DNA of 64,000 bases from Erwinia sp. E_sp_B01_1 (GTDB taxonomy: Bacteria > Pseudomonadota > Gammaproteobacteria > Enterobacterales > Enterobacteriaceae). The stretch is taken from assembly GCF_036865545.1 (NCBI RefSeq), contig NZ_CP142208.1, forward strand, positions 4,154,001 through 4,218,000, in the 5' to 3' direction. Below are positions 1-64,000 of this stretch, piece by piece. The notes beneath the pieces were generated by a model that saw only the letters and a program-made list of their open reading frames with translations, did no database searches and was not told the DNA's origin. Within the stretch, counting starts at the first letter, position 1. Every line of letters begins with the position of its first letter. The position numbers and the translations under genes are program-made.

Positions 1-866
1 AGCCCGCCGTTGAATGCAGCCACCGCTGCCGCCTGGCTCACCGATCCTGCGCCAGAGCTGTTCTGCGATTGCACCACCACCATCGCATCGATCAGCGCTT
101 TCGGCCCTGCTCCGTAACCTATACGCCAGCCGGTCATGGCATAGGTTTTGGAGACGCCGCCCACCAGCAAAATACGATCCTGTAAATCCGGCGCAACGTT
201 CAGCAGGCTGCGATGTTCACGACCATCGAACAGCACATGTTCGTACAGCTCATCCAGCAGCACTAACACATCAGGATGCTGGCGCAGCACCCCTGCCAGT
301 GCGGCAAGCTCTTCGGCATCATAGACCGCCCCGCTGGGGTTCCCCGGCGAGTTAAGTACCAGCCAGCGAGTGCGTGGGCCAATCGCGTCAGCCAGCTGCT
401 GCGGCTGAAGTTTGAAGCCCTGCTCCAGCGGGCAGTTCAGCAACACCGGCTCGCCCCCGTTGAATTTCACGCTGTCCGGGAAAGTCGGCCAGTAAGGCAC
501 CGGCACCAGCACCTCATCCCCCTCATTCAGCGTGGCGGCAAAGGCATTAAAAATAATCTGCTTGGCGCCGTTGGCGATCGCAATCTGATTCACCCCGTAA
601 GCCAGCTGATTTTCACGCTGCAATTTCTGCTGCACCGCTTCACGCAGGGCTGCCGTGCCGGGCGTTGGCGTGTAATTAGTCTCGCCCTGCGCAATCGCCT
701 GATATGCCGCCTGTTTAATATGCTCTGGCGTATCGAAATCGGGCTCGCCCAGGGTGAGGTCCAGAATATCCACCCCTTCCGCTTTCAGGCGCTGGGTAAG
801 CTGACGGGCCGCCGCATTAGCGGACAGAGAGACGCGCTGTACGCGCGTGGAGAGCTGAAGGGTCAT
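1..866 (-). CDS. Class I PLP-dependent aminotransferase (aspartate aminotransferase type), 3' end cut by window
   Basis: The minus strand is open from the ATG at 866 to the window edge (288 codons visible). The N-terminus with the LGEPDFDTPEHI motif, the N-S-P-x-N-P-S-G segment, and SKTYAMTGWRIGY with the likely Schiff-base Lys at residue 240 are fold-type I aminotransferase signatures of the aspartate/tyrosine subgroup. About 100 residues of the C-terminal domain lie outside the window. It is read in the same direction as the monooxygenase and alcohol dehydrogenase upstream, with about 126 bases between it and the monooxygenase stop, so it may be the last gene of that operon. In a succinocysteine pathway it could transaminate the released oxaloacetate; that role is inference, and the substrate cannot be read from sequence. 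Confidence 0.9.
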   Translation of the reverse strand, partial: MTLQLSTRVQRVSLSANAAARQLTQRLKAEGVDILDLTLGEPDFDTPEHIKQAAYQAIAQGETNYTPTPGTAALREAVQQKLQRENQLAYGVNQIAIANGAKQIIFNAFAATLNEGDEVLVPVPYWPTFPDSVKFNGGEPVLLNCPLEQGFKLQPQQLADAIGPRTRWLVLNSPGNPSGAVYDAEELAALAGVLRQHPDVLVLLDELYEHVLFDGREHRSLLNVAPDLQDRILLVGGVSKTYAMTGWRIGYGAGPKALIDAMVVVQSQNSSGAGSVSQAAAVAAFNGG

Positions 867-992
867 AGTGAGATCTCGCTTGAAAGGCGTAAATGGCTGC
901 ACATCCGGGCATATTGATGGCGCTCCCGGTAGAAGCCGGAAGCGCCATTCTGACCTTCAGCGGGAGAACATCTGCTCCCGGTGAATGTGTAT

Positions 993-2300
993 TTACTGGT
1001 AGTCTGGCAGGCCCAGATTCTCGCGCAGCGTGGGGTACTGATATTCCTCGCGGAACAGGCCACGGCGCTGCAACTCTGGCACCACCAGCTCGATAAACAG
1101 ATCCAGCTGCTCTGGCATGGTCGCCGGCATGATGTTGAAGCCATCTGCGCCTTCCTGCTCCAGCCACTGCTGGAAATCATCGGCGATCTCTTTCGCCGTG
1201 CCCACCACCACCCGATGCCCACGGGAACCGGCTGCAACGGCGGCCAGCTCACGCAATGTCAGGTTGTCGCGCTTAGCCATGTCGGTGAACAGTTTTACCC
1301 GGCTCTTGTTCCCTTCGCCCTCTGGCGCTTCCGGGACCGGGCCATCCAGCGGGAACTGGCTCAGATCCATACCAAAGCGTGAGGAGAGCTGGCGCAGGCC
1401 GTTCTCAATATCCACCAGCGAATTCAGCTCTTTCCAGGTCGCTTTGGCTTCTTCCAGCGTGCGGCCCACAATCGGCATCACGCCCGGCAGAATCAATAAA
1501 TGGTCCGGATTGCGTCCCGCCTCTTTGACCTTCTGTTTTTGCGAACGGTAGAACGCCTGCCCCTCTTCCAGACTGGCCGAGGCGGTAAACACTACTTCAG
1601 CCGTTGCGGCTGCCAGCGCCTGTCCCTCTTCCGACGAGCCCGCTTCAATAATTACCGGCCTGCCCTGCGGAGAACGGGAGATATTCAGTGGCCCCTGCAC
1701 CTGAAAATGCTCGCCCTGATGATCGATCGCGTTGATTTTGTCATCGACAAAATAGCGGCCGCTGGCGGCATCCGGCTGCACAGCGCCCGCTTCCCAGGCT
1801 TCCCAGAGCTTGAAAGAGACGTCCAGGAACTCGCGGGCTTTGGCGTAGCGTTCGGCATGAGCTGGCATATCGTCGCGGCTGAAGTTACGCGCCACGTCAG
1901 CGGAGAATGAGGTCACCACGTTCCAGGCGGCGCGGCCACGGCTGATATGATCGATGGACGAGAAGCTTCTCGCCAGGGTAAAGGGATCGCTGAAGGTGGT
2001 GGAAGCCGTAGCCGCCAGGCCGATATGTCTGGTGGAAACGGCCAGCGCTGAAAGCAGCGTCAGCGGCTCCAGTCGCGCCATGGTGGAGGGCAGACGGTGG
2101 ACGTTAGTCGCCAGCGCATCGCCAACAAAGAACATATCAAACAGGCCGGATTCCGCCTTTTGGGCAATTTTGATCAGCCAGTCGATGTCCGTGGGCGAAC
2201 CCAAATCGCTGGTCAGTCGCCAGCCGCTGACGTGGTGACCCAGAGGCTGAACAAACAGGCCCAGACGAAGCTGGCGTGAAGCTGAAGTTGAAGAAGTCAT
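993..2300 (-). CDS. LLM-class flavin-dependent monooxygenase, NtaA/SnaA/DszA family (YxeK-like)
   Basis: The protein has 435 residues, the usual size of the family that uses reduced FMN from a partner reductase to oxidise C-S or C-N compounds. Family features visible are the N-terminal LGLFVQPLGHHVSGWR segment, AVSTRHIGLAATASTTFSDP, and WNVVTSF followed by the helix with Y-A-K-A-R-E-F. The ATG at 2300 is preceded by AGGA. It lies between the aminotransferase and the iron-type alcohol dehydrogenase on the same strand. With the GNAT, M20 and MmgE/PrpD genes across the divergent promoter region it reproduces the gene set of B. subtilis yxeKLMNOPQ, where YxeK attacks N-acetyl-S-(2-succino)cysteine. 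The substrate is inferred from that context. No flavin reductase gene is seen in the window. Confidence 0.88.
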   Translation of the reverse strand: MTSSTSASRQLRLGLFVQPLGHHVSGWRLTSDLGSPTDIDWLIKIAQKAESGLFDMFFVGDALATNVHRLPSTMARLEPLTLLSALAVSTRHIGLAATASTTFSDPFTLARSFSSIDHISRGRAAWNVVTSFSADVARNFSRDDMPAHAERYAKAREFLDVSFKLWEAWEAGAVQPDAASGRYFVDDKINAIDHQGEHFQVQGPLNISRSPQGRPVIIEAGSSEEGQALAAATAEVVFTASASLEEGQAFYRSQKQKVKEAGRNPDHLLILPGVMPIVGRTLEEAKATWKELNSLVDIENGLRQLSSRFGMDLSQFPLDGPVPEAPEGEGNKSRVKLFTDMAKRDNLTLRELAAVAAGSRGHRVVVGTAKEIADDFQQWLEQEGADGFNIMPATMPEQLDLFIELVVPELQRRGLFREEYQYPTLRENLGLPDYQ

Positions 2301-2352
2301 AAATTATCCTGGAATGAAGTGGCGCAGGCTTCAGTAGCCTGCGCAAAAAGGG

Positions 2353-3423
2353 TTAACCGATCTCAGTGGCCAGCAGCGCTTTCTCTAACGCCTGCGGGGA
2401 GATCTCAAAAGGCAGTCTCATCGCGCTGGCTGGAGAAAATTTAATTTCACGGGCGATGCGGGCAATCGCTTCAGGGCGATTGCCGGTGAGCGGAGAGAGC
2501 GTTAGCGGCGCATCATACTGACGCAGCAGAGCCAGTAACTCTGCATCCGGCTGGCCGTCGGGATGTTGCATAAACGACTGCACCAGCAGGCTGAAGCCGA
2601 CTTTCTCACCGTGCAGCCAGCGGTGTAATTCCGGCTGATGCGTAAGGCGATTGTGAATGGCGTGCGCAAATCCCGGCGTCGGGTCAGCATCACGGATACT
2701 GTTCGCCATGCCCGCGAGCACGATGCAGGCTTCAATCACCTTACTCAGCGCTGGCGTGACAACGCCCTGCGCGTTATCCAGTACCGCCTGCGCACCCCAC
2801 TTCTGGAACACTTCCAGCGCCTGGCGTGCCATCAGGGCTTTAAGATTCAGCGCTAAATTGTCCGGGTTTTTCTGCTGATAAGGCTGGAACTCGTACCATT
2901 TGGCTAGCGCATCCACGATGCCCGCTTTGAGATAGCGAACGTCGCTGCGGGCGATCACTTCGCTGTCGGCCAGCACCAGATCCGGCATCCGGCTCAGTGG
3001 CTGGCTGCGCTGATGACCGCCGCTGGCGGTATAAAGAATGCTGATCGGCGACCAGGCGGCACAAGTGGCGGCCAGGGTGGGCATAGTGACGATAGCGACG
3101 TTTTCCAGCGCGTTGCCCACCGCTTTGGCGGCATCCAGCACGCGGCCTCCGCCCACCCCCAACACCAGCGATGCCGTGCTGTGCTGCATCGCCGCAGTGA
3201 AATCGGCTATCGCCTCTTCAGTGCATTCGGTAGTCAGCATTGCCAGTTCATAACGGATCCCGCTGGCCGCCAGGCTGGCCCCTAATTCAGGGTTTACCGC
3301 CTGCCAGGCTTTGGGACTGGAGATAATAAAAAGGTGATGTGACAGGGGCGCAATTAATTCCCCTGCTTTCGAGCGGATACCTGGAAGCTGCGAATAGTTT
3401 TTCGGTGATTTAATAGAAAACAC
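2353..3423 (-). CDS. Iron-containing alcohol dehydrogenase family (glycerol dehydrogenase/HcxA-like oxidoreductase)
   Basis: A GTG at 3423 preceded by AAAGG gives 356 residues, close to the 360-370 usual for the GldA/YbdH (HcxA) branch. The frame is open further upstream to 3645, but those 74 codons resemble no family N-terminus. Seen: the NAD-binding GVGGGRVLDAAKAVG, the TMPTLAATCAAWSPIS segment typical of YbdH/GldA, and metal-site histidines in the GFAHAIHNRLT and LHGEKVGFSLL regions. HcxA-type enzymes reduce 2-oxo acids to 2-hydroxy acids. The gene is upstream of the monooxygenase, 52 bases away and on the same strand, so it is probably cotranscribed. It is not part of the Bacillus yxe operon, and its role here (for example acting on the C4 oxo acid released) is only a guess. 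Confidence 0.82.
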   Translation of the reverse strand: MFSIKSPKNYSQLPGIRSKAGELIAPLSHHLFIISSPKAWQAVNPELGASLAASGIRYELAMLTTECTEEAIADFTAAMQHSTASLVLGVGGGRVLDAAKAVGNALENVAIVTMPTLAATCAAWSPISILYTASGGHQRSQPLSRMPDLVLADSEVIARSDVRYLKAGIVDALAKWYEFQPYQQKNPDNLALNLKALMARQALEVFQKWGAQAVLDNAQGVVTPALSKVIEACIVLAGMANSIRDADPTPGFAHAIHNRLTHQPELHRWLHGEKVGFSLLVQSFMQHPDGQPDAELLALLRQYDAPLTLSPLTGNRPEAIARIAREIKFSPASAMRLPFEISPQALEKALLATEIG

Positions 3424-3743
3424 GCTGTGACCTTTATATTTTATTCTGCGTGGAAAAGTCCGAATAATTCCCTGTAAATAGTTTGAGCATCCGCGAAACT
3501 TTACCGGGAAGGGGCGACAGATCAGTGCTTTCATCATGCTACAAAGAAAACCGCATAAGCAATCGAGCTTTTCTGATCCTATGCGACAAATTCGCAAGAG
3601 CTTATGCAAATAACAGCTAAGGGGATTGGGGACAGGCTGTGGCAAAATTTACTCTGGCCTGATTTATTCCATCCGCCACCAGATTTAATAATAAAAGACC
3701 GGACCCGAACTTTTCGCTTTCATTCCAGCACAGGGAGCACCGC
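3424..3743. promoter_or_regulatory. Divergent intergenic region between the dehydrogenase and acetyltransferase operons
   Basis: About 320 bases separate the GTG start at 3423 (minus) from the ATG at 3744 (plus). Promoters for both halves of the catabolic locus must lie here. No strong operator palindrome was seen, and no regulator gene is adjacent. Control by a distant sulfur regulator such as CysB or Cbl is possible but is not shown by the sequence. Confidence 0.5.
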
Positions 3744-4283
3744 ATGAATCTGCATTTCCGTCAGCTCACGCTTGACGATCGTCACGATTATTTAGCGCTG
3801 ATGCTGGCGGCCTACGCCCCGATCCGCGAGCTGGGCATCCATTTTGATGCCGCCACCGCCGATCTGGAACGCGTCACGCAGCATTTGCAGCAGCATGCCG
3901 TCTATGGCCTGTTTGCAGAAGATAAACTCGCCAGTTCGCTGACCTTACGTTTTCCCTGGGGGCCGCTGCCGGGGCCGTTTGGCCTGCCGCACATTGGCTG
4001 GTTTGGCACTGACCCGGCATACAAAGGGCAACAGTTTGGCCGCAGGATGCTCGAGTGGGTGGAAGAGCATGTTTTGCGGGGGCAACTGAAAGCGCCGGCC
4101 GTCTCCCTCGGCACCGCCACCAGCCATCCGTGGCTGAAAGAGATGTACCTGCAGCGCGGCTTTGAGCCTCAGCATCTCACCGATTTGGGCAAAGGCCATA
4201 TCACCCTGTATATGAAAAAAATCCTCGATCCGGCCGCCCATCAACAGTGGCTCGACAAAACGACCCGTCAGGAAAAATCATGA
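3744..4283 (+). CDS. GNAT family N-acetyltransferase (YxeL/SnaB-like)
   Basis: 179 residues. The N-terminus LHFRQLTLDDRHDYLALM is typical of GNATs, and the acetyl-CoA motif A is seen around WFGTDPAYKGQQFGRRML (residues about 90-107), followed by LGTATSHPWLKEMYLQRGF. A purine-rich CAGGGAG lies upstream of the ATG. It overlaps the next gene by four bases (ATGA), so it is translationally coupled to the M20 hydrolase. The pair fits the acetylate-oxidise-deacetylate logic known for S-alkyl- and S-succinocysteine salvage in Bacillus: N-acetylation of the amino acid before the monooxygenase acts. The amino-acid substrate is inferred from context. Confidence 0.85.
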   Translation: MNLHFRQLTLDDRHDYLALMLAAYAPIRELGIHFDAATADLERVTQHLQQHAVYGLFAEDKLASSLTLRFPWGPLPGPFGLPHIGWFGTDPAYKGQQFGRRMLEWVEEHVLRGQLKAPAVSLGTATSHPWLKEMYLQRGFEPQHLTDLGKGHITLYMKKILDPAAHQQWLDKTTRQEKS

Positions 4284-5446
4284 CTGTTACTGAAGAACAT
4301 CAGCCGCTGGCTGAGTGGATTACCGCTTTTCGTCAGGAGCTGCACCGCTACCCGGAGCTCTCAAATCAGGAAGTGGAAACGACGGCGCGTATCAGAGCAG
4401 CGCTGGAAAAACATCAGATCCGTATTCTGAATCTGCCGCTGCGCACCGGGCTGGTGGCGGAAGTCGGGCCGGAGAGCGGGCCGCTGATTGTGCTGCGTTC
4501 AGACATTGATGCCCTGCCCATAGACGAACAGTCCGGCGTGGCGTTTACCTCAGAAAACCCTGGCGTGATGCATGCCTGCGGTCACGATTTCCACGCCTCG
4601 GCGGCGTTGGGTGCCGCTATCCTGTTGAAGAAAAAAGAACAAAGCCTGCCTGGCCGGGTACGGATCCTGTTCCAGGCAGCGGAAGAAACCGGCATGGGCG
4701 CGCCAGAGTTGCTGGCCACCGGTGCGCTGGATCGGGCGGAGGTGATCTTTGGCATCCACAACGATCCTTCCCTGCCTGTTGGCGTGATCGGCAGCAAAGG
4801 TGGCCCGCTGACCGCAGGCGTCGATCGCTTTACCCTTACCATTACCGGCACGGGAAGCCATGCGGCTAAGCCACATGAAGGCAACGATCCGATCGTGATC
4901 GCCGGACAGTTGATCGGCACGCTTCAGACGCTGATCAGCCGCAACGTGCTCTCCAGCGAAAATGCGGTGGTCTCGATCACGCAGATCCACAGCGGGACAA
5001 CCTGGAATGTGATCCCCGAAAGTGCCTGGCTTGAAGGCACCGTCCGCACCTTCAGCCAGGCGACCCGCGAGAAGATTGAACAGCGGTTCCGTCAGGTGAC
5101 TCAGGGGCTGGGTGAAACTTTCGCAGCGCGCATTGAACTGGACTGGCAGGCTGGCCCGCCATCGGTGATCAACGATGGGGCATGGGTGGATTTTGCTCTG
5201 GAGCAGGCTCCGCTGGCCGGTTTCGAAGCCAGAGTGATCGAAGCCAGCCCGATCGGCGAAGATTTCTCTTTTTATCAGCAGCAGATCCCCGGCGCCTTTT
5301 TAATGATCGGATCCGGCGGCCCCTTCGCGCTGCATCATCCGCAGTTTCGGGTGGACGATCGTGCGCTGTTCCCTACTTCAGATTATCTGGCGAAACTGGC
5401 GGTTCAGGCGCTGGAGAAGATTGCCCTGAGTAAGGACGTGGCATGA
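4280..5446 (+). CDS. M20D family amidohydrolase/deacylase (YxeP/HipO-like)
   Basis: 388 residues from the ATG at 4280, which overlaps the GNAT stop and has AGGA in front; an in-frame ATG-less extension to 4247 is less likely. Signatures are FRQELHRYPELS at the N-terminus, the metal ligands in HACGHDFHA, QAAEETGMGA with the catalytic Glu pair, and GSHAAKPHEG in the dimerisation domain. The family hydrolyses N-acyl amino acids such as hippurate and N-acetylcysteine. In the proposed pathway it removes the acetyl group to release cysteine. Its stop overlaps the start of a 32-codon ORF that links it to the MmgE/PrpD gene. Confidence 0.9.
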   Translation: MTVTEEHQPLAEWITAFRQELHRYPELSNQEVETTARIRAALEKHQIRILNLPLRTGLVAEVGPESGPLIVLRSDIDALPIDEQSGVAFTSENPGVMHACGHDFHASAALGAAILLKKKEQSLPGRVRILFQAAEETGMGAPELLATGALDRAEVIFGIHNDPSLPVGVIGSKGGPLTAGVDRFTLTITGTGSHAAKPHEGNDPIVIAGQLIGTLQTLISRNVLSSENAVVSITQIHSGTTWNVIPESAWLEGTVRTFSQATREKIEQRFRQVTQGLGETFAARIELDWQAGPPSVINDGAWVDFALEQAPLAGFEARVIEASPIGEDFSFYQQQIPGAFLMIGSGGPFALHHPQFRVDDRALFPTSDYLAKLAVQALEKIALSKDVA

Positions 5447-5541
5447 ATCAAACGGTGACGCTGCCCGCTGACTTACTGCAACGCCAGGCGGAGGTGATCC
5501 TTACCGGTTGCAATATTATGAACATCTTCCCGGAGTTTTAA
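5443..5541 (+). CDS. Short coupled ORF between amidohydrolase and MmgE/PrpD genes (unknown)
   Basis: An ATG at 5443 overlaps the amidohydrolase stop (ATGA), and the TAA at 5539-5541 overlaps the next ATG by one base. It encodes 32 residues beginning MNQTVTLPADLLQRQAEV. It contains the GGAG that serves the following gene. It may be a coupling leader, or the 5' remnant of a gene lost from the operon. No family was recognised. The tight overlaps at both ends argue that it is translated. Confidence 0.45.
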   Translation: MNQTVTLPADLLQRQAEVILTGCNIMNIFPEF

Positions 5542-7040
5542 TGGAGATCACCCAACAGCTGGCGCGGCTGATTGTCACCAGCCAGCCGGACAGCGAAGCA
5601 CGCGACAAGGCCAGAGCCGGATTGCTGGATTATGTGGCGGTAACGCTGCCGATCCTGCGCGGCGATATTCAGGACAGCGGGCTTACCGCCTTGCGTCAGG
5701 TGTATCAGGCGCAGGATGCACAGACTCACGCCCTGCTGCTGGGCTATGCGGGGCACGCGCTGGACTACGATGATTTCCACCCCGATTTTCGCGGCCATCC
5801 CGGCACGGTAATCCTGCCCGCGCTGCTGGCGCTGGCTGCTGAGGCCCAGCCGGGATCTGGTGCTGGTGCTGGTGCTGGTGCTGGTGCTGGTGCTGGTGCT
5901 GGTGCTGGTGCTGGTGCTGGTGCTGGTGCTGGTGCTGGTGCTGGTGCTGGTGCTGGTGCTGGTGCTGGTGCTGCAGATAATGATGGGACTGAGAGCACGG
6001 GTGTCAATGTCAGTGCTGACAATTTCCTGGATGCTTATGCGATCGGCGTGGAAGTGGCGGGCCGCTTTGGGCTGGCGGCAACGCAGCAGCACTATAAGGC
6101 TGGCTTTCACAGCACCGCCACGCTGGGCACGCTGGCGGCGGCCGCTGCGGTGGCGCGACTGCTGAAAACGTCCGAAGCGCAGACCGCCTCGCTGCTGGGC
6201 ATCGCCCTGACGCAGGCCAGCGGATTGCGGGCGCAGTTTGGATCGGCGGTAAAACCGCTGCACGCCGGATTGGCGGCTCAGGCAGCGGTTGTGGCAGCAA
6301 GACTGACGCTGGCGGGATTCGCAGGGCAGCCACAGGGCGTGATTGAGGCGTTTCTGCTGGCCTGCTGCGGTGAGCAAAGTAACCCTTCACGCCTGACAGA
6401 ACACTGGGCTGAGCCGTGGCGGATTGTCTCGCCGGGGCTGGAATTCAAACCTTATGCGACCTGCGGAGGCACCCACACTGCCGCCGATGTGGCCCGCCGT
6501 TTACGGCGTCTGGCTCTGGCACAGTTTCAGGGCAGCGTGGAGGCGATGACCGCAGCGATCGGCCGGATTGAAGTGGCCTTCCCACCGGGTGGAGATATCG
6601 CGGCTAACGTCACCCATCCCGCCACGGGCATGGAGGCGCGTTTCAGCCTGGAATATGTGATCGCTTCCTGCCTGCTGTATGACGGCGTGGCGCTGGAAGA
6701 TGTGGCAGAAGGCCCGGTAAACCCGGTTATCGCCAGCCTGGCAGAACGTGTTTCTCGCCACCCTGATTTCTCGGCTCCGCCGGACGAAATCAATCCTGCC
6801 GCCCGTTTCCATCAGGTAACAATCTGGTTTGAGGGCACAGAACCGCTGACGTGCCGGATGACCAGATCAGAGAGTCTGGCCAACCCGCCAGATTTAGCGA
6901 TGAAGCTGAAAAGCTGCCTGGGTGCAGCGCCGCAGAGTCTGGTCCATGAGATTGCATCACTCTGCCAGCTTGCCACCAAAGCTTCGTTGCCAAGGCTGAC
7001 TACGATCCTTACTGAGGCACTATCTGACTCAGCAAACTAA
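5541..7040 (+). CDS. MmgE/PrpD family protein (YxeQ-like) with a long Gly-Ala repeat insert
   Basis: 499 residues from the ATG at 5541, with GGAG six bases upstream. Family marks are GYAGHALDYDDFHPDFRGHPGTVILPA near residues 72-96, YAIGVEVAGRFG, GFHSTATLGTLAAAAA, and the conserved FKPYATCGGTH. MmgE/PrpD proteins include 2-methylcitrate and cis-aconitate-type dehydratases/isomerases; YxeQ is the B. subtilis family member in the succinocysteine operon, with no firm role known to me. Residues 107-144 are a pure (Gly-Ala)19 tract inserted in the loop between the two conserved segments above. Without it and its short flanks the protein would be near the usual 450 residues. It is the last gene of the plus-strand operon. 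Confidence 0.88.
   Translation: MEITQQLARLIVTSQPDSEARDKARAGLLDYVAVTLPILRGDIQDSGLTALRQVYQAQDAQTHALLLGYAGHALDYDDFHPDFRGHPGTVILPALLALAAEAQPGSGAGAGAGAGAGAGAGAGAGAGAGAGAGAGAGAGAGAGAADNDGTESTGVNVSADNFLDAYAIGVEVAGRFGLAATQQHYKAGFHSTATLGTLAAAAAVARLLKTSEAQTASLLGIALTQASGLRAQFGSAVKPLHAGLAAQAAVVAARLTLAGFAGQPQGVIEAFLLACCGEQSNPSRLTEHWAEPWRIVSPGLEFKPYATCGGTHTAADVARRLRRLALAQFQGSVEAMTAAIGRIEVAFPPGGDIAANVTHPATGMEARFSLEYVIASCLLYDGVALEDVAEGPVNPVIASLAERVSRHPDFSAPPDEINPAARFHQVTIWFEGTEPLTCRMTRSESLANPPDLAMKLKSCLGAAPQSLVHEIASLCQLATKASLPRLTTILTEALSDSAN
5859..5972 (+). repeat. Perfect hexanucleotide tandem array (GGTGCT)19 inside the MmgE/PrpD gene
   Basis: Nineteen uninterrupted GGTGCT units (114 bases) encode Gly-Ala. 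Because the unit is six bases, copy-number change keeps the reading frame and only alters loop length. The other plus frames would read Val-Leu or Trp-Cys type repeats and are not expected to be used. Confidence 0.98.
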
Positions 7041-7172
7041 AAGGGCAATTAAGAACAGTAACGCCAGCACGTTGCACACTTTTCAACTATTACCCTGGAT
7101 TACCTTCTTAGTCTGGGGTTTAATCCCGCCGAATCTTAACCTCTTTCTGAATTCATTCTTCAATGGGAGAGG

Positions 7173-7235
7173 ACGTATATCCCAATGACATCTACACGCG
7201 CGCAACCATAATGGATATACATTACGTATATCCCA
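7173..7235. promoter_or_regulatory. vapBC operator-like repeats
   Basis: A perfect inverted repeat GGATATAC/GTATATCC (7213-7220 and 7226-7233) lies 17 bases before the vapB ATG. The 12-mer ACGTATATCCCA occurs twice as a direct repeat (7173-7184, 7224-7235). This is the layout of an autoregulatory site bound by a VapB-VapC complex. Function is inferred from position. Confidence 0.6.
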
Positions 7236-7249
7236 AAAGGAGACTGATA

Positions 7250-7476
7250 ATGGAAACTACAGTTTTCTGAGTAACCGCAGTCAGGCCGTTCGTCTACCGA
7301 AATCCGTTGCAATGCCTGAAGGTGTTAAGCATGTTGAAGTTGTTGCCGTAGGGCGAACCCGCATCATCACACCTGTAGGGGAATCCTGGGACGCATGGTT
7401 TAACGGAGAATCTGTCACCGATGATTTCATGTCAGCCCGCGAAGAGCCGGAAATACAGGAGCGGGAGAGCTTCTGA
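7250..7476 (+). pseudogene. vapB: VapB-type antitoxin, frameshifted after codon 6
   Basis: The ATG at 7250 follows a strong AAAAGGAG, but the frame hits TGA at 7268. If one base is restored in the T run at 7263-7266, the reading becomes METTVFLSNRSQAVRLPK and continues to the TGA at 7474-7476 (75 residues). That is a normal VapB with the AbrB-like N-terminal N-R-S-Q-A-V-R-L-P-K motif and a C-terminus that overlaps vapC by one base. The intact toxin next to it suggests a sequencing or assembly slip, a slippage-dependent antitoxin, or an internal start at the in-frame ATG (M-P-E-G-V). As written, the DNA-binding half is not translated. Confidence 0.8.
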
Positions 7477-7874
7477 TGCTGAAATACATGCTGGACACCA
7501 ACATCTGTATTTTTACTGTCAAAAATAAGCCAGAGGCGGTGCGGCAAAAGTTTAACCTGCATCGCCAGCAAATGTGTATCAGTGTGATAACGCTGATGGA
7601 GCTTATCTACGGCGCGGAGAAAAGCAGCGCGCCTGAACGTAATCTGGCGGTAATCGAGAGCTTTACTGCCCGCCTTGAGGTACTGGATTACGATATGCAC
7701 GCGGCCACGCACACCGGACAGTTTCGGGCTGAGCAGGCAAGAACAGGTCAGCCCATTAGTCCGTATGATCAGATGATTGCCGGTCATGCCCGAAGCAGGG
7801 GACTGATTATCGTAACCAATAATATGCGCGAATTCTCCCGCGTTTCCGGCTTGCGGGCAGAAGACTGGGTTTAA
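7476..7874 (+). CDS. vapC: VapC-type PIN-domain ribonuclease toxin
   Basis: 132 residues, full length for VapC. PIN-domain acidic residues are visible: D7 in MLDTNICIF, the Glu of TLMELIYGAEKS, the Asp of SPYDQMIAGHA, and the late VTNNMREFSRVSGL motif. VapC toxins cleave initiator tRNA or rRNA loops when not bound by VapB. Its ATG shares a base with the vapB stop. The ORF is complete, although the antitoxin frame ahead of it is broken. Confidence 0.92.
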   Translation: MLKYMLDTNICIFTVKNKPEAVRQKFNLHRQQMCISVITLMELIYGAEKSSAPERNLAVIESFTARLEVLDYDMHAATHTGQFRAEQARTGQPISPYDQMIAGHARSRGLIIVTNNMREFSRVSGLRAEDWV

Positions 7875-7916
7875 GCAAATGAGCCGATGCTGTCGCATAA
7901 GCCCCCCTCATTCCAC

Positions 7917-10214
7917 TTACCCTTTTGTCACCACCGGCGGTTCAAACGCCCGGACTTCCGGCGCTTCGCCCTCATAGCGCCGGATTTGCACCACGGTGAT
8001 CTGCCCGGAGCAACCCTGGCTCAGTGACGAGGTGCCGATATCCAGCGTCAGCACATTGGGGTTGCCATGACGGCATTGCGGTTTTGTCGCCTGCGGATCC
8101 ACCGGATCGTACCAGGCTCCCGTAGGCAGTTGGATCACCCCTTCGCGCACCGTCTCAGACAGCACCACGCTGGACAACACCGAGCCGCGCTGGTTGTAGA
8201 TCTCCACCACGTCGCCATCGCCGATCCCTTTCTTCTGTGCATCAAGCGGATGCATCCGGCACACTTCGCGCCCGCCGCGTTTCTGACTCACGCTGTAGCG
8301 GCCAAAATCCAGCTGGCTGTGAAGACGTGAGGCGGGCTGATTGGCGATCAGGTAGAAGGGATGCGCTTCATCGGGTTGCTGTACCGGCTCAAGCCAGACC
8401 GGATGGCCAGGGCAGTCGGCATCGTTAAAGCCGGCCAGCGTGGCAGAGTAGATTTCGATTTTGCTGCTGGGTGTGGGTAACGGATGCTGCTGAGGATCGC
8501 GGCGGAAGTTACGCAACAGTCTTCCGGCATCATCACTTTGCGGCAGGGTCAGCACGCCCTGCTGCCAGAAATCTTCGAAGTCCGGCAGGATAACGCCCTG
8601 CTTCTCCAGCTTCTGCTGAAGCTGGAGATAGAGATGCGCCTGCCACTCCCTGGCCGTTCGCCCTTCGGTAAACGCCTGCTCTTTTCCCAGCCTGCGAGCC
8701 AGCTCGCCAAAGATGGTGTAATCGTCTCTGGCTTCGCCATAAGGCTCTGCCACACGCTGCATGGCAAACAGATGCCGGTCGGTAGGCGCACCGCCCACGT
8801 CTTCGCGCTCCAGCGTCAGGGTGGCTGGAAACACCAAATCCGCATGGCGGGCAGTGGATGTCCAGGCAATCTCATGAACAATCAGCGTATCCAGAGTATT
8901 AAACGCCTGACGCAACCGTGCCAGATCCTGATGATGATGGAACGGATTGCCGCCAGCCCACCAGGCCAGTTTGATGTGCGGGTACGTCAGGGTGCGGCCG
9001 TTGTAGCGAAACTTTTCGCCCGGATGCAGCAGCATGTCTGAAATACGCGCCACCGGGATCAGGCGGTCAATGCCATTCTGGCCCTGCGGCAACGCCGGGA
9101 AAGAGACCACATTGTGTTGCTTGCCGTAATGGCCCAGCGCGCCAAGCGCATAGGCGTAGCCGCCTCCCGGCAGGCCGGGCTGGCCCAGCGCTGCCGCCAG
9201 CACCAGTCCCAGCCACACCGGCTGTTCGCCATGCTGGGCACGTTGCAGCGAGTGCGCCACGGTGACAATGACCCGGCGATGATGAAGTTGCCCGGTCAGT
9301 GCTTCGATGCGTTCTGCCGGAATACCGCAGATTTCCGCAGCCCAGGCGGCATCCCGCACCTGTCCGTCCTCTTCGCCGTTGAAATAGGCCACCAGCCGGT
9401 CCCAGCCCACGCAATACTCTGCCAGGAAGGCTTCATCACTCCACTGACGCTGCCAGAGCGTATGCAATACCGCGAGGATCAGCGCGGCATCGGTGCCGGG
9501 TTTGATGGCAAGCCACTCGCCCCGGGCTTCCTCCGGCAGATCGCTTTGCAACGGGCTGACCGAGATAAAGCGTGCGCCGCGCTGTGCCGCCTGACGCATA
9601 TAATCGCGCTCGGTGTGTTCGCTGATGCCGCCGCTGGCTACCTGAGAATTTTTCAGTGCCAGGCCGCCAAACGACAGCACCACTTCGCTGTGATCGGCAA
9701 TCTCCTGCCAGCTTACGCCGCGTCGGGCGATCTCATTCATGTCGCCCACAATATGCGGCAGGATCACCGAGGCTGCACCGGAGCTGTAGCTGTTTACTGA
9801 GCGGACGTAGCCGCCAATAGTGGTATTCAGGAAACGGTGCACCTGGCTCTGGGCATGATGAAAACGTCCGGCGCTGGACCAGCCATAAGAGCCACCAAAA
9901 ACACCTTCCGGGCCGTGCTTACCGGCCACGCGTTTCAGCTCGTTCGCCGCCAGGCTGTAAGCCTGCTCCCAGCTTATCGAAATGTATTCATCTGAACCGC
10001 GACGATCGTCCGGGCCTGGGCCATCCTCAAGCCACCCGCGACGCACCATTGGCGTGGCAAGGCGGATCGGATGACGCAGAACATTTTCAAAATTTTGCAG
10101 CAGCGGGCTGGGATCGGGATCGCCCGCGAACGGGGCGATCTTCAGGGTGTCATTGTCGTTGAGGACGCTGAACGCCCCCCAGTGCGAACTGTGCATGGCA
10201 CGGGTTGCGGTCAT
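7917..10214 (-). CDS. Molybdopterin oxidoreductase, BisC/TorA-type (biotin or methionine sulfoxide reductase-like)
   Basis: 765 residues. The start MTATRAMHSSHWGAFSV, the GSYGWSSAGRFHHAQSQ segment, and the VNSYSSGAASV segment (about 140-150) that holds the probable Mo-coordinating Ser place it in the DMSO-reductase subfamily with TorA, DorA and BisC. No twin-arginine signal peptide and no CxxCxxxC iron-sulfur motif are present, so it is most like cytoplasmic BisC. It lies 24 bases after the ABC ATPase and is the last gene of a four-gene operon with the amino acid transporter. That suggests it reduces a sulfoxide of the imported compound. Substrate is unknown. Confidence 0.85.
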   Translation of the reverse strand: MTATRAMHSSHWGAFSVLNDNDTLKIAPFAGDPDPSPLLQNFENVLRHPIRLATPMVRRGWLEDGPGPDDRRGSDEYISISWEQAYSLAANELKRVAGKHGPEGVFGGSYGWSSAGRFHHAQSQVHRFLNTTIGGYVRSVNSYSSGAASVILPHIVGDMNEIARRGVSWQEIADHSEVVLSFGGLALKNSQVASGGISEHTERDYMRQAAQRGARFISVSPLQSDLPEEARGEWLAIKPGTDAALILAVLHTLWQRQWSDEAFLAEYCVGWDRLVAYFNGEEDGQVRDAAWAAEICGIPAERIEALTGQLHHRRVIVTVAHSLQRAQHGEQPVWLGLVLAAALGQPGLPGGGYAYALGALGHYGKQHNVVSFPALPQGQNGIDRLIPVARISDMLLHPGEKFRYNGRTLTYPHIKLAWWAGGNPFHHHQDLARLRQAFNTLDTLIVHEIAWTSTARHADLVFPATLTLEREDVGGAPTDRHLFAMQRVAEPYGEARDDYTIFGELARRLGKEQAFTEGRTAREWQAHLYLQLQQKLEKQGVILPDFEDFWQQGVLTLPQSDDAGRLLRNFRRDPQQHPLPTPSSKIEIYSATLAGFNDADCPGHPVWLEPVQQPDEAHPFYLIANQPASRLHSQLDFGRYSVSQKRGGREVCRMHPLDAQKKGIGDGDVVEIYNQRGSVLSSVVLSETVREGVIQLPTGAWYDPVDPQATKPQCRHGNPNVLTLDIGTSSLSQGCSGQITVVQIRRYEGEAPEVRAFEPPVVTKG

Positions 10215-10238
10215 ATTTTTTCCTGGGTCTGGCGACGG

Positions 10239-11000
10239 TTAAAGCACCGTGGCTAAGAAATGACGGACGCGCGGATTTTGCGCTTCATCCAGTACGGTCG
10301 CCGTCGGCCCGGAGGCGACGATTTTGCCCTCTTCCATAAAGACGATATTGTCCGCCACTTCACGGGCAAAGCCGATCTCGTGCGTGACGATCACCATAGT
10401 GATGCCGGAGTGCGCCAGCTTCTTGATCACCTGCAACACCTCGCCCACCAGTTCCGGGTCCAGCGCAGAAGTCGGTTCATCAAACAGCATCACTTCCGGA
10501 TCCATCGCCAGCGCACGGGCAATCGCCACGCGCTGCTGTTGACCACCGGAAAGCTGCTGCGGCCAGTCGTTCTCACGCCCTGCCAGCCCGACCTGTTTCA
10601 GCAGCGCAATGCCTTTGGCTTCCGCCTGCTGACGGCCGATCTTTTTCACCCGCATTGGCGCATCAATCACGTTCTGCAATACGGTGCGATGAGGAAACAG
10701 ATTAAATTGCTGGAACACCATGCCAATCTGGCTGCGCTGGGCCGCAATCTGCTTGCTGTTAAGTTCGTGCAGCGTCTGGCCTTTTTGCTCATAGCCCACC
10801 AGCGCGCCACCGATGCGGATAGTGCCGCCATCCAGCTTTTCCAGATGGTTGATGCAGCGCAGCAGGGTCGATTTACCCGATCCCGAAGGACCGAGAATAG
10901 TGGTCACCGATCCGGCCGCAATATCTAAATCAATGCTGTCCAGAATAGTGACGCCGGAAAAGCGCTTGGTGATTTTCCGTAACGAGATCGCTTCAGCCAT
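10239..11000 (-). CDS. Polar amino acid ABC transporter ATP-binding protein (YxeO/GlnQ/TcyC-like)
   Basis: 253 residues. Walker A GPSGSGKSTLLR, Q-loop FQQFNLFPH, ABC signature LSGGQQQRVAIARAL, Walker B VMLFDEPTSALDP and the switch His in VTHEI are all present. These are hallmarks of the PAAT (HisP/GlnQ) family. It overlaps the permease gene by eight bases and precedes the BisC-like gene. It powers uptake of the substrate captured by the periplasmic protein encoded two genes upstream. Confidence 0.95.
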   Translation of the reverse strand: MAEAISLRKITKRFSGVTILDSIDLDIAAGSVTTILGPSGSGKSTLLRCINHLEKLDGGTIRIGGALVGYEQKGQTLHELNSKQIAAQRSQIGMVFQQFNLFPHRTVLQNVIDAPMRVKKIGRQQAEAKGIALLKQVGLAGRENDWPQQLSGGQQQRVAIARALAMDPEVMLFDEPTSALDPELVGEVLQVIKKLAHSGITMVIVTHEIGFAREVADNIVFMEEGKIVASGPTATVLDEAQNPRVRHFLATVL

Positions 11001-11919
11001 TGCTCACACTCCTCTGCTCTGCGGTGTAAGTCTGCGGCTTGCGTTTAAACCAGACCTTTTTTTCAGCGCGGGTGACGCCACGGGCGAAATAGCGCTCAAC
11101 GTAGAACTGCCCTACTGACAGAACCGAGGTCATCAGCAGATACCACAATGTCGCTACCAGCAGCAGCGGGATCACCTGATAGGTGCGCTGATAGATAATC
11201 TGCGCCGAGAACAGCACATCCTGCAGCGCGATCACCGAGACCACAGCAGTGGTTTTCAACTGACCAATGATTTCGTTACCGGCTGGCGGCAGGATGGCAC
11301 GCATCGCCTGCGGCAACACGGTGTAGCGGAAAATCTCCGCCGGACGGTAGCCCAGCGCTTTTGCCGCTTCGAGCTGACCGTTGCCCACGCTTTGTATGCC
11401 GGCACGGACAATCTCAGCGGCATAGGCTGCCTGATGCATCACCAGCGCAATCACCGCCGCGCTGAACGGACTGATCAGCGAGTTGGAGGAGGCGCTCCAC
11501 AGCTCGCCCACGCCTGGCAGTGACAACGAGATGGTGGGATAGAGCGCGGCGATGTTGTACCAGAGGAACAGCTGAACCAGCATCGGCACGCCACGGAAAA
11601 ACCAGGTATAAGCCCAGCTCACGCTGACCAGCACCGGATTAGAAGAGAGGCGCATCAGTGCCAGGATCGTGCCGCCGGTAAAGCCCAGCACCACGGAGAT
11701 CGCGGTCAGCTCCAGCGTCATCAGCACCCCTTCGAGGATCGATTGCTGCGTAAAGCTGTCGGCAATCACCTGCCACTCAAAGCGGGGATTCTGCACCATA
11801 GAGTTGATCGCAGCGGCCAGCAACAGCAGCACCACTACGGCACTGATCCAGCGGCCATAGTAGCGTTTGCCGACTATCCGCAGCGTGTCGGGATCCTGGT
11901 GGCGGTCATCAAAACTCAT
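10993..11919 (-). CDS. Polar amino acid ABC transporter permease (YxeN-like)
   Basis: 308 residues, longer than the usual 220-250 because of an extra N-terminal hydrophobic segment around residues 27-43. The HisMQ-type core includes LTAISVVLGFTGGTILA, and the EAA loop is QLEAAKALGYRPAEIFRYTVLPQA. Several membrane helices are evident. It overlaps the solute-binding gene by four bases (ATGA) and the ATPase by eight. A single permease subunit implies a homodimer. Confidence 0.93.
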   Translation of the reverse strand: MSFDDRHQDPDTLRIVGKRYYGRWISAVVVLLLLAAAINSMVQNPRFEWQVIADSFTQQSILEGVLMTLELTAISVVLGFTGGTILALMRLSSNPVLVSVSWAYTWFFRGVPMLVQLFLWYNIAALYPTISLSLPGVGELWSASSNSLISPFSAAVIALVMHQAAYAAEIVRAGIQSVGNGQLEAAKALGYRPAEIFRYTVLPQAMRAILPPAGNEIIGQLKTTAVVSVIALQDVLFSAQIIYQRTYQVIPLLLVATLWYLLMTSVLSVGQFYVERYFARGVTRAEKKVWFKRKPQTYTAEQRSVSNG

Positions 11920-12812
11920 TCGAAGATTTCCAGATTACGTTTGGCTTCTTTCACTGCGCCGAATCCAATCGACCACTTATCCAGGATTTTCTGGTAAGAG
12001 CCATCTTTGATCAGCGAGTTCAGCGCGGCCTGAACCGCAGGCTCCAGCGGTGAATCTTTAGCGAACGCCACGGAAACCGGCGCATCGTCTACATGAATTT
12101 GTCCCGGCAATGCCAGCACCGGCACCTGGCTGACCTGATACGTCAGGCCTTCATAGGGGCCGAAGAACATCGGCACGCGCCCGCTCACTACAGCCTGCAC
12201 GCCAGACGGACGGTCCGGGAATACCGCGGTTTTAATCGCTGGCTTACCGGCGTCTTCACACTCTTTGCTGGCCGTTTCCAGACGGGTTAACTGAGTGGTG
12301 CCTGCGCCTGCACCCACGGTTTTTCCGCAGATCTCCAGGAAGGAGGTGAACGGCTTCACGTCAGCGGATTTCAGCGCGATGATGCCCAGGCGGGAAGCGT
12401 TGTAGTAGCCGACAAAATCAACCTGAGAGAGGCGGGCTTTGGTGGCGTTGATGTTGGAGAGCGCCACGTCGTAACGGCCAGATTTCAGGCCTGGAATGAT
12501 GTTGTCGAACCCGCCAGTATCCTGCCAGTGCACCGGAATGCCCAGGCGCTCTCCCACCGCATTCATGATGTCGATCTCGCGCCCGGCCAGCGTTTTGTTG
12601 TCTTCTTTAAAGAAAGTGGTCGGCGGCGTGTTCGGGTTGGTCCCGGCCACGATATAGCCACGCTTCAGGATATCCGCAGGGATCTGGCTTTTCAGTGTGC
12701 TGTCCGCTTCCACATGCAGTGTGCTTTCAGTCGGGACGTTCTGATCGGCGGCCCATGCACCCGGCAGACTGCCAACCATCAGCGCTGAGAACAGCCATTT
12801 AGATAATGTCAT
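11916..12812 (-). CDS. Periplasmic amino acid-binding protein of the ABC transporter (YxeM-like)
   Basis: 298 residues with a Sec signal peptide (KWLFSALMVGSLPGAWAADQ, cleavage after AWA). SBP-3 family features include GREIDIMNAVGERLG, DTGGFDNIIPGLKSGRYDVALSNINAT, and a C-terminal YQKILDKWSIG. It is the first gene of the operon binding protein-permease-ATPase-BisC-like enzyme. The GGAG-rich stretch just before the ATG supports the start. The ligand is inferred to be a cysteine derivative from the neighbouring catabolic genes. Confidence 0.92.
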   Translation of the reverse strand: MTLSKWLFSALMVGSLPGAWAADQNVPTESTLHVEADSTLKSQIPADILKRGYIVAGTNPNTPPTTFFKEDNKTLAGREIDIMNAVGERLGIPVHWQDTGGFDNIIPGLKSGRYDVALSNINATKARLSQVDFVGYYNASRLGIIALKSADVKPFTSFLEICGKTVGAGAGTTQLTRLETASKECEDAGKPAIKTAVFPDRPSGVQAVVSGRVPMFFGPYEGLTYQVSQVPVLALPGQIHVDDAPVSVAFAKDSPLEPAVQAALNSLIKDGSYQKILDKWSIGFGAVKEAKRNLEIFE

Positions 12813-13314
12813 GCAGATTTTCTCCTGAAAAAATAAAAGTTCCGCTCTCAGAGATTCGGAAAATAGCGCTAACGGTTCTTATTTAATAGAACGCCTGATT
12901 CATTCTCACTGAAGCCCCGGAACCAGGGCAAATGCGAAAATAAGATAAGCTTTGCCGGATAATGGTTAAAGGCTGTGCAGCACGGGTTAGCGGGGAATTT
13001 CGCGATAATTTCCAGGAGTTTGGCGGGAAAGATTCATTCAGCTACGGCTGGGGCATATTTTGTTTTTGAAATAATGAAATGCTTAAGACAAATTATTATC
13101 CACTTATTTAACAGGGTTATTTCATGAGTCTTTTAATATATCTGATAAAACTTTGTGCAATCCCGGCAGCGGCAAGGAATTTCCCTGTAACAAATTTATC
13201 ATTTAGAGCTAAATCAATCACACCTTCGCAAAATCCCATTAACAAACACACTTCTTCCGGGTAATAATTGTGACCTTCGTCTCAATTTATGCTCACCGTT
13301 TTTCAGGGAAATCC
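12813..13314. promoter_or_regulatory. Intergenic region between the ABC operon and the sugar-acid dehydrogenase operon
   Basis: About 500 AT-rich bases between divergent operons, without a credible gene. It must hold promoters for the binding-protein gene (minus) and the dehydrogenase small subunit (plus). No clear palindrome or RNA gene was recognised. Confidence 0.5.
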
Positions 13315-13881
13315 ATGACGCTGTTTAAAACTCACCTTGCCACTGTTGCGCCCAGAAATGGAACCGGTTCCAGTCGCCGTAAGTTCCTGCTGGGCGCGGT
13401 CAATCTGGGCGTAGCGGGCGCGTTGTTCAGTCTGCCCTCCCGTGCCTTTTCGGCCAGCCTGCTCAGCGCCGCCGATCCGGTAAAAAACTTTATTACCCTG
13501 TCTCAGGCCATCACCGAACATACCCATATCCACAGTGATTTGGCGGCCCGTTTCTATGAAGTTTTTGCCACATCCGACAGGCAGTTTACTGCCAGGGTAA
13601 ACCGTCTGGTGCAACTGCTGACGCCGGGTGACAGCGCGCAAACCCTGATGGACAAAGCCCGCAAGGCCGGACTCAACGAGTTTCTTTATCAGATCGTCAC
13701 CGCCTGGTACACCGGCACGGTGGGCAGTGATTACCACGGCACGCTGGTCGCCTATAAGCAGGCGCTGATGTATCAGCCAGTCAGCGATGGCCTGGTAGTG
13801 CCTACCTATTGCGGCAACGGCCCGATCTGGTGGACAGCGCCCCTTCCTGACGAAAACGACGGCCTGATTGCCAGCCTGTAA
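13315..13881 (+). CDS. Membrane-bound sugar-acid dehydrogenase, small (gamma) subunit
   Basis: 188 residues from the ATG at 13315, which has AGGGAA upstream; a 15-codon extension to 13270 lacks a ribosome site. The N-terminus carries a twin-arginine signal (SSRRKFLLGAVNLGVAGALF), so the protein is exported folded, probably carrying the flavoprotein along. The rest matches small subunits of gluconate, ketogluconate and sorbitol dehydrogenases (TAWYTGTVG, PTYCGNGPIWW). It is the first of three coupled genes. The complex acts on the periplasmic face and passes electrons to ubiquinone. Confidence 0.88.
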   Translation: MTLFKTHLATVAPRNGTGSSRRKFLLGAVNLGVAGALFSLPSRAFSASLLSAADPVKNFITLSQAITEHTHIHSDLAARFYEVFATSDRQFTARVNRLVQLLTPGDSAQTLMDKARKAGLNEFLYQIVTAWYTGTVGSDYHGTLVAYKQALMYQPVSDGLVVPTYCGNGPIWWTAPLPDENDGLIASL

Positions 13882-13908
13882 ACCTCTTAAAAATAAGACT
13901 AAAAAAAC

Positions 13909-15564
13909 ATGAAACAACCCGTATTTACTGCGCAGGGCGATGCCAGCGCGGATATTGTGATCGTGGGATCAGGCATTGTCGGTGGCATGGTCGCGAATGA
14001 ACTGGTCAGCCAGGGCTATTCGGTGCTGGTCCTGGAAGCAGGTCTGCGGATCGAACGCGCTCAGGCGGTGGAAAACTGGCGCAATATGCCGTTTGCTAAC
14101 CGCGCCGGATCGGATTTCCAGGGATTGTATCCCCAGTCGAAATTTGCCCCTGCGCCGCTCTATTTTCCGCCCAATAACTACGTTAACGTCACCGGCCCGA
14201 ACGCCTCCAGTTTTCAACAGGGTTATCTGCGCACCGTGGGCGGTACCACCTGGCACTGGGCGGCTTCCTGCTGGCGTCACGATCCCAGCGACTTTGTGAT
14301 GCAGTCAAAATATGGCGTAGGGCGAGACTGGCCGATCTCCTATGACGAACTGGAGCCGTGGTACTGCAAAGCTGAAAACGAAATCGGCGTGGCTGGGCCG
14401 CACGATCCTGCCCGTCAGTCCCCTTCTCAACGTAGCCAGCCTTACCCGATGGACATGGTGCCCTTTGCCCACGGCGACAGCTATTTCGCCAGCGTGGTTA
14501 ACCCGCACGGCTATAACCTGGTGCCGATCCCTCAGGGACGCAGCACCCGTCCGTGGGAGGGCCGCCCGACCTGCTGCGGCAACAATAACTGTCAGCCGAT
14601 TTGTCCGATTGGTGCGATGTACAACGGCATTCACCATATCGAACGCGCGGAACGCAGTGGCGCCGTGGTGCTGGCCGAAGCGGTGGTTTACAGGATTGAT
14701 ACGGACAGCAACAACCGTATTACGGCAGTGCACTGGAAGGATGCTTCTGGCGCTTCTCACAAAGCCACAGGTAAAGCCTTTGCGCTGGCCTGCAACGGCA
14801 TTGAGACGCCGCGTCTGCTGCTGATGGCGGCCAATGACGCTAACCCCACCGGGATTGCCAACAGCTCCGATATGGTCGGGCGCAATATGATGGATCACTC
14901 CGGCTTCCACTGCTCGTTCCTGACCAAAGAGCCTGTCTGGCTGGGTCGCGGCCCGGCGCAGAGCAGCTGTATGGTCGGCTATCGTGACGGTGAGTTCCGC
15001 CGCGACTATTCCGCCAACAAAGTCATTCTTAACAACATCTCCCGCGTGGTGGCCGCCACGAATCAGTCGCTGGCGAAAGGGCTGGTGGGCAAAGCGCTGG
15101 ATGAGGAGATCCGCTATCGTGCCGTACACAGCGTGGATCTCTCCATCAGCCTGGAGCCGCTGCCCGATCCTGAAAACCGCTTAACGCTGAGCAAAACCCG
15201 CCTGGATCCGCACGGTCTGCCCTGCCCCGATATTTACTACGACGTGGGCGACTACGTGCGTAAAGGCGCGGAAGCCTCCCATGCGCAGCTGGAGCATATC
15301 GGCCAGCTGTTCGAAGCCAAAGAGTTCAACATCAGCAAAGGGCTGAACGCCAACAACCACATTATGGGCGGCGTGATCATGGGCAAAAACGCCAAAGTGG
15401 GCGTGGTGGACGGTAACTGTCGAAGCTTCGACCATGAGAACCTGTGGCTGCCCGGTGGCGGCGCTATCCCGTCGGCCAGCGTGGTCAACAGTACGCTGAC
15501 CATGGCGGCGCTTGCCCTGAAAGCCGCGCAGGATATGGCGATGCGTTTGAAGGGGGCGATATGA
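13909..15564 (+). CDS. FAD-dependent GMC oxidoreductase, catalytic subunit of gluconate/2-ketogluconate dehydrogenase
   Basis: 551 residues. The FAD-binding GxGxxG is IVGSGIVGGMVANEL near residue 20. GGTTWHWAASCWR is the GMC substrate-side motif. The Cys-rich CCGNNNCQPICPIGAMYNG likely binds an Fe-S cluster, as reported for related dehydrogenases. The C-terminus contains NNHIMGG and LWLPGGGAIPSASVVNSTLT with the catalytic His/Asn region. There is no signal peptide, consistent with export bound to the Tat-targeted small subunit. It overlaps the cytochrome gene by four bases. Choosing between gluconate and 2-ketogluconate as substrate needs a phylogeny; both activities are known from Erwinia and Pantoea. 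Confidence 0.9.
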   Translation: MKQPVFTAQGDASADIVIVGSGIVGGMVANELVSQGYSVLVLEAGLRIERAQAVENWRNMPFANRAGSDFQGLYPQSKFAPAPLYFPPNNYVNVTGPNASSFQQGYLRTVGGTTWHWAASCWRHDPSDFVMQSKYGVGRDWPISYDELEPWYCKAENEIGVAGPHDPARQSPSQRSQPYPMDMVPFAHGDSYFASVVNPHGYNLVPIPQGRSTRPWEGRPTCCGNNNCQPICPIGAMYNGIHHIERAERSGAVVLAEAVVYRIDTDSNNRITAVHWKDASGASHKATGKAFALACNGIETPRLLLMAANDANPTGIANSSDMVGRNMMDHSGFHCSFLTKEPVWLGRGPAQSSCMVGYRDGEFRRDYSANKVILNNISRVVAATNQSLAKGLVGKALDEEIRYRAVHSVDLSISLEPLPDPENRLTLSKTRLDPHGLPCPDIYYDVGDYVRKGAEASHAQLEHIGQLFEAKEFNISKGLNANNHIMGGVIMGKNAKVGVVDGNCRSFDHENLWLPGGGAIPSASVVNSTLTMAALALKAAQDMAMRLKGAI

Positions 15565-16964
15565 AACGCTTAACCTCTCTGGTACTGGCCGCGCTGACCA
15601 CGGTGGGATTCAGCCTGCCTGCCTCTGCCGACACACTGGATGCCAGCCTGATGCAACAAGGCCAGCTGGTCGCCACGGCTTCCGACTGTCAGGCTTGCCA
15701 TACCGCACCCGGCAGTAAAACGGCCTTTTCAGGCGGCTATGCGATTGCTTCACCGATGGGCGTGATTTACTCCACCAACATCACACCTTCTGCTGACGGG
15801 ATCGGGAAATATACCGAAGCCGAATTTTCTGCGGCGGTAAGGGATGGGGTGCGTGCCGATGGCGCTCAGCTTTATCCGGCGATGCCTTATACCTCCTACA
15901 GCAAGATGACCGATGAAGATCTGCATGCGCTGTATTACTACTTTGAACACGGCGTAAAACCGGTGGATCAGGCTAATCCTCAGACCAGCCTGCCTTTCCC
16001 GTTCAGCCTGCGCTTCAGCATGAAGTTCTGGAACCTGCTGTTTGCCGATCGGCAACGTTATCAGCCTGATACCAGCAAAAGTGACGAGTGGAACCGGGGC
16101 AACTATCTGGTTAACAGCCTGGCGCACTGTAATACCTGCCACACGCCGCGTGGTGTGCTGATGCAGGAAGAGAGCGCGCATCCGCTGGCTGGCGGGCCGC
16201 TGGGGAGCTGGTACGCACCGAATATCACTGCCGATCCGGTCAGTGGCATTGGCGGCTGGAGCGATAACGAGCTGGTGCAGTACCTGAAAACCGGGCGGGC
16301 AGAAGGGAAAAATCAGGCGGCAGGCGGCATGGCCGAAGCGGTGGAAAACAGCCTGCAATATCTGCCGGACAGCGATCTGAAAGCGATTGCGGTTTACCTG
16401 AAAAGTACCCCGGCCATCCGGGATCGGGGTGAAACCCAGCCTGCCTTCTCTTACGGCAAGCCGATGGATGTGGAGGACAGCATTCGCGGACGTAACCCGA
16501 ATAATGCTGACCACACGCTCTCCAACGGCGCGACGTTGTTCAGCGGCAACTGCGCCAGCTGTCATCAGCCCGATGGTGCAGGCAGCAAAAATCAGGCTTA
16601 CCCTTCGCTGTTCCACAACACCGCCACCGGGTTGCAAAATCCCAACAACCTGATCTCCGCGATCCTGTTTGGGGTGCAGCGTAAAACGGCGGATGGCGAT
16701 GTGCTGATGCCGGGCTTCAGTTCGCCTTCTTACGTCGACAAACTGTCGGATCAGCAGGTGGCGGATATCAGCAACTTTGTGCGTCAGAATTACGGTAATC
16801 CGGTCGGGACCGTGACTGCGGGCGATGTGGCGTGGGTGCGTAAAGGGGGGCATCCACCGCTGCTGGCTCAGGCCCAGCCTTATTTAGTGCCGGGTGGCCT
16901 GGTCGCGCTGGTGCTGATAGTGATTATTGTGCTGGCGTGGCGCAGGAAGCGCAGCCGGGGTTGA
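15561..16964 (+). CDS. Tri-haem cytochrome c subunit of the membrane sugar-acid dehydrogenase
   Basis: 467 residues from the ATG at 15561 that overlaps the GMC stop. It has a Sec signal (VLAALTTVGFSLPASA), three CxxCH haem sites starting at Cys43 (CQACH), Cys190 (CNTCH) and Cys331 (CASCH), and a C-terminal anchor (LVPGGLVALVLIVIIVLAW) followed by a basic tail. This is the standard architecture of the cytochrome subunit that moves electrons from the GMC subunit to ubiquinone. The alternative start at 15444 would be inside the GMC gene and would lack the signal at its N-terminus. Confidence 0.95.
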   Translation: MKRLTSLVLAALTTVGFSLPASADTLDASLMQQGQLVATASDCQACHTAPGSKTAFSGGYAIASPMGVIYSTNITPSADGIGKYTEAEFSAAVRDGVRADGAQLYPAMPYTSYSKMTDEDLHALYYYFEHGVKPVDQANPQTSLPFPFSLRFSMKFWNLLFADRQRYQPDTSKSDEWNRGNYLVNSLAHCNTCHTPRGVLMQEESAHPLAGGPLGSWYAPNITADPVSGIGGWSDNELVQYLKTGRAEGKNQAAGGMAEAVENSLQYLPDSDLKAIAVYLKSTPAIRDRGETQPAFSYGKPMDVEDSIRGRNPNNADHTLSNGATLFSGNCASCHQPDGAGSKNQAYPSLFHNTATGLQNPNNLISAILFGVQRKTADGDVLMPGFSSPSYVDKLSDQQVADISNFVRQNYGNPVGTVTAGDVAWVRKGGHPPLLAQAQPYLVPGGLVALVLIVIIVLAWRRKRSRG

Positions 16965-16970
16965 TAACGA

Positions 16971-16992
16971 GGGGAGCCGCAGGGCTCCCCTT
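16971..16992 (+). terminator. Hairpin after the dehydrogenase operon
   Basis: AGGGGAGCC pairs with GGCTCCCCT across a short loop, five bases after the cytochrome stop. The T tract is poor, so it may act with the larger structure downstream rather than as a classic intrinsic terminator. Confidence 0.5.
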
Positions 16993-17019
16993 CAGACTAT
17001 GGGCAAAGTGCAGGCTCAG

Positions 17020-17119
17020 GGAGCCTGTGCCTCTCGCAAAGACGCAAAAAGCGCCGTCCGTGGCAGCTCAGCACGGGCCGTCCATGGCCCGTGATGCTTT
17101 GCTCAAGGCACAGGCTCCC
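17020..17119. repeat. Nested inverted repeats between the cytochrome gene and idnO
   Basis: The outer arms GGGAGCCTGTGCCT (17020-17033) and AGGCACAGGCTCCC (17106-17119) are perfect complements. The inner arms CACGGGCC (17072-17079) and GGCCCGTG (17086-17093) form a second hairpin within. The convergent position and GC-rich nested stems resemble a REP/BIME-like unit, but no known family could be assigned. Confidence 0.75.
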
Positions 17120-17201
17120 ATCGCTTCAGGTTCGTCAGCAGTCTGAAGGAGAACCGTATGGACTCCCCTTTTTATCCCCGTCGCGCGGCCAGCATCCCAC
17201 C

Positions 17202-17963
17202 TTATACCGCTGCCAGCATCCCGCCATCCACAAACAGCAGATGCCCGTTCACAAAGTCCGAAGCTCTGGAGGAGAGGAACACGGCTGCACCCACCAGCTC
17301 TTCCGGATTGCCCCAGCGGGCGGCAGGCGTGCGCTTGCACAGCCATTCGGTGAACTCGGAATTATCCACCAGCGCTTTGGTCATCGGCGTCTCGAAATAG
17401 CCCGGTGCGATACCGTTAACCTGAATGTTGTAACGCGCCAGCTCCACGCACATCCCTTTCGTTAACATCTTCACTGCGCCTTTTGCCGCGGCATAAGGCG
17501 TGATGGTGTCGCGCCCCAGCTCGCTCTGCATCGAACAGATATTAACGATTTTGCCTGATTTGCGGGTGATCATCCGCTTCGCCACGGTCTGCGAAACCAG
17601 GAACACGCCGGTCTGATTAGTGGCGATGATGTCATTCCACTCATCCAGCGGGAATTCAGTAAAAGGATGGCGGCGCTGAATACCGGCATTATTGAACAGC
17701 ACGTCGATTGGCCCAATCTGAGATTCAATCTTTTCAATGCCCTCTTCCACCGCCTTTGGATCGGAGACGTTGAAGACGGCGGTATGCGCGATAAACCCTT
17801 CCTCGCGCAGCTTCATCGCCGCCTTCTCCGCCCGCTCTTCCGAAGTGCCGTTGATGATGATCTCCGCGCCATGCTGTGCCAGGCCGCGCGCCATGATAAA
17901 GCCGATGCCCTGCGCTGCGCCGGTCACTAAAATACGTTTGTTATCTAAGCTGAATAAATTCAT
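17202..17963 (-). CDS. idnO: Gluconate 5-dehydrogenase, short-chain dehydrogenase IdnO
   Basis: 253 residues, the family length. The Rossmann motif is TGAAQGIG (14-21) and the catalytic residues are S144, Y157 and K161 (SMQSELGRDTITPYAAAKG). NNAGIQRRHPFTEFP and FVNGHLLFVDGGM are near-diagnostic for E. coli IdnO, which interconverts 5-ketogluconate and gluconate with NADP(H). It is divergent from the LacI-family regulator and convergent with the membrane dehydrogenase operon. idnD, idnK and idnT are not found in this window, so here it probably returns 5-ketogluconate made in the periplasm to gluconate. Confidence 0.93.
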   Translation of the reverse strand: MNLFSLDNKRILVTGAAQGIGFIMARGLAQHGAEIIINGTSEERAEKAAMKLREEGFIAHTAVFNVSDPKAVEEGIEKIESQIGPIDVLFNNAGIQRRHPFTEFPLDEWNDIIATNQTGVFLVSQTVAKRMITRKSGKIVNICSMQSELGRDTITPYAAAKGAVKMLTKGMCVELARYNIQVNGIAPGYFETPMTKALVDNSEFTEWLCKRTPAARWGNPEELVGAAVFLSSRASDFVNGHLLFVDGGMLAAV

Positions 17964-18126
17964 GGTTACTGCTCCGTTGCTTCAGGGCGAAAGCGGTCAG
18001 ACTTCACAGGATAGTGGCACCCTGCAAAATGAAGGGCTCCCGGATGACCAGCCAGTGGCTCGCGCGGGTAAGGCTCTATCTCACGGGTTTTCATCGTGCA
18101 AGACTGTGATGCGGCTCACTTAAAAC

Positions 18127-18148
18127 CGTGTTACTAAACCAGGTTACC
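18127..18148. promoter_or_regulatory. IdnR/GntR-type operator candidate in the idnO-idnR intergenic region
   Basis: A 22-base site beginning CGTGTTACTAAAC and ending GGTTACC. It matches, in reverse orientation, the site at 19298-19319 at about 18 of 22 positions. It lies between the divergent idnO and idnR starts. GntR/IdnR operators known from E. coli contain TGTTAC half-sites, which fits the left half. Confidence 0.5.
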
Positions 18149-18271
18149 TTTGCTGTGATCGGCAACGGCTTTTGTCCGCTGGCGAGGCGCCGAACCCGCA
18201 CTTTATCCAATTTCCTTTAAGGGTTGCAGCAGGCATAATGTCAGGCTTCCCCGGCCGATCCTCAGAGCAGA

Positions 18272-19264
18272 ATGAAAAACCAACGTATCACCTTACATGA
18301 TATCGCTACCCTGGCTGGGGTAACAAAGATGACCGTCAGCCGCTATCTTCGCACCCCTGAAAAGGTCAAACCGGACACGGCTGAACGCATCGCCAGCGTG
18401 ATTGCCGAGGTAGGTTACGAGCCAGACCCGGATAATCACGCCATCGCGGGTAATGCCCTGCCCCGTATCGGCGTGCTGATCCCCTCGTTCAATAACCAGA
18501 TATTCTCCGATTTGCTGGCTGGCGTGGAGTCCGTGACCTCCGCAATGGGCTATCAGACGCTGGTGGTCAACTACGACTACGACAGCCAGCGGGAAGAAGA
18601 GCAGATCGCCACCGTACTGGCTTTTAACGTTAAGGCGCTCTTACTGACCGAATCGGTACATACCCTGCGGGCGGAAAAATACCTTAAAGCAGCGGGCATT
18701 CCGGTGGCGGAAGTGATGGGACTGACCACAACTGAAGGCCGGATAAATGTGGGGTTCGACAACTTCCAGGCGGGCTTTGATATGACCAGCATGCTTACCG
18801 GCAGCGGCAAGCGGCGCGTCATTTACTTCGGCTCCATGTCCGATCTGCGCGATGAACAGCGCTATGCCGGTTACTGCCAGGCGATGGAAGCGGCGGGCCT
18901 GCCGACCGGGCGCATCGCCCCGAAAAAAGTCTCTTCGGTTTCCACCGGGGCTGGGATGATGACCCTGGCCCGCCAGATGTATCCGGAGATGGACGGCATC
19001 CTCTGCACCAACGATGATCTGGCCGTTGGCGTGCTTCAGGAGTGTCTGGCGGCTGGCATAGCTGTGCCCCACGAGATGGCAATTGCCGGTTTTCACGGCC
19101 TGGAGATTGGTCAGGTCACCACGCCTAAACTGGCGAGCGTAATCACCCCGCGCTTTGAGATGGGCAAAACCGCCACCGAGATCCTGATCAAGAAGATCAA
19201 CAATGTCCCCACTATTGAGCGTGTGGATCTGCATTACCGGCTGTCGATGGGATCGACCATTTAA
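18272..19264 (+). CDS. idnR: LacI-family transcriptional regulator, IdnR/GntR-like
   Basis: 330 residues. The N-terminal helix-turn-helix (LHDIATLAGVTKMTVSRYLR) is close to E. coli IdnR, as are GVLIPSFNNQIFSDLLAGVESVT and FCTNDD-type LCTNDDLAVG. The C-terminal part ends with LHYRLSMGSTI. The hinge following the HTH reads Y-E-P-D-P-D-N-H rather than the usual Y-x-P-N-R-A-P, which could alter operator contacts. It probably senses gluconate or 5-ketogluconate and controls idnO, itself and the MFS gene through the paired 22-base sites. It could be orthologous to gntR instead; the HTH and flanking genes favour idnR. Confidence 0.85.
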   Translation: MKNQRITLHDIATLAGVTKMTVSRYLRTPEKVKPDTAERIASVIAEVGYEPDPDNHAIAGNALPRIGVLIPSFNNQIFSDLLAGVESVTSAMGYQTLVVNYDYDSQREEEQIATVLAFNVKALLLTESVHTLRAEKYLKAAGIPVAEVMGLTTTEGRINVGFDNFQAGFDMTSMLTGSGKRRVIYFGSMSDLRDEQRYAGYCQAMEAAGLPTGRIAPKKVSSVSTGAGMMTLARQMYPEMDGILCTNDDLAVGVLQECLAAGIAVPHEMAIAGFHGLEIGQVTTPKLASVITPRFEMGKTATEILIKKINNVPTIERVDLHYRLSMGSTI

Positions 19265-19297
19265 TCAGCCCGATTTCCCCTCCCCGATCACGCCGTT

Positions 19298-19319
19298 GGT
19301 AACACAGTTTACTAACACG
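19298..19319. promoter_or_regulatory. Second operator candidate, upstream of the MFS transporter
   Basis: On the minus strand it reads CGTGTTAGTAAAC and ends TGTTACC, the same motif as at 18127-18148. It sits 126-148 bases before the MFS start, in the gap after the regulator gene, so the transporter is probably in the same regulon. Confidence 0.5.
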
Positions 19320-19445
19320 ATTTGGTGTGAGCTGGCTCTCAACTTAATACTCAGAAACCCCTTTAATAGTAAGCATGCCTTATCAGCTGGTGGTCAGTTC
19401 CTGCTGGACGAACGCCGCTTCACTTCCTGTTTCAGAGGGCTTCAG

Positions 19446-20771
19446 ATGAACGAAAAAATCCCCGGCACACGCTGGCTGCGAGTAATAGCCCCAATCCTGA
19501 TCACCTGCATCGTGTCGTTTATGGACCGGGTCAATATCAGCTTTGCCCTGCCCGGCGGCATGGAGGAGGATTTGGCGATCTCCAGCCAGATGGCCGGTAT
19601 CGCCAGCGGCATCTTCTTTATCGGTTATCTGTTCCTGCAGGTGCCGGGTGGCCGGGTGGCGGTAAACGGCAGCGGCAAGAAATTTATCGCCTGGTCGCTG
19701 GCGGCCTGGATGGTGGTCTCCATCGCCACCGGGTTTGTCACCAACCACTGGCAGTTGCTGGCGCTGCGCTTTGTTCTGGGGATTTCTGAGGGGGGAATGC
19801 TGCCGGTCGTGCTGACTATGGTCAGTAACTGGTTCCCGGAGAAAGAGCTGGGCCGCGCCAATGCTTTTGTGATGATGTTCGCCCCGCTGGGAGGCATGTT
19901 CACCGCGCCCATCTCCGGGATGATCATCAATACCTTTGACTGGCGCTGGCTGTTTATCATCGAAGGCCTGCTCTCTGCGGCAGTGTTACTGGTGTGGTGG
20001 CTGGTGATCAGCGATCGGCCGGAAGAAGCACGCTGGCTGCCCGCGCGTGAAAAAGAGTATCTGATTAAAGAGCTGAGCCGCGAACGTAATGAGCGCCGCA
20101 AAAAAGCGCCGGTGGGCAAAGCAAAACTCACCGACGTGTTCAAAAACCGGGGGCTGATGAAGCTGGTGCTGCTGAATTTCTTTTACCAGACCGGGGATTA
20201 CGGCTACACGCTGTGGCTGCCGAGTATTCTGAAAAACCTGACCGGAGCCAACATGGCCAACGTCGGCATGCTGGCGGTACTGCCCTTTGTGGCAACCATC
20301 GCCGGGATTTACCTGATTTCGCTAATCAGCGACAAAACCGGCAAGCGCCGCCAGTGGGTGATGATCTCCCTGTTCTGCTTCGCCGCCTCGCTGCTGGCTT
20401 CCGTGGTGTTGTACCAGCATGTGGTCGCCGCCTATATTGCCCTGGTCTGCTGTGGCTTCTTCCTGAAGGCCGCCACCAGCCCGTTCTGGTCGATGCCTGG
20501 CCGCATTGCCTCGCCTGAACTGGCGGGCAGCGCACGCGGCGTGATTAACGGCCTGGGGAATCTGGGCGGCTTCTGCGGTCCTTTCCTGGTGGGTATTGTC
20601 ATCACCTTCTGGGGACAAAGTGCCGCTATCTGCGCCCTTGCCGCCTCACTGATTATTGCGGGGATTATTGCCGCCACGCTGCCGAAGCAGTGTGATTTGG
20701 TGGCTGAAGCGGAGAAGCCAGATGCCGACCCGGCCAGCATGCCGAAGATAGCGTCCGGACATCATCACTGA
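19446..20771 (+). CDS. MFS transporter, anion:cation symporter family (probable sugar-acid/ketogluconate permease)
   Basis: 441 residues from the ATG at 19446 with GAGGG upstream; the open frame back to 19203 overlaps the regulator and is not needed. Twelve hydrophobic helices in two halves are evident, with the MFS signature MDRVNISFALPG and GISEGGMLPVVLTMVSNWFPEKELGRANAF typical of GudP/ExuT/KguT-type ACS permeases. Location beside idnR/idnO and the gluconate-oxidising complex suggests uptake of gluconate or a ketogluconate. The exact substrate is not determinable from sequence. Confidence 0.85.
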   Translation: MNEKIPGTRWLRVIAPILITCIVSFMDRVNISFALPGGMEEDLAISSQMAGIASGIFFIGYLFLQVPGGRVAVNGSGKKFIAWSLAAWMVVSIATGFVTNHWQLLALRFVLGISEGGMLPVVLTMVSNWFPEKELGRANAFVMMFAPLGGMFTAPISGMIINTFDWRWLFIIEGLLSAAVLLVWWLVISDRPEEARWLPAREKEYLIKELSRERNERRKKAPVGKAKLTDVFKNRGLMKLVLLNFFYQTGDYGYTLWLPSILKNLTGANMANVGMLAVLPFVATIAGIYLISLISDKTGKRRQWVMISLFCFAASLLASVVLYQHVVAAYIALVCCGFFLKAATSPFWSMPGRIASPELAGSARGVINGLGNLGGFCGPFLVGIVITFWGQSAAICALAASLIIAGIIAATLPKQCDLVAEAEKPDADPASMPKIASGHHH

Positions 20772-20845
20772 GAATAACTGCGGAGCAGGGAAGCTCTGTT
20801 TTGCAGGCGCTGTACAGTCAGGTTAGCCATCGATATCACCATGTT

Positions 20846-21085
20846 CTATTTACGAGGTAAACGCATGGCTATTAATCCCGATATCAAAACAGTGAAAATT
20901 AGTGCAATAAGAAAAGTGAACTCCACCAGTAGATCGGCAGTATGCTCAACGCCGTCAGAGTTGCACCACTCCCCCAGTAAAGCTGTCAGATCCGGTATAG
21001 CCCGGGGTAATACCCAGGCAACAGCAAAGTTCATGGCAACCAGCAGCACCAAAAACCCGCAGATTCGCAAAACCCACTTTTTCAT
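20846..21085 (-). CDS. Small inner-membrane protein, probable immunity partner of the adjacent DUF2778 effector
   Basis: 79 residues from the ATG at 21085-21083, overlapping the effector stop as TGATG, so the two are translationally coupled. It has one hydrophobic segment near the N-terminus (LRICGFLVLLVAMNFAVAWVL) and a second near the C-terminus (FTFLIALIFTVLISGLIAM), with a short periplasm-facing loop containing Cys. An effector that attacks peptidoglycan needs periplasmic protection, and this topology fits. The immunity role is inferred from gene order alone. Confidence 0.6.
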   Translation of the reverse strand: MKKWVLRICGFLVLLVAMNFAVAWVLPRAIPDLTALLGEWCNSDGVEHTADLLVEFTFLIALIFTVLISGLIAMRLPRK

Positions 21086-21566
21086 CAATCCACCTGTATT
21101 GTTCCATAAGCCTGAAGAAACGACCCCGGCACAGGAATCATGCTCGTTTTGAGTAACTGAACACGAAGATATTCAAAATCTGAAATATGAATAAGGGTAA
21201 TACATCCTTCACTTAACCCCATCGGCCAACTGGATGCAGACGGAAATTACCCCGTTTTACGCCGTTAATAAAAGTCCAGTCGTCAATCTTCCCATCAGCC
21301 CGGTAAAGTGCAAACCATTCCTTCCGGTTAGTCCCATAACCATATCGTAGAAAGCTGTCCCGCAATTCCGCCAGACGGCCTCCAGACTGGCGACCTACAA
21401 TATAATATCGCCCCTGAGGGAGAGGCCCAATATTTTTAACGGCTGTAAGACTGGCATTATTAACACCTTGTTTCTGACCAGAAAAAGCGGGGAAGCTTCC
21501 AATGCCATAGCATTGAAGCAAGGAGGAAGGCATTCCATTGAGTGAAAAATGACAGGTTCTCGGCAT
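21085..21566 (-). pseudogene. DUF2778 (Tlde1-like L,D-transpeptidase-fold) type VI effector, frameshifted
   Basis: The intact first part (21213-21566) ends NFRLHPVGRWG at a TAA. One base added at the TT of 21213-21217 restores the frame into L-S-E-G-C-I-T-L and 44 further residues to a TGA at 21087-21085. The catalytic His (RLHP) and Cys (SEGC) of the family are thus split by the frameshift. Other family marks are the N-terminal FSLNGMPSSLLQCYGIGSFPAFSG and GPLPQGRYYIVGR. Known Tlde1 effectors are delivered by T6SS into the target periplasm and damage peptidoglycan. The immunity-like gene follows intact. A single-base homopolymer error in the assembly is the alternative. Confidence 0.8.
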
Positions 21567-21692
21567 ATCAATTCCTTTTTGATAAGATTACCGATGTGGA
21601 TTAAATCATTACAATGAAAGAGAGGGCAATAAAAAAGAATGAAAGAAAACACAAACAAAATAAATCACTCAAAATCTTAACCAGCCTTCAAC

Positions 21693-21791
21693 ATGCGCGT
21701 GTGTAAGTTCTCTGCCAGCAAACGGCAGGTCCAGGATTTTACCGGGATTGTCGGGGCACGACGGGTACGGGGCCAGGTAATTTCCTGGTGA
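21693..21791 (+). pseudogene. symE 3' fragment
   Basis: A 32-codon open frame MRVCKFSASK...GARRVRGQ is nearly identical to the last third of the intact symE at 28491-28844 (the DNA is also closely similar, with a few substitutions and a three-base deletion). The 5' two thirds are absent. It is a relic, and probably marks one edge of a duplication. Confidence 0.85.
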
Positions 21792-22405
21792 TGCCGTTGA
21801 ATAACAGATGACGGAGCGAGACCCCCGGCCTGATTTTTTCTGCTGATGAGTGAGAAAATCAGGCTGTAATTGCGTCTCGCCTTTTAAAGATTAATTAATT
21901 ACCAGTAACTGCCGATAACTTCCTTCATAGATTATCATCATCCAGCGGATTATATACTCTCATGGCATCCTGCGGTCTGCTCTTATCTTCCGGGCGGTCA
22001 ACCCGGCACTGACGATAATATGAGCACCCCTTCCGAAAATGGATATCAGTCTCATTTTTAGCCTTTGTTACTTCTGGACATTAAGTCGTCAGATCGTAAT
22101 AATGTACTGGTTTATCAATAGGTAATAATAACATCACGTTATCATTCTACTGATCGCAGACTTTCCGGTCTCGCATTTTTCTATAGCGGGGCTTTACAAC
22201 GCATATTGGTTTGACTTAATACAGGGTTTTATTCAGTCACCTTATTATCCAGCTTTTTTATATTCTGCTCCGGAATACTCTCCTGATGCGGCTTAATGCT
22301 GGTTATAACTCAGACCGCGTTTTATTCAGTGCTTTATCCTTTTCAGATGCGGATAAAGCCAGATGAATTTTACTTTTTGGGATGGACAAGGATAAAGGAG
22401 AGAAA
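21792..22405. other. Noncoding stretch with a nested inverted repeat
   Basis: About 600 AT-rich bases before the OmpA-lipoprotein gene, with no credible CDS. Near the start, GCGAGAC (21816-21822) pairs with GTCTCGC (21874-21880), and inside it CCTGATTTT (21829-21837) pairs with AAAATCAGG (21855-21863). This could be a transcribed structured element or a decayed terminator. The promoter of the three-gene envelope operon should lie in the remainder. Confidence 0.5.
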
Positions 22406-23896
22406 GTGGAACGCACGTATTCAGGGAAAATCTGTTTGCTGGCAGCCGTGGTGATGCTGTCTTCAAGCTGTGCCAGTTTGCAGGAAGCTGGCAAAAACTA
22501 TGGCACGGCCATCGGGTGTATTGGTGGTGCGGCATTAGGCGGAGGACTGACTTATCTGGTCACCAAAGATGCTACGAAAGCTGTTGCTGGCGGCCTGATC
22601 GGAGGGATCGCCGGATGTGCTGCAGGGAATGTCTGGCAGAATCGCGAAAAAGCACTGGCCCAGATAGCAGCCGAAGAACATATGAAAATTGACAGCCATC
22701 CGTTGCAGTCTCAGGAAAAAAGCGGCAAAGAAAATGTCGGTCTCGTCGCGCAGGTTGAAGATAACGGCATGTTTACCACAGACAGCGCTCAGCTTTCGGC
22801 TAACGGGCTGCGTCAGGTCAGAAAAATTGCTGCGGCTATGAAGCAAGGCGATCAAAATGGCGTGGTACTGATTGTGGGTCATACCGATGCCACCGGTAAC
22901 GCAAGCTGGAATCAGAAGCTTTCTGAACAGCGTGCGCAAAGCGTCGGACGTATCCTGCAACAGGCTGGTTTAAATCCTCAGCATCTCTATTTCCAGGGCG
23001 CTGGCTCATCACGCCCGGTGGCAGACAACACTACCTTCACCGGACGGGCAGCCAACCGACGTGTAGAAATTGTCGGTCTGGCTAACGAGGCGTTGTTGAA
23101 GCAACGTGTTGAGCAGGAAGGTAATAACCTCGCCTATCTCCGCTATGGCACCCAGTCAGCGGACACTGTTGCAAGATCTAAAACATCCTCATCTACACGC
23201 AAAGCATCACTTCCGGCAAAACAGAAATCTTCTTCAATTACCAGCAAACCGACTAAAGCTTCTAAAACGGAAGAGACTGTTCAGACGGCTTCTGCTCCTT
23301 CCAGAACAGCCAATGGCAAAAACTGGGTTGATTTTGGCGGCCAGCCCGTCACCGGCTCAACCATACCGCTGGCCGCAAACCTGAAACCTGTCAGTAGTGG
23401 GTTTAGTTTGATCTCCGAGGCTAATGCCAGTGCGGTGACAGGAAACTGCCTGACGGACAATGCACGCGTGGCAGGACTGGCCAAAAATCTGGCCACCGGT
23501 AAGCCACTTGAGACGCACGATACCAAAGATTATCTGCCAAATATGAACGGTCATGCATGGGCAGGACTGGTTAACCAACATCTGGTAACCATCTCCCCGG
23601 TTAAAGTGCTGAAAGATGACACCAGGGTGGAAACCGATCCGCGGGTCTGGATTACCCGTAATTATCAAAGCAGCGGAAACCGTAAGGCTGATGCCCCACT
23701 CAGTGCTGTAGCTAATGCGTGGGAAGGTGAAGACAGCATTCTTTACCGCATCTATCTGCCAACAGAAAAAGAGCAGCCGCTTTCCTGTATTGATCTGCTA
23801 CTACCCAAAAATGCATCTAAAGCTCAGCAGGGTCAGCTTTTCTATTCCAGCCACAGCAGCGCATATATGGCCGCTTATCAACCGGTCCGTAGTTAA
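22406..23896 (+). CDS. OmpA-family outer-membrane lipoprotein with glycine-zipper segment and C-terminal extension
   Basis: 496 residues from a GTG at 22406 with GGAG five bases upstream; the ATG at 22382 lacks a ribosome site. A lipobox MLSSSC makes it a lipoprotein. Next comes a glycine-zipper hydrophobic stretch (AIGCIGGAALGGGLTYLV and GGLIGGIAGCAAG), then an OmpA peptidoglycan-binding domain (NGVVLIVGHTDATGN, LSEQRAQSVGRIL, NRRVEIV) at roughly residues 120-230. A Ser/Thr/Lys-rich linker and an unrecognised 150-residue C-terminal domain with three Cys follow. It is the first of three tightly packed genes. OmpA domains anchor envelope machines to the cell wall; what is anchored here is unknown. 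Confidence 0.82.
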   Translation: MERTYSGKICLLAAVVMLSSSCASLQEAGKNYGTAIGCIGGAALGGGLTYLVTKDATKAVAGGLIGGIAGCAAGNVWQNREKALAQIAAEEHMKIDSHPLQSQEKSGKENVGLVAQVEDNGMFTTDSAQLSANGLRQVRKIAAAMKQGDQNGVVLIVGHTDATGNASWNQKLSEQRAQSVGRILQQAGLNPQHLYFQGAGSSRPVADNTTFTGRAANRRVEIVGLANEALLKQRVEQEGNNLAYLRYGTQSADTVARSKTSSSTRKASLPAKQKSSSITSKPTKASKTEETVQTASAPSRTANGKNWVDFGGQPVTGSTIPLAANLKPVSSGFSLISEANASAVTGNCLTDNARVAGLAKNLATGKPLETHDTKDYLPNMNGHAWAGLVNQHLVTISPVKVLKDDTRVETDPRVWITRNYQSSGNRKADAPLSAVANAWEGEDSILYRIYLPTEKEQPLSCIDLLLPKNASKAQQGQLFYSSHSSAYMAAYQPVRS

Positions 23897-23910
23897 TCAA
23901 GGAACAGACA

Positions 23911-25515
23911 ATGGAACTTTTTCAGAGCATCGCTGAAGCGATCTCCCTTTATCGCTATATTTTCTGGCCATTAGTGGGCTTGCTTGCCCTGGTCATTATC
24001 TTTATTCGCTGGTGGGAACAGGTCAGTTACTTCTTCCTCAATTTGTTTACAAGCTTTCCCGTGGTGGGATATATCGCTCGTCTTTCGCGGAGCAATGAAC
24101 CCCGACGCTCAAGTACCGGCGGCAAGTTCTGGTATCCGTCAGAAGAAGCGCTGTGCGCTAAATACTGGCAGCATCACAAATCCTTTAATCTGAGCGCCGA
24201 TTTTTACCTGCGCTGCGTTAACTACCTGAACAAGGTGAATGAACGCGGCCGTAAGCCAACCGGACCGGTGTTGTGGATCTGTAGCGTGGCGCTGGTGATA
24301 TTAGAAGCCTTTATCTTCGCGCTGGTTCTCTCCCCTTTCATCGCCAACAACATCTCAGCTAATCAGGCGGAGTTCTCGGCCATTGTGATCTCTGTACTGA
24401 TTGGTGTTGTGCTGGTGCCTGCCACGCATTTGATGGGCGCGGAACTGCATAAAAACAGCCTGCTCAAGAAAATCCGTTACTGGTATGACGACGCTCGCCA
24501 TGCCAACAACGCACGTGGACTGACATCAAATACCGGCATTTCACTGGAAAACACGCGTGATGACGATCAGGATCCGCAGTACATCCAGATGTTTAACCGT
24601 ATTAACACCAATGTTCACAGCCGCCCGCAGTACTGGGCAACTGCCATTGCGCTGGCATTGATTCTGTTCTTTGCGGTTGGCGCTTATTTCGTCCGTGCTG
24701 CGACTATTGATTCGATGGATACTCAGGCCGTCAACGGGACACCCTTCAGTCAGACTACTGAGACTTCCAGCTCGCCTTTTGATCTGCCAGCGGATGCGGT
24801 GGCCGATAACGCCAAAGCTGACAGCCAGGCTACCGAAGAGATTGGTAATAATCGTGTCTTTGCTTCCAAACTCACTTTTATCATTCTGTCGGTGATCTTT
24901 GTGGGCGTGCAGCTGATTGGTATTCTGATCGGGCTGTATCGTTCATTTGCCGGGATAGATTCCAAAAAGGCTGCTAAATACGCCGGTAATTTCAGTGGGT
25001 CAGAAGAGTTCTCTGCCTGGCACAGTATGAAACGCGAACGCGTGGAGCGTGATGCTCAGGAGAAACTGAGTTCACTGCAGAATCGCCTGATGATGAAGCG
25101 TACCAGCAGTCAAAGTCAGCAGCTTAACGAACTGCCCACTTTTACTGATTATGTCAGCGGCAAACGTGTTGAAAAATCCCGCTCAGAACAGGAATTCAAT
25201 GAGCATCTTAAGAACACAGCCTCTGCTCCTGTTGCTCAGGTCATTACACCTCAGCCTCAACAGCCTGTAGCACCCCGTGCGGCATTGCATGTGGTTTTAC
25301 CTGAGGAAGAAACACCGGCCGACATCGTTGCGCCCGTGCAGGCAGCGAAGGATGACGAAAAAGAGCGCATCATTGCGCTGGGCGATCTGGTCGGATTGGA
25401 TGAAGAAGATCTGGCCCTGATTGCCGACGATCAGGGGTTGCCTTTAGAGGCGGTGCTTAAACGCCAGCGCGTGCAACAGTTGCTGAATAAAACGCGGGCG
25501 AAGGGGGAAGCATGA
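23911..25515 (+). CDS. Polytopic inner-membrane protein of the OmpA-lipoprotein operon (unknown function)
   Basis: 534 residues, start ATG with AAGGA upstream, 14 bases after the lipoprotein gene. Hydrophobic helices lie near residues 12-32, 118-140, 150-172, 230-250 and 308-335. Between them are soluble segments, one with NNARGLTSNTGISLENTRDDD. The last 180 residues are cytoplasmic-looking and charged, ending ALIADDQGLPLEAVLKRQRVQ, which resembles a small helical adaptor. No family was recognised. It overlaps the following gene by four bases. MotA/ExbB or Zorya-type topology was considered, but the conserved residues were not seen. Confidence 0.75.
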   Translation: MELFQSIAEAISLYRYIFWPLVGLLALVIIFIRWWEQVSYFFLNLFTSFPVVGYIARLSRSNEPRRSSTGGKFWYPSEEALCAKYWQHHKSFNLSADFYLRCVNYLNKVNERGRKPTGPVLWICSVALVILEAFIFALVLSPFIANNISANQAEFSAIVISVLIGVVLVPATHLMGAELHKNSLLKKIRYWYDDARHANNARGLTSNTGISLENTRDDDQDPQYIQMFNRINTNVHSRPQYWATAIALALILFFAVGAYFVRAATIDSMDTQAVNGTPFSQTTETSSSPFDLPADAVADNAKADSQATEEIGNNRVFASKLTFIILSVIFVGVQLIGILIGLYRSFAGIDSKKAAKYAGNFSGSEEFSAWHSMKRERVERDAQEKLSSLQNRLMMKRTSSQSQQLNELPTFTDYVSGKRVEKSRSEQEFNEHLKNTASAPVAQVITPQPQQPVAPRAALHVVLPEEETPADIVAPVQAAKDDEKERIIALGDLVGLDEEDLALIADDQGLPLEAVLKRQRVQQLLNKTRAKGEA

Positions 25516-26342
25516 GAGGCTGGCTTGCGCTAATGCTCCTGGGCCTGAGCTGTAGCCTTCAGGCCGCCGAACGCAACGATATCCCCAGTTGCTATCACTA
25601 TGCGAAGCTGGATGCTGAACGTCCGGTAGAGAGTGGGCGCGAGCTGGTCATTATCATCGACCAGACCGTGAAGGTGCCGCTGGATCTGAAGAAATCGATC
25701 TGGCAGCACGTGATCCGATACGCTCAGCCTGGCGACCGCGTGGTGCTGTATCAGTTCTCTGCCCTGCTGCAGGATAACTATCTGAAGCGCGTCTTTGACG
25801 GCAGGCTGGAAGCGCTGTTTACCGATCAGAAAGCCCGCAACAATATGGGCATGGAAAGTCTGAAAAATCTGGACAGCTGTCTGGTCAAACAGAAACAGTT
25901 CTTCGATCAGGGTATCGGTAAATTGATGGCAAACAGCTTTGCTACTGAAGGCAGCAGCATCGCCAAAAGCGAGATTATCGACAGCCTGAAGCGTATCGCT
26001 GAGGATTTGAAGAGCGATCCGGCTCAGACAAAGTCTGTGGTGCTGGTCTCCGATATGCTGGAGAACAGCGATTTCGGCAGCTTCTACAGCAACAATCAGA
26101 TCCGCCTGATCGCGCCTGAGAAGGAGCTGGCTCGGGTCACTAAGCAAAACCTGATTGCCGATTTCAACGGTGCGAAGGTGTACGTGGCGGGCGCGGGATT
26201 GATTGATACCTCAGCGAAGAATAACTATCGCTCAGGGAAGATCATGCAGCAGCTGGAAGGCTTCTGGCAGCAGTATTTCACCGCCTCAAACGCGGAGCTT
26301 ATCAGCTTTGGCGCGCCTGAATTAACTGTCGAGATTAAGTAA
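25512..26342 (+). CDS. Secreted von Willebrand A-like protein, third gene of the OmpA-lipoprotein operon
   Basis: 276 residues with a signal peptide (RGWLALMLLGLSCSLQAA). The core GRELVIIIDQTVKVP (a DxT-like metal site in place of DxSxS), GDRVVLYQFSA, and KSVVLVSDMLENSDFGS, followed by AKVYVAGAG, outlines a Rossmann-like VWA fold. It starts within the stop of the membrane protein gene (ATGA) and is followed by a good terminator, so it closes the operon. Function unknown. A degraded copy of its last 80 bases occurs at 29702-29783. Confidence 0.75.
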   Translation: MRGWLALMLLGLSCSLQAAERNDIPSCYHYAKLDAERPVESGRELVIIIDQTVKVPLDLKKSIWQHVIRYAQPGDRVVLYQFSALLQDNYLKRVFDGRLEALFTDQKARNNMGMESLKNLDSCLVKQKQFFDQGIGKLMANSFATEGSSIAKSEIIDSLKRIAEDLKSDPAQTKSVVLVSDMLENSDFGSFYSNNQIRLIAPEKELARVTKQNLIADFNGAKVYVAGAGLIDTSAKNNYRSGKIMQQLEGFWQQYFTASNAELISFGAPELTVEIK

Positions 26343-26370
26343 CTTTTAACCCTGATTTTATTATTATCTG

Positions 26371-26396
26371 ACGCCTCCTTTTGGGGGCGTTTTTTA
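26371..26396 (+). terminator. Intrinsic terminator of the OmpA-lipoprotein operon
   Basis: ACGCCTCC pairs with GGGGGCGT across a TTTT loop and runs into TTTTTT, 29 bases after the stop. Confidence 0.85.
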
Positions 26397-26655
26397 TTTT
26401 CGGTTTACAAAAAAACAACCTGTCGATATTACTTCAGTAATAATTTTCACGTTTCCTTTTTAAAAATTCCGAGAAGTAACTGTTAAATGACCGCATTGAT
26501 TCTGGAAAAATTTTCTATGAAAAAAATGACATACCCCTCACACTTAAACCTTTATGAATTTAGCATTAAAATCCCCACTCAAATTGATTAATGTCAAAAT
26601 TTTTAACACCTAAAATAGTAGATTTGTTTTGCATATTTAAAAAAGGAGTTTGAAA

Positions 26656-27132
26656 ATGGCAATCCCAGCATATCTCTGGCTGAAAGATGATGGTGGTGCA
26701 GATATCAAAGGCAGCGTAGATGTAATTGACAGAGAGGGAAGCATAGAAGTTTTAAGTTTTATGCATTCACTTAACATTCCAACAGACAATCATACGGGCA
26801 AGTTAACGGGTACACGTTTACATAGTGCAATGGAAATTGAGAAAGAGTTCGATGCATCCAGCTCGTATTTATACAAGGCGGTCTCCACAGGACAAAACCT
26901 TAAAAGCGCCGAGATAAAATGGTATCAGATTAATAATGCGGGATTTGAAAAAGAATACTTCAATATGTTCCTTGAAAATGTCAAAGTGGTTGCTGTATGT
27001 CCTGTCATGCATAACGTCAAGACCAATGAAAAACAGAATCATTTAGAATCAGTAACTTTAAGATACGAGCGCATAACGTGGAAATATTGTGATGGTAACA
27101 TCCAATATTCTGACTCATGGAAAGGCAGATAA
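26656..27132 (+). CDS. hcp: Hcp family type VI secretion tube protein (orphan)
   Basis: 158 residues from the ATG at 26656, nine bases after AAGGAG. The start MAIPAYLWLKDDGGADIKGSV and the segment IEVLSFMHSLNIPTDNHTGKLTG are Hcp hallmarks, and the C-terminal SVTLRYERITWKYCDGNIQYSDSW is the usual end. Hcp forms hexameric rings of the T6SS tube and carries small effectors inside. No other T6SS structural gene is in the window, so this is an orphan cassette that depends on a T6SS elsewhere. It is followed by a DUF2778 effector and a lipoprotein. Confidence 0.92.
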   Translation: MAIPAYLWLKDDGGADIKGSVDVIDREGSIEVLSFMHSLNIPTDNHTGKLTGTRLHSAMEIEKEFDASSSYLYKAVSTGQNLKSAEIKWYQINNAGFEKEYFNMFLENVKVVAVCPVMHNVKTNEKQNHLESVTLRYERITWKYCDGNIQYSDSWKGR

Positions 27133-27139
27133 ATGTTCA

Positions 27140-27157
27140 GGCGCGTTAGCGCCTTTT
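27140..27157 (+). terminator. Intrinsic terminator/attenuator between hcp and the effector
   Basis: GGCGC-GTTA-GCGCC followed by TTTT, a few bases after the hcp stop. It would reduce read-through, giving many Hcp per effector. Confidence 0.6.
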
Positions 27158-27179
27158 CAAACACACAGGGATGAAAAGT

Positions 27180-27542
27180 ATGACCTGGATATATAATGTT
27201 AATGCTAATACATTTGAACAAAATGGAACTTTTAAGTTTAATGGACTATATGCTGGCGCTGAAGGTTACAAAAACAATACAGAATTCGAATGTGAAATCA
27301 ATAAAGGCTCTTTACCGCGTGGTAAATACCGTATAAGCAGACCTATTGCGAAACATCAGACTGCTGGTCGCTTTGTTTTGCGTCTGACACCCTATATTGA
27401 GAATGAAATGTGTGGAAGAGCAGGTTTCTTAATTCATGGTGATAATGGTCGGGGAACCGCCTCTAACGGTTGCATTGTTGCAACTTATGATGCCAGGCTG
27501 GAAATAGCTGAAAGCGGTGACCGGGAGTTAATCGTAAAATGA
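27180..27542 (+). CDS. Tlde1-like (DUF2778) L,D-transpeptidase-fold T6SS effector
   Basis: 120 residues from the ATG at 27180, nine bases after AGGGA; an ATG at 27171 has no spacing from that site. The C-terminal GFLIHGDNGRGTASNGCIV holds the His and Cys of the L,D-transpeptidase-like site, and the N-terminal half has FEQNGTFKFNGLYAGAEGYKNN and INKGSLPRGKYRISRP as in DUF2778 proteins. Such effectors remodel or cut peptidoglycan in the target periplasm. It is small and lacks a signal peptide, consistent with passage inside the Hcp tube encoded just upstream. It overlaps the next gene by four bases. Confidence 0.85.
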   Translation: MTWIYNVNANTFEQNGTFKFNGLYAGAEGYKNNTEFECEINKGSLPRGKYRISRPIAKHQTAGRFVLRLTPYIENEMCGRAGFLIHGDNGRGTASNGCIVATYDARLEIAESGDRELIVK

Positions 27543-28039
27543 AAAAAAATCATCTCATTTTTTTCATCATAATGCTCAGCGCCTGTTCATCTTATCAAAG
27601 AAAAATAACAGATCAGAGACTTTATGAAAAAGTACAATCAGCATCAGGTAGTCATACCGTGAGTGCACTCACAGACCAGGATTTCGACAAAATACTGACT
27701 TATATCTCGCAAGGGTCTGCCCCCTGGTTGGAACTTTATCCGGAGTTTAAAGAGAAAACTTTTCAGGGTATAACTTCGTTTCAGGAGGGGTTAGATGTCT
27801 CTATGGCCTACGCGTTGTCCATAAATCCGGTAAGTACACTCAAATTCATTACTAAGAAAAATGTAGACATCATCTGCAGCTTTCCTTTTATTGAACCAAC
27901 CCGCCAGGAAATTTATACCTATTACAATAATACACGTACTACTTTACTTCCCCTTTCAAAAGAGAATCACCTGGCAGAGAGATGCTTACATACTCTAAAT
28001 CTTAATATAAAACAAATTATCCAAACTTCTACTGAATGA
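27539..28039 (+). CDS. Lipoprotein, probable immunity protein for the Hcp-linked effector
   Basis: 166 residues. The signal peptide ends in the lipobox MLSACSS, so it is anchored in the envelope facing the periplasm, where a peptidoglycan-targeting effector would act. The ATG overlaps the effector stop. The mature part is not similar to any family I recognise, and is AT-rich like the cassette. Immunity is inferred from gene order, coupling and location. Confidence 0.65.
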   Translation: MKKNHLIFFIIMLSACSSYQRKITDQRLYEKVQSASGSHTVSALTDQDFDKILTYISQGSAPWLELYPEFKEKTFQGITSFQEGLDVSMAYALSINPVSTLKFITKKNVDIICSFPFIEPTRQEIYTYYNNTRTTLLPLSKENHLAERCLHTLNLNIKQIIQTSTE

Positions 28040-28490
28040 CAACCATTATCCAAAAAATCAATAAATCTCATCTAAAATGATCAGGGGTGCTTTATTGTTT
28101 TTGTTCCCGTCACTTATACGTAGTGCTAATTCCGGCATTGTGAACAATTAAATAAAATTCAGGCAGCGCCCTACATATGTGGGCAGGCAAGCTGAAAGCC
28201 ACCCCCCATGTTAATGTTGCTTCAGGATTATCAGCTTATTGCGTAGTTTGTAATGGAATGAATGGAGAAACTTTATTTTTTTTGTAGAAGTGTTAATTTC
28301 CCGAAAATATCCTCTGTTACATCCCTTTCATTTTTTCTGCGAGCAGCATTATGTTTCCTGCACATACAGGATATTTATTATGGAATTAAGCGCAGTGACT
28401 GGAGATAATAACAGGGTATTTTACTCGCGATGAGAATGTGCTCGAACACAGTCTCACCGCTAACCATAAAGACTATACGGAGTAGTAATC
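28040..28490. promoter_or_regulatory. AT-rich intergenic region before symE
   Basis: About 450 bases with no credible CDS. In E. coli, symE has a LexA-controlled promoter and the antisense RNA SymR overlapping its 5' end. I could not identify either by eye here. The ribosome site CGGAG is visible eight bases before the symE ATG. Confidence 0.4.
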
Positions 28491-28844
28491 ATGGCTGAGC
28501 AGGATTGTAATGCAGACACAGCAGTAAAAGAAGTGACGGCCCCGGCATTCCGCAGACTGAAAGTAAGTTATGCGCACACCTTTCCAGATTATCAGCAGAT
28601 CCCGGCGATAAACATTAAAGGAAAATGGCTGGCCGCCGCTGGATTTGAGACCGGCACGCTTGTCGATGTACGGGTAATGGCAGGCTGCCTGCTGCTTACC
28701 GCCCGTCCGGTTGAACCAGAAGAACCGGAACTGATGCAGGCACTCAAGCGCGTGTGTAAGTTCTCTGCCAGCAAACAACGCCAGGTTCAGGATTTTATCG
28801 GGATTGTTGGGGCCCGGCGGGTACGGGGCCAGGCGAGTTCCTGA
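28491..28844 (+). CDS. symE: SymE-type toxin, AbrB-fold endoribonuclease-like protein
   Basis: 117 residues. LKVSYAHTFPDYQQIPAINIKGKWL, AAGFETGTLVDVRVMAGCLLLT and a 3' tail with VCKFSASKQRQVQDFIG match E. coli SymE closely. SymE is an SOS-induced nucleoid-associated protein whose overproduction degrades or condenses nucleic acids, normally held down by the antisense RNA SymR. A second, truncated copy lies at 21693-21791. It is followed by a Phd/ParE module on the same strand. Confidence 0.85.
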   Translation: MAEQDCNADTAVKEVTAPAFRRLKVSYAHTFPDYQQIPAINIKGKWLAAAGFETGTLVDVRVMAGCLLLTARPVEPEEPELMQALKRVCKFSASKQRQVQDFIGIVGARRVRGQASS

Positions 28845-28942
28845 TGAAGTTGTATGACTGAATGAGCATTCTTGCCCGAGCGGTAAAAGTCTGGTTTCTG
28901 CAAGAAACCAGTGGCGGGATCCTGCTATACGGGGCTATTATC

Positions 28943-28964
28943 GTGCGAATGGTGCGATTCGCAC
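28943..28964. promoter_or_regulatory. Operator palindrome upstream of the Phd/YefM-ParE module
   Basis: Perfect arms GTGCGAAT (28943-28950) and ATTCGCAC (28957-28964) with a six-base spacer, 23 bases before the antitoxin ATG. The spacer repeats GTGCG. It is most likely the autorepression site of the antitoxin. Confidence 0.65.
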
Positions 28965-28987
28965 AAATTGTACATACAGGAGCAACT

Positions 28988-29242
28988 ATGCTTAGTTTCA
29001 CTGCTAACCAGGCAAAAACACGATTCGGCGAGCTGATGACTAAAGCGCAGAACGAAACCGTAACGGTTACCAAAAACGGGCGCACTGCCTTTGTGTGCCT
29101 TCCTGAGAGTGAATTTAAAGAATATGAGCAGTTAAAGCTGGATAGCTTGCGCGCTAAACTTGCCCGCTCAATTGAGCAGGCTAAAAATGGCCAGCTTCAC
29201 GATGGTGACGCAGTATTTGATGAAGTGATGAAAGATCTGTAA
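28988..29242 (+). CDS. Phd/YefM-family antitoxin
   Basis: 84 residues from the ATG at 28988, preceded by AGGAG. The N-terminal LSFTANQAKTRFGELMTKAQNETVTVTKNGR is the Phd/YefM DNA-binding fold, and the C-terminal charged helix binds the toxin. It overlaps the toxin gene by one base (TAATG). The open frame extends upstream to 28862 but that part covers the operator palindrome. Confidence 0.9.
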   Translation: MLSFTANQAKTRFGELMTKAQNETVTVTKNGRTAFVCLPESEFKEYEQLKLDSLRAKLARSIEQAKNGQLHDGDAVFDEVMKDL

Positions 29243-29544
29243 TGGGAAAATTCACGTTAACGGATGACGCCAAAGAAGATTTAAAAGACGTTAAAACCGC
29301 TTCGAATGACAAGTTTGGGCCCGCACTGACCAAAGTCTACTTAGAGGGTATGCGGGCCGCTATGTCTATGCTGGCCGAACACATGGTAGGTACGGACGCC
29401 AGTGAAGAGACATGGCCCGGTGTATTTTTCTGGCCGTACGAAAGCCACTATATCTTCTTTCTTCGCATCGAGGCTGGCATTCAAGTTGTCGGCATTCTTC
29501 ACCAGTCACGCTTGTCTAAAGCCTTGCAGAAACGCAAGCCGTAG
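29242..29544 (+). CDS. ParE/RelE-family toxin
   Basis: 100 residues. FTLTDDAKEDLKDV at the start, the central EGMRAAMSMLAEHM and the end YIFFLRIEAGIQVVGILHQS match ParE-type toxins that poison gyrase or cleave mRNA. Translation is coupled to the antitoxin. The module is intact. Confidence 0.88.
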   Translation: MGKFTLTDDAKEDLKDVKTASNDKFGPALTKVYLEGMRAAMSMLAEHMVGTDASEETWPGVFFWPYESHYIFFLRIEAGIQVVGILHQSRLSKALQKRKP

Positions 29545-29829
29545 TTACATGATTGTAATAGCGGTTCAATACTGGAGTGCTTTAATCACGTAACCTGATA
29601 ATTACATCTACATTTTATACTTTCGCATTTTCTAACGACTTTACCAACATTGAGCGTATTCAAAACACCTGCCTGAATTGGTATCGGTAAACCAATGGCA
29701 TGAAGGCTTCTGGCAGCAGTATTTTAACCCCTGAACGCGAAAATTGAGCGTTGATGTTCCCGGATTAACTATTGAGATTAAGCGGCTTATCTCAGATAAT
29801 AAAGACAAATAACGGCCGCGGGATAGGCC
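29545..29829. other. Noncoding stretch containing a relic of the secreted VWA-like gene
   Basis: At 29702-29783, GAAGGCTTCTGGCAGCAGTA and the ending GGATTAACTATTGAGATTAAG repeat the last 80 bases of the gene ending at 26342, with several substitutions and indels. Nothing else was recognised in the stretch. Confidence 0.7.
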
Positions 29830-29867
29830 ATTAAATGCTTAAACCCGAAAAAAATAGTTGTACAGAA

Positions 29868-30830
29868 TCATTGTACACAAGAGCCAAGCTTAATTTTTTC
29901 TGAATCATAAATCACAACATCATGGTCTGTAATGAGGCTTTTTAAATCAATTGAATTAAATACATTGAAATCCATCAAAACATCCTTTTGGTTCTGGCCA
30001 AGGAATAATAGTGCGACATGCTTACCACGAAGGTTACTACATGCATTTGATTCGTTAAAATCAAGATTTCTTGCCATCGAATAAATCTTATTATTTAACA
30101 CTCTTACATCAAAATAGTTATTATTCCATTTCCAGGTAAATAAACACACTATAGCAATAAAAATAACAAAAAATAATGAATTCACAGGGAATTCAAAACC
30201 CTTTTCCTGATCCTCATTAATCTTATAATATGCATATATACCTAAATGAAGAAAATGTGCCAACCCTATGAATATCAATAAAACCATTAACGGCTTGTAA
30301 ATGTATTGAAAAAAAACCAATCCTGTCAAGAAGCTTTTAGTATACGGTAATGCAGATGCATCAACTCCAAATATTCCATTTATCAAAGATGATGCCGATG
30401 AAGAGCAATAAACCAATAAGGCAGTGACGGATAAAGAAAAGACTATCTTAGTCACCCCGAAACTCCAAAGTTCTTTAAATACAGCTATCCTTTCAAGTTG
30501 CACACCAACCCAAATTAAGGATAAAATCACGTAAAGACAATATGCCGGAAATTTTATTGATTCAATAAAATCTGAATCTGACTCTCTTCCATTTGTAAAA
30601 ATAAAGACAATGAAAGCTACAAATGCAAGGGCATTCAGGGCAGTGTTCACATCCCAGCTTTTAACGTATGTCGATTTTTGTTTTTCTTCTTTGAAGTACA
30701 AAATTGAATCGTAGATTCCCGCCAAAAGTTTTTTAATGGGTTTTTTTTCACTTTCTGTAGCGATTGAACCCGTTTTTAACTCAGATCTGAGTTCATGAAT
30801 TAATTGTTCAACTTCTGATTTATCAGGCAT
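29868..30830 (-). CDS. Multi-pass membrane protein of unknown function
   Basis: 320 residues from the ATG at 30830, with AAGAG in front; a nine-codon extension to 30857 has no ribosome site. At least five hydrophobic helices are visible (ALNALAFVAFIVFIF, CLYVILSLIWVGVQL, KIVFSLSVTALLVYC, LMVLLIFIGLAHFLHLGIYAYY, SLFFVIFIAIVCLF). The C-terminal 80 residues are soluble, ending with HVALLFLGQNQ and DHDVVIYDSEKI. Low GC suggests recent transfer. No family recognised and no obvious partner gene. Confidence 0.6.
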   Translation of the reverse strand: MPDKSEVEQLIHELRSELKTGSIATESEKKPIKKLLAGIYDSILYFKEEKQKSTYVKSWDVNTALNALAFVAFIVFIFTNGRESDSDFIESIKFPAYCLYVILSLIWVGVQLERIAVFKELWSFGVTKIVFSLSVTALLVYCSSSASSLINGIFGVDASALPYTKSFLTGLVFFQYIYKPLMVLLIFIGLAHFLHLGIYAYYKINEDQEKGFEFPVNSLFFVIFIAIVCLFTWKWNNNYFDVRVLNNKIYSMARNLDFNESNACSNLRGKHVALLFLGQNQKDVLMDFNVFNSIDLKSLITDHDVVIYDSEKIKLGSCVQ

Positions 30831-30857
30831 GATTCTCTTATCCTTGTGATAGCACAT

Positions 30858-31396
30858 GAAAACCCTAAATTAATATAGAAAATATAATTCGGACAAGTTT
30901 ATACTACATCAACTAAAACTTCAGCGAAACCATCCACGACCATAATAATATTTCGGCCCGGAGGCCAGGCGATACGATTTCCTCAGCGATTCCGCCAAAA
31001 GGAATGAATCCAGTTCAGTACCTTGTATGCAGACCGGACAGTTATGGGAGCAGCGCCACAGCATAATCACGTATCCATAGTGCTCGTAGTTCTTCGGTAT
31101 TCATCAAACGACGACCGTGTTGGGTTTAGAAATAACAATTTTATGCACCTGAAAGCACGTAAGCCTTACCCATCACCCTTAAAAATCCCGAATCAGGAAG
31201 CCAAACCCAGTATGGAGTGAACAAAGGAATATGGCTAAGGATAGTGTCTAATAAAGGGGGCTGAACAGGCGAAGTTTATATCATCTGATTTTTTCGCAAT
31301 GAAGCAATTCTCTCCCGAAGGTTTACATTTACCGCATTCTGTTATGTGATCGCGTAACAGGCTCTTTTCAGAGCCGCCTCACAAAACAGGACTTTT
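30858..31396. other. Gap of about 540 bases with a degraded coding remnant on the minus strand
   Basis: From about 31100 down to a TGA at 30921 the minus strand is open for about 60 codons without a good start and ends S-G-P-K-Y-Y-Y-G-R-G-W-F-R. The composition looks protein-like (a CPVC pair, aromatic-rich C-terminus). It is probably the 3' remnant of a lost gene. The rest of the gap carries the promoter for the HNH gene but no recognised motif. Confidence 0.35.
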
Positions 31397-32410
31397 ATGC
31401 GTTTCTGGCAGGCCGATCCTAAGCTTGAGCATTACTGGCGTGGTGTGATCCTTTTTGGCAAGAATGTCGCTTCTTATAAATTTGCGCTGGCCCATGCGCT
31501 GTATGACCTTAAGCAGCCAGATAATGACCTGATTACGATGGAGATGCTTGCTGCCCCTTTTGCCCGCCATCTGTGCGCGCACCTCAAGCAAGCGCCTAAG
31601 CAGATCACCAGCAGACGTAGCCAGTTTCTGGAAGCCTGTGTGCAGTTCAATAATAGCGAGATTACCGAAGAACAACTGATTGAGATCACCATCAAACGAG
31701 GCTTTGCTAACGTCATTGATGCCTTTCATAACGTTAATCAGGCTGAAATTGACAAGCGCTTTTTCCTCGACGAACGTAAGACGTCAAAGGGTATCCGCCT
31801 GACAGATAATTTTTACTCCCTCACTGAGAACGATCAGTTTCCAAACCTTATCCGGGAAACTGATGCACGCTGGCGACTGGTTGAAGAAGCCTGGGCGATG
31901 AGTGTGTCACGTAATCTGATAGCGGTGGAATATGACGATGACAGCCAGATGCTGTTCAGCCGTCGAAACGACAGGCGCATCGCCATCACCAGCTGCCGCG
32001 ACAGTCTGAACGGTTACCAGAAAGGCTACTGCTTTTACTGCTTCAGCCCTGTCAGCTTAGTGAGCGGGGAAGAAAGCCTGGCGGACGTCGACCACTTCCT
32101 GCCGTGGATGCTTAATGACAGTATCAGCAACCTGAACGGCGTCTGGAATCTGGTACTCGCCTGCCAGAGCTGTAACCGTGGCGCTAAGGGAAAATTCGCC
32201 CGCATCCCCTCGACAAAATTGCTTCAGCGCCTGTATGACCGGAACGAATATTTTATCAACAGCCACCTCCCTCTGCGTGAAACCCTGATCCGACAGACTG
32301 GTAATACGGCCACTCTGCGGCATAATTTCCTGCAACGCAGTTGGGACACAGCGAAATTTACGCTGTTGCATGAATGGGAACCCACCGCACAGGGAGACGG
32401 TATTTTCTGA
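31397..32410 (+). CDS. HNH endonuclease domain protein
   Basis: 337 residues. The C-terminal half has the HNH/zinc architecture: C212-F-Y-C215, then D-V-D-H-F-L-P-W with His233, then NGVWNLVLACQSCNRGAKGK, which supplies the second Cys pair and the Asn. The N-terminal 200 residues are unassigned and may recognise the target. The stop overlaps the start of a methyltransferase gene (TGATG). A nuclease coupled to a methyltransferase suggests a compact restriction-modification or self-protection pair, but the methyltransferase type does not prove DNA as its substrate. Confidence 0.82.
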   Translation: MRFWQADPKLEHYWRGVILFGKNVASYKFALAHALYDLKQPDNDLITMEMLAAPFARHLCAHLKQAPKQITSRRSQFLEACVQFNNSEITEEQLIEITIKRGFANVIDAFHNVNQAEIDKRFFLDERKTSKGIRLTDNFYSLTENDQFPNLIRETDARWRLVEEAWAMSVSRNLIAVEYDDDSQMLFSRRNDRRIAITSCRDSLNGYQKGYCFYCFSPVSLVSGEESLADVDHFLPWMLNDSISNLNGVWNLVLACQSCNRGAKGKFARIPSTKLLQRLYDRNEYFINSHLPLRETLIRQTGNTATLRHNFLQRSWDTAKFTLLHEWEPTAQGDGIF

Positions 32411-32991
32411 TGAATGACGACTATTACCAGCACAATGCGCAGCGCTTCTACGATGATACGGTGGACGTGGATATGTCCGCCGTCTATAAGCCTTTCCTGA
32501 GACACCTTAAACCCGGTGCACGCATTCTGGATGCCGGCTGCGGCTCTGGCCGCGATACCAAAGCTTTCAGTGAGATGGGCTTTAAAGTGGAAGCTTTTGA
32601 TGCTTCTGCAGAACTGGTTGAGCGCGCTAAGCAGCTTACCGGCAAACACGTGAAAGTCATGCGCTTTCAGGATCTCACGGCGGTTGAGCAGTACGACGGT
32701 ATCTGGTGCTGTGCATCGCTATTGCATGTTCCAGAGAAAGAATTGCCGGAAGTAATGAAATTATTGGCGATAGCGCTGAAGCCTGGCAGCGTCTGGTATT
32801 TATCATTTAAATATGGACGTGGGGAACGAGAGAAAGATGGGCGATGCTTTACAGATATGGATGAAGAAGGGATTCGGGAAATCACAAGCGAGTCAGAAGC
32901 GCTAACGTTAACAGAGATGTGGACTACCAAGGATCGTCGGACTGAACGTGATGATGTCTGGATTAATGCTGTGCTGAAGAAGGTTTTTTAG
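32410..32991 (+). CDS. Class I SAM-dependent methyltransferase, coupled to the HNH gene
   Basis: 193 residues from the ATG at 32410 inside the HNH stop. SAM motif I is ILDAGCGSGRD (39-49), then VEAFDASAELVERAK and the motif IV-like YDGIWCCASLLHVPE. This resembles TehB/UbiE-type small-molecule or protein methyltransferases; the (N/D)PP(Y/F) motif of DNA adenine/cytosine-N4 methylases is absent. So a DNA-protecting role is uncertain despite coupling to a nuclease. Confidence 0.82.
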   Translation: MNDDYYQHNAQRFYDDTVDVDMSAVYKPFLRHLKPGARILDAGCGSGRDTKAFSEMGFKVEAFDASAELVERAKQLTGKHVKVMRFQDLTAVEQYDGIWCCASLLHVPEKELPEVMKLLAIALKPGSVWYLSFKYGRGEREKDGRCFTDMDEEGIREITSESEALTLTEMWTTKDRRTERDDVWINAVLKKVF

Positions 32992-33060
32992 CTTCATGCG
33001 ATACCGGGGTCGCGGCCATTGGTACAAAAATGGTGCAGTGTATAAACATGGATGAGTCAG

Positions 33061-33116
33061 TTAAATTGTTCACACCTCTCTCGACGTTTCTGAAATAGTT
33101 GGCGTGAACAATTTAA
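33061..33116. repeat. Perfect 13-base inverted repeat between convergent genes
   Basis: TTAAATTGTTCAC (33061-33073) and GTGAACAATTTAA (33104-33116) are exact complements 30 bases apart, in the gap between the methyltransferase and the HAD gene. It could be a bidirectional terminator or a recombination/protein site. Confidence 0.6.
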
Positions 33117-33122
33117 GATTTT

Positions 33123-33818
33123 TCAGGATTTTTTGTAGAGCCTGATCCCTTTTTCTCCGCTGCTGAATGTGAAGATAAGATCTTCAGTGCTAATTTCCAG
33201 CTCAGTAAAATCCTTGACGGAAACCAGGTTGTTAAAGTCGTTATCAATGGCAATACAATGGGCTCCGGATGATAAAGCCGACCGTATACCATTATCTGAG
33301 TCCTCAAAGATCAGACAGTTTTGCGGCTTCAGATGCAGTTCTTCCATTGCAACCAGATAGGGCAAGGGATCAGGCTTACCTCTCAGAACATCATTTCTGA
33401 AAACGATAGTGTCAAAACCATCGAGGTTGTGTTGCTGTAAAACCCTGTTGATTTTTTCCGGCCAACTACTGGTTACCAGGCCTGTTTTGATATTGCAGCT
33501 TTTCAAATCCTCAATAAAACTAGCCACACCGGGTATGAGATCACACCAGGCATCCTGCTCCAACTCATCTACCTTACTGTGAAAAACACTTTTCACATCC
33601 GGGGCCATTCCAGGGAATAGACTCCTCATAGTGTATTCATACGATGCACCAATAATAAATCTTTCTACATCCACCCGGGTTAACGTATAGCCATACTCTT
33701 CTGAAACACTGGTCCATGCATTAATAATCGCAGGGTTAGAGTCGATAATGACTCCATCAAGATCAAATAACACAGCGTCTGTCTGTGGGATTCTGTGCAA
33801 GCGCATTATCTTCTCCAT
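33123..33818 (-). CDS. HAD-superfamily hydrolase, beta-phosphoglucomutase-like phosphatase
   Basis: 231 residues. Motif I is LFDLDGVIIDSN with the nucleophile D19 and acid D21. Motif II is the LVTSS stretch, motif III the lysine in GKPDPLPYLVAMEEL, and motif IV is LIFEDSDNGIRSALSSG. The cap subdomain sits between motifs I and II, as in sugar-phosphate phosphatases of the YniC/YfbT type. It lies downstream of a small unknown gene and divergent from a LysR regulator. The substrate is not identifiable. Confidence 0.9.
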   Translation of the reverse strand: MEKIMRLHRIPQTDAVLFDLDGVIIDSNPAIINAWTSVSEEYGYTLTRVDVERFIIGASYEYTMRSLFPGMAPDVKSVFHSKVDELEQDAWCDLIPGVASFIEDLKSCNIKTGLVTSSWPEKINRVLQQHNLDGFDTIVFRNDVLRGKPDPLPYLVAMEELHLKPQNCLIFEDSDNGIRSALSSGAHCIAIDNDFNNLVSVKDFTELEISTEDLIFTFSSGEKGIRLYKKS

Positions 33819-33871
33819 GAAAGAACAAGCTCAACGTTTAATACTTACCTGATTCATTAATAATGAACGGT

Positions 33872-34093
33872 TCAACATTGAATCACCTCCTTAATAACAT
33901 CTGCCTTATACATCTTTTTATACTTATTGAACCTTTTGATAGCTTCCGTACTGCCATCAGCATGGATATGCAGATGGGAGAGCGTAAACCCCTGCACCAA
34001 CATGCTGCGGATCATTTCACCAGCCTCGTTCTCTTCCAGATCCTGAGGAACGATGACTTCCCCTTTTATCAAAAAAACATAGGTTTCTGACAT
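33872..34093 (-). CDS. Small conserved-looking protein upstream of the HAD gene (unknown)
   Basis: 73 residues from the ATG at 34093, nine bases after GGGAG; a two-codon-longer start at 34099 is possible. It contains FLIKGEVIVPQDLEENEAGEMI and a His-rich LSHLHIHADGS. It is read towards the HAD gene with a 53-base gap, and is divergent from the LysR gene, so it is probably the first gene of a LysR-controlled pair. No family recognised. Confidence 0.55.
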   Translation of the reverse strand: MSETYVFLIKGEVIVPQDLEENEAGEMIRSMLVQGFTLSHLHIHADGSTEAIKRFNKYKKMYKADVIKEVIQC

Positions 34094-34216
34094 TTTCATT
34101 TTCTCCCTGAAAGGATGGTTGTGATTACAATCACACTACAATTACTCCGCACTATTAGAAGTCAGGAATTAATGAAAATATAATCAAAATTAATCTGCTG
34201 GTGATAACTGACAGGA

Positions 34217-35092
34217 ATGGATACCCGATTGCTACGAGCTTTTGTCATGCTGGCAGAAGTGAAGAATTACCACGAAGCTGCACAAAAGCTGTTCATTACC
34301 CAGCCTGCATTAAGTAAGCGAATAAAGTCACTGGAAGATGAACTGGAACTGACACTTTTTGTGCGGGGAAGACACGGCGCAGCGCTGACTCCGGTTGGTG
34401 AACAACTTCTTTTCAAAGTCAATCGGTTGGTAGATCACACTGATGAACTGATGCATCTGGCCCGCAATCTTGCTAAGGGAAAAACAGGTGAACTGGCTAT
34501 CGGTTTTGGTATTTCGAGTATCAAGCTGGCACCAGACCTTGTTGCTGATTTTCAAAGGATCCACCCTGATATCAACGTCAGCCTGGAAGATCTCCCCTCC
34601 TCTCAACAGATCATTGGACTCCTTGAAGGGAAATTACAGTTAGGCTTTATGCGCATACCCGTAGAGCCCCCGCTCAAGGGGTTAACGCTGAAGAGTGAAT
34701 CCCTGGCTATTGCCGTAAGGCGTGATGACCTTGAACTATTGAAGCAGGCTGTTTCTGAGGACTATAAATCTTTGTCTGGTTACCCGTTACTGAGACTCAT
34801 TAATGCGCGTGGGCCAAACCTGAATCATCATACAGAGCGGTTCCTGGCATTTAATGAAGTAAAAATGACTATCAGGCAGGAGGCCAGAGATATCCAGACG
34901 TTACTGGCATTAGTAGCGGCAGGTGTGGGCATAGCTTTAGTACCCGAAAGTGCAGCAAGGGTCTCCCCGGAAGGTACAGGGATAATTCCTCTCCAGGGCC
35001 CCTATACACAATGGGATGTTGCGATGGTGTGGAATACGTTGAAGGAAGATAAATTACGCGATGTATTTATTGCCATGGTTAAAAAGAATTAA
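34217..35092 (+). CDS. LysR-family transcriptional regulator
   Basis: 291 residues. The N-terminal HTH is RAFVMLAEVKNYHEAAQKLF with ITQPALSKRIKSLEDELE, followed by the LysR substrate-binding domain (LAIGFGISSIKLAPDLVADF). It is divergent from the small gene plus HAD phosphatase across a 123-base AT-rich gap, the classic LysR arrangement, so it most likely controls that pair. The inducer is unknown. Confidence 0.92.
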   Translation: MDTRLLRAFVMLAEVKNYHEAAQKLFITQPALSKRIKSLEDELELTLFVRGRHGAALTPVGEQLLFKVNRLVDHTDELMHLARNLAKGKTGELAIGFGISSIKLAPDLVADFQRIHPDINVSLEDLPSSQQIIGLLEGKLQLGFMRIPVEPPLKGLTLKSESLAIAVRRDDLELLKQAVSEDYKSLSGYPLLRLINARGPNLNHHTERFLAFNEVKMTIRQEARDIQTLLALVAAGVGIALVPESAARVSPEGTGIIPLQGPYTQWDVAMVWNTLKEDKLRDVFIAMVKKN

Positions 35093-35131
35093 ATCTCTTA
35101 TTGCGTGAATAGTTATTTGAGGATTAAATAA

Positions 35132-35452
35132 ATGATAAAGGATTATTTTAAAAATTTGTTAATAGGTTTTTTAATTCCATCTTTTTTAACTTATGATATC
35201 TTGTCACAAAGTCTCAACTATTTACTCATCCTCCCTATTTTTATTAATGGCTTTCTTTTCCCAATTGCAATACTAGCCGTTGAGACCGCTATAAGAGAAA
35301 GCAACCATCAAAACTTTTGGAACCATTATAAAAATCTACCCACTTTTGGCAGCAGCGGATTATATGCCATTTACTGGCTGATTGTCTCGCTATTAACTAT
35401 ACCAATAACAATAATTTATTTAATTTTCATTATAATTAAAAAAGGCCGCTAA
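35132..35452 (+). CDS. Probable colicin immunity protein (small membrane protein)
   Basis: 106 residues with three hydrophobic segments (NLLIGFLIPSFLTYDIL, LNYLLILPIFINGFLFPIAILAV, GLYAIYWLIVSLLTIPITII) and a lysine-rich tail. That is the size and topology of colicin E1/Ia-type immunity proteins, which sit in the inner membrane and block the pore domain. It is convergent with the pore-forming bacteriocin gene, stop-to-stop with 12 bases between, as in known pore-forming colicin operons. Very AT-rich. Function is inferred from position and topology. Confidence 0.65.
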   Translation: MIKDYFKNLLIGFLIPSFLTYDILSQSLNYLLILPIFINGFLFPIAILAVETAIRESNHQNFWNHYKNLPTFGSSGLYAIYWLIVSLLTIPITIIYLIFIIIKKGR

Positions 35453-35458
35453 GCGGCC
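35444..35458 (-). terminator. Hairpin between the convergent immunity and colicin genes
   Basis: GGCCGC-TAA-GCGGCC includes the immunity stop codon. Read on the minus strand it is followed by a run of T, so it terminates the bacteriocin transcript. Confidence 0.8.
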
Positions 35459-35464
35459 TGATGA

Positions 35465-36760
35465 TTATTTTTTAGTAAACCACTCATTAAGTGACTTCAT
35501 ATGATTATCATCAACATATGATGCAAGTAACATACCCAAAACTACAAACATTACTGCCGTCACTGGTCCAATTACCAATCCACCAAAGATGATTGCAGTT
35601 AGTTCTGCAACCAATGCCCCAGCCAGTAAACTTTCAATATTGGTAATTACAGGTGCCCAATTACCTGTTTTAACCGCCATTTTGATATTTTGATACAAGC
35701 GATGAAGATCTAATGCCTTAGCTGTCACGCCAAAGGCCTTAGCAAACTTCTGATAGTTTTTTGCTAAATCTGCCTGCGTCATAGAGTTTAATGCGGTGAC
35801 AATTGCATTCCTGTCAGCGAGGCTCAGCTTTTTCTCAATGTTATTGCCATATTTATTCCACGCAGCAATAGCATCATTGTAACTACGAATTCTCTTACCT
35901 TTTGAGGCAGCAGCAAGCGTTTGAGCATTCGTTGAAGCCTTTTCACCAAGTTTTTTATAAACCTCTGCATAAAACGCAGAAACAGTTTTCATTGCTTCTT
36001 CTAACTGAGCTTGAGCTGGCGTAAATTTAAACCTCGCAGGAACCTTCCCACCTTTTATCGAATTGATTCCATTTTTGGTATCCGTGATGTTTTTGTTGAT
36101 TGAAGCGAGGTTCTTCTGTAAATCTGAGATTTGCGATTTAACGGCATTTATCTGTTTTTCGTACTCATCTACTTCTTTTTGCGCAGCAGCTGCATCAGCC
36201 TTACTATTTGGCCAAAAAATTCTTCCTTTAACATACATTTGTTTTGCAAATAGTAAGTTACAGGTTGCCTGCAGAGCCGAAACATTTGCATCAGTTTCCA
36301 CCTTAGCGGAGTTTGCAAGTGCCAGGGTCGCATTAGCATAATTAATTGGTGATATTTTATCTGTTTTGTTAAATGTAATTTGTGAATTTAACCTTGCTGT
36401 AACCGCAGAATCAAGTTTTGCATACGCCTTCTTCTGATCCTGCATTCTTTCACCAATTTGAATACTCAATTCTTGAGCATGAAAAGCAGCGATTTCCTGA
36501 GGGGTTTTAGGTGAAGAAAAAATTGCGCCCTGCTCGAAAAGAGCTATACCGCGATTGATTTCACTCATTACATTCAGTCCACCAGCAAAATCATAGGAGT
36601 TTAGGCGGCTTCTGTAACTTCCTGATGGTGAAATGATGGCTCCTCCATCATATGCATCTGTAATTAAATTATCATTACCAACCATAGTACCTAAAGTCCA
36701 GATACCGTTTCTATCCTGGGAATAACCCGCTTCAATTAATTTCCTTGTATCTAATGCCAT
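35465..36760 (-). CDS. Pore-forming colicin-like bacteriocin
   Basis: 431 residues. The last 60 residues hold a hydrophobic hairpin (SLLAGALVAELTAIIFGG then GPVTAVMFVVLGMLLAS) preceded by amphipathic helices (SLADRNAIVTALNSMTQADLAKNYQKFAKAFG), the layout of the colicin A/E1/Ia pore domain. The middle (about 120-250) is a long charged coiled coil rich in Ala and Lys, as in receptor-binding domains of Ia/E1. The N-terminal 100 residues (start MALDTRKLIEAGY) show no clear TonB or Tol box. No lysis gene is evident. Upstream lies a Fur-like palindrome rather than tandem LexA boxes, so control by iron is suggested. Confidence 0.75.
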   Translation of the reverse strand: MALDTRKLIEAGYSQDRNGIWTLGTMVGNDNLITDAYDGGAIISPSGSYRSRLNSYDFAGGLNVMSEINRGIALFEQGAIFSSPKTPQEIAAFHAQELSIQIGERMQDQKKAYAKLDSAVTARLNSQITFNKTDKISPINYANATLALANSAKVETDANVSALQATCNLLFAKQMYVKGRIFWPNSKADAAAAQKEVDEYEKQINAVKSQISDLQKNLASINKNITDTKNGINSIKGGKVPARFKFTPAQAQLEEAMKTVSAFYAEVYKKLGEKASTNAQTLAAASKGKRIRSYNDAIAAWNKYGNNIEKKLSLADRNAIVTALNSMTQADLAKNYQKFAKAFGVTAKALDLHRLYQNIKMAVKTGNWAPVITNIESLLAGALVAELTAIIFGGLVIGPVTAVMFVVLGMLLASYVDDNHMKSLNEWFTKK

Positions 36761-36844
36761 TATTTTAAATCCTTTTATTAAAAAAATCTGAATTTAATGT
36801 AGCTTAGTTAAATTAACACCTTATTATGTTATGTCAACCACTAT

Positions 36845-36863
36845 TGATAATGATTATCATTCA
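36845..36863. promoter_or_regulatory. Fur-box-like palindrome between the bacteriocin and TonB-lipoprotein genes
   Basis: TGATAATGATTATCATTCA matches the Fur consensus GATAATGATAATCATTATC closely, with perfect TGATAAT/ATTATCA arms (36845-36859). It lies 85 bases from the bacteriocin start and 61 from the lipoprotein start, positioned to repress both under iron sufficiency. Confidence 0.75.
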
Positions 36864-36923
36864 TATTATATTTTCATCTTCTTGTCTTAGGAACATATTT
36901 TTTCTTTAAGAAAAGGATGGCTT

Positions 36924-37292
36924 ATGAAAATTGTTAACTTGTTATTACTAATAATGGTTTTATGCGGCTGCTCATTTAACAATCACACTTCGACGCTGCC
37001 TTTTAAGGACATAATTCATGTAAAAAAACCTGCTTATCCTAATCAAGCTTTCAAAGAGAAAATTCAGGGGTATGTACTAGTTGAATTTAATGTTAATGAG
37101 AATGGTGAAACTTTTAACATTCGACTCCATTCCACACCCGATATAATATTTGAAGGAGCCGCACGCCAGGCCGTTTCGGAATGGAGATATAAAAAAGGAT
37201 CGCCCAGAAAAGATATCCAGCTCAAATTGATCTTTTTGATTAACGATCCAGGCTTATCAAAGATAATGCCGACACCCCACGCTCCTGTTTGA
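36924..37292 (+). CDS. Lipoprotein with a TonB C-terminal-like domain
   Basis: 122 residues: a signal peptide ending in the lipobox LCGCS, then a single TonB/TonB-CTD-like fold (KKPAYPNQAFKEKIQGYVLVEFNVNENGE split across residues about 33-60, then GAARQAVSEWRYKKG). There is no N-terminal transmembrane anchor or Pro-rich spacer, so it cannot be an ordinary TonB. A free TonB domain in the envelope could bind TonB boxes of receptors or colicins. It shares a Fur-like promoter region with the bacteriocin. The role is unknown; protection of the producer or a helper for uptake are both conceivable. Confidence 0.75.
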   Translation: MKIVNLLLLIMVLCGCSFNNHTSTLPFKDIIHVKKPAYPNQAFKEKIQGYVLVEFNVNENGETFNIRLHSTPDIIFEGAARQAVSEWRYKKGSPRKDIQLKLIFLINDPGLSKIMPTPHAPV

Positions 37293-37929
37293 ACAGTTAT
37301 CTTTTTGTGGTCATTACCTCTTATACGCCAAAGACAGGACCTGATAGTAAAGGGTGTTGGCCCGCCCTTACCTGAAATGATTGATGATTTTTCTAACTTT
37401 GCGACACAGGCATCATTCTTTACTTAGTAGGCTCACATAAAAGCCATGATGTAAATCTGACAAGCGACCAGAATAGCAGGATTAGCACAGTGCTTTTATG
37501 ATGGTAATAAGAAATAAAGCTACAGAGTTTGAGTGTGAACAATTAGCGCTTTGCGATTTTCCGATGCTGATTCAGGTTGAATAAACCATTTTTCTCGACA
37601 ACGTAAATTTATTTAAATATTATGTCTACCGGCACCTCTGGCATTCCTTTAATTTTGAAACTGACTTTATACGTTTGTAATAAGTTCGTTACAAAGAAAC
37701 TCAATATTAATTTATTTCTCTGTTTGAATATATGCAGATTGTGACAACACTGATTAAATAACAATATATACGATAATTATTTAACCTTTACCCTGTAAGT
37801 AAGGAAAGAATTTCACCACTACTACAAAACACATATTAAATGTGAATTCCCTGCTTAGATATCTGATTTATATCGCGCTAGAAGTATGACTGTTTTGTTA
37901 TTTTTTTAAATGGAAAAAGGAAATTTACC
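37293..37929. promoter_or_regulatory. Long AT-rich intergenic region upstream of the porin
   Basis: About 640 bases without a credible CDS. It holds the porin promoter. A half CRP-like TTGTGACAACACTGATTAA is present near 37739, but its second half is poor. No strong terminator for the upstream gene was found except a weak AAGGG/CCCTT stem near 37349. Confidence 0.4.
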
Positions 37930-39342
37930 ATGAAAAGATTAGCATTTGTGGCGTTATCAGCAGTGACTGCCGTGGCTGGTATTAACTGTGCACTGGCTTC
38001 CCCCTCTTATAGCGTAGAGGCCCATCTGCAAAAGCTTGAGCAACGGTTGCAACAAGCCGAAATGCGGGCTGATAAAGCAGAAAAAGAAATTCGAAAACTC
38101 AGGCATGACGATCAAACGCTGAAGCAATCGCTGGAACAGCAGGCTCCCGCCGTAGACATCAAACAGAAAGAATCCGCCAACAAGAAAGCGATGACCCTCA
38201 ATGGATTTGATCACCTCAAGTTCTATGGCGATGTTGAATTGAACATGGATGGAGCAAGCCGAAGCGGACGACTGACCTCGGCCAAAACCACCGCCAACAA
38301 ACACTGGAAATCAGACGGTAACGAACGCTGGGATATTAACGGTCGCATTCTGATTGGACTGGACGGTTATCGCCGCAATGAAAATGGCCAGTTCTCAGGA
38401 TTTAGCGTCCAGCCGCTGGCTAACATCAATGGCAGCATGGGCGTTGATGATGCAGCGTTCTTCTTCGGTGAAGAGAATAACTGGCAGGTTAAAGTGGGCC
38501 GTTTCGAAGCTTTTGACATGTTCCCACTCAATCAGGATACCTTCATTGAGTATTCAGGTAATACGGCCAATGACCTGTATGCCGATGGTTATGGCTACAT
38601 CTATATGATGAAAGAAGGCCGTGGCCGTAGCGATGGCGGCAACTTCAATCTGAGCAAAAACTTTGGCAACGTCTATCTGGAACTGAATACGCTGATCGAA
38701 GATGGCAGCTCGCTGTTTGCTGACAAGAATTATCATGGCAATAACCTGACCAATGACAAAAACTCCGTCTACCTGCGCCCTGTTGTAGCCTGGAAAGGCG
38801 ATGCCTTCTCTGCCGCTGTGGCAATGGAAAGCAACGTTATCAACAACGCTTACTATTACGAAAATGCACTGGGTGAAAAAGTCGACCAGTCCAGGCGTAA
38901 TGGCTATGGTCTGACCATGACATGGAATGGTCAGAAAGCAGATGCTGAAAACGGCGTGGTTGCTAACTTCAGCACCGCCTTCCTGGATGCACAGGATGAG
39001 AAGGACTTCTCAATCGGCGGCAACATTCTCTGGAAACGTGTGGAGCTTGGCTATATCTTCGCGCATAACAAAATTGAGAAATTCAACGATATCGGCTTTA
39101 TGCAGAATGATAACGGTGATTATGCCTTCAACGGTACTGGCACCTATAACATTCACACCCTCCACACTTCATATCTGATCCCGAACATCATGGATATGCA
39201 GAACTTCAATCTGTATCTGGGCGCTTATGCTTCCATGCTGGATGCTACTGAAGGTGGTAATGGAGCAAACGGTGTGAGCAGTCATGATAACGATAACGAA
39301 ACCCGTTATGGGGTTCGTGCGAGATTTAAATATTTCTTCTAA
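37930..39342 (+). CDS. Outer-membrane carbohydrate porin with N-terminal coiled coil (ScrY/RafY-like)
   Basis: 470 residues: a signal peptide (AFVALSAVTAVAGINCALA), then a coiled coil with heptads (HLQKLEQRLQQAEMRADKA, residues about 32-65), then a beta-barrel made of alternating aromatic strands and ending in RYGVRARFKYFF with terminal Phe. The N-terminal coiled coil before the barrel is like the periplasmic extension of sucrose porin ScrY. It probably admits a sugar or oligosaccharide, but no catabolic genes adjoin to name it. A good terminator follows. Confidence 0.8.
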   Translation: MKRLAFVALSAVTAVAGINCALASPSYSVEAHLQKLEQRLQQAEMRADKAEKEIRKLRHDDQTLKQSLEQQAPAVDIKQKESANKKAMTLNGFDHLKFYGDVELNMDGASRSGRLTSAKTTANKHWKSDGNERWDINGRILIGLDGYRRNENGQFSGFSVQPLANINGSMGVDDAAFFFGEENNWQVKVGRFEAFDMFPLNQDTFIEYSGNTANDLYADGYGYIYMMKEGRGRSDGGNFNLSKNFGNVYLELNTLIEDGSSLFADKNYHGNNLTNDKNSVYLRPVVAWKGDAFSAAVAMESNVINNAYYYENALGEKVDQSRRNGYGLTMTWNGQKADAENGVVANFSTAFLDAQDEKDFSIGGNILWKRVELGYIFAHNKIEKFNDIGFMQNDNGDYAFNGTGTYNIHTLHTSYLIPNIMDMQNFNLYLGAYASMLDATEGGNGANGVSSHDNDNETRYGVRARFKYFF

Positions 39343-39372
39343 GGTTGAGTGTCTGAACGTTCTTAATATCAG

Positions 39373-39397
39373 GGCATCCCTTTGGGATGCCTTTTTT
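39373..39397 (+). terminator. Intrinsic terminator of the porin gene
   Basis: GGCATCCC-TTT-GGGATGCC followed by TTTTTT, 30 bases after the stop. Confidence 0.92.
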
Positions 39398-39462
39398 GAT
39401 TGGGGAAAATACACCTGTCAACGTAGCCAGCTCAAAGATAATTTAGCGCAGCTAAATTATAT

Positions 39463-39515
39463 CAACACTCTCAAACCATACTTCTGCACCGTTTAAACAC
39501 TGGTCTGGTAAAGCG
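39463..39515 (-). pseudogene. Relic of a HigA-like antitoxin 3' end
   Basis: The minus strand contains T-S-V-stop-T-V-Q-K-Y-G-L-R-V, a fusion of two segments of the intact antitoxin at 43366-43689 (N-T-S-V-S-T-V-Q-K-W and V-V-Q-K-H-G-L-K-V). Both segments include CTTCTGCACC on the plus strand (43390-43399 and 43453-43462), so a deletion between these 10-base repeats would give this relic. Confidence 0.45.
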
Positions 39516-39589
39516 TAAATGTCCATCAGTTCTATATAGAGATCGCTGACTGGCAGACTCTGCAACTGAAGGAAAATGTGTGAAATTTC

Positions 39590-39747
39590 CCACTCCTGCC
39601 AGGGAAATACTCGTAGACCTGGCCCACCAGGTCCTCTTCGGTGAGATCGCATTCGTTAGCAAGGGTATCAATGTTCTCAATACTATCGATCAGAGAAGCG
39701 AGCCTTTTCACTTCCAACCCCTGACGGGAGAAATAGTTATCAGGCAT
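39590..39747 (-). pseudogene. hsdM relic (type I restriction-modification methylase subunit fragment)
   Basis: The minus strand from an ATG at 39747 encodes PDNYFSRQGLEVKRLASLID, then IENIDTLANECDLTEEDLVGQVYEYF, which is the segment of HsdM before the SAM-binding domain (normally followed by a G-x-x-x-G-G-E-F-Y-T-P region, here decayed to GKFHTF). The rest of hsdM and the hsdS and hsdR genes are gone. Confidence 0.6.
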
Positions 39748-39878
39748 GAGAGATGTTCAAAGGTAGGGTATCCACAACAAAACCACTCGCCCGAAATGAT
39801 AGAGTTATTTACACTACTGACACATAAATTTTATTTGTTATTTTGGTGTATTTATACACAGTACTAAGGACAGCTGAA

Positions 39879-42800
39879 ATGGACGAGCAACAAGCGTTAA
39901 GGATTTTGAAAAGCTGGCATCTCATTGAGTTTTTTCAAACCTACAGTGTGGATGAAGAGGAACACAGTATTCAAATTACTGCATCTGAACTGGAGAGGTG
40001 CAGCAACTCTTTGCTTCCCTGGCTTAACAAAGCTCAACAAATGCGGGCAGGAATGAAAGATGGCAATGTGCGCTATATCCTTCACCTTGGCCTGTTCCCT
40101 AAAAATGAGATCGAGCAGTTAAGCAACCAGGTGTTTGGTGAGGATAAATCCGACCAGGCTCGCTATGAGCAGGAACAACGGCTTGATACCGATGGCATGA
40201 CCTGTTTTGCAAAACTGATTGTTGATAAAGATGGGTCACCCGATTTCAAAAATATGTCAGTCAGCACATTGCCATGGGCTCTGGGGCATCTAAAACGTGG
40301 GACGGCAGCAGAACTGTCAGTATCGGCTTTTAATTCGAGCACGACACTGCTGCAAGAGCAACTCAATCGATTATCACTACTACTACCTGCCCATCAAGGC
40401 TCTGGTAAACCTTATTTAACTGCAAGTCTGCTGACGGAATTATTAAATATTTTGTGTGACTGGGCAGACTTTTCCCCCTCTTCACCTTTCGCTCTGCAAC
40501 TCGACTGGCTACAACTTAAAGCCCCTGGCCCCACTGAAGAAAGTGATCTTCCTCGCTTAACGGACGGGGTATCCACACAAACTGAAGATACTTCCGTCAA
40601 TGAAACAGCACTGCAAGTGATCGAAGAAGATCATGAAATCAGCGAAGAAACATTGCCTATCCTGAACAGTTTTTTCCTGGAAGATATTGAACGGGCAATG
40701 ATAGCTATTGCACAAGGGGGAGGTGGAGAAGCACTTCTGCAATATCTTTCAGTCAGGCAAAATCGACATGATGATCTTTACACCCCAAAAGGACTGCAAA
40801 CGATCGTTCGGCATTTATCACCTCACCTGATGCCGCATGGCCGCTGGCCTTCAGATCCTCGCTACAGTATGTCGTTGATGCAACAGTTCTCAATTAATAC
40901 TGCAATACAGAAGCTGGATGAAGGAGGATTACTTTCTGTAAATGGACCTCCCGGCACTGGTAAAACCACCATGCTCCGTGATCTGGTTGCCCACAATGTG
41001 GTGGAACGCGCTAAAGCACTCGCATCCTTTGGTAAGGTGACCGAAACTTTTAATACTGCAGGTTACCTGGTAAGCAGCTTGACCGGTTTTGAAATGGTGG
41101 TTGCCTCCTCTAATAATGCCGCAGTGGAAAATATTTCGCGCGAGCTTCCCCTGCTAAAGTCTTTGGCACAAGAATTTCGCGAGGCAGAGTATCTGCGTCC
41201 TGTAGCAAATCAACTTAGCGCACGCACTAACCGGGCAGGAGAATTCCTCCCACTTGATGACGAAGAGCAGTGCTGGGGCGTGATTGCAGCAATCATGGGG
41301 AAAAAGGGAAATCGCACGAAATTCAGCGATCGTTTCTTCTTCTCATCCCATTTTGAAAAGGAAAGCGCAGAAGAGGCTCACCGGCCAAATGAATTTAATT
41401 TCCTCAACTTCTGGCGTTGGCGTTCCTTTAGCAAAAACACCCTGATTTCTTTTGCACAGGCAAAAGAGAAATTTAATAACGTGCTTGCTGAGGTTGAGCA
41501 ACTGCAGGCTCAGTTACAACAATTATCTGAACTGACTGCCAGACTGACGGGCGATAGCGATGCAAGAATTATCAATACACTGACTTCCAGACTCAATGAG
41601 GCAGTATCACAACGACAAAAAGCTCAAGAAAATCAGGAAACATATCAAAAAAGTCTCAGATTATTGGATGAGAAGATAAGCATTCTCAACGATGAATATC
41701 AATTTATGCAGAGCTACAAACCTGCCTGGTGGCAGCGCCTTTTCATGCGCACTGCTTATCAAATCTATCTTCAGCAATTACAGGGAAAAAACCAGAATTT
41801 AATTGCAGAGCGCAAAATGCGGCTAGCACTACACGAGCAGATTACAAGTGTTGATAATCAGTTACTCAGCGCTCAGAAAAAAGAGCAATTAGCGCAGTTC
41901 TCGCTATCAGAAGCCCAAAAGGAATTGCAGAACGCTGAGCAGCGCCATGCGAATCTTAAAAAAAGCTTCCCTGACGTGATCATCCCTGGCCCGGAACACA
42001 GCATCGAAGATGCGGATACTCAGCGATATAGCTTCTGGCAAAATGAAACGATCAATCGCAAACGCTCTCAACTATTTGTAGCAGCCATGGCATTGCATCA
42101 GTCCTGGTTAAATGAAGCGATTAAAAGCAAATCCTTTCGTGATAATTTGTTTAAATTTCGCGATTTCCTCAGCTCACCCGGTTCAGCGAATAACATACAA
42201 GGTATGTGGCAATTGTTGTTCATGATAGTCCCCGTTATTTCTACAACCTTTGCTTCACTGGGACGTATGTTTAGTCATGTTTCAGAAGCACAATTAGGAT
42301 GGCTGCTAATAGATGAAGCCGGACAGGCACTGCCACAAGCCGCTGTCGGGGCCTTATGGCGCGCTAAACGCGCATTGGTAGTGGGCGATCCTTTACAAAT
42401 TGAACCTGTGTTTGCCACACCGCCGCGCCTGACAAAATTTCTCTCTGAGGCAGTACTGGCGGATGATGCAGAAGAATGGACGCCTGCAAAATGGTCAGTA
42501 CAGCAAATTGCAGACCGGGCTAACCCTTATGGCTGCACGCTAACTGTAATGGATAAACCAGTCTGGGTAGGTATTCCATTGTGGGTTCACCGCCGTTGCA
42601 TTGAACCCATGTTCAGCCTGGCAAACCACATCGCCTACGAAAATCGCATGATCCACGGTTTAAGTGAGCAGGCTATTCTCAGCAAACCTTTAGAAGGCGG
42701 ACTGAGCAATTGCTGGTATACCTCAGAAGGAGATTGCAGCCACAGACAATTTAAAAATGAGCTTGCGCTTGATACTCAAAGACTGCTGCATAAGCTGTCA

Positions 42801-43196
42801 GATGCGGGTTATAAACTCGCAGATATCTATGTCATCACCCCCTTTAAAGCTGTGCGTGCTGGACTGGTGACGGCTTTACAGCAACCTGATGCCGTGGACA
42901 AACTCAGTCGCCAGGCAGAAATGTCACGAACCGAGTTGAAAGCATGGCGCAGCAAACATATTGGTACGGTTCATACCTTTCAGGGTAAAGAAAATAACAT
43001 TGTCATTCTTGTGCTGGGATGTGATACCAGCCACCAGGGTGGGGCAGAATGGGCTGCGAGTAAGCCTAACCTGCTTAATGTTGCGCTGACTCGTGCTAAG
43101 AATCATATTTTTGTCATTGGTGATCTGAGGGTATGGGGCGATAAAACCGGATTTGATCAGGTTGCTTCAAGTCTGCCTGAACGCTCGCTTAACTGA
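39879..43196 (+). CDS. Large superfamily 1 (UPF1/DNA2-like) helicase with coiled-coil insert
   Basis: 1105 residues from the ATG at 39879, preceded by AAGGA. Walker A is NGPPGTGKTT (355-364), motif Ia is VVASSNNAAVENI, Walker B/motif II is LLIDEAGQALPQAA with D812-E813, motif III is ALVVGDPLQIEP, and motifs V/VI are GTVHTFQGKENNIVIL and LNVALTRAK. A coiled coil of about 250 residues lies between motifs Ia and II. The N-terminal 300 residues are unassigned. Stand-alone genes of this type are common in defence islands, and here it sits between an hsdM relic and a toxin-antitoxin module. A defence role is suggested only by context. Confidence 0.85.
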   Translation: MDEQQALRILKSWHLIEFFQTYSVDEEEHSIQITASELERCSNSLLPWLNKAQQMRAGMKDGNVRYILHLGLFPKNEIEQLSNQVFGEDKSDQARYEQEQRLDTDGMTCFAKLIVDKDGSPDFKNMSVSTLPWALGHLKRGTAAELSVSAFNSSTTLLQEQLNRLSLLLPAHQGSGKPYLTASLLTELLNILCDWADFSPSSPFALQLDWLQLKAPGPTEESDLPRLTDGVSTQTEDTSVNETALQVIEEDHEISEETLPILNSFFLEDIERAMIAIAQGGGGEALLQYLSVRQNRHDDLYTPKGLQTIVRHLSPHLMPHGRWPSDPRYSMSLMQQFSINTAIQKLDEGGLLSVNGPPGTGKTTMLRDLVAHNVVERAKALASFGKVTETFNTAGYLVSSLTGFEMVVASSNNAAVENISRELPLLKSLAQEFREAEYLRPVANQLSARTNRAGEFLPLDDEEQCWGVIAAIMGKKGNRTKFSDRFFFSSHFEKESAEEAHRPNEFNFLNFWRWRSFSKNTLISFAQAKEKFNNVLAEVEQLQAQLQQLSELTARLTGDSDARIINTLTSRLNEAVSQRQKAQENQETYQKSLRLLDEKISILNDEYQFMQSYKPAWWQRLFMRTAYQIYLQQLQGKNQNLIAERKMRLALHEQITSVDNQLLSAQKKEQLAQFSLSEAQKELQNAEQRHANLKKSFPDVIIPGPEHSIEDADTQRYSFWQNETINRKRSQLFVAAMALHQSWLNEAIKSKSFRDNLFKFRDFLSSPGSANNIQGMWQLLFMIVPVISTTFASLGRMFSHVSEAQLGWLLIDEAGQALPQAAVGALWRAKRALVVGDPLQIEPVFATPPRLTKFLSEAVLADDAEEWTPAKWSVQQIADRANPYGCTLTVMDKPVWVGIPLWVHRRCIEPMFSLANHIAYENRMIHGLSEQAILSKPLEGGLSNCWYTSEGDCSHRQFKNELALDTQRLLHKLSDAGYKLADIYVITPFKAVRAGLVTALQQPDAVDKLSRQAEMSRTELKAWRSKHIGTVHTFQGKENNIVILVLGCDTSHQGGAEWAASKPNLLNVALTRAKNHIFVIGDLRVWGDKTGFDQVASSLPERSLN

Positions 43197-43365
43197 CAGT
43201 CGATATCTCTCCCTGCGGCATTCCTGTTGCGGGGAGAAATACATCTAATAAGTGAGGTGAAAGGAATTAATAAAATACCTTCAATCAATATATTAAAATA
43301 GTGCTCTATGCTTTCATTAAAAGTAATTCAATTACCACATTATATATAACCATATTTTTTACAGA

Positions 43366-43689
43366 TCACACCAGCACCTTCAACCCATGCTTCTGCACCA
43401 CGGTAAGCAGTTTCAGCGCCAATCCGCCTGGGCGCTTTGCGCCACTTTCCCACTTCTGCACCGTTGAAACACTGGTGTTAAGATAGCTGGCAAAAACTGG
43501 CTGACTAACGTTTAGCTCCTCGCGGAGCGCCTTGATCTCAAGAGGTTGAAGATCATCCACGCTGTCGAGGCACGCTTTGTCAAAGTTGCGCATCGTTTCT
43601 TGCGGGATAGCTTCAACGCTGAATAATCCTGAAGCCGCGCTATGGATAGCTTTATATGCAGGACTCTTGAATTTATTTTTTGCGGTCAT
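43366..43689 (-). CDS. HigA-like XRE-family antitoxin
   Basis: 107 residues from the ATG at 43689. The C-terminal half is a Cro/CI HTH (ALREELNVSQPVFASYLNTS then VSTVQKWESGAKRPGGLALKLL). It overlaps the toxin gene by 17 bases and follows it, the toxin-first order of higBA. The first 50 residues are the toxin-binding part. Confidence 0.88.
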   Translation of the reverse strand: MTAKNKFKSPAYKAIHSAASGLFSVEAIPQETMRNFDKACLDSVDDLQPLEIKALREELNVSQPVFASYLNTSVSTVQKWESGAKRPGGLALKLLTVVQKHGLKVLV

Positions 43690-44032
43690 GACAGATCTCC
43701 ACCAATTCTTTACTTTCAATCATTGCATCAATCTTTGCATTACCAAGAACAGCATAATGCTTTGCCAGTGCACGGAATCCAGCCAGTTCTCCTTGATCGA
43801 TATTCGCCATATCCTGCTTCGCATACAAGAACGTGTAAAACCAATGTGCTCCACCTTTAGCCAGGATGATGGCGCGATCGCGATTCAGATTAAGGCGCTT
43901 CTTGTAAACTCCACCGCCGAGATCGTCCGCCTTCCCTTGCATCACTGCCTCAATAGCCAGGCATAATTCACTATCTTTAATAGCGTGAGATTTAGCTGCC
44001 TTGCTGAACCATTTAGTTTTGAACACACGCAT
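43673..44032 (-). CDS. RelE/HigB-like toxin
   Basis: 119 residues from the ATG at 44032. FKTKWFSKAAKSHAIKDSELC, GGGVYKKRLNLNRDRAIILAKGGAHWFYTFLYAK and the end FRALAKHYAVLG match the RelE-like toxins that accompany XRE antitoxins in toxin-first order. Such toxins cut mRNA in the ribosome. The module appears intact. A 12-codon upstream extension has no ribosome site. Confidence 0.82.
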   Translation of the reverse strand: MRVFKTKWFSKAAKSHAIKDSELCLAIEAVMQGKADDLGGGVYKKRLNLNRDRAIILAKGGAHWFYTFLYAKQDMANIDQGELAGFRALAKHYAVLGNAKIDAMIESKELVEICHDRKK

Positions 44033-44319
44033 CAGGTTGACATCCTGTAACCTTAAATGTAGCACCAAGTGCCAGATTACTCTTTTTTATCGTTTATGGA
44101 TAGTCTGTAAACCCGACATAAATTGCTGCATTTACAATCATACAAACTGCCGTAAATGATAGCCATCTATGGATTCAGTTGGAGTATGGCACGAACAACT
44201 TTGATGAAACGCATTCGGTTAGTCATAAGCATTGAAGTGAGGTTTCAGGCTGATGTCTGTAGGCGATTTTAGAGAAATTAGAGGGCTGATGAACTGCTCT
44301 CAGCATGAAACGTCGTCTC

Positions 44320-44670
44320 TTAGTCATATAACCATCTCCCTACTTTCGCTGACTCAATCAACATTTGAAGAGTCAGCGGTTTGGGATCTACTTCAGGAAT
44401 TTTTTGTGACTTTGGACGGAGAAAGTCAGGCAGTATTCCCTTTTCATATGGCCAGTAGGTAAGAAAATTAAAGTGACTGCTATCTACATTAAACCGCTGA
44501 AAATAGTCATTCATGATTTCATCGCCCGTTTCACGTGCCCAGGGATATTTCCCTGTAGACAGGCTTGTTTCAGGGGTTAACACGGGCTTGTTTTTAGCAA
44601 AGAGTGGCTTGGTGTTATAGGTTTTTTCATACCACTCCATCACAGCATTTTCTTCGGTATCAATTACCAT
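44320..44670 (-). CDS. DUF1493 family protein
   Basis: 116 residues. The central LSTGKYPWARETGDEIMNDY and FNFLTYWPYEKG resemble DUF1493 proteins of enterobacteria (acyl-carrier-like small cytoplasmic proteins found in surface and pathogenicity loci). It starts within the last codons of the membrane protein gene upstream (ATGGTAA overlap). Function unknown. Confidence 0.65.
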   Translation of the reverse strand: MVIDTEENAVMEWYEKTYNTKPLFAKNKPVLTPETSLSTGKYPWARETGDEIMNDYFQRFNVDSSHFNFLTYWPYEKGILPDFLRPKSQKIPEVDPKPLTLQMLIESAKVGRWLYD

Positions 44671-45107
44671 ATCTTGTCATCATCTCTTGCAATTCGGTTG
44701 TATGTACAAAGCGTGTTATAGCCAATCCGGGAAACATCGTTCATCACAAAAGCAATACCAAGAATTGGTATCCAGCGGCCAGCAAAAGCACCAAGATTGG
44801 TTACATAGCTGAATTTTAAATGCCGGATGCTTTCATTGGTTAAGGTTGGCCAGCGGTTAACACGAAATTTCAACCGGCGCCTTAGATTCTCACTGAGAAT
44901 CGAGGTTCCCGGCGTTGCGCCTGCTGGCTTACCTCTGGTGCTCTGAGTAGGTTGACCCAAGATAATAAAAGCCAGTGCCACCACATCATCTACACCAAGT
45001 TGCTTTTGAGCCTCTTCCAGAAAGATAAAAAAGAACAATTCTCCAGGAGCAAGATTGGTTAACCCCTTGTAAAAATATGTCTCATTGAGTTCTTCCGTTG
45101 TATCCAT
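44664..45107 (-). CDS. Membrane-associated partner of the DUF1493 protein (STM2759-like)
   Basis: 147 residues. A helical N-terminus (LAPGELFFFIFLEEAQKQLG) is followed by VVALAFIILGQPTQSTRGK, LRRRLKFRVNRWPTLTNESI and a C-terminal hydrophobic segment AGRWIPILGIAFVMNDVSRIGY. DUF1493 genes often follow such a gene in Salmonella and relatives. The pair is low in GC and probably acquired. What the pair does is unknown; recognition as STM2759-like is from memory. Confidence 0.6.
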   Translation of the reverse strand: MDTTEELNETYFYKGLTNLAPGELFFFIFLEEAQKQLGVDDVVALAFIILGQPTQSTRGKPAGATPGTSILSENLRRRLKFRVNRWPTLTNESIRHLKFSYVTNLGAFAGRWIPILGIAFVMNDVSRIGYNTLCTYNRIARDDDKIW

Positions 45108-45370
45108 ACTAACGACTTCTCCCTTGTAAAATTTGGCTTATTTTATAATCCTACTCAATTTGAGTCCATACCATATTTCAAGAGTGGGATATAAAGTCTG
45201 TTCAAGGAGTGTTCTTAGGTTATTAATAATGAAATAACTAATATTGTGATATTTTAATAAACGGAGTGAATGATAGAACGGTATTCAGCTTTCTCTTTGA
45301 ATGAATGTATGGATAGTGAAATTCAGGCAAAAAAAAGCCACCCGTAGGTGACTTAGTTTTTCATACGCTT

Positions 45371-45391
45371 ATGGTGCGAAGGCCGGACTCA
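45371..45391. other. attL candidate of the leuX-integrated element
   Basis: ATGGTGCGAAGGCCGGACTC is a slightly altered copy (one base missing, one changed) of the 3' end of the leuX tRNA gene at 55274-55294, in the same orientation. No tRNA body is present here, so it is an att-type duplication that closes a 9.9-kb element. Confidence 0.65.
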
Positions 45392-45648
45392 AATATCAAT
45401 ACAACTACATGTTTTATTTGTATTTTAATAGAATAAAACCCATATATGCCCCTTTTTGCGCCCCCACTTTAGATTATAGTTATCTGTTGAAAAACATAAG
45501 GTTATTAAATTGATGAAAAACCACTCATTTATTTTTTGAAATCACTCCTTCGGTTCGGTTCCGTGCTGTAGACCCCGACCGGCGCTACTTTTCCTGAATT
45601 TTAGTATTACCCAAGAAAAAAAGATTTTATGGAAAAGTGTTCACTCTC

Positions 45649-45736
45649 TTCACCTTTCATTTTTATTCTTTATTATCATTATGTTAAAGGTGATCAGTTG
45701 TACGTGTACTCTTCACCTTTGTTCACCTAAGGTGAA
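45649..45736. repeat. Cluster of GGTGAA/GGTGAT repeats (possible P4-type replication iterons)
   Basis: TTCACC at 45649, 45712 and 45722, GGTGATCAG at 45689 and GGTGAA at 45731 give five copies in 88 bases, in both orientations. The P4 alpha protein binds iterons with the core GGTGAACA at ori and crr. This cluster lies inside the element that encodes an alpha-like helicase. The consensus is quoted from memory. Confidence 0.45.
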
Positions 45737-46147
45737 TACTATTCTTCGTTCGGCAAAAAAATTCGTTCTAGCCAGTCTGTCGTTTTCAGATGGTTACCTA
45801 TCACACCTTAAGCTCTTAGTTAGGTTTATGGCTCAGCAAATCGAAGTCAGGCCAAAGAGCATTGCAAAACGTCATCACTCCGCACATCGCCTTAAGTTAA
45901 AAGCTGCTAATAGCAATGAGCAGAGGCCCATAGTTGTTCTCACCACTGGCGAAGATTTGCTGAAAAACCTTGTTAACAGCAAGGGAAATTCCAAGCGTTT
46001 TTTGTTCTGTGTACAAAATCAGTGATTACGAATAAAAGTACAAAAATCGCATCAAAGATGGCAAAATGCGTTACGATTGACAAGAATAACGAGTCAACAT
46101 TAGCTTTTTTCGATTCATTTACCCGAATTTTGTCACAGGTGATCTAG

Positions 46148-47302
46148 ATGGACTATCTTTCTGAAGTACTTAAAATCATTGAGGGCGCAACTAAAGCAAA
46201 TGCGTCAATGGCCAGTAATTATGCTGGTTTGTTAGCAGACAAACTTGAACAATCTGGAGAAGTTAAGCAGGCGAAAATGGTTCGTGAGCGACTTTTAAGA
46301 GCGCCACAAGCTTTAGCTGGAGCACAGAAAGCCGGAGGTGGTGTATCGATAAAATCGTTACCGGTAGATATTGATAGTCGGTTAAATACAGTAGACGTAA
46401 GCTATCCAAATCTCGATAAGAACGAACTTTTTATGCCCGCAGGCATTAGCAGTCGTGTTGACGAGTTCATAACAAATGTTCAACGATTTGATGAGTTCTT
46501 TAAAGTTGATGCAGCTCTACCTAGCCGGCTGTTGGTCTATGGAAAGCCAGGGACTGGTAAGACAATGATGTCCAAGTATATTGCGTCTCGATTGAGTTAT
46601 CCTTTGCTCACAGTCCGTTGCGATACATTGATTAGTAGCCTATTAGGTCAAACCAGTAAGAACCTAAGGCAAGTATTTGATTATGTAAATCAGCAGCCTT
46701 GCGTGCTTTTTTTAGATGAATTTGACGCGTTGGCAGGAGCCAGAGGAAATGAGCGCGATATTGGTGAACTTCAACGAGTAGTTATATCGCTTCTGCAAAA
46801 CATAGATGCTGCTTCAGATGATACGGTTGTTATTGCTTCAACAAATCATGAACAACTCCTAGACCCGGCAGTCTGGAGAAGATTTAGTTTTAGGATACCT
46901 ATGCCTCTTCCAGATCAATGTCAAAGAGAATCCATCTGGAAAAACAGACTAAAAAACATGCTTAATGATGGCCTTGATTTATCCGATCTAGCGAGAAAAT
47001 CAGAAGGTATGTCGGGAGCTACAATAGAACAGGTCAGTTTGGATGCTCGTAGAGATGCGGTGATTGAAGGGAATAAAAACATTAATGTTCCTAAACTTTA
47101 TAGGCGTTTATATCTTGCACAGTCTCTCATTGACGGTGTAAGTTTAAGCACTTACGAAGATGAGGTCCGCTGGCTTCGCTCCAAGGATCAAAAAACATTT
47201 TCAATCAGAGTTCTCGCTGGTTTGTATCAGCTTACATCGAGAGTTATCACAAATATTCTGAAGGAGTCAGGACCTTATGAGCAGAAGGGGCACACAGTCT
47301 AA
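46148..47302 (+). CDS. ietA: AAA+ ATPase IetA-like, partner of the subtilase (IetAS defence system)
   Basis: 384 residues. Walker A is GKPGTGKT (132-139), Walker B is VLFLDEFDA (D190-E191), then a sensor I VVIASTNH and an arginine-finger region DPAVWRRFSF. The domain resembles FtsH/spastin-type AAA modules. The N-terminal 100 residues hold a helical region (YAGLLADKLEQSGEVKQAKMVRERLL). It overlaps the subtilase gene by 26 bases. An AAA ATPase coupled to an S8 protease matches IetAS, first linked to plasmid stability/incompatibility in Agrobacterium and later reported as anti-phage. The ATPase probably presents substrates to the protease or holds it inactive. Confidence 0.82.
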   Translation: MDYLSEVLKIIEGATKANASMASNYAGLLADKLEQSGEVKQAKMVRERLLRAPQALAGAQKAGGGVSIKSLPVDIDSRLNTVDVSYPNLDKNELFMPAGISSRVDEFITNVQRFDEFFKVDAALPSRLLVYGKPGTGKTMMSKYIASRLSYPLLTVRCDTLISSLLGQTSKNLRQVFDYVNQQPCVLFLDEFDALAGARGNERDIGELQRVVISLLQNIDAASDDTVVIASTNHEQLLDPAVWRRFSFRIPMPLPDQCQRESIWKNRLKNMLNDGLDLSDLARKSEGMSGATIEQVSLDARRDAVIEGNKNINVPKLYRRLYLAQSLIDGVSLSTYEDEVRWLRSKDQKTFSIRVLAGLYQLTSRVITNILKESGPYEQKGHTV

Positions 47303-49541
47303 TAACGCCAAAGTTTCAAATCCAATACTTAGAATACCTTTTTCAAGGAGTGACTTAGGTTCGTTAGACACGGCAGGTGGTGGAGCTAAGGAGTTAGTTA
47401 AAGTAACCGAAGAATACAGGCAAGGTTTAGCCAGTAACCTAACAAATACGAAAAATTATTTACAGACCAAGCTTTCTGCTTTTCCGGGGAGCTTGGGTAC
47501 TATTGTATTTAAGCTAAGAGAACAAGGCATAGCGAAGTCCCATAGGCCAAACAAAGTCACAAAAGAAGCAGGTTTGCTAAATGCAGGGCATGCAAAAATT
47601 GACGAAATGCTTGTTGCGGCGCATGCGGGAAGCTTTGATGTGCTGGAGTCTGTACTATTAAACCGTAAAATTAAAGAGGTTGTTGCTAACCTTAGCGCAA
47701 TTGAAAGTATTGAACCATGGGATGAAGAACGAAAAATCCCAAGCGGGCGTGAAGCCCTTTTAGAGGCTCCAAATATACTTGTACGACTTTTTCAGTATAC
47801 TGGTGAGAATGCAACATCTGACAATTATGAAAATGTAATCAGTATCATTGAAAGCAATGAAGCTGATTACACTTTAATCAGACAAAGGCGTGGGCCTCCT
47901 TTAGTACGCTTGAAAGATCTTTCCACCGTTCACGACCCTCTATTGGATATTTTGATTGATCATCCAGGGGTAAGATCCTTAGTGCCCGAACCTATTTATA
48001 CTGCCTCTCCTGTTAACGCAAGTCTTGTTCAAGGAGCGGTAGTCCATAATTATCCCGCCCCGACTGATGAATCACCTTTGGTAGCTGTGTTTGATACAGG
48101 AGTCAGTCCAGTTGCTGTGACGGTTAGCCCGTGGATAGCAAGCCGAGATACGTATGTCCTTCCACCAGATACCATGTACGAGCATGGGACGATGGTCTCA
48201 TCTTTAGTGTCGGGTGCTCATTTTTTAAATGACAGTCATTCCTGGATTCCTAATACAGCATCCAGAGTACATGACGTATGTGGTTTAGATGAGGGTGGTT
48301 CATATATATCTGATTTGATTTTAAGATTAACAGATGCAGTTACAAAGAGACCAGATATTAAAATTTGGAATCTTTCATTAGGTGGTGACCCATGCAGTGA
48401 GCATATATTCAGCGATTTTGCAATCGCATTAGACAAACTTAGCGACCAATTTGGAATTTTATTCGTGGTCGCGGCGGGTAACTACGTAGATATGCCAATC
48501 CGTACATGGCCAAATCCAGATTTGCTTGGCGGATCTGATCTTGTTTCTTCTCCTGGTGAGTCTGTTCGAGCATTAACTGTTGGTTCCGTTTCTCATATCG
48601 ATTCTGCCAGCGCCTTGAGTACTTTGGGTACACCTACACCCTATACTCGTCGAGGACCAGGACCTGTTTTCACGCCTAAACCAGACATCATTCATGCTGG
48701 AGGCGGGGTTCATGCTCCTTGGTCTGCGGGAGCTAGTAGTTTAAAAGTTATTGGTCCAGACAATCGTTTATGTGCCAGCTTCGGAACAAGTTTTGCCTCT
48801 CCTATAGTGGCTAGCTTAGCAGCGCATACTTGGCAGAAGATCGCAACACATCCAGACTTCAATGTATCACCATCGCTAGTTAAGGCACTTTTGATACATT
48901 CGGCACAACTTTCATCTCCAGATTACTCAACAACTGAGAGACGATATTTTGGGGCTGGCATTCCGGAGGAAATAGTTGAAACACTGCATGACACGGATGA
49001 CCGATTTACTCTGATTTTCCAGACATTCCTTGTTCCTGGAATGAGATGGAGAAAAGATAATTACCCAGTCCCCGCCTCACTAATTCAGAACGATAAATTT
49101 AAGGGCGAAATTATCATTACTGCCGCTTATGCCCCACCGTTGGATCCGAATGCAGGAAGCGAATACGTTCGCGCTAATGTTGAACTCAGTTTTGGTCTCA
49201 TCGAAAACAATAGCATGAAAGGAAAAGTTCCGATGGAAGGTGAGACAGGACAATCAGGGTTTGAAAGTGCTCAGATTGAACACGGTGGAAAGTGGTCGCC
49301 TGTTAAAGTTCACCGTAAGGCATTTAAGCGTGGAACAGCTTCTGGCACCTGGGCTCTACAAGCAAAAGCGACTCTCAGAGCAAACGAACCGGCTTTAAGT
49401 GAACCTCTCCCAGTAACTATTATTGTTACATTGAAATCTTTAGATGGAGACACACAAGTTTACGCTGATGGTGTAAGGGCTTTAAACGCCAACAACTGGG
49501 CGAATTCACCGCTACCTGTGCGTGTACCAGTGACAGTTTAA
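47277..49541 (+). CDS. ietS: Subtilisin-like serine protease IetS-like
   Basis: 754 residues, no signal peptide, so cytoplasmic. The S8 catalytic triad is visible: D273 (VAVFDTGVS), H303 (YEHGTMVSSLVSG) and S505 (GTSFASPIVA), with the oxyanion Asn in VVAAGNYVD. The N-terminal 250 residues have a helical lead and a ferredoxin-like prodomain-like portion. The C-terminal 200 residues form a beta-rich domain. Coupled to the AAA ATPase upstream. In IetAS the protease is thought to be the killing or restricting component; the trigger is not known to me. Confidence 0.85.
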   Translation: MSRRGTQSNNAKVSNPILRIPFSRSDLGSLDTAGGGAKELVKVTEEYRQGLASNLTNTKNYLQTKLSAFPGSLGTIVFKLREQGIAKSHRPNKVTKEAGLLNAGHAKIDEMLVAAHAGSFDVLESVLLNRKIKEVVANLSAIESIEPWDEERKIPSGREALLEAPNILVRLFQYTGENATSDNYENVISIIESNEADYTLIRQRRGPPLVRLKDLSTVHDPLLDILIDHPGVRSLVPEPIYTASPVNASLVQGAVVHNYPAPTDESPLVAVFDTGVSPVAVTVSPWIASRDTYVLPPDTMYEHGTMVSSLVSGAHFLNDSHSWIPNTASRVHDVCGLDEGGSYISDLILRLTDAVTKRPDIKIWNLSLGGDPCSEHIFSDFAIALDKLSDQFGILFVVAAGNYVDMPIRTWPNPDLLGGSDLVSSPGESVRALTVGSVSHIDSASALSTLGTPTPYTRRGPGPVFTPKPDIIHAGGGVHAPWSAGASSLKVIGPDNRLCASFGTSFASPIVASLAAHTWQKIATHPDFNVSPSLVKALLIHSAQLSSPDYSTTERRYFGAGIPEEIVETLHDTDDRFTLIFQTFLVPGMRWRKDNYPVPASLIQNDKFKGEIIITAAYAPPLDPNAGSEYVRANVELSFGLIENNSMKGKVPMEGETGQSGFESAQIEHGGKWSPVKVHRKAFKRGTASGTWALQAKATLRANEPALSEPLPVTIIVTLKSLDGDTQVYADGVRALNANNWANSPLPVRVPVTV

Positions 49542-49605
49542 TCTTGATTTAAAAAAATACACTTCATGCCATATTCAAGATCAACTTTGATATTTTAACA
49601 AAATG

Positions 49606-49634
49606 AAAAAACCCGCTGTTCCGCGGGTTTTTTA
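49606..49634. terminator. Bidirectional intrinsic terminator between ietS and the alpha-like helicase gene
   Basis: AAAAAACCCGC-TGTTCC-GCGGGTTTTTT is symmetric, with A and T tracts on both sides, and lies between convergent genes. Confidence 0.9.
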
Positions 49635-49688
49635 TATTGCTTATCTTTTGGCGCTGGCTACTAACCTGCTCTCCATTATTAACCTAGC

Positions 49689-51095
49689 TTATGTATCACA
49701 GCGCGGCAGCCAGTCGGCCTCGCAGTCTTCGCTCAGCTCCAGGCTGGTCTGGATGCCGTTCTTCGTTTTGCGCTTCAGCAACTCTATCTCGTATTCCTTC
49801 AGCGTCTGCGGCACCGCCTGCCCGAACGCCGTCAGACTCATGGGATGCTGATGGCCTCTGGCCTCCATAAAGGACAGGTAGGCGTGATACAGGTAGCGGC
49901 GTGGGTTCATGGGCCGGATATTAGCGTTGCCGATAAACAGTCCGGTTGGCGCACTCAGTGGCGTCAGGTAGCCACAGAAGTCGACCAGCGGATCGGCGCT
50001 GCGCTTGATTTCCAGCGCCTCCTCTGACGACTGCTGCGCCTGTAACAGCTCGCGGGCGTCTTCAGGCCTCTGAAAGCGCTGCATCAAGTGGCGCACGATA
50101 ACGGCCAGCTCTCTGGCAATCTTCTCCAGCAGCTGCGGGTCGCGTTCGTTCGCCGGTATCACGTCCGGGAACGGCAGAATAACCCGACGCCGGGAAACGC
50201 CGCCGCTACGGTCACTGAAGCGCATAGGGTTATTGTTCACCGCCAGTATCACCGCCGGGATATGTGTTGAATAAGCGTCGCGGTACTTCGGGTCAATCGC
50301 CACGGCGTCGCCGCCGGTAATCGCCTTGATGCCCGCGCCGTCGCCGCTCCACTTCTCTTGGTCAGGCAGGATAATCAGGGAGTAGCCGACAACCGAAGCG
50401 CGTTCGCGGGACGACTCCAGCGTGTCGATGGTGGCGGCGGTGGTGTTATCTTCTCCGGCCAGCAGGCGGGCAATAGAGGCCATCACGCTTTTCCCGCTTC
50501 CGCCAGGGCCGGTGACCTCAAGGAACAGCTGCCAGTCATAGCGGTTCGCCAGCACCATAAATAACGCCGCGAGGATACGCTCCTGCTTCGCCTCATTGCG
50601 TCCGCCCGCCCGCGTCAGCCACTGCCAGAAGTTAGGGCCGTCGTCCGCCAGATTCTCGCCCGCTTTTGGCGTGGTGTAGTCCACGCTGTTGATGGTTCTG
50701 AGCCAGTTCTCCTTGCGGTGCGGGGCAAAAGTGCTGGTCGCGGTGTCAAACACGCCGTTACGAAAGCCAATCAGCCGACGGGCCGGTGCGCCCATCTGCG
50801 GCACCATCAGCTTGAGCGTGTCCACAATGCCGCCGATACCGGTTGCCGAGAATGGCGCGCGCACCTTCTGGAACAGCGCGGCAATTTCACGACTCAGCAC
50901 GCGGTAAGGCAGCACCTGCCACGCGCCGCCCTCATAGCGGCACAGGTCTTCACCCACCACCGGCACGGCCAGCGCGTTGAGGTAGTGCTCTGCCAGCAGT
51001 TCGGCCTTCTGGCTGGTGCTCATGGCCTTCAGGTCGGCCTCGCTAACCGACTCAAACGGGCTGAGCGCTTTCGGCTGGGTGAAGGTGGTCAGCAT
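49689..51095 (-). CDS. P4 alpha-like replication protein, helicase part only
   Basis: 468 residues. The SF3 helicase Walker A is TGPGGSGKS (195-203), with sensor-like VILAVNNNPMRFSDRSGGVSRR and a winged-helix C-terminus. P4 alpha is about 777 residues and has an N-terminal primase; here the first 300 residues are missing and the ATG has no clear ribosome site. The break coincides with the 3' stub of a late gene on the other strand at 51107-51259, so a deletion probably joined the two. GC content is high compared with the defence cargo. Probably not functional as a replicase. Confidence 0.78.
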   Translation of the reverse strand: MLTTFTQPKALSPFESVSEADLKAMSTSQKAELLAEHYLNALAVPVVGEDLCRYEGGAWQVLPYRVLSREIAALFQKVRAPFSATGIGGIVDTLKLMVPQMGAPARRLIGFRNGVFDTATSTFAPHRKENWLRTINSVDYTTPKAGENLADDGPNFWQWLTRAGGRNEAKQERILAALFMVLANRYDWQLFLEVTGPGGSGKSVMASIARLLAGEDNTTAATIDTLESSRERASVVGYSLIILPDQEKWSGDGAGIKAITGGDAVAIDPKYRDAYSTHIPAVILAVNNNPMRFSDRSGGVSRRRVILPFPDVIPANERDPQLLEKIARELAVIVRHLMQRFQRPEDARELLQAQQSSEEALEIKRSADPLVDFCGYLTPLSAPTGLFIGNANIRPMNPRRYLYHAYLSFMEARGHQHPMSLTAFGQAVPQTLKEYEIELLKRKTKNGIQTSLELSEDCEADWLPRCDT

Positions 51096-51106
51096 TGCCT
51101 GAGTAG

Positions 51107-51259
51107 TTATTTCTCCTTCTGCCTGAGGGACGTCGTTCCAGTCGCCTGGAGCTGACAGGCGTGGATATGAAGCTGTATCAGAGTCCTGCAGCGAGGCAAA
51201 GACTGGCTGTAACGCTGAAGGAAAAACGCGAACGCCTGAAAGAGGGTAATGCTAAATGA
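51107..51259 (+). pseudogene. 3' stub of a phage late gene preceding the Ogr/Delta gene
   Basis: The plus strand is open from a TAG at 51104-51106 and reads R-R-S-S-R-L-E-L-T-G-V-D-M-K, ending K-E-K-R-E-R-L-K-E-G-N-A-K at a TGA that overlaps the ogr-like ATG. It has lost its 5' end at the same point where the alpha-like gene lost its own. The parent gene was not identified. Confidence 0.5.
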
Positions 51260-51507
51260 TGCACTGTCCGTACTGCAAAAGCCCGGCGCATGCCAAATCA
51301 AGCCGCTATATGTCCGAACAGGTTAAGGAACTCTACCACCAGTGCATCAACCTTGACTGCTCCTGTACATTCAAGACCAGCGAGAGCATCACGAAGGTGA
51401 TTACCGCGCCGCCGCAACCCGAACCGGTTCCCGCAGTAACCCCGGAGCCGATTAAAGAACGCCAGACTATCGGGCGCTACGGTTCATCCTTCCGCACCCT
51501 CCATTAA
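51256..51507 (+). CDS. Ogr/Delta-family zinc-finger late-gene activator
   Basis: 83 residues. HCPYCKSPAHAKSSRYMSEQ, then YHQCINLDCSCTF, supply the C-x2-C...C-x4-C zinc site of P2 Ogr and P4 Delta. P4 Delta is a fused double copy; this is a single-domain form as in P2 Ogr. It activates late promoters of P2-like phages. Its ATG overlaps the stop of the truncated gene upstream. Confidence 0.9.
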   Translation: MMHCPYCKSPAHAKSSRYMSEQVKELYHQCINLDCSCTFKTSESITKVITAPPQPEPVPAVTPEPIKERQTIGRYGSSFRTLH

Positions 51508-51901
51508 CCACAACGGCCGCTGAAAACAGCGGCTTTATTGTTTCTGCGTTTCGTCCTTTCAACGCCCTTTTTCTGGCCAGCCCGGTTTGTAAAGAGCTAT
51601 GCATGCATAGAGTGCATGGATTTGCATGCAGAATGCAGCCCCTCAGATGCCCAGTCAGCCCACGCCCGGCCTGGCTTTGCCCGGTTCATGCATCTGCATA
51701 AAAAACGATGTATAAAGCGGGCAGGCGAGGCGGGGGTAGCATTGCGCGCCAAATGATAATTAATATTAATTTTCAATAGTTAACTTTTACGCTAAATAAT
51801 CCCACAGCCTTCTTGTCAGTAATCATTGCAGGTGACAAAATTCACATGTAACACCTTGACTCATCGGACTAACATAACCGCTTTATCAAGAGAGACTTCA
51901 C
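51508..51901. other. Gap of about 390 bases with cos-like site and ATGCA-rich repeats
   Basis: Around 51597-51640 the words ATGCATGCAT, GTGCATG and TTGCATGCAG recur. The cos-like site follows at 51724-51742. The promoter of the DUF262 gene is in the AT-rich part after 51760. No CDS is credible. Confidence 0.5.
51724..51742 (+). other. P2/P4-like cos site
   Basis: GGCGAGGCGGGGGTAGCAT differs at about 3 of 19 positions from the P2/P4 cohesive-end sequence GGCGAGGCGGGGAAAGCAC as I recall it. It lies in a satellite-type block with Ogr/Delta and alpha genes. It would let the element be packaged into helper-phage capsids. Confidence 0.6.
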
Positions 51902-53803
51902 ATGCAAATTTCATTCGATAGAAAAACAATAACAAACTGCTTGCAACAGAATTTTGTATTACCGACTTTTCAGCGTGACTATAAATGGGAGTTAAAACAT
52001 CTCCAAGACCTCATGTCAGATATTCAAGATTCATTTTTTGACAATTGGGAGCCTGACCACGGCAGAAGAACGATTTTAGGTTATGCACCCTATTTCCTAG
52101 GAACTATAATCGTCACCCCAGTTGCTGAAGGCGCAAATTTAATAGTTGATGGACAGCAAAGAATAACAACCCTAACTTATATTCTTTGCTACTTTCATCG
52201 AATGAAAAATTTGAACCCTGCTCTAAACATATCCTCTATTGACAACACAATCAGACGACAAGTTGCTGGAGAAAACTCATTTAATTTAAGTGCGGAAGGT
52301 GCAAGAAAGCAGTTGTTCGATGCTTTAATGGATGATTGCAAAGATGAAATAGAGTTTTACTCAAAAGTCGATTCGATTGTCGATAAAGATCCTGGCACAG
52401 TAAAAATATGGGCGCTTTATCAAAAAATAGATTCACTTATTGACTCAAGAATAAAAGATAACAACTTGCTACCTCACTTTGTTGATTACTTGACAGAATG
52501 TGTTTACCTCTTCCAAATTGGGGTTGACAAAGAGCGAGATGGTCATAAAGTTTTTGTAACGATGAACGACCGAGGTCTTAAGCTCAGTCCTATTGATCTT
52601 CTAAAGGGCTTCCTCCTCTCAGGAATTTTAGAAGATGAACAAAACCAAGAAGCCCATAATATATGGACAGAAAACATAAACAAACTTAATAAAATTGGAA
52701 TTGACGAGGACTCTAACTTTTTTAAAACATGGTTGCGTTCTAAATATGCAGAAACCATGCGAGGTAAGAAGAAAGGCGATGAGTCAGGTGATTTCGAGAT
52801 AATTTCAGATAGTTATCACAGATGGGTCATTGAGAATAAAGAGCGTCTAAATTTAAACAATAGCGATGACTTTTTCGATATAATTACTAAAGAAGTTAAA
52901 TACCATGTAGATACATTTTCTTTCATCAAAGAATGTGAGAAAGAATACAATCAAGAATATCCATATATTTTCTTCAATGGTGCGAGAGATTTCACATCTC
53001 AGGCAATGGTAATACTTAGTGCTTTAAATCATTCTGATTCAACCACTGAAAAAAACAATAAGATGAAAATTTTGTCCTACTACCTTGATTTCTGGGCAAC
53101 AGCAAGAACTTTGGAAGGTAAAGCAAATACATATGATAATGTAAGAGATATTATGTTTAATCTTTGCCTTGAACTAAGAGGTAAGAATTACGCTCAGATT
53201 AGACAACTTTTATTAACTAAGATTAGTGATATTGAAGGGATTATCTCCAGAATAACTGAAGTTGATTTCGAAAGTATTAAACGACAAGAATTACTGAGAC
53301 TTTTAGGACGGTTCGCTGATTATTTAGAACGAGGCATTGACTCAACTTCTGCGGTGGGTTTTAAAACATATGCAGATCGAACATTGGATAATAGGACATT
53401 TGATATTGAGCATTTAATATCAGATCAGTTCGCTCAAGTAAACGGGATGCTACGCACAGCAGGTAATGTAGAATTCGCTACCTCATCGGAATTCAATGTT
53501 GTGAGAAATAATATTGGTGGTCTGATATTACTCCCTCGTGGCCGCAATCGGTCTATGAAGGATATGATGTATACTGAGAAATTGGAACGCTATAGTGGTG
53601 AAAATATATTAGCGCAGACATTGTGCGAACAGTTTTATTTAAACCAGCCGAATTACACTAGATTTAGAGAGCAAACAGGAATTGATTGTACTGCAATCCC
53701 TGTCATAGATAAAGATAATGTAATAACTCGTGCAAATCTTTATAAAACCATCGCTCACAAATTGTGGAGTTTAGATGCGATGAATACTATATTCCCGGCA
53801 TAA
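51902..53803 (+). CDS. GmrSD-like type IV restriction protein (DUF262 + DUF1524 in one chain)
   Basis: 633 residues. The DUF262 (GmrS-like) signature is IVDGQQRITTL with D83-G-Q-Q-R87 and an upstream LPTFQRDYKWE. The DUF1524 (GmrD-like, HNH) part has FDIEHLISDQF with H504 and NNIGGLILLPRGRNRSMKD. Such proteins use nucleotide hydrolysis to cut phage DNA carrying modified bases such as glucosylated hydroxymethylcytosine. It sits between the cos/ogr block and the integrase gene, the known cargo position of P4-type satellites. It is AT-rich, unlike the satellite backbone. The target modification is unknown. Confidence 0.88.
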   Translation: MQISFDRKTITNCLQQNFVLPTFQRDYKWELKHLQDLMSDIQDSFFDNWEPDHGRRTILGYAPYFLGTIIVTPVAEGANLIVDGQQRITTLTYILCYFHRMKNLNPALNISSIDNTIRRQVAGENSFNLSAEGARKQLFDALMDDCKDEIEFYSKVDSIVDKDPGTVKIWALYQKIDSLIDSRIKDNNLLPHFVDYLTECVYLFQIGVDKERDGHKVFVTMNDRGLKLSPIDLLKGFLLSGILEDEQNQEAHNIWTENINKLNKIGIDEDSNFFKTWLRSKYAETMRGKKKGDESGDFEIISDSYHRWVIENKERLNLNNSDDFFDIITKEVKYHVDTFSFIKECEKEYNQEYPYIFFNGARDFTSQAMVILSALNHSDSTTEKNNKMKILSYYLDFWATARTLEGKANTYDNVRDIMFNLCLELRGKNYAQIRQLLLTKISDIEGIISRITEVDFESIKRQELLRLLGRFADYLERGIDSTSAVGFKTYADRTLDNRTFDIEHLISDQFAQVNGMLRTAGNVEFATSSEFNVVRNNIGGLILLPRGRNRSMKDMMYTEKLERYSGENILAQTLCEQFYLNQPNYTRFREQTGIDCTAIPVIDKDNVITRANLYKTIAHKLWSLDAMNTIFPA

Positions 53804-53874
53804 TTTCTCAAATTAAACTCAGGGGTGCGCGTGCCCCCCTGAGTACATTGAAAATTAATAACCATAGCGATTGT

Positions 53875-55126
53875 TTATTTCTTTACGAAATCAAATGGCG
53901 TTACGGCTTCATAAATATATGCGTCAAGATAATCAGCCCACCACTGCATCATTAAAAGTCTCTCATCTTAATGCTCAGAGGTATGAATATAAGCCGCACG
54001 CACATTATTACGCTCGGAGTGGCTCAACTGCCGCTCTATCGCATCATCACTCCACAATCCTGACTCACCCAGCGCGCCTCGTGCCATTGTCCTGAAGCCA
54101 TGCCCACAAACCTCTGTCTTTGTGTCATATCCCATAGAGCGCAGGGCATTATTAACTGTGTTTTCGCTCATGACTTTTTTAGGATCGTGATCGCCGGGAA
54201 ATAACCTCTCGTTGTCTCCACTTAACTGCTTCAGCTTTTCCAGGAGGGCTAAAACCTGACGGCTTAGCGGTACAAGATGCTCCTCTTTCATTTTCATACC
54301 ACGGTGAGAGTAACGAACTCCTTCTATCTCTTTGCGTTGTGCAGGAACCCGCCACAAGGCCCTTTCAAAATCGAACTCATCCCACCGGGCAAAGCGCAGC
54401 TCACTGGAGCGTACAAAAGTCAGTAATGAAAGCTCGACGGCTATGCGCGTCATGATACGGCCACGGTATGCGGCAAGCCGTGCAAGAAACTCAGGAAAAC
54501 GGCTGAAGGGTAATGCGGGATAATGACGAGCCTTGACCGTAGAAAGTGCACCGGCCATATCAACAGCAGGATTAGACTCAATGTAATCGTTCTGCACGGC
54601 ATAGCGCATTATCGCTGTAACACGCTGCTGAAGGCGCTGAGCTACATCATGCCTGCCACTGGCATCAACGGCCTTAATGGGTGCTAAGAGCTGGCTGGTT
54701 TTCAGTTTACGAACATCTGCCGAACCGATATGAGAGAAAATGTACAGTTCAAGATAGCGCAGGATCCGTGAACGATGGTCATCACTCCAGCGCTTGTTAC
54801 TCGCAGGCCATTAGCGGGCGATAGTTTCAAAGGTGTAAGCCCCTGCATTTTCAGCCTGGGTTTCTTTCTGTTCAGCTTTGGGGCAATCCCCTGTCCTGAC
54901 ATCATTTTAGCTTCATCGCGCTTAGCACGTGCCTCAGCAAGCGTTACTGTCGGCCAGACGCCAAAGGCAAGCCGGTCTTCTTTTTTGTCGGCTGGCCGTC
55001 GGTACTTCAAACGCCAGTACTTTGATCCTTTGGTCTTTACCTCAAGATACAAACCGCCACCGTCGGCCATTTTATAGTTTTTTTCTTGGGGTTTGCAGTT
55101 TCGACCTGGCGGGCGTTGAGCTTCAT
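53875..55126 (-). pseudogene. P4-type tyrosine integrase, broken
   Basis: Start ATG at 55126 (MKLNARQVET), the usual beginning of P4-family integrases. A lost base near 55100 shifts the frame; the next frame carries KNYKMADGGGLYLEV through TLAEARAKRDEAKMMSGQG; a second shift occurs near 54830. The catalytic domain (RSSELRFARWDEF and CGHGFRTMARGALGESG) runs from 54609 to a TAA at 53968-53970, with the last 31 codons (including MMQWWADYLDAYI) still readable beyond it. At least three lesions mean the element cannot excise itself. It adjoins leuX, as expected for its target. Confidence 0.88.
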
Positions 55127-55273
55127 TGGGAGGACATTTTCTATCGAAGTGAGGATGCCCCCAGCGATGTCCGGATTGCAACGGATGTGCCCGGACGAAT
55201 TTAGAGCAAAAAAAAGCCTCTCGGCTTCTTTTCAGTAACTTATGGACTGTTACGGACGTTCTCGAACATACAT

Positions 55274-55294
55274 ATGGTGCCGAAGGCCGGAATC
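55274..55294. other. attR: tRNA 3' end used for integration
   Basis: ATGGTGCCGAAGGCCGGAAT lies at the 3' end of leuX and pairs with the altered copy at 45371-45391. Confidence 0.65.
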
Positions 55295-55359
55295 GAACCG
55301 GCACGCCTCGCGGCGGTTGATTTTGAATCAACTGCGTCTACCGATTTCGCCACTTCGGC
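55275..55359 (-). tRNA. leuX: tRNA-Leu (anticodon CAA)
   Basis: 85 bases on the minus strand, from GCCGAAGTGG to the encoded CCA end. The anticodon stem-loop is GTTGA-TTCAAAA-TCAAC with anticodon CAA, a variable arm follows, and the T-arm is GCCGGTTCGATTCCGGC. The sequence matches E. coli leuX closely. Its 3' end is the integration site of the P4-like element to the left, and the element's att sequence keeps the tRNA intact. Confidence 0.97.
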
Positions 55360-55770
55360 ACTGAAGGGTATGCGGAAAACGTTGGGGATTATACCGTTAC
55401 CCTCTCTGCACGCAACTACTATCCGCACCGATGTGATGCAAGTGCTGAAAAAATCAGCGCTGAGCTAACTACCTCCCCACCCTTCTCTACTTTTCCATGC
55501 CAATCTCTGCCGCTTCTCAACAACATGGCAAGAATGTCAGTCTTAGGCGCCACCCCACCAGACACAGAGAAGTCACTGAACCACTTTTTATATCCATCGC
55601 CCTCCCCCAACTCCACTAAGACTTTTCCCCAGGATTAATCTCAAACCCCTGCCCTGGCCCTATTCCAGCCTGCGAAGCGGGAACTCCCCTGCAATACGGT
55701 AGTCCCAAAGGGGAGATATGGCGTGGTACCAGGGAGGCGGCGCGCCGGATAAAAACTGAAAGGGTACATT
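55360..55770. promoter_or_regulatory. Intergenic region between leuX and yjjA
   Basis: About 410 bases. It should carry the leuX promoter (minus) and the yjjA promoter (plus). A 65-codon minus-strand frame at 55419-55616 has no family resemblance and is not called. Nothing else was recognised. Confidence 0.45.
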
Positions 55771-56277
55771 ATGAAAGTTTCTAAGATGGTTTTGGCATTG
55801 ACGGTTTCAACATCCTTGTTCGCTGGCGCGGCCTCGGCGGCAAGCTGGCAGGATCAGCTGAGCAGCGCGGCCACTACGCTCAGCCAGAATTCTAACTCTT
55901 CGGGTTCCACCACTACCCCACAGGCTACCGGCACCTCGCTGGGTGCGCTGACTGGTCTGCTGAATGGCGGCAATCAGTCGCTGAGTTCCAGCACCATGAC
56001 CAACGCCACGGGTGTGTTGCAGTACTGCATGAAGAACAATCTGGTGGATAACAAAGTCAGCTCGGTGAAAGACCAGCTGTTGGGCAAACTGGGCCTGACC
56101 GATACCACCAAGGCGCAGGAAACCACCGATTACAAACAGGGCCTGATGGGCTTGCTGAACACCGGCAACAATCAGCAGGTGAACCTGAGCAGCCTGGGCG
56201 ATACCGCGATGGGCAAGAAGGTGAAAACCAAAGCCTGTGATCTGGTCCTGAAGCAGGGCAAACAGTTTATCTCTTAA
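55771..56277 (+). CDS. yjjA: YjjA-like DUF2501 periplasmic protein
   Basis: 168 residues with a signal peptide (MVLALTVSTSLFAGAASA) and a Ser/Thr/Gln/Asn-rich linker. The C-terminal part TGVLQYCMKNNLVDNKVSSV and GKKVKTKACDLVLKQGKQF match DUF2501/YjjA with its two Cys, which likely form a disulfide. AAAGGG precedes the ATG. Function is not known. A terminator follows. Confidence 0.85.
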   Translation: MKVSKMVLALTVSTSLFAGAASAASWQDQLSSAATTLSQNSNSSGSTTTPQATGTSLGALTGLLNGGNQSLSSSTMTNATGVLQYCMKNNLVDNKVSSVKDQLLGKLGLTDTTKAQETTDYKQGLMGLLNTGNNQQVNLSSLGDTAMGKKVKTKACDLVLKQGKQFIS

Positions 56278-56310
56278 TAACGGCGAGGCTGTCCCCTCAC
56301 CGTCCTTCCC

Positions 56311-56338
56311 ACGGGCCACCATTGTGTGGCCCGTTTTT
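56311..56338 (+). terminator. Intrinsic terminator after yjjA
   Basis: ACGGGCCAC-CATT-GTGTGGCCCGT-type hairpin followed by TTTTT. Confidence 0.9.
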
Positions 56339-56441
56339 ATTATGGTCAAAGGTTGCCCTGGTTCCGCTTCGCTGCTTGCGGGTTGCTATTCTTATTTCAA
56401 TCCTTTGTCCTCGCCTTTCCACTACTTAACGGATAATCACG

Positions 56442-57944
56442 ATGACTGAACCCCTGCTGATTGCCAAATCTGCCGACCTGGCGCTGAACCTGTTGCCCGG
56501 CATGGCCAACCGCCACGGGCTGATCACTGGCGCAACCGGAACCGGTAAAACCGTGACGCTGCAAAAGCTGGCGGAGAGTTTTTCGGCTATCGGCGTGCCG
56601 GTGTTTATGGCCGATGTGAAAGGCGATCTCACCGGCATTGCGCAAGAAGGCGTTGCCTCTGAGAAGCTGCTGGCGCGTCTGGCGAATATTGGCGTGACGG
56701 ACTGGTCGCCGCAGGGCAATCCGGTGGTGCTGTGGGATATCTTCGGTGAGAAAGGCCATCCGGTGCGTGCCACGGTCTCCGACCTTGGTCCCCTGCTGCT
56801 GGCGCGTCTGTTGAACCTTAACGAGGTGCAGAGCGGCGTGCTGCATATTATTTTCCGCGTGGCGGACGATCAGGGTTTGCTGCTGCTCGATTTTAAAGAT
56901 TTACGCGCGATGACTCAGTACATCGGCGAGAACGCCAAAGCGTTTCAGACTCAGTACGGCAATATCAACAGCGCCTCGGTCGGGGCTATCCAGCGCGGGC
57001 TGCTGACGCTGGAACAGCAAGGCGCAGAGTATTTCTTTGGTGAACCGATGCTGGATATCAAAGACTGGATGCGCACCGACAGCAACGGCAGGGGCATCAT
57101 CAACATTCTCTCGGCAGAGAAGCTTTACCAGATGCCGAAACTCTATGCCACCAGCCTGCTGTGGATGCTTTCGGAACTCTATGAACAGCTTCCGGAAGCG
57201 GGCGATCGGGATAAGCCGAAACTGGTGTTCTTCTTTGATGAGGCGCACCTGCTGTTCAGCGATGCGCCACAGGTGCTGCTGGATAAAATCGAGCAGGTTA
57301 TCCGTCTTATCCGTTCTAAAGCCGTGGGCGTCTGGTTTGTGTCGCAGAACCCGTCGGATATTCCCGATTCGGTGCTCGGCCAGCTGGGTAACCGCGTGCA
57401 GCATGCTTTACGTGCCTTCACGCCTAAGGATCAGAAGGCGGTGAAAGTCGCGGCAGAAACCATGCGTGCCAATCCGGCGTTTGATACCGTGGCGGCTATT
57501 CAGGAATTAGGAACCGGCGAAGCGCTAATCTCGTTCCTGGATGAGAAAGGCAGTCCTTCAATGGTGAAGCGTGCGTCGGTGATTGCGCCGTTCTCGCGGA
57601 TGGGTGCGGTTACCGATGATGAGCGCAACGGGCTGATTAATCACTCTCCTATTTCCGGAAAATATGAAGAAGCGGTGGATCGTGAATCCGCTTATGAGAT
57701 GCTGAGCAAAGGCGTTCAGGGTGCTGCCGAAGAGGCCAACGCACCACCGGCTAAAGGCAATACGGTAGCTGTTGATAGCGGCATTCTCGGCGGGCTGAAG
57801 GATATTCTGTTTGGCAGCACCGGGCCACGCGGCGGCAAGCGTGAAGGCATGGTGCAGAGCGTGGCTAAAAGCGCGGCGCGACAGATTACCAGCCAGGTTA
57901 TTCGCGGCATGCTGGGCAGCATTATGGGAGGCCGTAAACGCTGA
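56442..57944 (+). CDS. yjgR: YjgR, HerA-like DUF853 ATPase
   Basis: 500 residues, the length of E. coli YjgR. Walker A is GATGTGKT (30-37), Walker B is [12 protein letters not shown], and [21 protein letters not shown] with a sensor-type [14 protein letters not shown] is characteristic of DUF853. The C-terminal GRKR tail and [11 protein letters not shown] end are typical. It belongs to the HerA/FtsK ATPase group; its cellular role is not established. Part of the conserved core on this side of leuX. Confidence 0.93.
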
Positions 57945-57989
57945 TGTCAGGGAATTAAGCAGTGAACAAACTGGAGATACAGAGGGTTA

Positions 57990-59279
57990 ATGGATAAAGA
58001 ACTTGAACTGATCAGAGCCAAACGCACGCCGTTGCTGCTTCTTTGCGGCGCGGCACTTCTCTTTATTGCCACGGTGCTTTACCCGCTGTGGTATCCGCCA
58101 AACCACTGGGTTGGCGCACTGAAAGCCATCTCTGAAGCCTCGATGGTCGGGGCACTGGCCGACTGGTTTGCGGTCAGCGCGCTGTTCCGCCGGGTGCCAA
58201 TCCCCCTGGTGGGCCGTCATACGGCGATTATTCCCCGTAACAAAGACCGGATTGCCGATAACCTGGCGCTGTTTGTTCAGGATAAATTTCTGAATACGGA
58301 TTCATTGCTGACGTTGATCCGGCGTCACGATCCCGCGCAAATCATCGCTAACTGGCTGAGCCAGCCCGACAATGCTTCACGGCTGGGTGGCTATCTGCTG
58401 AAGATTGTCCGGGGCTTTCTGGACCTGGCGGATGACCAGCGCATCCAGGCGTTTATGCGACGTGCTATCCATAAAGCAATTGATAAGGTCGACCTGTCCC
58501 AGTCCGCAGCAATGGTGCTGGAGAGTCTGACCAAAAATAACCGTCATCAGGCGCTGCTGGACGATGCCATAGCCCAGGTGCTGCATCTGGTGAACAAGCC
58601 CGGCACGCATGAGTTTATCGCCCAGCAGGTGATGCGCTGGCTCAAGCGTGAGCATCCCCTCAAGGAGAAGATGCTGCCCACCGAATGGGTTGGCGAAAAG
58701 AGCGCCCAACTGGCGGCTGACGCGGTGAAGTCGATCCTCAACGATATAGAGCAGGATGGCGCGCATGAGATCCGTCAGGGCTTTAACCATGCGGTTCAAA
58801 GGCTGATCGAGCGGCTGCGTAACGATCCGGAAATGCATCTGAGAGCGGAAGAGATCAAAGATTATCTCAAGCAGGATGAGGCGCTGAATACTTACATCAG
58901 CCAGCTTTGGGGCGATCTGCGTAGCTGGCTGAAGGAAGACCTGGATAAGAAAGATTCGGTGCTGCACGCTAAAGTCAGCGCCGCCGGGCAATGGCTGGGC
59001 GAGACGCTGATGCAGGATGCCAACCTTCGCGCCTCGCTTAACCAGCATATGGAAGAAGCCGCCACCAGCGCGGCACCGGAGTTTTCGGCTTTCCTCAGCA
59101 GCCATATCAGCGATACGGTGAAAAGCTGGGACGCCAAAGATATGTCGCATCAGGTTGAGCTGAATATCGGTAAGGATCTGCAACGCATCCGCATCAATGG
59201 CACGGTAGTGGGTGGCGTAATTGGATTGATATTGTATTCACTGTCGCTGCTGCCGATGGCGATTGAGCATCTGCGCTGA
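57990..59279 (+). CDS. yjiN: YjiN-like DUF445 inner-membrane protein
   Basis: 429 residues. An N-terminal membrane helix ([20 protein letters not shown]), the DUF445 motif [20 protein letters not shown] and [21 protein letters not shown], a long helical periplasm- or cytoplasm-facing middle, and a C-terminal helix ([18 protein letters not shown]) are seen. It is 45 bases downstream of yjgR on the same strand. Function unknown in the family. Confidence 0.92.
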
Positions 59280-59282
59280 ATT

Positions 59283-59302
59283 GAGGGGCAAATTTGCCCC
59301 TC
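59283..59302 (+). terminator. Hairpin after yjiN
   Basis: GAGGGGCAAATTTGCCCCTC is a perfect palindrome three bases after the stop; the T tract after it is short. Confidence 0.65.
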
Positions 59303-59739
59303 TTAACCTTATGCCGTCTTACTAAATTGTCTGGCAAACTCATCCCCGGTTGAAATTTATTATTTAAACATCTCTGAATTTTTCACCCCTGTTTTTCGAC
59401 AGATAATCAGCACGTTTTATCCAATAACTTACAGACATCGACTCGGATAATAATTAAATAATACCATGACATTCGTAGCCCTGAATCAGAAAGAAATGAA
59501 ATAATTAAATAATATCAGAGCATTAAGAACCCTGAAGCTGCCATAAAAGATGATAATTACAATAATGTAACCTCAGAGTAGATTATTAGTAGATCCACTA
59601 ATTATCTAAACCCTCCCCTCTTAAATAATAAAAATCACAGCCATTGTAATTATTTACCCTGCACGTTATAAAATCAAAATAATAACAGACCACCGATCTG
59701 ATTGTTATCAAAATGGAATGTACTTACAGGAGTTGTGTT
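59303..59739. promoter_or_regulatory. AT-rich upstream region of the autotransporter gene
   Basis: About 440 bases of very AT-rich DNA with repeated TAATTAAATAAT-like words, no CDS. Such DNA before a surface virulence gene is a likely H-NS target. The ribosome site AGGAG is visible at 59728. Confidence 0.45.
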
Positions 59740-62700
59740 ATGCATAATAAACACGCTGTGATTTGTTTTACTTTTTTTCTCTGCCTGAGCGCTGACGCAT
59801 CGGTGATGCGGGAAGACATCAATACTCAGGAGTACCGTGACTTTGGTGATAATTTAGGGAAATACACACCGGGCACGCAAAACATTGCCGTCAATAAGAA
59901 TGATGGATCTCTGGCTGGCTTACTGAATTTCCCCATGCCTGATTTTAGCGTTTCGGACTCGCTGGGTATTTCAACGCTTATTTCTCCCTCTTACCTTACG
60001 GGTGTCAGGCACAATGGCGGCTATAAAAACGTTGTTTTTGGCAATAAAGATGTCAAGTACAGCACTGTTTATCGCCTGATCGCCCGTAATAACTCTCCGG
60101 TGCATGATTTTCATGTTCCCCGTTTAAATAAGGTCGTAACAGAAACCGCTGCTATAGCCTTTGCGACCAAAGAAGAGCTGAAAGACACCAGTCGCTATAC
60201 CTGGTATACCCGGGTGGGGAGCGGCACGCAGTATAAAGTCGATGCTGAAACGCAGGCACTTACAAAGCTGGCGGGAGCCTATTCATGGAGAACGGGCGGT
60301 ACCCTTCCATCCCCACGGTTCAATGCTAATTATCTTTCCTGGACCACATATGCTCCGGATAATCCCCTGGTTATGCCGCTGGACGGCGGTGGTCAGGCTG
60401 GCGACAGCGGCAGCCCGGTGCTGGTGTATGACAATCTGGAAAAAGTCTGGAAGCTGGCGTCCGTAACCGTGTCTATCTCTGGTCATTATCCCTATGGACT
60501 GAACACCAATTCCTATTACATCCAGGATGACTTTATTCAGCAAATCATCGCCGGTTACAGCGATCCCGATATCACCGATATCAGTGAAGAGGGCCAGCTA
60601 AACTGGGGTAAGACTCAAATCACTCAGGGTAAAACAAGCTGGGCGTGGCATGGAGTGAGCACTGCAATACCCGGCGGGGCCACGAATGAAGAGCTTGATG
60701 CGTCAAAAGATCTGCGCTTCAACGGAGAAGGCGGCGCGCTGGTACTGGATCAGGCAGTTAATCTGGGCGCAGGTAAATTGCGGTTCTCCGGTGATTATCA
60801 GGTGAAGTCGGCTGAGGGCGCGCAAAGTACCTGGGTCGGCGGTGGCATCGAAGTCGATTCCGGCAAGCGGGTCCTGTGGCAGGTCAATGGCCTCGCTGGA
60901 GATGCACTGCATAAAATTGGGGCGGGCACGCTGCATGTTAATGCCACGGGCATCAATCAGGGTAGCCTCAATACCGGCGATGGCACGGTCATCCTCGATC
61001 AGCAGGCTGATGTCGATGGCAATAAGCAGGCCTTCTCTTCCGTCACTCTGGTGAGTGCCCGGCCCACCGTGGTACTGAAGGATGCTAATCAGGTCGCCAC
61101 AGAGAATATCTTTTTTGGTTACCGGGGCGGCACGCTGGATCTCAATGGCAACGATCTCTCCTTCAAAGCGATCAATCACACCGACAGCGGTGCCACGCTG
61201 GTGAATCACAACAGCACTAAAGCGGCATCCCTGACGTTAACGGGCAATGAACATAACCCCTCGGGCCAATTTAATCAGCAGGTGTTTCGCGGTTTTCTGG
61301 GTAGCAGCGAAAGCAAAACTCAGGGCGTACTTAACGTTAACGTAGATGCAGCTGGCTCCTCTGCACTTGTCGCGCTGACGGGCGGAATGAACATCAGTGA
61401 TTTTCACGTGAAACAGGGCACCGTTTTGCTCTCTGGCCAACCCGTTCCTCATGCTGCCGGTGTGATCATTGATGATGACTGGGCTACTGCGCTATTCAGT
61501 GCCGGTAAGATTACCGTCGGAAAAGCGAGCAGGTTGCAGGTCGGTGAATATGCCCGGGTTAAAGCCGATATCGTCGCTGATGAAAACTCTTACGTGGTGC
61601 TGGGTTATAACTCACGCGAAGCAAAGGCAGAACGTCTCTGGCGCTGCTACTCGGTAATCAATACCGACACCACTTCCTGTAACAAGCCTGTGCGTAGTGC
61701 TGTTGAAGAAAATACGCTGCCTGCCAGCACCGTTTCAGGGGATATCACACTGGGCGACAACGCCAGCCTTGTTATGGGGAAAGTGTTTTATCAGGGAACG
61801 ATTAACACCTCTGGCACCAGCTCCATTACTCTTGATTCAGGGGCTTTCTGGCAGATAAAAAGCGACAGCCGCGTGGGTGCTTCTAAGGCGTTATCTGGTT
61901 CACATATCTCTCTGCTGGCCGGAGAAGGTGAAGCCTGGACGCCCAAACTCTTTACGCTGGGATCGCTGGAGGCGAACGAACTCACCCTCAGCCTGGCTGC
62001 CTCGCCTGCTACTGAGCAAAGCGACAAAGTGGTGATTAAGGATTCTGCGACCGGCAGCAATAATATTCTGGATATCAGCGTGCTTACTGAGGCATCCGAA
62101 GAGGTGAAGTTGCTGACTGACCTTGTGCTGCTGGATGCGCCTGGTGGCACGGCTCATGATTATTTTACCGTGCCGACGATTGCCAGGGGATTCAGCCTGT
62201 TCACCCCAAACTATCAGGTGATTGAAGAACAGGGCCGCGTCCGGTGGGTGCTGGCGCACAATGCGGAGCCGGACCCGATTCCAGACCCCGAACCGGAAGT
62301 GGGCCCTGTTCCCGACCCTGCGCCAGACGTGGGCCCTGTTCCAGACCCTGACCCGGCACCTGATGTAGATCCAATCCCGGATGTAGATCCCACGCCCAAT
62401 CCGGACCCCGCACCTGATGTTGACCCAATCCCGGATGTAGATCCCACGCCCAATCCGGACCCCGCACCTGATGTTGACCCAATTCCGGATGTAGATCCCA
62501 CGCCCAATCCGGACCCCGCACCTGATGTTGACCCAATCCCGGATGTAGATCCTGTCCCGGACCCTGCGCCTGATACTGAAACGCCGGTTACGCCTTCAGA
62601 GCCTTCGGGCTGGTTCACCGTCGGCGACAACCAACCGTTAATTCGTGGTACCCGCGCCTTACTCGCCTCACGCCAGTACCTCATCAGTGAAGCGATTGCT

Positions 62701-63516
62701 CAGATGCAGGGCCGTGCCTCGCTGCTGCGTGTTGCGCCAGAAAAAAGCGGCGAATGGGCCACAATTGAGCATACCAAAGGCAGTTTCCAGGGCGTTGAGA
62801 TCGCTCAGCAGGCGCTGAATCTGGGCTGGGACAAGGTCGTGGAGGAGCAGCGGTTTGGCCTCAGTGCCGGCTTCGCTCAGGGAACCACCAAAGGTCATGG
62901 AAAAGGGACTCACCACCTGACCAGTATGGGTGTGGATTACGGCTGGTCATCCCCTCAGGGCTGGTTTGCAGATGCCGCCAGCCGCTACATGTACCTCAGT
63001 CAGGATCTGAGTTTTGATCCCCTGACGGGCATCCATCACGGCAAGGTGAACAGCCATATTCTGGCCGCCAGCATCAAAAGCGGTTATCAGTTTAAGGCTG
63101 ACCAGGCGTCCTTGTTTATTTCGCCTTATGTTGGCCTGAGTGGCGGCTATCTGCCGGGTTATGGGCTGGAGGGTGACTACGCTCGCGTCGATCTCAGTTC
63201 CAGTACGCCTTACTATGCCACTGTCGGACTGGAGGTGAAGAAACGCGGCCTGTGGGAGAGTAACCCCAGCCTGATAGTGTCAGCCGGAGTGGAATATCAG
63301 TATTCACCGGGCAGTGCAGGCTCCAGCGTGACCTTGTCGGACAGTCAGTCCAGCCGTACTTTCAGCGCATGGTCAGACAACCGTTTACGGGTACAGGCAG
63401 GTCTGGAAGGAGAGATTACCGATAACCTGTCGATGGACGTGAAAGCCGCAACCAGCGTTGGCGGCAACTTCCGTACAGATTACAGCGGTATCGCGGGGAT
63501 TAATTATCACTTCTGA
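59740..63516 (+). CDS. Serine protease autotransporter of the S6 (IgA protease/SPATE-like) family
   Basis: 1258 residues from the ATG at 59740 (AGGAG eight bases upstream). Signal peptide AVICFTFFLCLSADAS. The protease domain has the triad H91 (GVRHNGGY), D123 (VHDFHVPRLNK) and S223 in GDSGSPVLVYD. A beta-helical passenger follows to about residue 830. Then there is an Asp-Pro repeat linker (about 845-945) and a 12-stranded beta-barrel starting near GDNQPLIRGTRALLASRQYL and ending in GINYHF. The protein would be secreted by the type V route, and the passenger could be displayed or released. Substrates are unknown. It sits in an AT-rich promoter setting between core genes, suggesting insertion. 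Confidence 0.93.
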   Translation: MHNKHAVICFTFFLCLSADASVMREDINTQEYRDFGDNLGKYTPGTQNIAVNKNDGSLAGLLNFPMPDFSVSDSLGISTLISPSYLTGVRHNGGYKNVVFGNKDVKYSTVYRLIARNNSPVHDFHVPRLNKVVTETAAIAFATKEELKDTSRYTWYTRVGSGTQYKVDAETQALTKLAGAYSWRTGGTLPSPRFNANYLSWTTYAPDNPLVMPLDGGGQAGDSGSPVLVYDNLEKVWKLASVTVSISGHYPYGLNTNSYYIQDDFIQQIIAGYSDPDITDISEEGQLNWGKTQITQGKTSWAWHGVSTAIPGGATNEELDASKDLRFNGEGGALVLDQAVNLGAGKLRFSGDYQVKSAEGAQSTWVGGGIEVDSGKRVLWQVNGLAGDALHKIGAGTLHVNATGINQGSLNTGDGTVILDQQADVDGNKQAFSSVTLVSARPTVVLKDANQVATENIFFGYRGGTLDLNGNDLSFKAINHTDSGATLVNHNSTKAASLTLTGNEHNPSGQFNQQVFRGFLGSSESKTQGVLNVNVDAAGSSALVALTGGMNISDFHVKQGTVLLSGQPVPHAAGVIIDDDWATALFSAGKITVGKASRLQVGEYARVKADIVADENSYVVLGYNSREAKAERLWRCYSVINTDTTSCNKPVRSAVEENTLPASTVSGDITLGDNASLVMGKVFYQGTINTSGTSSITLDSGAFWQIKSDSRVGASKALSGSHISLLAGEGEAWTPKLFTLGSLEANELTLSLAASPATEQSDKVVIKDSATGSNNILDISVLTEASEEVKLLTDLVLLDAPGGTAHDYFTVPTIARGFSLFTPNYQVIEEQGRVRWVLAHNAEPDPIPDPEPEVGPVPDPAPDVGPVPDPDPAPDVDPIPDVDPTPNPDPAPDVDPIPDVDPTPNPDPAPDVDPIPDVDPTPNPDPAPDVDPIPDVDPVPDPAPDTETPVTPSEPSGWFTVGDNQPLIRGTRALLASRQYLISEAIAQMQGRASLLRVAPEKSGEWATIEHTKGSFQGVEIAQQALNLGWDKVVEEQRFGLSAGFAQGTTKGHGKGTHHLTSMGVDYGWSSPQGWFADAASRYMYLSQDLSFDPLTGIHHGKVNSHILAASIKSGYQFKADQASLFISPYVGLSGGYLPGYGLEGDYARVDLSSSTPYYATVGLEVKKRGLWESNPSLIVSAGVEYQYSPGSAGSSVTLSDSQSSRTFSAWSDNRLRVQAGLEGEITDNLSMDVKAATSVGGNFRTDYSGIAGINYHF
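62350..62565 (+). repeat. 54-base tandem repeats coding an Asp-Pro linker in the autotransporter
   Basis: Three near-identical 54-base units (62350-62403, 62404-62457, 62458-62511) and a fourth that diverges in its last third (62512-62565). Each encodes DPAPDVDPIPDVDPTPNP. Less regular Pro-Asp repeats precede them from 62274. The linker joins passenger and barrel. Confidence 0.93.
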
Positions 63517-63647
63517 TCGATGTCCGGATAATGAGCAACGCTGCGGAATTGTTGTTGTCAGGAGACATAAACGCAATACCAGTGCAGTGAGATCACTCTC
63601 CATTGTTAATATCCGGAAAGCATGATTTAGGGTAAACCCGTAAGATC

Positions 63648-63675
63648 AAAAACCCCGCCAGAAGGCGGGGTTTTT
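63648..63675. terminator. Bidirectional terminator between the autotransporter and lptG
   Basis: AAAAACCCCGCC-AGAA-GGCGGGGTTTTT with A and T tracts on both sides, between convergent genes. Confidence 0.93.
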
Positions 63676-63697
63676 AGTTACAGCGGAACTCAGCCTG

Positions 63698-64000
63698 TTA
63701 TCGCCGTTTCAGCAGCATAAAGACGCTGATGGCAAAGAACGCGGCGCTTGGCAGTAACGCTCCCAGCACTGGCGGAATGTTATAAACCAGGCTCAGTGGA
63801 CCGAATATCTGGTCCAGCACGTAAAACAGGAAGCCAAAGCTGATACCGGTGACCACTCGCATCCCCATCGACACGCTGCGCAGCGGGCCGAAGATAAACG
63901 ACAGCGCCATCAGCATCATCACCGCCACCGAGAGCGGCTGGAAGATTTTGCTCCACATATTCAGCTGATAACGTCCGGCAACCTGACCACTCTGCTTCAG
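63698..64000 (-). CDS. lptG: LptG, LPS export permease subunit (C-terminal part)
   Basis: The minus strand is open from the window edge to a TAA at 63698. The 100 visible codons include KIFQPLSVAVMMLMALSFIF, LRSVSMGMRVVTGISFGFLF and a C-terminal helix ending MLLKRR, the last membrane helices of LptG (YjgQ). LptB2FG extracts LPS from the inner membrane. The rest of the gene, and presumably lptF, lie beyond the edge. Confidence 0.9.
   Translation of the reverse strand: MKQSGQVAGRYQLNMWSKIFQPLSVAVMMLMALSFIFGPLRSVSMGMRVVTGISFGFLFYVLDQIFGPLSLVYNIPPVLGALLPSAAFFAISVFMLLKRR

Follow-up and report, generated by a model that had tools for sequence, protein, structure and literature searches.

A gene cluster at the start of the window (the whole 64,000-nucleotide stretch of Erwinia sp. 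E_sp_B01_1 DNA that was analysed) is probably an enterobacterial variant of the scm/yxe salvage locus, with a cleaving enzyme drawn from another branch of its family. On balance, the evidence leans toward salvage of cysteine from S-(2-succino)cysteine (2SC), and perhaps from other S-succino thiols, with the monooxygenase and the MmgE/PrpD protein acting in the roles proposed below. 2SC marks fumarate overload; for its breakdown, the literature searched describes two enzymes, YxeK and S-(2-succino) lyase (2SL). The features of the locus are as follows.

1..866, minus strand: class I/II aminotransferase (AAT) of the aspartate-aminotransferase type; the reading frame is open and runs past the window edge
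993..2300, minus strand: NtaA/DmoA-family FMN-dependent (LLM) monooxygenase, C-S cleavage proposed (profile match, trees, AU test)
2353..3423, minus strand: iron-containing alcohol dehydrogenase (FeADH), glycerol-dehydrogenase type (profile search, conserved neighbourhood)
3424..3743, no strand: predicted divergent promoter region between the opposite-strand units
3744..4283, plus strand: YxeL-type GNAT N-acetyltransferase (YxeL motifs, identity)
4280..5446, plus strand: M20 amidohydrolase, YxeP/ScmP-type N-acetylcysteine deacetylase (YxeP 1ysj as best solved relative)
5541..7040, plus strand: YxeQ-like MmgE/PrpD protein, S-succino epimerase proposed (catalytic residues, fold)
5857..5973, plus strand: perfect in-frame (CTGGTG)19.5 repeat inside the PrpD gene, coding for Ala-Gly
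7476-7874: vapC toxin gene between the PrpD and molybdenum enzyme genes, with no evident part in the pathway
7917..10214, minus strand: BisC/TorA-family molybdenum S/N-oxide reductase, accessory (profile search)
10239..11000, minus strand: PAAT ABC transporter ATP-binding protein (profile search)
10993..11919, minus strand: PAAT ABC transporter permease (profile search)
11916..12812, minus strand: PAAT ABC transporter solute-binding protein (profile search; operonic relative in Erwinia sp. E602)

The families named in an earlier sequence-only reading (LLM, GNAT, M20, MmgE/PrpD, Fe-ADH, BisC-type molybdenum enzyme, and PAAT) were all found intact and clustered. The aminotransferase that it had included is also real, but lies at window positions 1-866 rather than inside 993..12812; the complete AAT gene in the same genome (L135) encodes 406 amino acids. 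Strand and spacing alone are consistent with three predicted transcription units. The clustering is not a product of chance, since AAT-LLM-FeADH divergent from GNAT-M20-PrpD is seen again on Pantoea megaplasmids and in genomes from its own family (G115, G086, G141, G153, and G909); the GNAT unit gains 2SL in G141 and G153, and a transporter too in G141. No exact palindrome was shared by the eight divergent regions compared, and window positions 993-5446 had no match in an E. coli collection at megablast sensitivity.

Salvage of 2SC is the best reading because the GNAT has the YxeL motifs PWGxxPGPxGxPH, SLGTAxxHPWL, and DLGKGH, which, HPWL excepted, are missing from two distant enterobacterial GNATs, and because GNAT and M20 are shared with enterobacterial 2SL loci. 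The M20 protein has YxeP (1ysj, E 7e-114) as its best solved relative, and its gene overlaps that of the GNAT by 4 bp if an internal ATG is the M20 start. Identities to the B. mojavensis scm/yxe proteins YxeK, YxeL, YxeP, and YxeO are 46-48% (48% for M20 with YxeP). The B. subtilis operon (YxeKLMNOPQ) likewise has a YxeL-type GNAT, a YxeP-type M20, and a protein, YxeQ, to which the window PrpD is related, whereas the window differs from it by a monooxygenase from a separate LLM lineage, a PAAT transporter that is more distantly related (YxeN 31%, YxeO 47%), the added AAT, FeADH, and BisC genes, and divergent units instead of one operon. Hillmann et al. define an scm/yxe locus by the clustering of genes for at least three of five components. 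Four are clustered here (GNAT, M20, ABC transporter, and PrpD, judged by family and best relatives), and the fifth place is taken neither by a YxeK (ScmK) orthologue nor by 2SL. The earlier assignment to the 2SC type of locus thus stands on a GNAT with YxeL motifs, an M20 nearest YxeP, a PrpD nearest a YxeQ-type chain, and relatives that have 2SL.

Those relatives are the Dickeya/Pectobacterium-type loci, with the order 2SL-GNAT-SBP-perm-ATP-M20, and the 2SL of D. dadantii complements a B. subtilis yxeK mutant on 2SC (PMC9706529). Orthologues of the window GNAT share operons with Dickeya-type 2SL at seven loci without LLM and three with it, and the seven 2SL-only loci have an orthologous GNAT at 53-63% identity and an M20 at 68-71%. 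The window locus differs in having LLM, AAT, and PrpD, with no 2SL detected. The genome itself yielded no 2SL match at 1e-60, and a 2SL remnant in the window was rejected as a candidate, the tblastn search having given two weak matches outside 3424..3743 (E 1.4 and 6.9). Strict exclusivity of LLM and 2SL was also dropped (p 0.17, not significant), the two occurring together in 3 of 14 GNAT genomes; both systems coexist in G153, G064, and G141, as well as on plasmids of P. agglomerans and P. piersonii.

The monooxygenase is where the locus departs from its Bacillus counterpart. It belongs to TIGR03860 (NtaA/DmoA; 547.8 bits, cut-off 279.7) and is 48% identical to B. mojavensis YxeK over nearly its full length. 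This identity and the matching neighbours might suggest an scm operon inherited by direct descent, with the monooxygenase simply being the enterobacterial YxeK, as had been claimed earlier. However, YxeK joins CmoJ in two trees while the window LLM falls outside both, and a clade of window LLM with YxeK was rejected by an AU test (p 0.0016, under the model used). The phylogenetic check that the sequence-only reading had set for itself therefore went against it, and orthology to YxeK is rejected. The identity itself carries little weight because HvrB, a Pantoea phosphonate enzyme assigned another role, reaches similar values (48% to NtaA, 47% to ScmK; PMC7858074). Furthermore, Hillmann et al. 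counted as close homologues those with more than 50% identity to the B. subtilis YxeK (PMC9706529), the 48% here being to the B. mojavensis enzyme. Direct descent from YxeK is accordingly very improbable. No residue served as diagnostic of a YxeK-like substrate, the residues common to YxeK being mostly those of the wider family.

The first tree excluded L046, L206, L207, and L208 as near-copies or duplicates, together with LLM reading frames of coverage below 85% or scores below 200 bits. The AU test (51 rows) and the second tree (55 rows) used subsets of our own choosing; LLM N-termini were cut back to where the alignment begins, and in the second tree reading frames above 470 aa were reduced to their last 455 residues.

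An S-methyl- or S-alkylcysteine route of the ytm/ytn (CmoJ) type shares the LLM family and the GNAT and M20 logic, and both of the latter families are present in the ytn and yha clusters (PMC12757645). In the sequence-only reading it was the main alternative, described as lacking MmgE/PrpD. CmoJ/YtnJ is indeed the best solved relative of the window LLM, and YxeK is named on none of the 21 chains listed. Nevertheless, CmoJ is closer to YxeK than to the window LLM, which lies outside the CmoJ clade, the locus has a single LLM and so lacks a CmoO partner there, and PrpD and the link to 2SL indicate a dicarboxylate. This route is therefore improbable, if not quite to the degree of direct YxeK descent. 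The window lineage has members in two Paenibacillus 2SL operons (with YxeL and YxeP) and in two proteobacterial operons with PrpD and a transporter; another member, L239, is surrounded by unrelated genes, a context that does not fit.

Among 198 genomes of the family, eight have the window-type LLM, 14 an intact window-type GNAT, and six both (Fisher p 1e-6, kinship ignored). These counts leave out G028 (49% complete, with broken genes) and G162, do not treat as window-type the GNATs at 35-42% in five genomes, and keep G167, whose GNAT match was flagged with a stop, because a reading frame spans 98% of that match; the M20 of G167 is in two reading frames. One genome, G098, has the GNAT with neither LLM nor 2SL.

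A different arrangement of the same genes can also be envisioned, in which LLM, PrpD, and the transporter form their own pathway for another dicarboxyethyl compound, without acetylation by YxeL, and GNAT and M20 constitute a neighbouring 2SC module that shares the locus. Candidate substrates would be free 2SC, a mercapturate imported in succinated form, or an N-succino amino acid resembling iminodisuccinate or the opines, and NtaA-type enzymes also cleave C-N bonds. PrpD is the constant companion of LLM, lying at most 8 kb away on 27 of 27 plasmids, whereas at the thresholds used GNAT and M20 were not found on eight of these plasmids, all from Erwinia. Two Erwinia operons that were viewed both read PrpD-LLM-SBP-Perm-ATP, and G170, G793, and G598 have PrpD-LLM-transporter operons with no YxeL homologue at 1e-5, the absence of a YxeL-type GNAT in G170 applying to the whole genome. 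More weakly, G162 retains open LLM and transporter genes while its GNAT, M20, 2SL, FeADH, and AAT genes are fragmented, although its many short reading frames might be sequencing errors. Against such a separate pathway, all 19 Pantoea LLM plasmids have GNAT and M20, adjoining LLM in 15, and the Paenibacillus LLM sits in 2SL/YxeL/YxeP operons. We regard it as unlikely, and retain 2SC salvage as the preferred reading. Since 8 of 27 LLM plasmids lack GNAT and M20, and G170 lacks the YxeL-type GNAT, acetylation may not be obligatory in this locus type.

The function of YxeQ has been listed as unknown (PMC9706529). The window PrpD is 32-35% identical to B. mojavensis YxeQ, and its best solved relative is the 7bra chain, itself a close match of that YxeQ. 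The next relative, by sequence and by fold, is iminodisuccinate epimerase (2hp0/2hp3; the fold alignment gives TM 0.73, normalised by query length, at 23% identity), whose catalytic bases (His99 and Tyr145) and carboxylate-binding His/Lys residues are present in the window protein. H85, D88, H99, Y145, H150, and both lysines are kept in YxeQ and in nine of nine chosen locus PrpDs, and are invariant in 23 of 23 rows of a wider alignment. Since both catalytic bases are retained, PrpD and YxeQ are predicted to be S-succino epimerases, whose substrate would be a thioether rather than an amine. Spontaneous succination is expected to yield both isomers at the succino carbon, and a literature search found no enzyme that interconverts those of 2SC. 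The 7bra-type structure, taken here as YxeQ, was originally described as that of a cis-aconitate decarboxylase, an assignment doubted in a later paper (PMC12290011). That role was rejected for the window PrpD, in which Y145 is present though absent from mammalian IRG1 (PMC7347537). The Ala-Gly repeat is variable among relatives, with low model confidence, and in G064 no PrpD was seen within the 20 kb read.

In the proposed pathway, the PAAT transporter would import the S-succino compound, and BisC, which looks cytoplasmic, would reduce it to the thioether where import is as the sulfoxide. The YxeL-type GNAT would N-acetylate 2SC, and PrpD could remove and return the proton at the succino carbon, making both stereoisomers usable. 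The monooxygenase would hydroxylate this carbon, with collapse of the adduct to oxaloacetate and N-acetylcysteine, from which M20 would release cysteine. Where present, the aspartate-type AAT might convert oxaloacetate to aspartate. Reduction of the released 2-oxo acid by FeADH is a guess, and we commit to no role for it. More broadly, and only tentatively, we propose that a second flavin monooxygenase lineage of independent origin, together with an MmgE/PrpD S-succino epimerase, provides a third way of S-succino cleavage beside YxeK and 2SL, with an optional acetylation module. Of 102 scm loci, 11 had neither YxeK nor 2SL (PMC9706529); this third way might account for some of them and give YxeQ a function, a prediction that can be tested with purified protein. 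If true, the third cleaving enzyme and the epimerase would complete the stereochemistry of 2SC breakdown.

The extra genes, which had been viewed as an enlargement of the Bacillus route, are present but do not behave as one unit. AAT, whose best solved relatives are aspartate aminotransferases B and A (6f35/6f77, E 1.3e-123/7.5e-121), was found only beside LLM, on 14 of 27 LLM plasmids. It adjoins LLM in all six intact-GNAT LLM loci versus none of the seven 2SL-only loci, which suits an oxaloacetate-yielding enzyme more than a fumarate-yielding lyase. FeADH scores under the curated cut-offs of all nine NCBIfam families listed, and its GTG start was picked to match relatives, longer starts being possible. 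It is conserved beside LLM and present at 60% or more on 17 of 27 LLM plasmids, but an exclusive partnership with LLM is refuted by its occurrence in three of the seven 2SL-only loci (G114, G167, and G043) and by relatives at 57-59% on 36 more Pantoea plasmids without an LLM match at 1e-140. The BisC-type enzyme is a family-level relative of TIGR00509 (891.9 bits, under the cut-off of 1017.55) and occurs in a subset of LLM loci; on Pantoea dispersa plasmids, BisC and the transporter are far from LLM. In Erwinia sp. E602 and, by annotation, in E. persicina, a related PAAT transporter belongs to the same operon as LLM and PrpD.

The 4.80-Mb single-contig genome that contains the window carries three mutually adjoining gene groups.

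Minus strand: iron-containing alcohol dehydrogenase (FeADH), NtaA/DmoA-family FMN monooxygenase (LLM, window 993..2300) and class I/II aminotransferase (AAT), the last extending beyond the window
Plus strand: GNAT, YxeP-type M20 deacylase and MmgE/PrpD protein (PrpD, window 5541..7040)
Minus strand: PAAT transporter (SBP, permease, ATPase) and Mo S/N-oxide reductase (BisC)

The closest named relatives of the LLM are from Erwinia pyri (93%) and [Pantoea] beijingensis (86%). A vapC gene lies between the PrpD and BisC genes and reads intact; when three frames were inspected by eye, the upstream vapB antitoxin frame (window about 7250-7480) appeared broken near its start.

Many of these proteins have counterparts in the Bacillus operon for S-(2-succino)cysteine (2SC), scm/yxe. 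Identities to the Bacillus mojavensis locus, one of the named loci found by searching genomes with the YxeP sequence of known structure, are 48% for YxeK, 46% for YxeL, 48% for YxeP, 47% for YxeO and 31% for YxeN, and the window PrpD is 32-35% identical to YxeQ of three Bacillus species. The locus is best read, with moderate confidence, as an enterobacterial 2SC-type salvage locus. The sequence-only reading had proposed 2SC catabolism as in Bacillus; the type of locus is supported, but the route differs in part because the proposed cleaving enzyme belongs to a separate lineage from YxeK. Two testable claims are predicted: that LLM is a third C-S cleaving enzyme, and that PrpD/YxeQ is an S-succino epimerase.

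The monooxygenase had earlier been matched to the family of YxeK; the phylogenetic comparison proposed at that time places it in another lineage. In three IQ-TREE trees (91, 51 and 55 rows), window-type LLMs form a single group (100/100) and YxeK a separate one. YxeK and CmoJ fall inside a 63-row set (98/95) of the largest tree, with the window type outside it, and share one group (100/98) in the 55-row tree. There, the window type joins two LLMs from Paenibacillus 2SL/YxeL/YxeP operons (2SL being the S-(2-succino) lyase of Dickeya/Pectobacterium type), two from proteobacterial PrpD-plus-transporter operons, and L239 (99/96). Its union with the Paenibacillus pair has weak support in the largest tree (90/25) and stronger support with 51 rows (99/94). 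Constraining window-type LLMs with YxeK was rejected (p 0.0016), also when two further Bacillus LLMs were added to the group (p 0.0088). Because the groups are separate and their union is rejected, the window LLM is not YxeK by descent, whatever its activity. Identity alone is no proof of role, since HvrB of Pantoea ananatis has a different assigned role (PMC7858074) despite sharing 48% identity with NtaA and 47% with ScmK.

In the Paenibacillus loci L064 and L066, genes for YxeP, 2SL, an AstE/AspA-type deacylase and YxeL come after the LLM gene in the same orientation (L066 equivalents matched by size only). L064 also has TctC, TctB, TctA, a fumarate-reductase-like flavoprotein and a ferredoxin-like protein in between, with a nitroreductase after them. 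A second LLM in the window's genome (L133:8002-10335, about 2.19 Mb) belongs to the CmoJ-side group, is 49% identical to YxeK and has a PAAT transporter and another luciferase-like gene next to it; the set may be an S-alkylcysteine route.

Among 198 genomes of the window's GTDB family (Enterobacteriaceae), LLM (at least 76% identity) occurs in 8, intact window-type GNAT (at least 53%) in 14 and 2SL (at least 71%) in 10, with a partial 2SL in G028. The 2SL of one family locus shares 91% identity with a protein of Dickeya zeae; the 2SL characterized in PMC9706529 is that of D. dadantii. LLM or 2SL is present in 13 of the 14 GNAT genomes: 2SL without LLM in seven (G014, G105, G151, G097, G114, G167, G043), LLM without 2SL in three (the window's own, G115, G086), both in three (G153, G064, G141) and neither in one (G098). 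Mutual exclusivity is not significant among these 14 (p 0.17), and p values from this survey are only indicative because the genomes are related. AAT adjoins LLM in 6/6 loci and 2SL alone in 0/7; the corresponding fractions are 6/6 and 3/7 for FeADH, and 5/6 and 1/7 for PrpD.

In G162 (L125), AAT, FeADH, 2SL, GNAT and M20 are fragmented, LLM and the transporter are open, and the open PrpD frame is about 40 residues shorter than its relatives; with many short ORFs across the stretch, either decay or sequencing errors could explain the fragments. In G115, an Ldh_2 family dehydrogenase (L127:13402-14493) whose nearest NCBIfam model is L-sulfolactate dehydrogenase, scoring below cut-off, lies between M20 and PrpD.

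Named plasmids with an LLM match at E 1e-140 or better number 27 (19 Pantoea, 8 Erwinia), and PrpD lies within 8 kb of LLM in all of them. GNAT and M20 are within 8 kb of LLM on 15 and elsewhere on the same plasmid on four; searches of the plasmid sequences did not find them on the remaining eight, all Erwinia. AAT is on 14 and FeADH (at least 60%) on 17. Two of the four unlinked cases, from P. agglomerans and P. piersonii and viewed in full, have GNAT and M20 within a 2SL locus, and the other two have the same GNAT/purB neighbors. The 2SL-type genes of both viewed loci (L247, L249) are labeled purB, adenylosuccinate lyase, probably a misannotation. In the whole genome G170, which has a PrpD-LLM-transporter operon, a YxeL-type GNAT was not found; M20 is present at 53%.

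The nearest solved structures to AAT are aspartate aminotransferases, as expected if LLM releases oxaloacetate. BisC is variably present among LLM loci: it was not seen near LLM in G153, G086 or E602, and is distant from it on P. dispersa plasmids. Inspection of its ORF revealed no twin-arginine start, so BisC may act in the cytoplasm.

PDB entry 7bra ("Bacillus subtilis IRG1") is equated here with YxeQ on the strength of a 444-residue match to B. mojavensis YxeQ (E 6.6e-244); the name YxeQ is absent from the text of the structure paper. One report places Bs IRG1 outside the cis-aconitate decarboxylase clusters and gives its function as undetermined (PMC12290011); another matches its active site to iminodisuccinate epimerase, with mammalian IRG1 lacking Y145 (PMC7347537). 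H85, D88, H99, Y145, H150, the KPLH lysine and K266 are kept in nine chosen locus PrpDs and YxeQ, and these seven columns are invariant across 23 alignment rows. The predicted PrpD model (mean pLDDT 81.4) matches YxeQ-type chains first (TM-score 0.73-0.74), then iminodisuccinate epimerase (0.73), then decarboxylases and dehydratases (0.67-0.71), although these scores differ little. 2SC fits the substrate pattern common to these enzymes. No proposal of YxeQ as an S-succino epimerase was found in the literature covered, which largely excludes subscription journals.

Within the PrpD gene, a perfect (CTGGTG)19.5 repeat (window 5857-5973) encodes an Ala-Gly tract in the 499-aa protein, whose residues 107-153 have pLDDT under 50. 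Far fewer units are present in P0121 (471 aa), a relative at 99% identity, and none in P0123 and P0124 (78-80%). This looks like an in-frame, length-variable, recently expanded repeat in a metabolic enzyme.
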